21,532 nucleotides of DNA, from IMG/VR virus record IMGVR_UViG_3300017782_000270, positions 1 through 21,532 of that record; one strand, written 5' to 3'. The position numbers and the translations under genes were made by a program. This DNA is from a virus. The notes under the pieces were generated by a model. It was not told where the DNA came from. It saw only the letters and a list, made by a program, of their open reading frames with translations, and made no database searches. Of this stretch, positions 1 to 21,532 are shown one piece after another. Position 1 is the stretch's first letter; each line of letters starts with the position of its first letter.

Positions 1-75
1 TAACAACCTCCTATAAACCACTTTACACAGGAATAATGGCCTTAATATCAATTAGTTATACTCTTAAATATGAAA
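1..75. repeat. Left terminal inverted repeat (75 bp)
   Basis: Bases 1-75 match the reverse complement of 21458-21532 at 71 of 75 positions. Bases 1-32 and 44-75 are perfect, and the four mismatches (33, 34, 39, 43) all fall in the 11-bp centre. Similarity stops at base 76. The arm holds the start region of the plus-strand ORF at 36, with AGGA just before the ATG. Its frame is open back to base 3, so the coding sequence could begin outside the window. Read outward, the arm ends in AGGAGG followed by TTGTTA, a strong ribosome-binding-like sequence pointing out of the window. It may be a genome or segment end, an inversion site or a mobile element end; the sequence alone does not decide. Confidence 0.93.
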
Positions 76-260
76 TTTCTATTGCTCCTGAGTATAGGTT
101 TTCTAAATGTGGAAAATGTTTTAATATTAAAACAGGTCGGCAAATAAAAAAAGTTTGCAATAATGGGTGTATTGGATATTCTATTAGAGGTAAATTCAAA
201 TCATTGAAATATCTAAGAGGTTTTTTGCGTAAAATAGAAAAATCTAATTGCCCTTTTTAA
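36..260 (+). CDS. Small Cys-rich NUMOD4-like protein
   Basis: This is the only convincing plus-strand gene, at 74 codons. It has four cysteines (C25, C28, C41, C45) in a CGKC...CNNGC arrangement, then GYSIRGKFKSLKYLRGFL. The pattern of a short strand, KTGR, a GY strand and a terminal helix resembles the NUMOD4-type DNA-binding modules found beside HNH nucleases, and small proteins common in Bacteroidota phages. No nuclease motif is visible, so a DNA-binding or zinc-binding role is inference. The first 13 codons lie in the terminal repeat. The reading frame is open to base 3, so the ATG at 36 (AGGA five bases upstream) is the best visible start but not a certain one. Its 3' end overlaps the opposing holin-like gene by 17 nt. 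Confidence 0.6.
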   Translation: MALISISYTLKYEISIAPEYRFSKCGKCFNIKTGRQIKKVCNNGCIGYSIRGKFKSLKYLRGFLRKIEKSNCPF

Positions 261-618
261 ATTTATTAACCGTACCTTCAAGTAGACCTCCGGCAAAATA
301 AAAGCTAATGATAATCAAAACAATAGTTCCTAAATTTTCATTATTAAGCTCGTATATTGTTGTTATTTTATCAGTTGATTTTTCTTTTAAAATGTAAAAA
401 ACATGAACTATTGATGTGGCTAAATGGATCAATAAAAAGCAGAAACTAAACATTATAGCTAGTATTCTTTGTGCTAATTTAAACGGCTCATAAAGAACGA
501 GCATCTTTTGAAAGTAATCTATTTTTTCTTCTTTTGTTAGGATAGATTTATCAACACCACTAATTAAAGAATCACCTAAATTTTTAGGATTGAATATTTT
601 GGCTAAAGCTTTTAACAT
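244..618 (-). CDS. Holin-like membrane protein
   Basis: A 124-residue protein with an N-terminal cytoplasmic-looking, charged helix region (about 1-50) and two hydrophobic segments (about 52-75 and 96-113), followed by a Lys-rich C-terminus. The N-terminal pattern with ILTKEEK before the first membrane segment is reminiscent of phage 3TM-type holins, but I cannot assign the family firmly. It is the last gene of the minus-strand train and overlaps the DUF5675 gene by 7 nt, which suggests translational coupling. A holin beside a putative wall-acting enzyme at the end of the late operon would form a lysis cassette. The role is inferred from topology and position. It could instead be a membrane protein of unknown function. 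Confidence 0.55.
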   Translation of the reverse strand: MLKALAKIFNPKNLGDSLISGVDKSILTKEEKIDYFQKMLVLYEPFKLAQRILAIMFSFCFLLIHLATSIVHVFYILKEKSTDKITTIYELNNENLGTIVLIIISFYFAGGLLEGTVNKFKKGN

Positions 619-953
619 GATTTAATTATCAATCTAAAAGATTCTCCTTTTGTATCTAGCATTAAGTTTTGAAGATCCACAATGTCTAATAAAATACAAC
701 CTTGCGAATGGCTAGGTTTATGCCCTTCGTGTATTTCAATAAACGTTCTGCCGTGTACTTGAGGAATATTAAACCACGTATGTTTACCGTGCTTATCTCT
801 TTTTACGATATACTCACCTTCTGGAATGCATGACAACCCTACTTTATTGTCATTCCAAGGTAGCTCTAATGTGTCTATTGAACTATCAAATAGCTCAATA
901 TAACCTATTGTTCTATCAGCTTCGTATGTTCTTAATAGCGTGTATTCTTTCAT
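612..953 (-). CDS. DUF5675 family protein, putative wall-acting enzyme
   Basis: A 113-residue protein without signal peptide or membrane segment. It matches the DUF5675 pattern seen in Bacteroidota phages: an N-terminal strand with RTYE, a CIPEGEYIV block (C42), and the hallmark segment IEIHEG (H75) followed by SQGCILL (C86). The His/Ser-x-Gly-Cys arrangement, followed by an acidic helix, also recalls the active site of L,D-transpeptidase (YkuD) enzymes, which suggests a cysteine-based activity on peptidoglycan. That is inference; DUF5675 has no settled function that I know of. It overlaps the upstream membrane gene by ATGA and the downstream holin-like gene by 7 nt, supporting co-translation in a lysis module. 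Confidence 0.72.
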   Translation of the reverse strand: MKEYTLLRTYEADRTIGYIELFDSSIDTLELPWNDNKVGLSCIPEGEYIVKRDKHGKHTWFNIPQVHGRTFIEIHEGHKPSHSQGCILLDIVDLQNLMLDTKGESFRLIIKSC

Positions 954-1381
954 TTATTTTTAACTCCTCCATAAAGATTTTTTAAAACAACCATTCCGGC
1001 CGATCCTAGGCCTCCAAAAAAACTCATAGCCTTAAAATCAAATGGAATATCTACTTCGTAGAACATTGTTAATAGAAAGGCTAAAACATAAGCTCTAATA
1101 CACCATATTGAGAAATAAAAAACTAGTAAGTCTTTCACATCATTTTTGTTTAATTCTCCGTCTGCGTCCTCTATTCCTTGTCTTATCCAATTCCTAAAGC
1201 TAGGGAATAAGATAAGGCATACCTCCGGCATGAATAACATAGAGGTAAATATATAAAATACTACTTCTGGGGGTCTTCTCACATCTGTAATTTCAACAAC
1301 ACTTTGTAGAATTGGTGTTAGCGCAAAGCTGTATATCCAGAATAGCATAAATTGAATAGTCATTAGTGCCTTTTTAGCCAT
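950..1381 (-). CDS. Multi-pass membrane protein, unknown
   Basis: A 143-residue hydrophobic protein. Likely membrane segments are about 8-26, 39-59 and 85-107, with a weaker fourth at about 118-136 that contains GGLGSAG. A charged loop (about 61-84, rich in D, E and K) separates the two halves. No enzyme motif is visible. It overlaps the upstream gene by 19 nt and the downstream DUF5675 gene by 4 nt (ATGA), so it belongs to the same late transcript. A holin, antiholin or spanin-like lysis role is possible from position. A superinfection-exclusion membrane protein is an equally open alternative. Confidence 0.6.
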   Translation of the reverse strand: MAKKALMTIQFMLFWIYSFALTPILQSVVEITDVRRPPEVVFYIFTSMLFMPEVCLILFPSFRNWIRQGIEDADGELNKNDVKDLLVFYFSIWCIRAYVLAFLLTMFYEVDIPFDFKAMSFFGGLGSAGMVVLKNLYGGVKNK

Positions 1382-1725
1382 AACATAAAAGAATACGCTA
1401 AGATAATCCCAAATATTGGTAAAAACGGTATATGATGCCTAAACAACCAATATTCAACTAATCTGAATATGCTTAAAATTACAAAAGAAAAAGCTATTTT
1501 ACGTACTATATCATTTGATATATTTTTATTAATAAGATAATATATTAAAAAAGTCTTTACAATGTTTTCAAGATGGTACGCTGTGTAATGAGCGTACCAC
1601 TTTAATTTTTGTTCAAAGTCAACAAAAAGGAATAAATCAACCCTATTATCATACCCTTCAAATAACGCATAAATAACAGGTAAAAACAAGGTCAAAAATA
1701 ATCCTCCAAGAATAACCTTAATCAT
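1363..1725 (-). CDS. Multi-pass membrane protein, unknown
   Basis: A 120-residue hydrophobic protein with likely membrane segments at about 3-22, 52-66, 76-93 and 99-117 and a basic C-terminus (LKRH). I do not recognise a family. Its start codon overlaps the stop of the 27-codon ORF upstream (shared ATGATTAA), and its end overlaps the next membrane gene by 19 nt. The tight packing of two unrelated small membrane proteins ahead of the DUF5675 and holin-like genes suggests a late host-envelope function. Nothing in the sequence identifies which. Confidence 0.55.
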   Translation of the reverse strand: MIKVILGGLFLTLFLPVIYALFEGYDNRVDLFLFVDFEQKLKWYAHYTAYHLENIVKTFLIYYLINKNISNDIVRKIAFSFVILSIFRLVEYWLFRHHIPFLPIFGIILAYSFMLWLKRH

Positions 1726-1801
1726 CGTCTGGGTCTTCTTCTTTGGGTCCTTGTCCCGGCTCTTCTGGGTCTTTCGGCATTCTGCTTAATAACTCTCTCA
1801 T
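1718..1801 (-). CDS. 27-residue acidic Pro-rich small protein
   Basis: A short ORF between the tail fibre and the membrane genes. It begins MRELLSRMPKDPEE and ends in an acidic, Pro-rich tail (KEEDPDDD). Its stop overlaps the ATG of the next gene (ATGATTAA), a coupled arrangement shared by most genes here, and it would otherwise leave a 133-nt gap. The upstream sequence is AT-rich without a Shine-Dalgarno, as for other starts in the window. It is too short for a family call. It may encode a real micropeptide or mainly serve translational coupling. Confidence 0.45.
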   Translation of the reverse strand: MRELLSRMPKDPEEPGQGPKEEDPDDD

Positions 1802-1813
1802 AGTTTAAAATTT

Positions 1814-1848
1814 AAGTTTAAAATAGCAATTTACTCTATTTAAAACTT
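1814..1848 (-). terminator. AT-rich hairpin after tail fibre gene, possible weak terminator
   Basis: The two 13-nt arms 1814-1826 and 1836-1848 pair at 12 of 13 positions (one T-T mismatch) around a 9-nt loop. The hairpin lies just downstream of the tail fibre stop on the minus strand and ahead of the membrane/lysis genes. The stem is almost all A-T and is followed by a mixed AT stretch rather than a clean T run, so it may act as a weak terminator or an mRNA-stabilising or processing hairpin. In DNA this AT-rich, chance palindromes are common. Confidence 0.3.
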
Positions 1849-1858
1849 ATTTAATTAT

Positions 1859-3847
1859 TTAAGCTATTATATACTGAAAAGTACCCCTAATAAAATGAAT
1901 ATCAGTAGATAAGGATTTAAAATATAAATCAGCTCTATTATTTGCCGCCTCTGCTTCTATATATCCTGAAAAATAATCCCCGTTCAAGTCTCTGCCTGAT
2001 AAAACCCCAGAAATATCTGTTGATAAAGATATACTAGACGCGACAGGCAAATCAAAATTTACTATTGTTTCAGTTGATGTTGCCGTAGGGGTTATGTTTA
2101 CCTTAAATGATACAATTATAGTGTTTCCAACCTTAACGTATCTAGATGATGATGATGAGGATGATGATACGTTTGCCTGACCGCTTACCGTTGGCGTAAA
2201 TGTTGATCCCGTGTTATTATCAACATAACTTTTAACGCTTTCAGCACTCGGTATATTTGTAGATGTTGCGGTATCAAAACTATCATCATCAATTAAGGCG
2301 GCAACAGATGAAGATCCTAGCCCTAAATTAGTTCTTGAATCTGACGCACTTACAAGATCGCTCAAATTATTTGCTGACAATAAAGCACCACTTTGACCCG
2401 CAACACCACCCCCAAATGATCCAAATTGATTCGTCACAACAAAAGTTCCGTTACTTGCATCTGTCTCGTCTTTTTGCGCAATAAAAGCACCTAACAGAAA
2501 CGCATTTCTAAAGCCGGAAGGAGCTAAATCTAATGGGTTGATTGCCCCTAAAGCTGATATAGCTTCATCTGAATTACTATAATATTCAGATCCGTAAACT
2601 ATTCGGACATTAGAAGGGGAAAAAATAAATATGTAATGTATTCCTACTCTACTATTAGCACCGGGTATTGCGGCTACAACTCCACTTGGAGCATAATTAG
2701 CAACTTGAAAGGTAGTTTGATCTGTCGCTATAACGCCTGATGGAATAGCATATCTAAACGTATCTCCTCTATTCGAATTAAAAGCGGGTATAGTCGTAAC
2801 ATGAGGATCAATATAACTAACATCGTAATTAGATCCGTAATTAAAAATCCCGCCCGTTGTGACGATTAAGGTTAGATTAGTGCTGGCGGCACTTGGTATT
2901 ACCTCGCCGACTGTTCTTAACGACCCTATTAATTCTGCAAAATCTTTAATTGAAGACCCTTCTTGCTGGACAGGGTTAGCTTCTGAGTCAACCCCCGTAA
3001 TAGCTGTTAGAGAAGACGTGTAAGATGTTCGAAATAAAAATAATTTAGTTCTTCTTTCTGCCCGCGTCGGCACTGTGGTTTGCTGTTTTAAAGTGTCTGT
3101 ATTATCGTCGGAATACCAGTAAGTTATATTGGGATTAGTAGAAGTTAATGCAACGTCTGTTTTTGCTGTCCACGAAACGGCTGTATATGTTGGGTTTTCT
3201 GCGTCTGTGTTGTTAAGAATCTGCCCTGCTCCGGCGGTTAAGTCTATAGTGTCGCCTGTTCCTAAGCCTCCATTTACGCTTGCAATACCTCCAAATCTTG
3301 CCCCTGTTGTTCGCGCATTCAATAAGGCATTATCTATACTGTCAAAAGAGGTCTGAACGTTAGACCCTTCGATTACATCAAACCCACTATCGTCGACTGA
3401 TACACTAGAAGCTATAACCGCGGCAATAGTTGTAACATCCATTAACTCGATAAATGTTCCGTTATACTGGACGAAATAATATTTATCTACTTCTAACTGT
3501 CCCGAACTTAATGCAGTATCATTACTGTTTTTCCAGTCTAAAACACCTAATCCATTTATATTTAATGTAGACGCACCTGTGTTAGTCAAATTTATTTGTA
3601 TAAGTATAGGTATACTTTGAGTGTATGAAGATGGATATAAGTCCGATATGCTTATAGAATAAGTATTAGCCGAACCCGTGGCTAATACCGGCCCTCGAAA
3701 ATATACACCCGCTTTTTTATTTATCTTAGAATCTTTCATGTCTCCATGAACTGTTCTATGCGTTAAAGGGGTAATTGCTTCGGTTGTATTGTTAGCGTAT
3801 TCGCTATCTATTTTAGTTGTTAAATCTGCGTCTGTTAATACACTCAT
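1859..3847 (-). CDS. Tail fibre / receptor-binding protein
   Basis: A 662-residue Ser/Thr/Asn-rich protein with no cysteine. Around residues 490-507 it carries the classic fibre motif NNLSDLVSASDSRTNLGLG, followed by a segment ending SVKSYVDNN, both widespread in tail fibres and their shaft repeats. A poly-Ser linker (eight Ser, about 560-567) separates this from a C-terminal beta-rich domain (about 568-662) that likely contacts the receptor. The N-terminal ~130 residues should attach to the tail. It sits immediately downstream of the large tail protein (6-nt gap), the usual place for a host-recognition fibre. The Ser run is coded by near-identical TCA codons, a trinucleotide repeat. Confidence 0.8.
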   Translation of the reverse strand: MSVLTDADLTTKIDSEYANNTTEAITPLTHRTVHGDMKDSKINKKAGVYFRGPVLATGSANTYSISISDLYPSSYTQSIPILIQINLTNTGASTLNINGLGVLDWKNSNDTALSSGQLEVDKYYFVQYNGTFIELMDVTTIAAVIASSVSVDDSGFDVIEGSNVQTSFDSIDNALLNARTTGARFGGIASVNGGLGTGDTIDLTAGAGQILNNTDAENPTYTAVSWTAKTDVALTSTNPNITYWYSDDNTDTLKQQTTVPTRAERRTKLFLFRTSYTSSLTAITGVDSEANPVQQEGSSIKDFAELIGSLRTVGEVIPSAASTNLTLIVTTGGIFNYGSNYDVSYIDPHVTTIPAFNSNRGDTFRYAIPSGVIATDQTTFQVANYAPSGVVAAIPGANSRVGIHYIFIFSPSNVRIVYGSEYYSNSDEAISALGAINPLDLAPSGFRNAFLLGAFIAQKDETDASNGTFVVTNQFGSFGGGVAGQSGALLSANNLSDLVSASDSRTNLGLGSSSVAALIDDDSFDTATSTNIPSAESVKSYVDNNTGSTFTPTVSGQANVSSSSSSSSRYVKVGNTIIVSFKVNITPTATSTETIVNFDLPVASSISLSTDISGVLSGRDLNGDYFSGYIEAEAANNRADLYFKSLSTDIHFIRGTFQYIIA

Positions 3848-3853
3848 TTTATA

Positions 3854-6793
3854 TTAATTATGTCCTGAATCATGCGATGCGTCTTGATGTGATTTCACTA
3901 TAGTTTCCGTGTCACTACCTATTTCTACTAGCTCTTGACTATTAAAAATCATATCTTTAACACTCCATGTTATTTGATTTGCGTAATATAATCTATTGTT
4001 ATCATTCGTATCTCTTATAGTGTTAAATCCTAGAACATCTATATTTGATTTACATTTAACATTCATCTTTCTTGCAGACCTTCTAAATCCATTTTGATTA
4101 GAAGGATTAGTTAATTTTGACAAGTTTAAGTAGGTGACATTTTGAATAGTAAAGCCAGCGGATTCACCGGCGGATCGCCAACTCATTGTTGGTGACCCAT
4201 CCGAAAGATAAAAGCCATTTTTCACCATCCGTTCAGTGTTGTTAATGGTTTGATCTGTATCGAAATGATCTAAATCAAAATCTAAATCGATACTGTTATC
4301 GTTGTTGACTGGTAATCTATTTATTTTAGTTTCTTGTAGTTCTTCACCGCTTGGCAAGGTTACAAACTCTATTTCTTTGTATTTGATTACACTGTAATCT
4401 GTCGCGTCTATAGGGTTTTCAAAATTACTAGATCCTATTAGGCTCCACATTAAATCATCATCATCTGAGGCGCTTATAAGATTAACCCCGTCACTACTCG
4501 CTGTCCTAAAGACAAGCTCGTAAAAGTACATGTACAATCTTATTTTAACTAATTCAAACGAATCGTCTAGTACCTGTGCGTATGTTTTTGCAATAATTCT
4601 ATTACCTATTGTTAAATTTGATGTAGATATGTTTTCTATACTCGTGATCATTGCGCTAGTGTTTGATTCCGCTATATCACTAGATCTATAATCAACATCA
4701 TACAATCGAAGTTCAAATGATTCATTTACTTTTGATTCTTGACCCTCTCGGAAATTTACATATATTTCAAATTCAGAATCTTCGTTTAATTTGTCCTCAA
4801 AAAACGTGTTTATGTTTTCCGTTAAAGACCAAGACCCGTCAGAGTTTAAATAATAATCCCCAACCTTTAACAGCCAATTAATATTTAAGCTAAATATATT
4901 TTTATTTAAGCTTATCAAATACTTAACCTTTAATTTGAATTTATCCGATCCTGAATATTCTATCACCCCAGAATATGAGATATAATTAACACCCCCATAA
5001 GTAAAATCATTTGCGAATTGACCTCCAACAACGGGGATAACCTCATAAATACCATTTAATGAATAATCACCTTCGTCCTGAGACTCTGTAACCCAGCTAC
5101 CAAACCTTACTATATTCTTAGTCCACCCCGCGAAAGAATTTAACTCATTATTATAATAAATATCATTAAAAGGGTTTACTAAGCTTTTCGCAATATCTCT
5201 ATTAATGATTAAATTAATTCGTCTGTATGATTGAATATTACTACGTGTATTTCCATCAGACATGTAGATCAATCTGTTACTATCTGATGCGTTTTTTATA
5301 TCAACATAAGGGTTTAAATGAGACCCATTAGCAACGTATACGCCATTTTTTGTAAACTCCCTATAATTCCAAGTGCTTAAAGATTCCGGAATTCTAATGA
5401 TGTAGTAATAGTTTCCCCAACTAATTAATCTAGCTTGAAAAGGCTTTAAAATCCGATCGACAACATCAGAGCATTTTAAAATATTATTTCCTTTGTAATA
5501 TGTAGATACGTCTACGTATGTCTGAAATAGCGGATCGTCTGAGGTTGTTGTATTCATTCCCTCAGAAAAAATATTAACCCCACACCTTATATTTTTGCTT
5601 ATCCCCAACTTTTTTAAGCAAAAAGCTAATATTTCAATTACATTTATTTGCCCTTGTAAAGCGGTTTGAACTAGTTCGTAATTATTATTTGAGTCCTCAT
5701 ATTCATCAGCGAAGTTATATTTGTTTAAATCGCTTAATCTGTCAGTAAAAGTAAAGTACGATGTGTAAGGGGTTGCGCTATAAGACTCCTCACCTAATGA
5801 GGGTATATTAAGACCTTTAAAATACAACTCACTACTAACAGGGTTGTTTAAATCTGCCGGATTTCTATACCATTCGATTAAATATTTTTTTTCGCTCTGA
5901 GTATATAAGTCGTTGAATTTATTATCTACTTTCGATCTAATACCAATCACTACACTTGAAGAGTCAACACCGCTAAAAAAATCTGATCCTGTTTTTCCTC
6001 TTGAATAAACCAACGGGTCAACCGTTAAAGTCTCGTCATCCTGTGCATTTATAGCTATTTCTTCGGCACTCCCTACATAGTCTTTTTCTAGGATACGAAT
6101 TAAATCAACATCGCCATACCTACCCGTATAAGAGTAAAAATATTTTACATTATAAATATTATCTTCATCATCAAAAAAAAGATTCACGGTTCTTTCTTGC
6201 GTACATCCTAGAGAATCTTTAACAAATAATTTATGCTCACCTACCCCTAACCCATTAAATGTGTAAGTGTAAACATTACCATCTACCGCATCAGCCGCAA
6301 ATCCTTGAGTTGAATAATCAAAGTTGTATTTACCGAACTTGATGACCGCTTGACTTTGTGCTGTTATTTTTATTTGACCATCAACTCCCGTTGCTGATGT
6401 TGGGCTAGTTAATATAGGACTACCAAGGATTAGAATATCACAAGCAACACCCCCACATTCTGAGCTGTTCACGTCTAATTGCTGCGAAAAATAAGGAAAA
6501 GACTCTTGTAGCTGAAAATAAACTAATCCTGTACCGTCACAAAATTGGTAATTAGACTTTAATGTGTTAAGTAGGTTTAAATCAAATTTAGTATTGTAGT
6601 AACCTAAAGAACCTAGATCCGCAACGTATTCATTATAAAATATAGCACCCCCACTCGTTACCGCAACGTCGTTTAACTTGACTATTATTGTGTTTAATGT
6701 GTCACTATAATATATCTGAATTATATCATCTTCATTGTAAGATGATGCTGAATTATTTGTACATATAATACGCCCTAATAGATTATCCGCCAT
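3854..6793 (-). CDS. Large tail / tail-tip protein with SprB-like domain
   Basis: A 979-residue protein directly downstream of the tape measure (11-nt overlap), the position of distal-tail or hub proteins. An N-terminal beta region is followed at about 125-207 by a segment reading GVDGQIKI ... YTFNGLGVGEHKLFVKDSLGCT. This matches the SprB-type repeat of flavobacterial gliding adhesins and related surface proteins. The rest is beta-rich with many aromatic residues and looks structural; no peptidase motif is seen. The C-terminus is His/Asp-rich (SHQDASHDSGHN). The family is probably a Bacteroidota phage tail protein, but I cannot match it to a named Dit or Tal protein. Confidence 0.7.
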   Translation of the reverse strand: MADNLLGRIICTNNSASSYNEDDIIQIYYSDTLNTIIVKLNDVAVTSGGAIFYNEYVADLGSLGYYNTKFDLNLLNTLKSNYQFCDGTGLVYFQLQESFPYFSQQLDVNSSECGGVACDILILGSPILTSPTSATGVDGQIKITAQSQAVIKFGKYNFDYSTQGFAADAVDGNVYTYTFNGLGVGEHKLFVKDSLGCTQERTVNLFFDDEDNIYNVKYFYSYTGRYGDVDLIRILEKDYVGSAEEIAINAQDDETLTVDPLVYSRGKTGSDFFSGVDSSSVVIGIRSKVDNKFNDLYTQSEKKYLIEWYRNPADLNNPVSSELYFKGLNIPSLGEESYSATPYTSYFTFTDRLSDLNKYNFADEYEDSNNNYELVQTALQGQINVIEILAFCLKKLGISKNIRCGVNIFSEGMNTTTSDDPLFQTYVDVSTYYKGNNILKCSDVVDRILKPFQARLISWGNYYYIIRIPESLSTWNYREFTKNGVYVANGSHLNPYVDIKNASDSNRLIYMSDGNTRSNIQSYRRINLIINRDIAKSLVNPFNDIYYNNELNSFAGWTKNIVRFGSWVTESQDEGDYSLNGIYEVIPVVGGQFANDFTYGGVNYISYSGVIEYSGSDKFKLKVKYLISLNKNIFSLNINWLLKVGDYYLNSDGSWSLTENINTFFEDKLNEDSEFEIYVNFREGQESKVNESFELRLYDVDYRSSDIAESNTSAMITSIENISTSNLTIGNRIIAKTYAQVLDDSFELVKIRLYMYFYELVFRTASSDGVNLISASDDDDLMWSLIGSSNFENPIDATDYSVIKYKEIEFVTLPSGEELQETKINRLPVNNDNSIDLDFDLDHFDTDQTINNTERMVKNGFYLSDGSPTMSWRSAGESAGFTIQNVTYLNLSKLTNPSNQNGFRRSARKMNVKCKSNIDVLGFNTIRDTNDNNRLYYANQITWSVKDMIFNSQELVEIGSDTETIVKSHQDASHDSGHN

Positions 6794-8501
6794 TTACTCG
6801 TTTGTTTTTAACCACTTGTTGGTTATAGACTTGATAAATATTATCTCCTCTTATCTCACTAGTACCTTGAATATTGACGCTTAAATTATTTTGACCTTGA
6901 AAATTACGTGATCCTCCACCACCAGAAGAACCGCCACCACCAGAAGATGTCGGCGAGCTTAAGTTTGAAGCCGCGTTTTGAACTGCCGCACCCGCGGCTA
7001 TTGCTGCTGCACCTGCTGCTATGGCTACATAAGGGTTTGAGAAAGCTTTTTTAAACGCATCCATACTAACACCATACGCTATCAAGGCAGAACCTAGAGT
7101 TTTCAACCCACCTCCAATCACCTTAAACAATCCAGCAAAAGCGGAATCAAGCCCACCCGTCGCTAATCCTTCCGCAAAAGACCCAATAGCCTGTTCTAAA
7201 GACCCCTCAACAATTGCGTTAAGATCGCTTAGCCTAGCCTCAGACTGGCTATTAATTCCCTCATAAAATTCATTATAACGCTCAGTTATTTCATTTGCCT
7301 TATTGATTGGGAATTCAGGCATTGGAAATTCTAGAGACGTGTCAACATCTTTTTTAGCAACACTCATTGTTCCTAATGATTGAATTTCTTGCAATTCTCT
7401 TACAAGATCATTATATTCTGATTGATCTTGTTTTAACATTTTAAGAACATTACTAACAACTTGGAACTTATCAGCCATTTTAGATACAATTCTATCAGGT
7501 TCTAAGTCCATTAATTGCTTAAGCGTTTTTATTCCATTTGCTTGCGCAAGATTATATAGTTTTGTTGTTTCTAAAGCTGTCTTTTCTTCCTTATGCTGAT
7601 CCCTCTTTGTCTTTAAAAGCCTTTTCAAAATCTCGTCATTAGATTCAAAAAGTCCAGCGGTTCCTGACAAAATCGCACTTAGATTAGTAAAAGTGTTTTT
7701 TATCAAGTTTGATATAACTCCATCTCCACTATCCATCGATGCGACAAAAGAGTTCCACGCGTTAGATAATCTATTTTGCGCCGCAGTTACTGTGTCTATT
7801 CTTTTAACTTTATCAGCTCCATAAGTTATTAATAGTTGATCTGCAAATTTAGGGAGGACATCTTCTGCCAAGACTTTTCCGGACTTTAATTGTTCATTTA
7901 GCTCTCGGGTTGTTATACCCATTGACTTTGCTAATATCTTGTAAGCACCCGGCAATCTTTCCGAAAGTTGCCCTCTAATCTCTTCTGCTTGAACATTGCC
8001 CTTAGAAATCATTTGCTCTAAGGCTCTAAAAGTTCCTTCTAACTGTTCATTACTAAGGCTAAGCATAGCGCCTGACCTTGTAATCTTATCAAATATTTGC
8101 TCTCCTTTTTCTCCTTCTAAAGACGTGTCTTTAATAGCTGCTTTAAACTTGACATATTGCTGAGTAAGGTTAAATATATCAACTCCGTAATTAGAAGCCG
8201 TTTTGCTCAAAAACTTCTGAGCATCTTGAAACTCGTAACTGGATTCTGTTACCGCTTGTAAAGACTTATTTAAAGCATCTGTTCTTTTTATAAGCTCAAA
8301 TTGTGCTTTAGAAAAAGAACCAACCGCCGCAAGGCTTAAGCCAACGCCAAAGAACCCACCCAGCGCGGCAGTCGCTTGCTTAGACAGAGCCTGAACTTTT
8401 CTATTATGATATTTAAGCCTGTTTCTGCTATCAATAAGTTTCTTTTTCAGATCCTTGTTTTCAGCCCTTAATCTAATTATATAATCCTGACTTTTTGCCA
8501 T
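6783..8501 (-). CDS. Tape measure protein
   Basis: A 572-residue protein setting tail length and helping DNA delivery. It has an N-terminal coiled coil (about 8-42), a hydrophobic stretch (45-62), and the tape-measure N-domain signature GNVQAEEIRGQLSERLPGA (168-186), which is well conserved in this family. The middle is helical. An Ala/Gly hydrophobic segment (NPYVAIAAGAAAIAAG) and a Gly/Ser linker (GGGGSSGGGG) precede a short C-terminal strand region. At about 0.15 nm per residue the tail would be near 85 nm, short for a siphovirus. It overlaps the gp10-like gene by one base and the following tail gene by 11 nt. No sheath gene is present, which favours a non-contractile tail. Confidence 0.9.
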   Translation of the reverse strand: MAKSQDYIIRLRAENKDLKKKLIDSRNRLKYHNRKVQALSKQATAALGGFFGVGLSLAAVGSFSKAQFELIKRTDALNKSLQAVTESSYEFQDAQKFLSKTASNYGVDIFNLTQQYVKFKAAIKDTSLEGEKGEQIFDKITRSGAMLSLSNEQLEGTFRALEQMISKGNVQAEEIRGQLSERLPGAYKILAKSMGITTRELNEQLKSGKVLAEDVLPKFADQLLITYGADKVKRIDTVTAAQNRLSNAWNSFVASMDSGDGVISNLIKNTFTNLSAILSGTAGLFESNDEILKRLLKTKRDQHKEEKTALETTKLYNLAQANGIKTLKQLMDLEPDRIVSKMADKFQVVSNVLKMLKQDQSEYNDLVRELQEIQSLGTMSVAKKDVDTSLEFPMPEFPINKANEITERYNEFYEGINSQSEARLSDLNAIVEGSLEQAIGSFAEGLATGGLDSAFAGLFKVIGGGLKTLGSALIAYGVSMDAFKKAFSNPYVAIAAGAAAIAAGAAVQNAASNLSSPTSSGGGGSSGGGGSRNFQGQNNLSVNIQGTSEIRGDNIYQVYNQQVVKNKRVNGG

Positions 8502-8992
8502 TATTTTATTGCCCTGTCTAGTGCTTTATCAACGTGATTTGTTAAAGATTTATAAAACCTCCTTCGCGCTCTTGCTCCTACTTCATTGTTTGCTTTTTCG
8601 ATGAAATTTCCATAACCTCTAAAATCGCCCCTTCTTGCCCCCGTACCTCTTGTAAATCTCTCTTCTTCAGATCCTTCACCCAGTAAAACCCCGTAACTCT
8701 GCACGCTCCAATGTCTTTTTCCTACCGGGATTGATTTTCCTTTTATGTAGACGTTCACTCCCGGATTGTCCTTGCTTCTGCTTGCAACTGTTCTTATATT
8801 TCTTTGAACGTATGCTGCCTTAGACTGCCCTTCTTTATTCTTCGCAATCCTACCAACCTTTGATTTGGCTCTATCTTTTACGATGTTTCCACCTTCTCTG
8901 GCCGCTGCACGTATTGCGCTAATCTTGATGTTTTTTGGAAAATCACGTAAAGCTTTATCAATTTTTTCGTTTCCGTATATAAACTTACTCAT
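8501..8992 (-). CDS. HK97 gp10-like tail/neck protein
   Basis: A 163-residue, strongly basic protein. The N-terminal helix pattern (KIDKALRDFPKNIKISAIRAAAREGGNIVKDRAKSKV, described here by its spacing) and the C-terminal helix ending in VDKALDRAIK fit the HK97 gp10 family, which functions at tail completion or the neck. The location is unusual: gp10-like genes normally lie between head-closure and tail-terminator genes, while this one sits between the chaperone frameshift pair and the tape measure. Its ATG overlaps the stop of the T reading frame by 8 nt. The family call rests on pattern alone, so another basic tail protein remains possible. Confidence 0.6.
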   Translation of the reverse strand: MSKFIYGNEKIDKALRDFPKNIKISAIRAAAREGGNIVKDRAKSKVGRIAKNKEGQSKAAYVQRNIRTVASRSKDNPGVNVYIKGKSIPVGKRHWSVQSYGVLLGEGSEEERFTRGTGARRGDFRGYGNFIEKANNEVGARARRRFYKSLTNHVDKALDRAIK

Positions 8993-9341
8993 CCTTTCCT
9001 AATATTTTAAGCCGTAATTTTTTCTCTTGCTCTGTCTCCGGTCTTACTGTCGCGCTGTGTCTTTTGTAAATCTCCTTTTCATCTCCATCGATCTCAGGTA
9101 TTACCCACAATTGCCACATATGATTTAACGGCATTACACCTGACCAGTATGGAGCTATTTGATAAAATGCGTTTCGCCTATCCCTAACCTCTATATTTAA
9201 TTTTTCATCTTTTCTAGCTTTTAACTTCCAGTAAACTTTTAATGGTGTTAAGATGTTAAATTCATTTTGATCTATATTAAGCAAGCCAAGGGATAAATTT
9301 TCAAAGTCAACCCAACTAAAACCTAATCCCTCGGCATCTGC
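8985..9341 (-). CDS. T extension of tail assembly chaperone, made by -1 frameshift
   Basis: This frame should be translated only as the C-terminal part of a G-T fusion. Ribosomes slipping on the A-run at 9350-9342 enter this frame at the GCA codon beginning at 9341 and read 118 residues, giving a fusion of about 226 residues. The frame is open straight from the slip site: it reads ADAEGLGFSW and then continues into NIDQNEFNILTPLKVYWKLK, a tail-chaperone-like pattern. The only internal start is a weak TTG at 9284, so an independent 99-residue gene is unlikely. In lambda-like phages the G and GT proteins are present during tail assembly but absent from the virion, and GT recruits the tube protein to the tape measure. 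The downstream gp10-like gene overlaps by 8 nt. Confidence 0.85.
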   Translation of the reverse strand, partial: ADAEGLGFSWVDFENLSLGLLNIDQNEFNILTPLKVYWKLKARKDEKLNIEVRDRRNAFYQIAPYWSGVMPLNHMWQLWVIPEIDGDEKEIYKRHSATVRPETEQEKKLRLKILGKDE

Positions 9342-9350
9342 TTTTTTTTT
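9285..9350 (-). promoter_or_regulatory. Programmed -1 ribosomal frameshift element
   Basis: On the minus strand nine A and a G (9350-9341) contain the heptamer A-AAA-AAG in the frame of the G gene, the same slippery sequence as E. coli dnaX. After a 5-nt spacer (CAGAT) comes a 10-bp stem: GCCGAGGGAT (9335-9326) pairs with ATCCCTTGGC (9294-9285), with one G-U pair, around a 31-nt loop. The zero-frame stop TAG (9325-9323) is the first codon of the loop. Slippery site, spacer length and stem all fit a stimulated -1 frameshift linking the tail chaperone frames. Confidence 0.88.
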
Positions 9351-9664
9351 GAATTAAAGTTTGTATTTACAAATTCGGCCGCCTCAATTATTTCCCTCAT
9401 AAAATATCCTGAAATCTCCAAGGCGCCAACCCTTGTAAGTCCGCTTGAAAACTGTTTATAATCTAAATCCGGCGGCACTCCTTTAAATGCGCATCCTTCT
9501 AAATATCCTAAATGCCCTATAAATTCAGTAATCTCAAAATCGTCTAACCATTCCAAGGAATCGCCACTTAATGCGTCTTTTCCTTTTTCGCGATAAAGGA
9601 TAGTGATCACCCTATTATTTATATTAATAAGGTGATCCTTTCCGTTTATTTTAATTGTAATCAT
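9323..9664 (-). CDS. Tail assembly chaperone G-like protein
   Basis: A 113-residue protein between the tube and tape measure genes, the conserved position of tail assembly chaperones. It begins MITIKINGKDH, as many tail chaperones do, and is otherwise helical. It ends shortly after SKKKQMPRD, where the AAA AAA AAG codons are the slip site for -1 frameshifting into the T frame. Most ribosomes should terminate at the TAG at 9325-9323 and release this short form. The ratio of short to fused form normally sets chaperone function. A 35-nt AT-rich gap separates it from the tube gene. Confidence 0.8.
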   Translation of the reverse strand: MITIKINGKDHLININNRVITILYREKGKDALSGDSLEWLDDFEITEFIGHLGYLEGCAFKGVPPDLDYKQFSSGLTRVGALEISGYFMREIIEAAEFVNTNFNSKKKQMPRD

Positions 9665-9699
9665 GTTGGGTTTATTTTTTTATGATCCTATAATATTTA

Positions 9700-10116
9700 T
9701 TATGCCGTTGTACTTTCTGTAAATTCTCCGGTCATTTGGTAGCTCATACTTACGTCTGCGTGTCCTTCGGATGGAAAGTTTACAGAAACGCTTGAAACCA
9801 ATAAACTAGCCGCATACGTAGCATTTGCCGCAGTTCCTGTAGTCCATAATCCGGGAACTATTGTCCCTGCTTTTAAATCCGCAACAGATTGTGTTAATCC
9901 TTCTGTTGCGTCAAAGGCTAATCTAAAGTTAGCTGAACCCGTGCCAGTGTATCGCCCATAATCGTATTCCTTCGCGTCTCCCGTGCTTTGCTTTGTCGTG
10001 ATCTCGTCAACATCTCTAGTCAACTCAAACGATGAATCTAATTGATTATCAATTACCGTCCCATCAATATTTAGACTAACTAATCTACCTCTAATTATCC
10101 CTGCTGTTTGTGCCAT
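9700..10116 (-). CDS. Major tail tube protein
   Basis: A 138-residue beta-rich protein. Its pattern (GRLVSLNIDGTVID, then ELTRDVDEITTKQSTG, then a long block ending SVSVNFPSEGHADVSMSYQMTGEF) is that of siphovirus tube proteins of the TP901-1 type: an N-terminal strand with a short polar turn, a TTK motif, and a C-terminal strand with VSMS-like repeats. It polymerises into the non-contractile tube around the tape measure. Order and size both fit: the small 63-residue gene and tail terminator lie upstream, the chaperones downstream. The ATG follows an A-rich stretch, and its first base immediately follows the upstream gene's stop codon. Confidence 0.87.
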   Translation of the reverse strand: MAQTAGIIRGRLVSLNIDGTVIDNQLDSSFELTRDVDEITTKQSTGDAKEYDYGRYTGTGSANFRLAFDATEGLTQSVADLKAGTIVPGLWTTGTAANATYAASLLVSSVSVNFPSEGHADVSMSYQMTGEFTESTTA

Positions 10117-10308
10117 TTATTCGTTATTTATATTTTTTATTTCTTCCTGTACTTTCAAAAAAACTGATCGGCCTTGGCCTACGACTTCTTTTGCTATCTT
10201 ATCATCTATAAGCTTTTTTGCTTTTTCAAAAGTAACGTTTGCTTTTCTACCTTTTGGAATTTCGTTTCCGTGCCTATCTTTTCCTTTTTTAATATATTCA
10301 ATTATCAT
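10117..10308 (-). CDS. Small basic protein between tail terminator and tube genes
   Basis: A 63-residue protein rich in Lys, with a segment DRHGNEIPKGRKANVTFEKAKKLIDDKIAKEV. This fits the common small phage module in which a KG turn is followed by a helix with A..LI..G/A..V spacing. Such short proteins often sit among head-tail genes. The function is unknown. Its ATG overlaps the stop of the tail terminator gene (10308/10305), and its stop directly abuts the tube start at 10116, so it is very probably a real, co-translated gene. Confidence 0.6.
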   Translation of the reverse strand: MIIEYIKKGKDRHGNEIPKGRKANVTFEKAKKLIDDKIAKEVVGQGRSVFLKVQEEIKNINNE

Positions 10309-10712
10309 CTTGTTGCGTATATTTCGTAATCCATTTCCGCGCTTATTAGTTTTTTATTCGGAATGCTTAAATTAAAAGTTTGCGGCGTGCTAAACGCGCG
10401 ACAATACATTAACTGACTGTTCACAGTGTCTTCATAGCCATCTAATACATTTCTAACTAACTCCAACAAACTAACAGCCCCAACTACTCCACCTGAATCA
10501 TACAATCTTTGGGCGTAAACACTAACCGATATGATGTAAACATCCATTTTGGAGGTACTTGTCTTACTATCATTTGTGTCACCGTCTACAATGCTTAAAG
10601 CAATATACGCCGGCTCTTTACCTTGCGGTACTTCTTCAAGCCATATGCCGCCAGTAGCCGCACTGCTTACAGATGCGTTATTTGACAATATAGTGTAAAC
10701 GTTATTAATCAT
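10305..10712 (-). CDS. Tail terminator / tail completion protein (DUF3168-like)
   Basis: A 135-residue protein fitting the tail-terminator family: an N-terminal helix, then GGIWLEEVPQGKEPAYIAL (a conserved V-P...P-Y-I core), a polar middle, a helix (VSLLELVRNVLDGYED), and a C-terminal strand with EMDYEIYATR. Such proteins cap the tube at its head-proximal end and join it to the head. It overlaps the head-closure gene upstream by 8 nt and the 63-residue gene downstream by 4 nt, matching the usual order adaptor, closure, terminator, tube. Confidence 0.8.
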   Translation of the reverse strand: MINNVYTILSNNASVSSAATGGIWLEEVPQGKEPAYIALSIVDGDTNDSKTSTSKMDVYIISVSVYAQRLYDSGGVVGAVSLLELVRNVLDGYEDTVNSQLMYCRAFSTPQTFNLSIPNKKLISAEMDYEIYATR

Positions 10713-11046
10713 TGTCTCTTGATTCGCATTCTATTTTAATATGCATTCTATCGTATCGGTCAATAGCTGTAATGTAGTAATTATCACTATCCAAAAAGAT
10801 AACGTCCTCAATATTTATATTTCTATCTTGCTTTCTTATTATAAAAGACCTGTAATCCAATCCCACTACTTGACCTTCTTCTTCTTTTTCATTACTTTTT
10901 GATCCGGATTTGACTTCTTTCGCAAACACGTTAGTATATAAATCTGATAAGGAAATGTTTTGCTCTCCATCAGATTCAACTTTGACAGGTCTCTTTATCG
11001 TAAACCGTTGATCAAAATCTCCAATATTTAACGGAAATAAACTCAT
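10705..11046 (-). CDS. Head closure protein (head-tail joining, gp16-like)
   Basis: A 113-residue protein with the head-tail joining pattern: an N-terminal strand QRFTIKRPVKVESDGEQN (about 14-31), a strand NVFAKEVKSGSKSNEKE leading into GQVVG, then RSFIIRKQDRNINIEDVIFLDSDNYYITAI and a final strand MHIKIECE. These proteins close the portal pore and form the neck interface to the tail. It lies directly after the gp6-like connector in the canonical position. Its ATG overlaps the stop of the 21-codon ORF upstream. Confidence 0.82.
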   Translation of the reverse strand: MSLFPLNIGDFDQRFTIKRPVKVESDGEQNISLSDLYTNVFAKEVKSGSKSNEKEEEGQVVGLDYRSFIIRKQDRNINIEDVIFLDSDNYYITAIDRYDRMHIKIECESRDND

Positions 11047-11108
11047 GAGTTATTAACATACACAATAGTAATATGATCCATTTCGGTAGTGCTTGTATTA
11101 TCTTCCAT
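11043..11108 (-). CDS. 21-residue micro-ORF coupled to both neighbours
   Basis: A 21-codon ORF beginning MEDNTSTTEMDHITIVYV. It fills the 61-nt gap between the connector and head closure genes almost exactly. Its ATG overlaps the connector stop (TGATG) and its own stop overlaps the next ATG (ATGA), so both junctions look translationally coupled. It is too short to classify and could simply pass ribosomes between the genes, but the two precise overlaps are unlikely by chance. Confidence 0.5.
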   Translation of the reverse strand: MEDNTSTTEMDHITIVYVNNS

Positions 11109-11752
11109 CAGTGAAAACTTTTATTTTTTACTTGATTTAATAAATTAAAATCTGTAAATATTTTGTAATGATTAAAAAACATTTGGTAAAAAAAACTTTC
11201 GGTATAGTTACCCGGTATATTTACTTGTCGTGTCGCGTATAGCTCACCAATTAATATCATGCAGCCCGATATTAATTCACTGTATTCTGTTGCGTTTAAA
11301 GTATCCCCATCCCCAACAACATAAACCACTTCTACCGCATCTTCAAAATAACTATCAACAACCGGCCAATCCCCAGCGGTTTCAATTCTTTCAATTATAC
11401 CGTAATCATTGCAACTATTTACAACCCTGTAATCCGTATCTTCAACTAGTGTTTGAAGTGTTCCGTTTTGATCTCTATATTTTAAAGATGTAACAGATTG
11501 TAAATTTCCTTTAGGTAAAAAAATAGACCGACCTTTATTGTATCTAGTAGAATCAGGGAAATCTTGAATCGTCATTTCCCAAGTCTGATTTATAAAAGAT
11601 CTCCCGGTATATGTTTCCGCGTAACGAATAACCGCCTTAATATCTCTAGTTAATTTACTGCTATCAAAAGTATCATCTCCAAAAACCTGAGTAGCTGCGT
11701 CTTCTACAGTTATAAAGTCAGTTGCCGGCGCTATAGTTCTCTTAAGATTCAT
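11108..11752 (-). CDS. Head-tail connector (gp6-like adaptor)
   Basis: A 214-residue protein starting MNLKRTIAP at 11752, which I prefer over an ATG further upstream (11791) that would add 13 hydrophobic residues unlike the family and overlap the previous gene further. It shows the connector adaptor layout: an N-terminal helix with ITVEDAATQVFGDD, a helix ending VIRYAETYTGRSF (the conserved spacing where helix and strand meet), a beta domain, and a C-terminal helix ending in the amphipathic region before KNKSFH. It forms the ring under the portal. It lies upstream of closure and terminator genes as expected. Confidence 0.85.
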   Translation of the reverse strand: MNLKRTIAPATDFITVEDAATQVFGDDTFDSSKLTRDIKAVIRYAETYTGRSFINQTWEMTIQDFPDSTRYNKGRSIFLPKGNLQSVTSLKYRDQNGTLQTLVEDTDYRVVNSCNDYGIIERIETAGDWPVVDSYFEDAVEVVYVVGDGDTLNATEYSELISGCMILIGELYATRQVNIPGNYTESFFYQMFFNHYKIFTDFNLLNQVKNKSFH

Positions 11753-12104
11753 GTATAACAAATTTATACAATCTAACAGGAAGAAACACAATATTTAAAA
11801 ATACGCATCCAAAGAACTGCAAAAAAAATATTGAGAAATCCAACCAAATTGTTTGACCTAAATTATAATCCTCGTTCATGTCTGCTCTATATGATCTTAA
11901 GCAATGATCGTCACCGTCAACAACGCTAAATGTAAAATCAACAAAGACCATTAAAATCTTAAATAGTCTTTTTCCGTTTTCAGCGTTCCAATATGTTTTT
12001 GCACTCATCGCAATATCTGTGCTTCCACCTCCTATTATAGAGTGTCCCGTTTGACTAACCCAATTCGCTAAACGCCCTAGATATGTTGAGTTATAATTAA
12101 TCAC
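11742..12104 (-). CDS. Unknown protein with hydrophobic C-terminal half
   Basis: A 120-residue protein with two polar segments (including a conserved-looking GGGSTDIAMSAK and an acidic VVDGDDH) and a hydrophobic stretch at about 86-112 that is likely membrane-spanning. I do not recognise a family. A membrane protein in the head-to-connector junction is unusual. It overlaps the upstream gene by 8 nt (12104/12097) and the gp6-like gene by 11 nt, so it seems to be a real member of the operon. It could be a host-membrane factor inserted into the head module, or a poorly understood head protein. Confidence 0.5.
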   Translation of the reverse strand: MINYNSTYLGRLANWVSQTGHSIIGGGSTDIAMSAKTYWNAENGKRLFKILMVFVDFTFSVVDGDDHCLRSYRADMNEDYNLGQTIWLDFSIFFLQFFGCVFLNIVFLPVRLYKFVIHES

Positions 12105-12579
12105 TACTTTTTAAATATGTGTTTAAATCTACTTCTATAATAGCGTAACCTTCTGGATATACTATTTGTTGTCCTGTCGCTATTGCAAATTGATCTCTTG
12201 CGAAATCTAATGACTCTGTAATACCTCTCGTTCTTAAAATCGGTATTATATAAAATTCCTGCCCTATTAAGTTATTATCTATATCTGTGGAAAAGCCTAA
12301 ACTATCTAAAGTATCTGGATTGTAAACTTTTGGTTTTTGGGATAACAATCTTTCTATTTGATCAACACTAAATGAAGGATTAGCAGTATAGGGATTACAT
12401 AGCAATCTTTCTTTATAAGTACCATTAGTAATTTGATCGCCTAATACTGTCTCTCCATCTTCATTTAAAACTAATTCATAAGCTGGAAACACATCTCCAA
12501 GCCTCCCAGCCACAGCGTCAGGCAGTGAACTATCGAATGATTTTACAGGCAAAAATGATTGTGAATTATTAGTATTCAT
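12097..12579 (-). CDS. Unknown head-region structural-type protein
   Basis: A 160-residue acidic, soluble protein without recognisable motifs. The N-terminus (MNTNNSQSFLPVKSF) and the absence of hydrophobic segments suggest a soluble structural or assembly factor. It sits between the LamG-like protein (sharing base 12579) and the small membrane protein, so it belongs to the head-decoration/connector stretch. Function unassigned. Confidence 0.55.
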   Translation of the reverse strand: MNTNNSQSFLPVKSFDSSLPDAVAGRLGDVFPAYELVLNEDGETVLGDQITNGTYKERLLCNPYTANPSFSVDQIERLLSQKPKVYNPDTLDSLGFSTDIDNNLIGQEFYIIPILRTRGITESLDFARDQFAIATGQQIVYPEGYAIIEVDLNTYLKSSD

Positions 12580-13934
12580 TAGTACAGTGTCTTAATATAA
12601 TTAAATAATACTGATGATGTATTACTTGATATTTGAACGGAATAAGTAATGAATGGAATAAGAATTCCGTCAAATCCTTCTTTTACTCTAAGTGATGTTA
12701 ATGATACATCCGTTGCGTTTTGTAGTTCTACATAGTGCCACGATCCATCTGTGATCGTGTTGGTTGATAAATCTACTGTTATGCTAGAAAAATCAGCAGA
12801 TGCAATAGCGCTGGATGTCAGATTTATGTCATTACTACCCGTTTCAAATATCGTTTGATTTGTGCTAGCGTCTGCTACATAAATAGCAAAAGCAAGTGTT
12901 CTAGTATTCCCTACGCTTATTGCTGTTGTTCCTCCGTGCAAGCCCCCTAAACAGTTTAATCGTCCTGTTTTCCAAGGGTTTGATATCGGATTACCTTCTA
13001 TATCAATTGTGCTGGTTGCATAATTTGATATTATAGTTCTTCCGCTGTTTATGTTTATGCCTCCTAACGCCTTTTGATAGCCATCATATAAGCCATTTAC
13101 AGCCGCATCATAACTGCCTGCACCCGTGGTGCTAAACGTTCCATTTCCCCCTGTCCCTTCATTTATAGCTATATTTCCATTTAAAAATTCGCCCTCTTGT
13201 AGTCTTAAATTAACAACTACTGTTGATCCGGTTGGTATTGATTGCTGTGGATTGTTATAAACCTCAGATACTTGCGCGTCTGTTAATTCGTGATTGTAAA
13301 CTTGAAATATTTGATTAGAAGAACTACCATAAATTGGTGACGATATTCTAATTCCTCCAATTATAAAAGAATCAACATTAGCATCAATCAACACGCTAGA
13401 CACTGTTAATGTTTCTTTCGAATTATTGTAGAAAACTTCAATTGTTGTTGCGCTTTGGAATACTAATACAACTTCGTTGAAGTCATTCGAATTGGATGAT
13501 GAAAAAGACGTGTTGTCTGTATTCAATGTTGTATTTCTTCTTTGTATAGACAGAACATCTGATGTGAGTGAAACCAACCCGAAATACCGATTAAAATCGG
13601 TGTCGCTGGCGACTGCAAATAATTGATTCGTAGTTGCTTGACCGTGCTTATCAAATCGGACTCTTGATCGAATTGAAAATGGGTATGTAAGAGTTTCATT
13701 TAATGTTCCTATGACTCTATCACTAGTCGCTGATACAAATTTAATACCACTGCCTGTTTTTAATTGCATGTGAGGCGATCCAACCTCATTTTTTAGCTGA
13801 TCTGTTGATGTAGGCCATTGATTACGAGGTAATACTTGCCCTTTGGTGTAAAACCTTACATTGTCAAGATTAATAGATGTACCATCTTGGAATATATCTG
13901 ACAATACTTCTGATAATACATCTGTTAAAATCAT
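12579..13934 (-). CDS. Two-domain LamG-like (concanavalin-fold) protein, head decoration or fibre
   Basis: A 451-residue beta-rich protein. The first LamG/jelly-roll-like domain (about 65-228) ends with the family-typical QIFQVYNHELTDAQVSEVYNN segment (208-228). The second (about 335-440) carries ITDGSWHYVEL (404-414), matching the D-G-x-W-H strand of LamG domains. The N-terminal ~60 residues look like an anchor. LamG domains bind sugars and occur in phage fibres and host-recognition proteins. Placement between capsid and connector genes rather than in the tail module suggests a head-attached fibre or decoration; this is inference. It overlaps the next upstream gene by ATGA. Confidence 0.7.
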   Translation of the reverse strand: MILTDVLSEVLSDIFQDGTSINLDNVRFYTKGQVLPRNQWPTSTDQLKNEVGSPHMQLKTGSGIKFVSATSDRVIGTLNETLTYPFSIRSRVRFDKHGQATTNQLFAVASDTDFNRYFGLVSLTSDVLSIQRRNTTLNTDNTSFSSSNSNDFNEVVLVFQSATTIEVFYNNSKETLTVSSVLIDANVDSFIIGGIRISSPIYGSSSNQIFQVYNHELTDAQVSEVYNNPQQSIPTGSTVVVNLRLQEGEFLNGNIAINEGTGGNGTFSTTGAGSYDAAVNGLYDGYQKALGGININSGRTIISNYATSTIDIEGNPISNPWKTGRLNCLGGLHGGTTAISVGNTRTLAFAIYVADASTNQTIFETGSNDINLTSSAIASADFSSITVDLSTNTITDGSWHYVELQNATDVSLTSLRVKEGFDGILIPFITYSVQISSNTSSVLFNYIKTLY

Positions 13935-14209
13935 AATTCGCTTGGCTTAGTCATAGACACGTAAAGAGAAGGGCTTGTTGCTCCTGATAAATTAACCCTA
14001 ACCCATCCATTCCAATTAACTATTTTAACATTAGAACCGGAATCAAAGTTACCATTCACAACGTCAACAAATGTACCATCTGATGAATCCGACACCTGAA
14101 CTTTAGCAGTTCCACTTCCATAAGTGCCTCTAATAGTTATAGCTAAATTATTTCTGCACTGCCTTGCAATTGTGTTGCCATTACCTGTTAATGTTACTGA
14201 ATAACTCAT
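13931..14209 (-). CDS. Small beta-sandwich protein, possible head decoration
   Basis: A 92-residue beta-rich protein. The segment TAKVQVSDSSDGTFVDV (34-50) matches, by position and spacing, a stretch in the 135-residue protein encoded at 14913-14506 (VKLQESDDNSAWTDI), a pattern common in small phage decoration or fibre-base modules. It is probably a surface protein of the head or a base for the LamG-like protein, whose start overlaps its stop (ATGA). The call relies on fold-like pattern only. Confidence 0.55.
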   Translation of the reverse strand: MSYSVTLTGNGNTIARQCRNNLAITIRGTYGSGTAKVQVSDSSDGTFVDVVNGNFDSGSNVKIVNWNGWVRVNLSGATSPSLYVSMTKPSEL

Positions 14210-14436
14210 TATTTATTTTTTTTTGGCCTACCTCTTTTTTTAAAAGACGATGTTTCTACATTATCACCGTTAATTTCTATTACTTTTCTTTCTTCAAAAT
14301 CTCCCGATATATCCTCCGCCGTGTTTTCCTCAAATTCATTATCAGGAGCTGTTATTATTTGATTTTTATCGAACTGATAACTAGCCCCAGATTGACCGGA
14401 ACAACTACCATAATACCTCATTTTATATTTTGCCAT
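14209..14436 (-). CDS. Small protein with C-terminal AT-hook-like RGRP tail
   Basis: A 75-residue protein ending in KKRGRPKKNK, with RGRP at 68-71, the core of AT-hook DNA-binding motifs. The front half is acidic and polar. Similar short proteins with a basic KRGRPKK tail appear near phage head-tail genes, where they may touch DNA or act as connectors. It begins only 11 nt beyond the T tract of the intrinsic terminator, and its stop shares base 14209 with the next gene's start. Confidence 0.55.
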   Translation of the reverse strand: MAKYKMRYYGSCSGQSGASYQFDKNQIITAPDNEFEENTAEDISGDFEERKVIEINGDNVETSSFKKRGRPKKNK

Positions 14437-14447
14437 AATTTTTAATT

Positions 14448-14476
14448 AAAAAAAAGGAGGAATAAACCTCCTCTTT
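14448..14476 (-). terminator. Intrinsic terminator after head-decoration gene
   Basis: On the minus strand AAAGAGGAGG (14476-14467), a TTTATT loop and CCTCCT (14460-14455) run into a tract of eight T (14455-14448). The stem is six perfect GC-rich pairs, extended by a G-T and A-T pairs. It lies about 30 nt after the stop of the decoration-like gene (14506). This is a textbook rho-independent terminator that closes the portal-capsid part of the transcript. Only 11 nt remain before the next start codon. Confidence 0.85.
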
Positions 14477-14505
14477 ATTCAAACAAGTAAAACAAATTAT
14501 GATAA

Positions 14506-14913
14506 TCAGATATTTTTCGGTATCTCTTTAGCAAAGCTACTCACAACGTAAGCCCCTAATATTGCGTCCCCTGAACCCGCGTCAACAATAGCGACACCTA
14601 TGTATTTTTTTCGACCCTTATATCCCGCGTAATAAGTTGTGTCATCATTAGACGATATGACCGCAAAATCTTGACTAAACCCTGTCGAAAAATCTAAATC
14701 CGTAGACGAAATATCCGTCCAAGCCGAATTGTCGTCAGACTCTTGCAACTTAACACTTATCCCGTCTGCCGTGTGTGCGCCTACTTCCAGAACAAAGCAT
14801 TGTCCTAAATAGTCGGCGACCTCAACGCCTGCAACAGATACGGAAGCGTTTTTTTGCCCGTATGTTGCCAATCTCTTATGATTAATATTTGATTTTAAAT
14901 CTTTAGCTCCCAT
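14506..14913 (-). CDS. Small capsid-adjacent decoration-like protein
   Basis: A 135-residue soluble beta-rich protein directly after the major capsid gene. The core (GVEVADYLGQCFVLEV, then GISVKLQESDDNSAWTDISST, then AGYKGRKKYIGVAIVD) resembles small capsid stabilisation or decoration proteins with a Q-x-S-D-D turn and a YxGxKxY segment. It likely sits on the capsid surface and may anchor the small beta proteins encoded next. It is the last gene before the terminator, so it should be made at a level similar to capsid protein. Confidence 0.65.
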   Translation of the reverse strand: MGAKDLKSNINHKRLATYGQKNASVSVAGVEVADYLGQCFVLEVGAHTADGISVKLQESDDNSAWTDISSTDLDFSTGFSQDFAVISSNDDTTYYAGYKGRKKYIGVAIVDAGSGDAILGAYVVSSFAKEIPKNI

Positions 14914-14923
14914 TTTTTTACTT

Positions 14924-16294
14924 TTATGCTGTTCTTAAAATTGAAAATGCGCCCTGTGCTACACTATTTGTAGACCTTGTAACCGTTGATAAAATCAAAT
15001 CAAACAATCCTGTAACTCTTAGTGCTTGCGCGTCTGTAGTAGCAAGGTTTACGCTAGCGCTATCCTCATTAGTGATAATACCCTCTTTTAATCTGTCTGC
15101 AGTCAAAGTTCTACCCGTGGCGTAAGCAACATATGAAGGATTAAAAAATGCACACGCCGTTTTTCCCGATCCGTCCACAATAGGAAAAGCCTCACTAGTT
15201 GCTATTCTGTAACCCCATAAACTACCCGCTGGTTGTAATTCGTTAGGATCTCCGTAAATATATTTACCCTGACCGTCTTTTAATTTTCTTAAAGTGAAAA
15301 TCATGTTTGGATGCATTACATAAATACCGCCTGATCTTGCACCGGGGGCTACATTCTCCTGTGGGGCTAGAAAATTATCAGCCGTTAACGCTCCAAAAGT
15401 AGCATTACCTGTAGCTGTTGCAACTCTAACATAATTAGCTGATCCGGCTAATCCTTCAAGTCCTTTTATACCATTATAGGTACTCGTTCCGTCACCATTG
15501 AAAAACGTATTGTCTTGGACATATGCGTAACCTTCTGCCAATTTATCCATTATGATAGGCATTAATCGCGCACCTACTGATTCGTCTACCTCGTTTGTCC
15601 AATCGATTATAGCTCCCCATTTTAAGGCTTTTAATTCGATTCCTCCAAGATTAAACCCTGATCCTGTAATAGCTCCCCCTTGACTTACAGCCGAAAATGC
15701 TGGTCTGCCAAGTATTTGAGGTATTTTCAAAGAACCCTGTGAAATATCCCCAAAATTAGTAGCATTAGCAGGAATAACCCCGTAAGTCTGCATAATGTCC
15801 ATTATCTGGCTAGATATTGATTGAGGTAAAAATACCCCTCCTTTAGGATCAAGCAAAGTGCTAAATGATCTCTTTTCTAACTTATCACCTTTTAAAATAT
15901 CATCATAATGGCCACCCTCTGCTAGTGATCGCTGTGCTTCTTCTCGTTCGTAAGCATTGCCAACCATGTTAGCCTGAATCAAAGAAAACGTTTTAGCATT
16001 ACGATACTCTTCTGTTTTTTTATTATCGTTCGTGACTTTTGGCTCTTGCGATCTTTTAGAAATATCTTCAATTGTCACTTTTGGAGTGTCAACGATAGAA
16101 GACTTTCTCTTTTCTTCGTCTAAAAGTTCATTTAACTCACTTCTCATATCTGAGATCTCAGAAGTTAAAGTAATAGAGCTTTGTTTTTCTTCTTCTGTCC
16201 TAGCTCTTTTCTCTTGATCAAGCTTAGACCGTAATTCCTTCAACTCTTTTTCTTTTGCCGGAATCTCTTCTTTTAAATAATTAATCCTGTTCAT
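14924..16294 (-). CDS. Major capsid protein, HK97 fold
   Basis: A 456-residue protein of the HK97-type capsid family. The N-terminal ~100 residues form a highly charged coiled coil (delta domain), which acts as an internal scaffold and is removed by the protease encoded next. The mature region probably begins around 141, where KRSFSTLLDPKGGVFLPQSI opens the HK97 core. The rest shows the expected A-domain and P-domain patterns (ALKWGAIIDWTNEVDE, GYRIATSEAFP, GLFDLILSTVTRSTNS). No separate scaffold gene is seen, as expected when a delta domain is present. Confidence 0.93.
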   Translation of the reverse strand: MNRINYLKEEIPAKEKELKELRSKLDQEKRARTEEEKQSSITLTSEISDMRSELNELLDEEKRKSSIVDTPKVTIEDISKRSQEPKVTNDNKKTEEYRNAKTFSLIQANMVGNAYEREEAQRSLAEGGHYDDILKGDKLEKRSFSTLLDPKGGVFLPQSISSQIMDIMQTYGVIPANATNFGDISQGSLKIPQILGRPAFSAVSQGGAITGSGFNLGGIELKALKWGAIIDWTNEVDESVGARLMPIIMDKLAEGYAYVQDNTFFNGDGTSTYNGIKGLEGLAGSANYVRVATATGNATFGALTADNFLAPQENVAPGARSGGIYVMHPNMIFTLRKLKDGQGKYIYGDPNELQPAGSLWGYRIATSEAFPIVDGSGKTACAFFNPSYVAYATGRTLTADRLKEGIITNEDSASVNLATTDAQALRVTGLFDLILSTVTRSTNSVAQGAFSILRTA

Positions 16295-16304
16295 TTATTT
16301 TAAT

Positions 16305-16925
16305 TTATAACCCTAAATTCATTAGTAATTGATCAAACTCGTATTGATCGTTTAAGTACTCTTTTTCGTTTTTATTATCCTTGATATTGTTTAATGATCT
16401 AGCCGCAACGCTTGTGTCTTGATATGCTGGATAAGTAACAGGCGAAACATCATATAGCCTTTCAACCTCAGTTATATTTCTTACATCTTTTTCTAATCCA
16501 TTTTCATCACTAGCGTAAGTCCACTCTTCTTTTTTAATTTTAAAAGCAAAAGAACTTTTAGTTACATCGCCACTTCTGATAGCGTCTTGTAAATCTTTAG
16601 CATATGTCCTGTCTGGCGTGTTGTATCTATAACCCAAATCTCCTGATTCAGTAAGAAACAATTCTAAAGTCCCCTGTCCGTTATTTGATCTAGCCAAAGG
16701 ATAGTTTGGATCATGATTAAATAAAGCAACTACATCATCGCGTAATACATTATCAAAAGCGCCTCTCGATATCCTTTCCTCAAACCAACCTAAATCAGTA
16801 CTCTTTTCAACAACAGCCGCAACGCCTTGAATGGTATTACTATCATCATCGCTCCTAAACTCAATGTTAGGAGTGATAAAACGCCTTTCAGCGCCATCTA
16901 TCCCTTTTATATAATCCTTATTCAT
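16305..16925 (-). CDS. Prohead protease (HK97 gp4-like, S78 family)
   Basis: A 206-residue serine protease that cleaves the capsid delta domain during head maturation. The conserved segments are visible: GVAAVVEKSTDLGWFEERISRGAF, the catalytic His region NHDPNYPLAR (H71), the catalytic Ser region VTKSSFAF (S124-S125), and the C-terminal block DVSPVTYPAYQDT. It lies between portal and capsid, its usual place, and its ATG overlaps the portal stop (ATGA). Confidence 0.92.
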   Translation of the reverse strand: MNKDYIKGIDGAERRFITPNIEFRSDDDSNTIQGVAAVVEKSTDLGWFEERISRGAFDNVLRDDVVALFNHDPNYPLARSNNGQGTLELFLTESGDLGYRYNTPDRTYAKDLQDAIRSGDVTKSSFAFKIKKEEWTYASDENGLEKDVRNITEVERLYDVSPVTYPAYQDTSVAARSLNNIKDNKNEKEYLNDQYEFDQLLMNLGL

Positions 16926-18271
16926 TGTTTTGAATAACCGTTTATTTTATATTTCTTTAAAATACCCTCAATTTCTTGCTTTGCCCTTTGCTCTGTTTCA
17001 ATTGATGATCCTATGCTTTCAATGTCAACCATAGCCCCCTGAACAAGGTAATTTTCACCAATGCCCGTGTTACCTTTTGAGTCTTTTTGTTTTGGTCGGT
17101 CGTCTAAGGCTCGCCATTCGTCTGCGTTTATTATTCCGCTTGTTCGCTGCGCCTGTAGATAGGCTGTTTGAGCTTGAATATCTCCTCGGAGTAGTCCGTG
17201 CATGTTAAACTTAACGTATTGAGGTGATTTGCTTTGTTTGTTTCTTTCTGAAAAAAGCTTTTCGTTAAATTCCTGCTCCAAGCATGTCAAAATAGGCTGT
17301 AATGTAAATTTTACATGATTTAAAGCTTGTTGCTCAGCGTTTGAATAGTTTGAATTCTTGTGGTTTGACAACATTGAAGGTTGTATTCTCCAAAGCCCAA
17401 TAGTCTGCGTGTCTGTCCACTCGGTTAAAGAAACAATCTCCGAAGCTTCCGGCGAAATCATTAATTGTTCGTATTTCACACCACCTTTTAAAAATGGCGT
17501 TCCGCTTATGTTGTCACCGCGAACCGCGGCATTCCAAGCTACTTTAATGTCATTTTCTTGTTCGCTTGTTGCATTTTCAGCGTATAAATAGCCCGGTATC
17601 TTGGTATTTGTTGTACGTCCTGCGTACTGATCTTGCTTTTTCTTTAATCCAATGAGATTCGCGTTGTATTCTATCTTTGATATGCCTTTTACTTCATCTA
17701 AAACAAATGATCTATAATGGATAATATCCCTAGCTGCAATCATCCATTTACCACCGTCAACTTGATAAAATAAGTCTCCTTCAATTATTTTAGGCTCAAC
17801 CCTCCAAGGGGCTAATCTGACTAGCTCTGTAGGTTCGTTTCTTTCATTTCTAAAAATATAAGCGTAACTATTCCCCCATCCTTCACCAAAAAAAACCATC
17901 CCATACATGAATTGCCAAGCGTTTTCATACCGGTTCGGTTTTTTGTTTAATAATTTGGTTATGTTGTTGGTTATTACCTCTTTTCCATCTTCTGTTTTTT
18001 GCCTTACCTGACAAGGTAAAGTTGCAGTATCTTGACTTAAAATATTTAAGCAACCCCATACAGTACCCATTTTAGATCCAAGCTCTGAGGTTACATTAAT
18101 ATCCGTGTCGTTTTCTGTATTACCAGAAAACCAATCGTTAAAAGATGAATATCCACCCTCACCGAAATTGAAAGATTGCCCCCTTTTCTCAGACCCTCTA
18201 AACGCTTCTATTGCGCTTACTGATCTTAATAAAAGTCTACTGATAAAAGAAGGTTTATTAGAATTGCTCAA
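16922..18271 (-). CDS. Portal protein, HK97 family
   Basis: A 449-residue portal forming the dodecameric ring through which DNA enters and leaves. It has the usual layout: an N-terminal region before GTVWGCLNILSQDTATLP (about 69-86), the NAWQFMYGMVFFGEGWGNSYAYI wing segment, the LAPWRVEP strand, and the clip and crown helices ending in a Lys-rich tail. Its start is TTG at 18271. An in-frame TAA lies just upstream and the next internal Met comes only at about residue 68, so the rare TTG start is the best choice. The 106-nt gap upstream of it holds no convincing gene. Confidence 0.92.
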   Translation of the reverse strand: MSNSNKPSFISRLLLRSVSAIEAFRGSEKRGQSFNFGEGGYSSFNDWFSGNTENDTDINVTSELGSKMGTVWGCLNILSQDTATLPCQVRQKTEDGKEVITNNITKLLNKKPNRYENAWQFMYGMVFFGEGWGNSYAYIFRNERNEPTELVRLAPWRVEPKIIEGDLFYQVDGGKWMIAARDIIHYRSFVLDEVKGISKIEYNANLIGLKKKQDQYAGRTTNTKIPGYLYAENATSEQENDIKVAWNAAVRGDNISGTPFLKGGVKYEQLMISPEASEIVSLTEWTDTQTIGLWRIQPSMLSNHKNSNYSNAEQQALNHVKFTLQPILTCLEQEFNEKLFSERNKQSKSPQYVKFNMHGLLRGDIQAQTAYLQAQRTSGIINADEWRALDDRPKQKDSKGNTGIGENYLVQGAMVDIESIGSSIETEQRAKQEIEGILKKYKINGYSKQ

Positions 18272-18377
18272 AAATATTTCTATTTATTAAAGCAATAGTA
18301 TTGTTATTTCATTTTAAATTATGTAAACATTGTTGTAAAAGATCTACCAAACACCTTTTGCATGTTTTTTGCCTTAA

Positions 18378-18746
18378 TTATTGTGCGTAATTTGGCTTTA
18401 CTGGTTTATGTTTTTCAATCATTTTATATTTAATCCTTAAAGTCTCCTCAATTGTATCGTCTTGTTTCCATCTCTTTGAGCAAAACCATAAAACATCATC
18501 AAATAACATATCTTTATCTCTAAGATGCTCTATTAACCTTCTTCTTATGCTTTTACTCATTCCTATATAAACCAATTGATCTTTATAAAAAAGATGGTAT
18601 ATACCCAATTTATCTGGTATAATCTCTTTTCCAAACAGATAATATACCTGATCTAGATTAAACGGAACTCCAATAACATTACCATCTACAATAAAAGGAT
18701 TTGATTTACTTATTCCTTTCAATAATTCTTTTCCTATATATTCCAT
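18378..18746 (-). CDS. GIY-YIG endonuclease, free-standing
   Basis: A 122-residue protein with GIY at 48-50 and YIG at 60-62, a basic stretch (KSIRRRLIEH, about 65-74), Glu at 100-101 in IEETLRIKYK, and the family-typical N-terminal-to-tail ending HKPVKPNYAQ. These are the catalytic residues of GIY-YIG nucleases. It has no extra DNA-binding domain, and no intron or intein is seen around it, so it is a free-standing gene between terminase and portal. It may be a homing-type nuclease that spreads itself, or a nuclease acting on packaging or host DNA. Confidence 0.82.
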   Translation of the reverse strand: MEYIGKELLKGISKSNPFIVDGNVIGVPFNLDQVYYLFGKEIIPDKLGIYHLFYKDQLVYIGMSKSIRRRLIEHLRDKDMLFDDVLWFCSKRWKQDDTIEETLRIKYKMIEKHKPVKPNYAQ

Positions 18747-18772
18747 TCTTATCCTTCATGTGTTCATAATAA

Positions 18773-19144
18773 TTAAAAACCTTCCTTCAAATCTTTGCAA
18801 TACCCAAAAGCGTCTTCATAATTTTCAAATTCAAAAACAGCAAAATTAACATCATAATCTGTATTTCCATCTAAGTGACTTTCGCAGAAGTCGGCAATAT
18901 CATCCCATTTGTGACTAACTAGAAAAGTTCTTTGTTCATTTCTTAAATATTCATCTGACAAGCCTCTAAAATTTTCAAAACAAACAAATACGCTTTTTTC
19001 TAAATCCTTTTTTTCAAACCAGTGAAAAAAAAGCTCTTGAGCATCATTTACGAGTTCGTTTTTAAGAACGTTTTTAAACGAATAAGTAGGTAGAATGTTG
19101 ACTGTTTGTTTTTTATTGTATAATGTTAATTCTATTGTAATCAT
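18773..19144 (-). CDS. Acidic protein of unknown function
   Basis: A 123-residue acidic protein. The first 60 residues begin like a small beta protein (MITIELTLYNKKQTVNI), and the second half is Asp/Glu-rich with a C-terminal helix (YEDAFGYCKDLKEGF). I do not recognise a family. Its acidic composition would fit a regulator, a packaging accessory or a DNA-mimic anti-host protein, but nothing in the sequence decides. It lies in a run of small genes between terminase and portal and is separated from its neighbours by 10 and 26 nt. Confidence 0.55.
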   Translation of the reverse strand: MITIELTLYNKKQTVNILPTYSFKNVLKNELVNDAQELFFHWFEKKDLEKSVFVCFENFRGLSDEYLRNEQRTFLVSHKWDDIADFCESHLDGNTDYDVNFAVFEFENYEDAFGYCKDLKEGF

Positions 19145-19154
19145 AATTTTTATT

Positions 19155-19343
19155 TTAACTCAACATGTTTTTATAATATCTATTCTTTGCGCTTCTAAAG
19201 CTTATGAAATCGCAATGAGGCTCTTTTATTCCTGTGTTTTCTCTAAATTTATTTACTGCGTCATGATATCGTAGAACTTCCGTTTTTTCTCTAGAATCTT
19301 CAAATAATTCAAGAATTAATTCAAATGATGTTTTTAGCTCCAT
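19155..19343 (-). CDS. Small helical protein of unknown function
   Basis: A 62-residue protein, mostly helical, with two charged helices (ELKTSFELILELFEDSREKTEVLRYHDAVNKF described by pattern, and FRSAKNRYYKNM). Its ATG overlaps the terminase stop (TAATG), which suggests translational coupling to terminase. Position and size would allow a packaging accessory role, but it does not show a recognisable small-terminase helix-turn-helix. Confidence 0.5.
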   Translation of the reverse strand: MELKTSFELILELFEDSREKTEVLRYHDAVNKFRENTGIKEPHCDFISFRSAKNRYYKNMLS

Positions 19344-21046
19344 TAGTTTAATATTGTTATGCCTATATCAGATGTTTTTTCATCCTGCTCTCGGTGATTT
19401 CTTTCTGTTTCTGCCGTTAAATATGCTGAGACAATATCTATTTTGTTGTGACCTCCTTCTTTTGTGGGAAAGTAATCTCCTTGGTCGCCAATCTTCATAA
19501 CGACGTTTGAAAAATGCCATCTTGTCACCGGATTTTTAAAGAAGTGATACTGTTTTTTTTCCAAAGCTGCCTCTGCTGTTACGACTGCCGGACTTAATTT
19601 GTAACCCTGTGCGGTTGGTGTACAAATCTCCTCATAGCCAGCCTTTGCAATCGTGGTTATCACTCCTGAATAAGCATATTTAACGTCAAAGCCAACACCC
19701 TTAACGTTTACTTTCTTCATAAATTCTAAGGCTTTATCAGAAACAATATCATGATCAATTACGTTTCCCGGATGAACTATTAGCCATCCCTCCTCATTCC
19801 ATTTTCTATAATCAACATGATCTTCTGTACTGTTTAGTTTGTCCTCTGGTATATGTGACTGAACATAATAAGCATGTACCCCCTTTTTAATGTTTGGAAA
19901 CAAATAACCAATCGCTGTTATATCTTTAGCCTTAGATAAATCAATGCCCGTATAACACTCTTTCCCCAATAAATCATCATAACTTATATCGTGTTCGTTT
20001 TCGTTAATCACCCTACTGTCAACCCATGTCACAGCCGAATCAACCCACACGCCACAATTTTTAATTTTAACAGATGCCATTGTTGCACCTCCTTTATTTT
20101 TAGCGTCTTTAATTCTATCATCTAGATAGCTACGCATTGTCTTAGAGTAAGGAAGCATCGGATTTGCTTTTTCGTAAAATTCTGGATTATCCCAGTCTTC
20201 CTCCTTATCTTGCTCGTATAGTAAGGCTAGAAACCTGTCATTATCTATTACTCCATCGAGAATTTTTATTGATTCCTCTCTAAATACTGTATACAGAGGC
20301 CAGTTTTTATGGACGCCTGGGCTACTAATAATCAAACCCAAAGGGTTCATTCTAGCCCCCTGCCCTGACTTCATTGTTTCAATAAGCAAAAGGTGTTCTG
20401 TCTCATGTAGTTCATCGATTACGTACATTGAAGGGTTACCGCCATCACCCGGATCTTTGGGCATTGCTTCAATTTTACCTTCTTTTTCAACATCTTTTAG
20501 AAATATTTTATTTGCCTCCCCTCCGTGGTATCTTATGTGTAAGCTATTATTTAAGAGTTCTTGAAGGACTGGACTTTTTTCTATTAATCTTCCTGTTTGT
20601 CTAGTGCAGATTAAAGCCTGTTCTCTACTGTTTGCCCCTTGCATAATCATTGGAAAGTCGTCTAGACCGGCTATTAATTCATATAAAGATATTGCTGCGG
20701 CATAAAACGTTTTTGCGTTTTTTCTAGCAACTTGTAAAAGCATTTCTTTAAATCTTCTTTCACCAGATTCTTTGTAATAAAATCCGTAAATCTGTTGAAG
20801 CCAAAAGGCATGCGGCAAAGGTAACTTTACAGGCTTCTTTAATTCAGGTACATAAATTATCTTTTCAAACCAAAAAGTTATTTTTTCAACTTCAATAAGG
20901 TTGAAAATTAAATCATCTCTAGTAAGGTCGTGCTGAAATCTTTTGCATGCTTTTTTTATAAACTCACATGATATTATTTTACCATCTATTACTTTTTGTG
21001 AATAAATAAATGATTTTGTTTGTTTTACTTGTTTTGATATTTCCAT
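19343..21046 (-). CDS. terL: Terminase large subunit (HK97-type, Terminase_1)
   Basis: A 567-residue packaging motor and nuclease. The ATPase half has an adenine/Q-like region near the start, a Walker A-like QVARKNAKT (105-113) and Walker B MYVIDE (207-212, with D211 and E212). The nuclease half has the acidic residues expected for an RNase H-like fold: D369 (GIDLSKAKD), D454 (GFDVKYA) and D547 (NKIDIVSAYL). Length and order are typical of the Terminase_1 family. It lies just after the HNH gene (5-nt gap), consistent with a cos-type packaging set, and its stop overlaps the next small gene. No small terminase is seen beside it. Confidence 0.95.
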   Translation of the reverse strand: MEISKQVKQTKSFIYSQKVIDGKIISCEFIKKACKRFQHDLTRDDLIFNLIEVEKITFWFEKIIYVPELKKPVKLPLPHAFWLQQIYGFYYKESGERRFKEMLLQVARKNAKTFYAAAISLYELIAGLDDFPMIMQGANSREQALICTRQTGRLIEKSPVLQELLNNSLHIRYHGGEANKIFLKDVEKEGKIEAMPKDPGDGGNPSMYVIDELHETEHLLLIETMKSGQGARMNPLGLIISSPGVHKNWPLYTVFREESIKILDGVIDNDRFLALLYEQDKEEDWDNPEFYEKANPMLPYSKTMRSYLDDRIKDAKNKGGATMASVKIKNCGVWVDSAVTWVDSRVINENEHDISYDDLLGKECYTGIDLSKAKDITAIGYLFPNIKKGVHAYYVQSHIPEDKLNSTEDHVDYRKWNEEGWLIVHPGNVIDHDIVSDKALEFMKKVNVKGVGFDVKYAYSGVITTIAKAGYEEICTPTAQGYKLSPAVVTAEAALEKKQYHFFKNPVTRWHFSNVVMKIGDQGDYFPTKEGGHNKIDIVSAYLTAETERNHREQDEKTSDIGITILN

Positions 21047-21051
21047 CTAAA

Positions 21052-21426
21052 TCATAAATATAGTTTTTTTTCTTTCGCTGATTTTACATCATGGTATTTT
21101 TTAGAGACAAACCAAAGGTTTTCTATAATATCATGGCCGTATAGTCTAACCTTTTTTTTCAAATCTAAGAAATCATTATTATCGTAATTATTCGGCTTAA
21201 TTGCCGCTTCAATATTTTTTAATCTTCTTGGGATTATATGATCGACAACCGCATATTTTCCAGCTAATTGTATTACGCCTTTTTCAATCAACAATCCCTG
21301 ACAAATACCTTTATCTCTTATTTTAACCAAATATCTTTTATGCTTCCAATCTTTGCTTTGATAATATTTGTCATTACCCCTATGGCTTTGTTTTTTGACG
21401 ACTTTCTTAAATCCTATCCTTACCAT
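21052..21426 (-). CDS. HNH endonuclease-like packaging protein
   Basis: A 124-residue basic protein directly upstream of terminase. It has the HNH core: YYQSKDWKHKRYLVKIRDKG, VVDHIIPRR (D62-H63), ENLW (N103) and KKYHDVKSAKEKK (H112). HNH proteins in this position assist cohesive-end cleavage by the terminase in many HK97-like phages. Canonical members use paired CxxC motifs to hold a structural zinc; here only one Cys (C42, in GICQGLL) remains, so the zinc site looks degenerate. The ATG at 21426 is preceded by an A-rich leader and not by a Shine-Dalgarno. The inverted repeat arm ends about 30 nt upstream, so expression could start in it. Confidence 0.85.
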   Translation of the reverse strand: MVRIGFKKVVKKQSHRGNDKYYQSKDWKHKRYLVKIRDKGICQGLLIEKGVIQLAGKYAVVDHIIPRRLKNIEAAIKPNNYDNNDFLDLKKKVRLYGHDIIENLWFVSKKYHDVKSAKEKKLYL

Positions 21427-21449
21427 TGTTTAATTTATATTTAATTCAA

Positions 21450-21497
21450 TCATAATTTTTCATATTTAAGAGTATAACTAATTGATATTGAGGTCAT
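21450..21497 (-). pseudogene. Truncated copy of the terminal-repeat ORF start (15 codons)
   Basis: On the minus strand the right repeat arm reads MTSISISYTLKYEKL and then stops at TGA (21452-21450). The first 13 codons parallel the left gene, MALISISYTLKYE. The frame is open back to the window edge. All four repeat mismatches change codons (including Ile/Arg, Ala/Thr and Leu/Ser), so there is no sign of protein-level selection on the arm. It may be a duplicate 5' end left by an inversion or duplication, or a short leader peptide before the HNH/terminase operon. Confidence 0.55.
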
Positions 21498-21532
21498 TCG
21501 TCCTGTGTAAAGTGGTTTATAGGAGGTTGTTA
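21458..21532. repeat. Right terminal inverted repeat (75 bp)
   Basis: This is the reverse-complement counterpart of bases 1-75, with 71 of 75 identical. It lies about 31 nt upstream of the HNH gene start, so the repeat arm occupies the leader of the packaging operon. Inward from the arm there is no clear Bacteroidota promoter (no TAnnTTTG), so the promoter, if within reach, is not obvious. The arm ends with TTTATAGGAGGTTGTTA pointing out of the window. Confidence 0.93.

Follow-up and report, generated by a model that had tools for sequence, protein, structure and literature searches.

The DNA analyzed here is a stretch of 21,532 nt (IMG/VR virus record IMGVR_UViG_3300017782_000270, positions 1 to 21,532), referred to below as the window. 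Its minus strand carries a late gene module (positions 244 to 21046) that comprises the gene for the terminase large subunit (19343 to 21046) as well as portal, protease, capsid, connector, tail, tape measure, fiber, and lysis-side genes. An HNH endonuclease gene (21052 to 21426, minus strand; phrog_144, E = 2.4e-10) is located next to the terminase gene, on the side of the right end of the window. Between the terminase and portal genes lies a GIY-YIG–like gene (18378 to 18746, minus strand; its match to Pfam GIY-YIG, with E = 5.5e-4, narrowly misses the curated cut-off). Judging by these similarities, the packaging region may thus contain two homing endonucleases, this one and the HNH enzyme encoded before the terminase.

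Searches of the window recognized no replication genes (DNA polymerase, terminal protein, or protein-primed replication) and found no tRNA or Rfam family. Two records related to the window by capsid and terminase (37.3 and 41.5 kb) carry roughly 15 to 22 kb of extra genes upstream of the terminase. Since the window contains late genes only while its relatives carry many further genes, it represents a fragment whose ends are not necessarily those of the genome. Of the options listed in a preliminary description of this DNA, an incomplete contig ending in a duplicated repeat is the one that the analysis supports. Its general style and published analogs suggest that the phage probably infects Bacteroidota.

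The preliminary description also reported a 75-bp inverted repeat located exactly at both tips of the window, and direct comparison confirmed it. Bases 1 to 75 match the reverse complement of bases 21458 to 21532 at 71 of 75 positions. The mismatches are confined to positions 33, 34, 39, and 43, leaving perfect blocks at 1 to 32 and 44 to 75 (a 32-11-32 layout); the probability that four randomly placed mismatches all fall within 11 of 75 positions is 0.007. Random inverted 75-mer pairs drawn from the window (up to 200,000) had on average 20.1 matches and at most 40, and a search of the record against itself returned the second copy with E = 4.9e-30. The longest exact repeat anywhere in the window is 32 bp, and the exact match between the ends is inverted (32 bp), with none in direct orientation (0 bp). 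Past base 75, there is no similarity between the two copies. Neither 32-mer has an exact match in IMG/VR; one was also searched for in GTDB genomes, likewise without an exact match.

Each of the two inverted ends is a copy of the beginning of the same small phage gene, and the copies face inward from the contig ends. Each arm of the repeat (left, 1 to 75, plus strand; right, 21458 to 21532, minus strand) consists of a 35-nt leader and the first 13 codons of this gene, which we call the anchor gene. The left copy is complete (36 to 260, plus strand), encodes 74 amino acids of unassigned function, and is convergent with the lysis-side genes. The right copy (21450 to 21497, minus strand) is truncated: a stop codon follows after 15 residues (MTSISISYTLKYEKL), and the HNH and terminase genes come next.

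Comparison with other members of the anchor gene family accounts for the diverged center of the repeat. Mismatches 33 and 34 are located just before the ATG, and mismatches 39 and 43 are in codons 2 and 3, which differ within the family (MAL, MNT, MVS, and MST); by contrast, the family largely preserves the CGKCFNxKTGRxIK core. The center is therefore ordinary gene variation. The preliminary description had likened conserved arms around a variable spacer to a recombination site. This holds insofar as a recombination-like point does exist, but it is at the outermost base of each arm (TAAC; see below), and the center is a ribosome-binding spacer with codons 2 and 3.

No family was found for the anchor gene in Pfam, PHROG, and NCBIfam searches, and neither tblastn against 50,697 phage records (E threshold of 1e-3) nor a search of genome contigs returned a match. 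The predicted structure of the 74-aa protein consists mostly of strands (pLDDT of 88) and has no significant match in the PDB. The third structural match, the HNH homing enzyme I-HmuI (E = 0.77), and the PDB sequence matches (E = 0.05) were unusable. Two further candidates found with an 18-base 5′ motif (L040 and L041) were chance matches and were discarded.

Relatives of the anchor gene (36 to 66% identical) were found in 16 IMG/VR contigs, in a single copy in each. In pairwise DNA comparisons, their homology mostly begins around −33 to −40 relative to the ATG; the DNA directly upstream of the leader is mostly unrelated between them. Contigs also tend to end there: on the 5′ side of the anchor gene, 6 of the 16 contigs end within 800 bp, compared to 0.8 expected, while none do so on the 3′ side. 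When a near-duplicate was removed, the count was 5 of 15 compared to 0.62 expected (P = 1.5e-4, which is somewhat optimistic, as are the other P values for contig ends, because the hypothesis arose after the first cases were seen). The clustering persisted when the distance threshold was varied between 200 and 1500 bp. One 30.8-kb contig, G010, begins and ends with the same 119 bp, an exact direct repeat (L050 positions 1 to 119 and the end of L055); it is probably circular, with the break just upstream of the anchor gene. Four otherwise different phages (L015, L020, L045, and L047) share a block of ~110 to 140 bp that is 73 to 85% identical, lies about 700 to 850 bp upstream of the anchor gene, and overlaps an attC-like hairpin and the start of a cassette gene.

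In one relative (L016), the bases preceding the leader (GCCACTAAC) have an exact complement one gene upstream, which prompted a test of all relatives. We searched for AAC at −31 to −35 from the ATG, took the 9-mer that it ends, and looked for an exact partner within 1000 bp, using relatives with at least 300 bp of upstream sequence. An exact reverse-complement partner (GTTNNNNNN) was found 158 to 736 bp upstream in 9 of 11 testable relatives, compared to 5.8% of 2365 control TAAC sites (P of about 3e-10). The rule failed in two relatives, one of which has just 314 bp of upstream sequence, and a twelfth (L046) has no AAC in the required range. L046 and one of the two failures (L023) do have partners for a box at −47/−48. 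The boxes vary from phage to phage (GTTAGGTGC, GTTAGTGGC, GTTAGCAGT, GTTATAAGT, and others). Since their sequences differ while the pairing persists, it is the complementarity that is conserved, as in integron cassettes, rather than one transposon end. The anchor relatives thus show the complementary box pair of a cassette, with GTTNNNN at its start and NNNNAAC at its end.

The upstream box coincides with the end of a stable hairpin in 10 of 11 relatives, the exception being L017. The median stability z score is −3.9, compared to −0.3 in controls (P = 1e-5); the hairpins are called attC-like on the basis of this score, rather than of an attC covariance model or a HattCI score. When the 70 nt immediately preceding the anchors were folded, no consistent hairpin emerged; the hairpins are located one cassette further upstream. 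The last cassette is not followed by a complete attC (a hairpin plus second box), and its end box passes directly into the leader of the anchor gene. Cargo of the cassettes in relatives includes DNA methyltransferases. In L019 (96 to 131), a cassette-like box pair ~35 nt apart with no gene in between (GTTATGGTG...CACCATAAC) is located directly before the anchor leader and is perhaps an emptied cassette.

No match to the integron integrase IntI above the TIGR02249 cut-off was obtained in 17 records, most of which are likely fragments. Tyrosine recombinases of the Phage_integrase family are present in three of these records. One of them is encoded in record G020 (L045, 10967 to 12265; 432 aa), ~1 kb downstream of the anchor gene, and is not a recognized integron integrase.

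One contig, G004, retains two forms of the same region. At its start (L054, 1 to 2088), an attC-like hairpin is followed by two methyltransferase-like genes. At the other end (the last 260 bases of L053), the same hairpin is joined directly to the sequence that follows the second methyltransferase-like gene. The junction of the forms with and without the two genes is a shared 11-mer, CGCAAAACGTT, located between attC-like hairpins, and the contig begins precisely at the AA|C of a box. The end-to-end matches in this contig are direct, not inverted, and three attC-like hairpins can be seen by eye within about 2 kb. The pattern resembles what a gain or loss of two cassettes would produce, with both forms retained in the assembly.

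The tips of the window can now be compared with this family pattern. Each tip is a TAAC (1 to 4, plus strand; 21529 to 21532, minus strand) whose AAC is at −34 from the ATG of the respective anchor copy, the cassette junction position in relatives. Both ends stop one base outside the AAC, and −34 is the commonest offset among the relatives. The window itself shows no cassette, box, or hairpin because the contig ends at the junction. In our best reading, the window covers the late portion of a larger siphophage genome and has an anchor at either end. The ends are probably two cassette anchors with cassettes outside of them, the assembly having broken where the cassettes vary or repeat. The ends of the window would then most likely be a variable docking site, rather than physical ends of the virus genome.

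In the mechanism that we propose, the anchor leader would be the fixed edge to which integron-like cassettes, often with DNA methyltransferases in relatives, attach, with the AAC at about −34 as the junction at which recombination may act. The DNA outside the window would consist of cassettes that either vary in the population or are repeated between the two anchors, so that assembly would stop at both anchors at the same base. If each anchor carries varied cassettes, the shared sequence should end at about GTTA and continue into variable bases, regardless of the k used for assembly. If the two anchors share their outer DNA, an assembly with a k of 33 would also stop at the same base, the exact block being 32 bp. 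We prefer varied cassettes over shared outer DNA, since the former predicts the end base from independent data; both place the contig ends at a cassette anchor. The relatives, which show one anchor each and never two, count against a reading with two anchors, and the two relatives that fail the box rule and the lack of an integron integrase match above the cut-off likewise speak against our reading. A wider proposal, which we regard as tentative and rather doubtful, is that a family of phages, probably infecting Bacteroidota, carries a dedicated cassette dock, in which the leader of a small conserved gene is the fixed end of an integron-like array with methyltransferases and other cargo; that the cassettes would be exchanged by a host enzyme or another recombinase, with no integron integrase encoded by the phage; and that two such docks flank the late module here.

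A plain assembly break would explain the ends as a longer inverted duplication with no cassette role, in which a de Bruijn assembler with a k of 33 stopped k − 1 = 32 bases in at both ends. The outer exact block has just this length, which is also that of the longest exact repeat in the window, and a break of this kind would yield identical ends; the 119-base direct repeat at the contig ends of another relative likewise has an assembler-k-like length, with k deduced from the repeat. A break at an arbitrary duplication does not, however, predict that both ends land on the cassette junction of the family, and we consider it unlikely, if a serious competitor. That the late module is bounded by inverted copies would also fit a 21-kb invertible segment or mobile element with inverted recombination sites, and homologous recombination between the 75-bp copies is possible in principle. 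However, the copies differ at four central positions and so offer no matching crossover core, no tyrosine recombinase was found within the window, the relatives have a single anchor, and the repeat corresponds to the 5′ part of a gene, which makes such an element very improbable.

Least probable of all is a genuinely linear genome or segment bounded by terminal inverted repeats, an option that was raised in the preliminary description and would fit repeats located exactly at both ends. We do not favor it because the window has late genes only, no DNA polymerase or terminal protein for protein-primed replication was recognized in it, and relatives carry many more genes; moreover, CheckV found >90% completeness for only 33.2% of the contigs that have inverted end repeats (PMC8116208). 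Two cassette anchors at which the assembly stopped are the explanation that we retain as probable.

The 74-aa gene can serve as a marker for cassette docks in uncultivated phages and helps to explain assembly breaks at these sites. If the docks are confirmed, they would represent one route by which such phages exchange anti-restriction genes such as methyltransferases, and the window would be a warning that inverted contig-end repeats can be points of biological variability, not genome termini.

The window would fall into the CheckV class of contigs with inverted terminal repeats (PMC8116208), as it has an inverted repeat of ≥20 bp at its two ends; it differs in that its genes mark it as a fragment and its repeat coincides with the 5′ end of a gene. 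Variable methyltransferase and homing endonuclease genes in near-identical phages are already on record: in the metagenomic islands and flexible gene modules of cryoconite phages, methyltransferase, homing endonuclease, and terminase genes are located in variable regions of otherwise stable phages (PMC7468147). In those phages, however, homologous gene variants are swapped, and the portion of that report considered here mentions no complementary boxes or attC-like hairpins. The closest parallel is offered by phage-borne CALINs, clusters of attC sites without an integron integrase, such as that of Polaribacter phage P12002L with its methyltransferase cassettes; in an attC × attI suicide conjugation assay in E. 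coli, IntI1 used five of the six phage attC sites examined (PMC9892861). Like these clusters, the anchor relatives have complementary end boxes, attC-like hairpins, and methyltransferase cargo, and no integron integrase was found in them. A brief search of a limited body of literature found no published description of a conserved anchor gene at an array edge or of two inverted anchors. Thus, while phage-borne cassette clusters are already known (PMC9892861), what is new is the conserved 74-aa gene that, with its leader, marks the edge of the array and is present in the window in two inverted copies.
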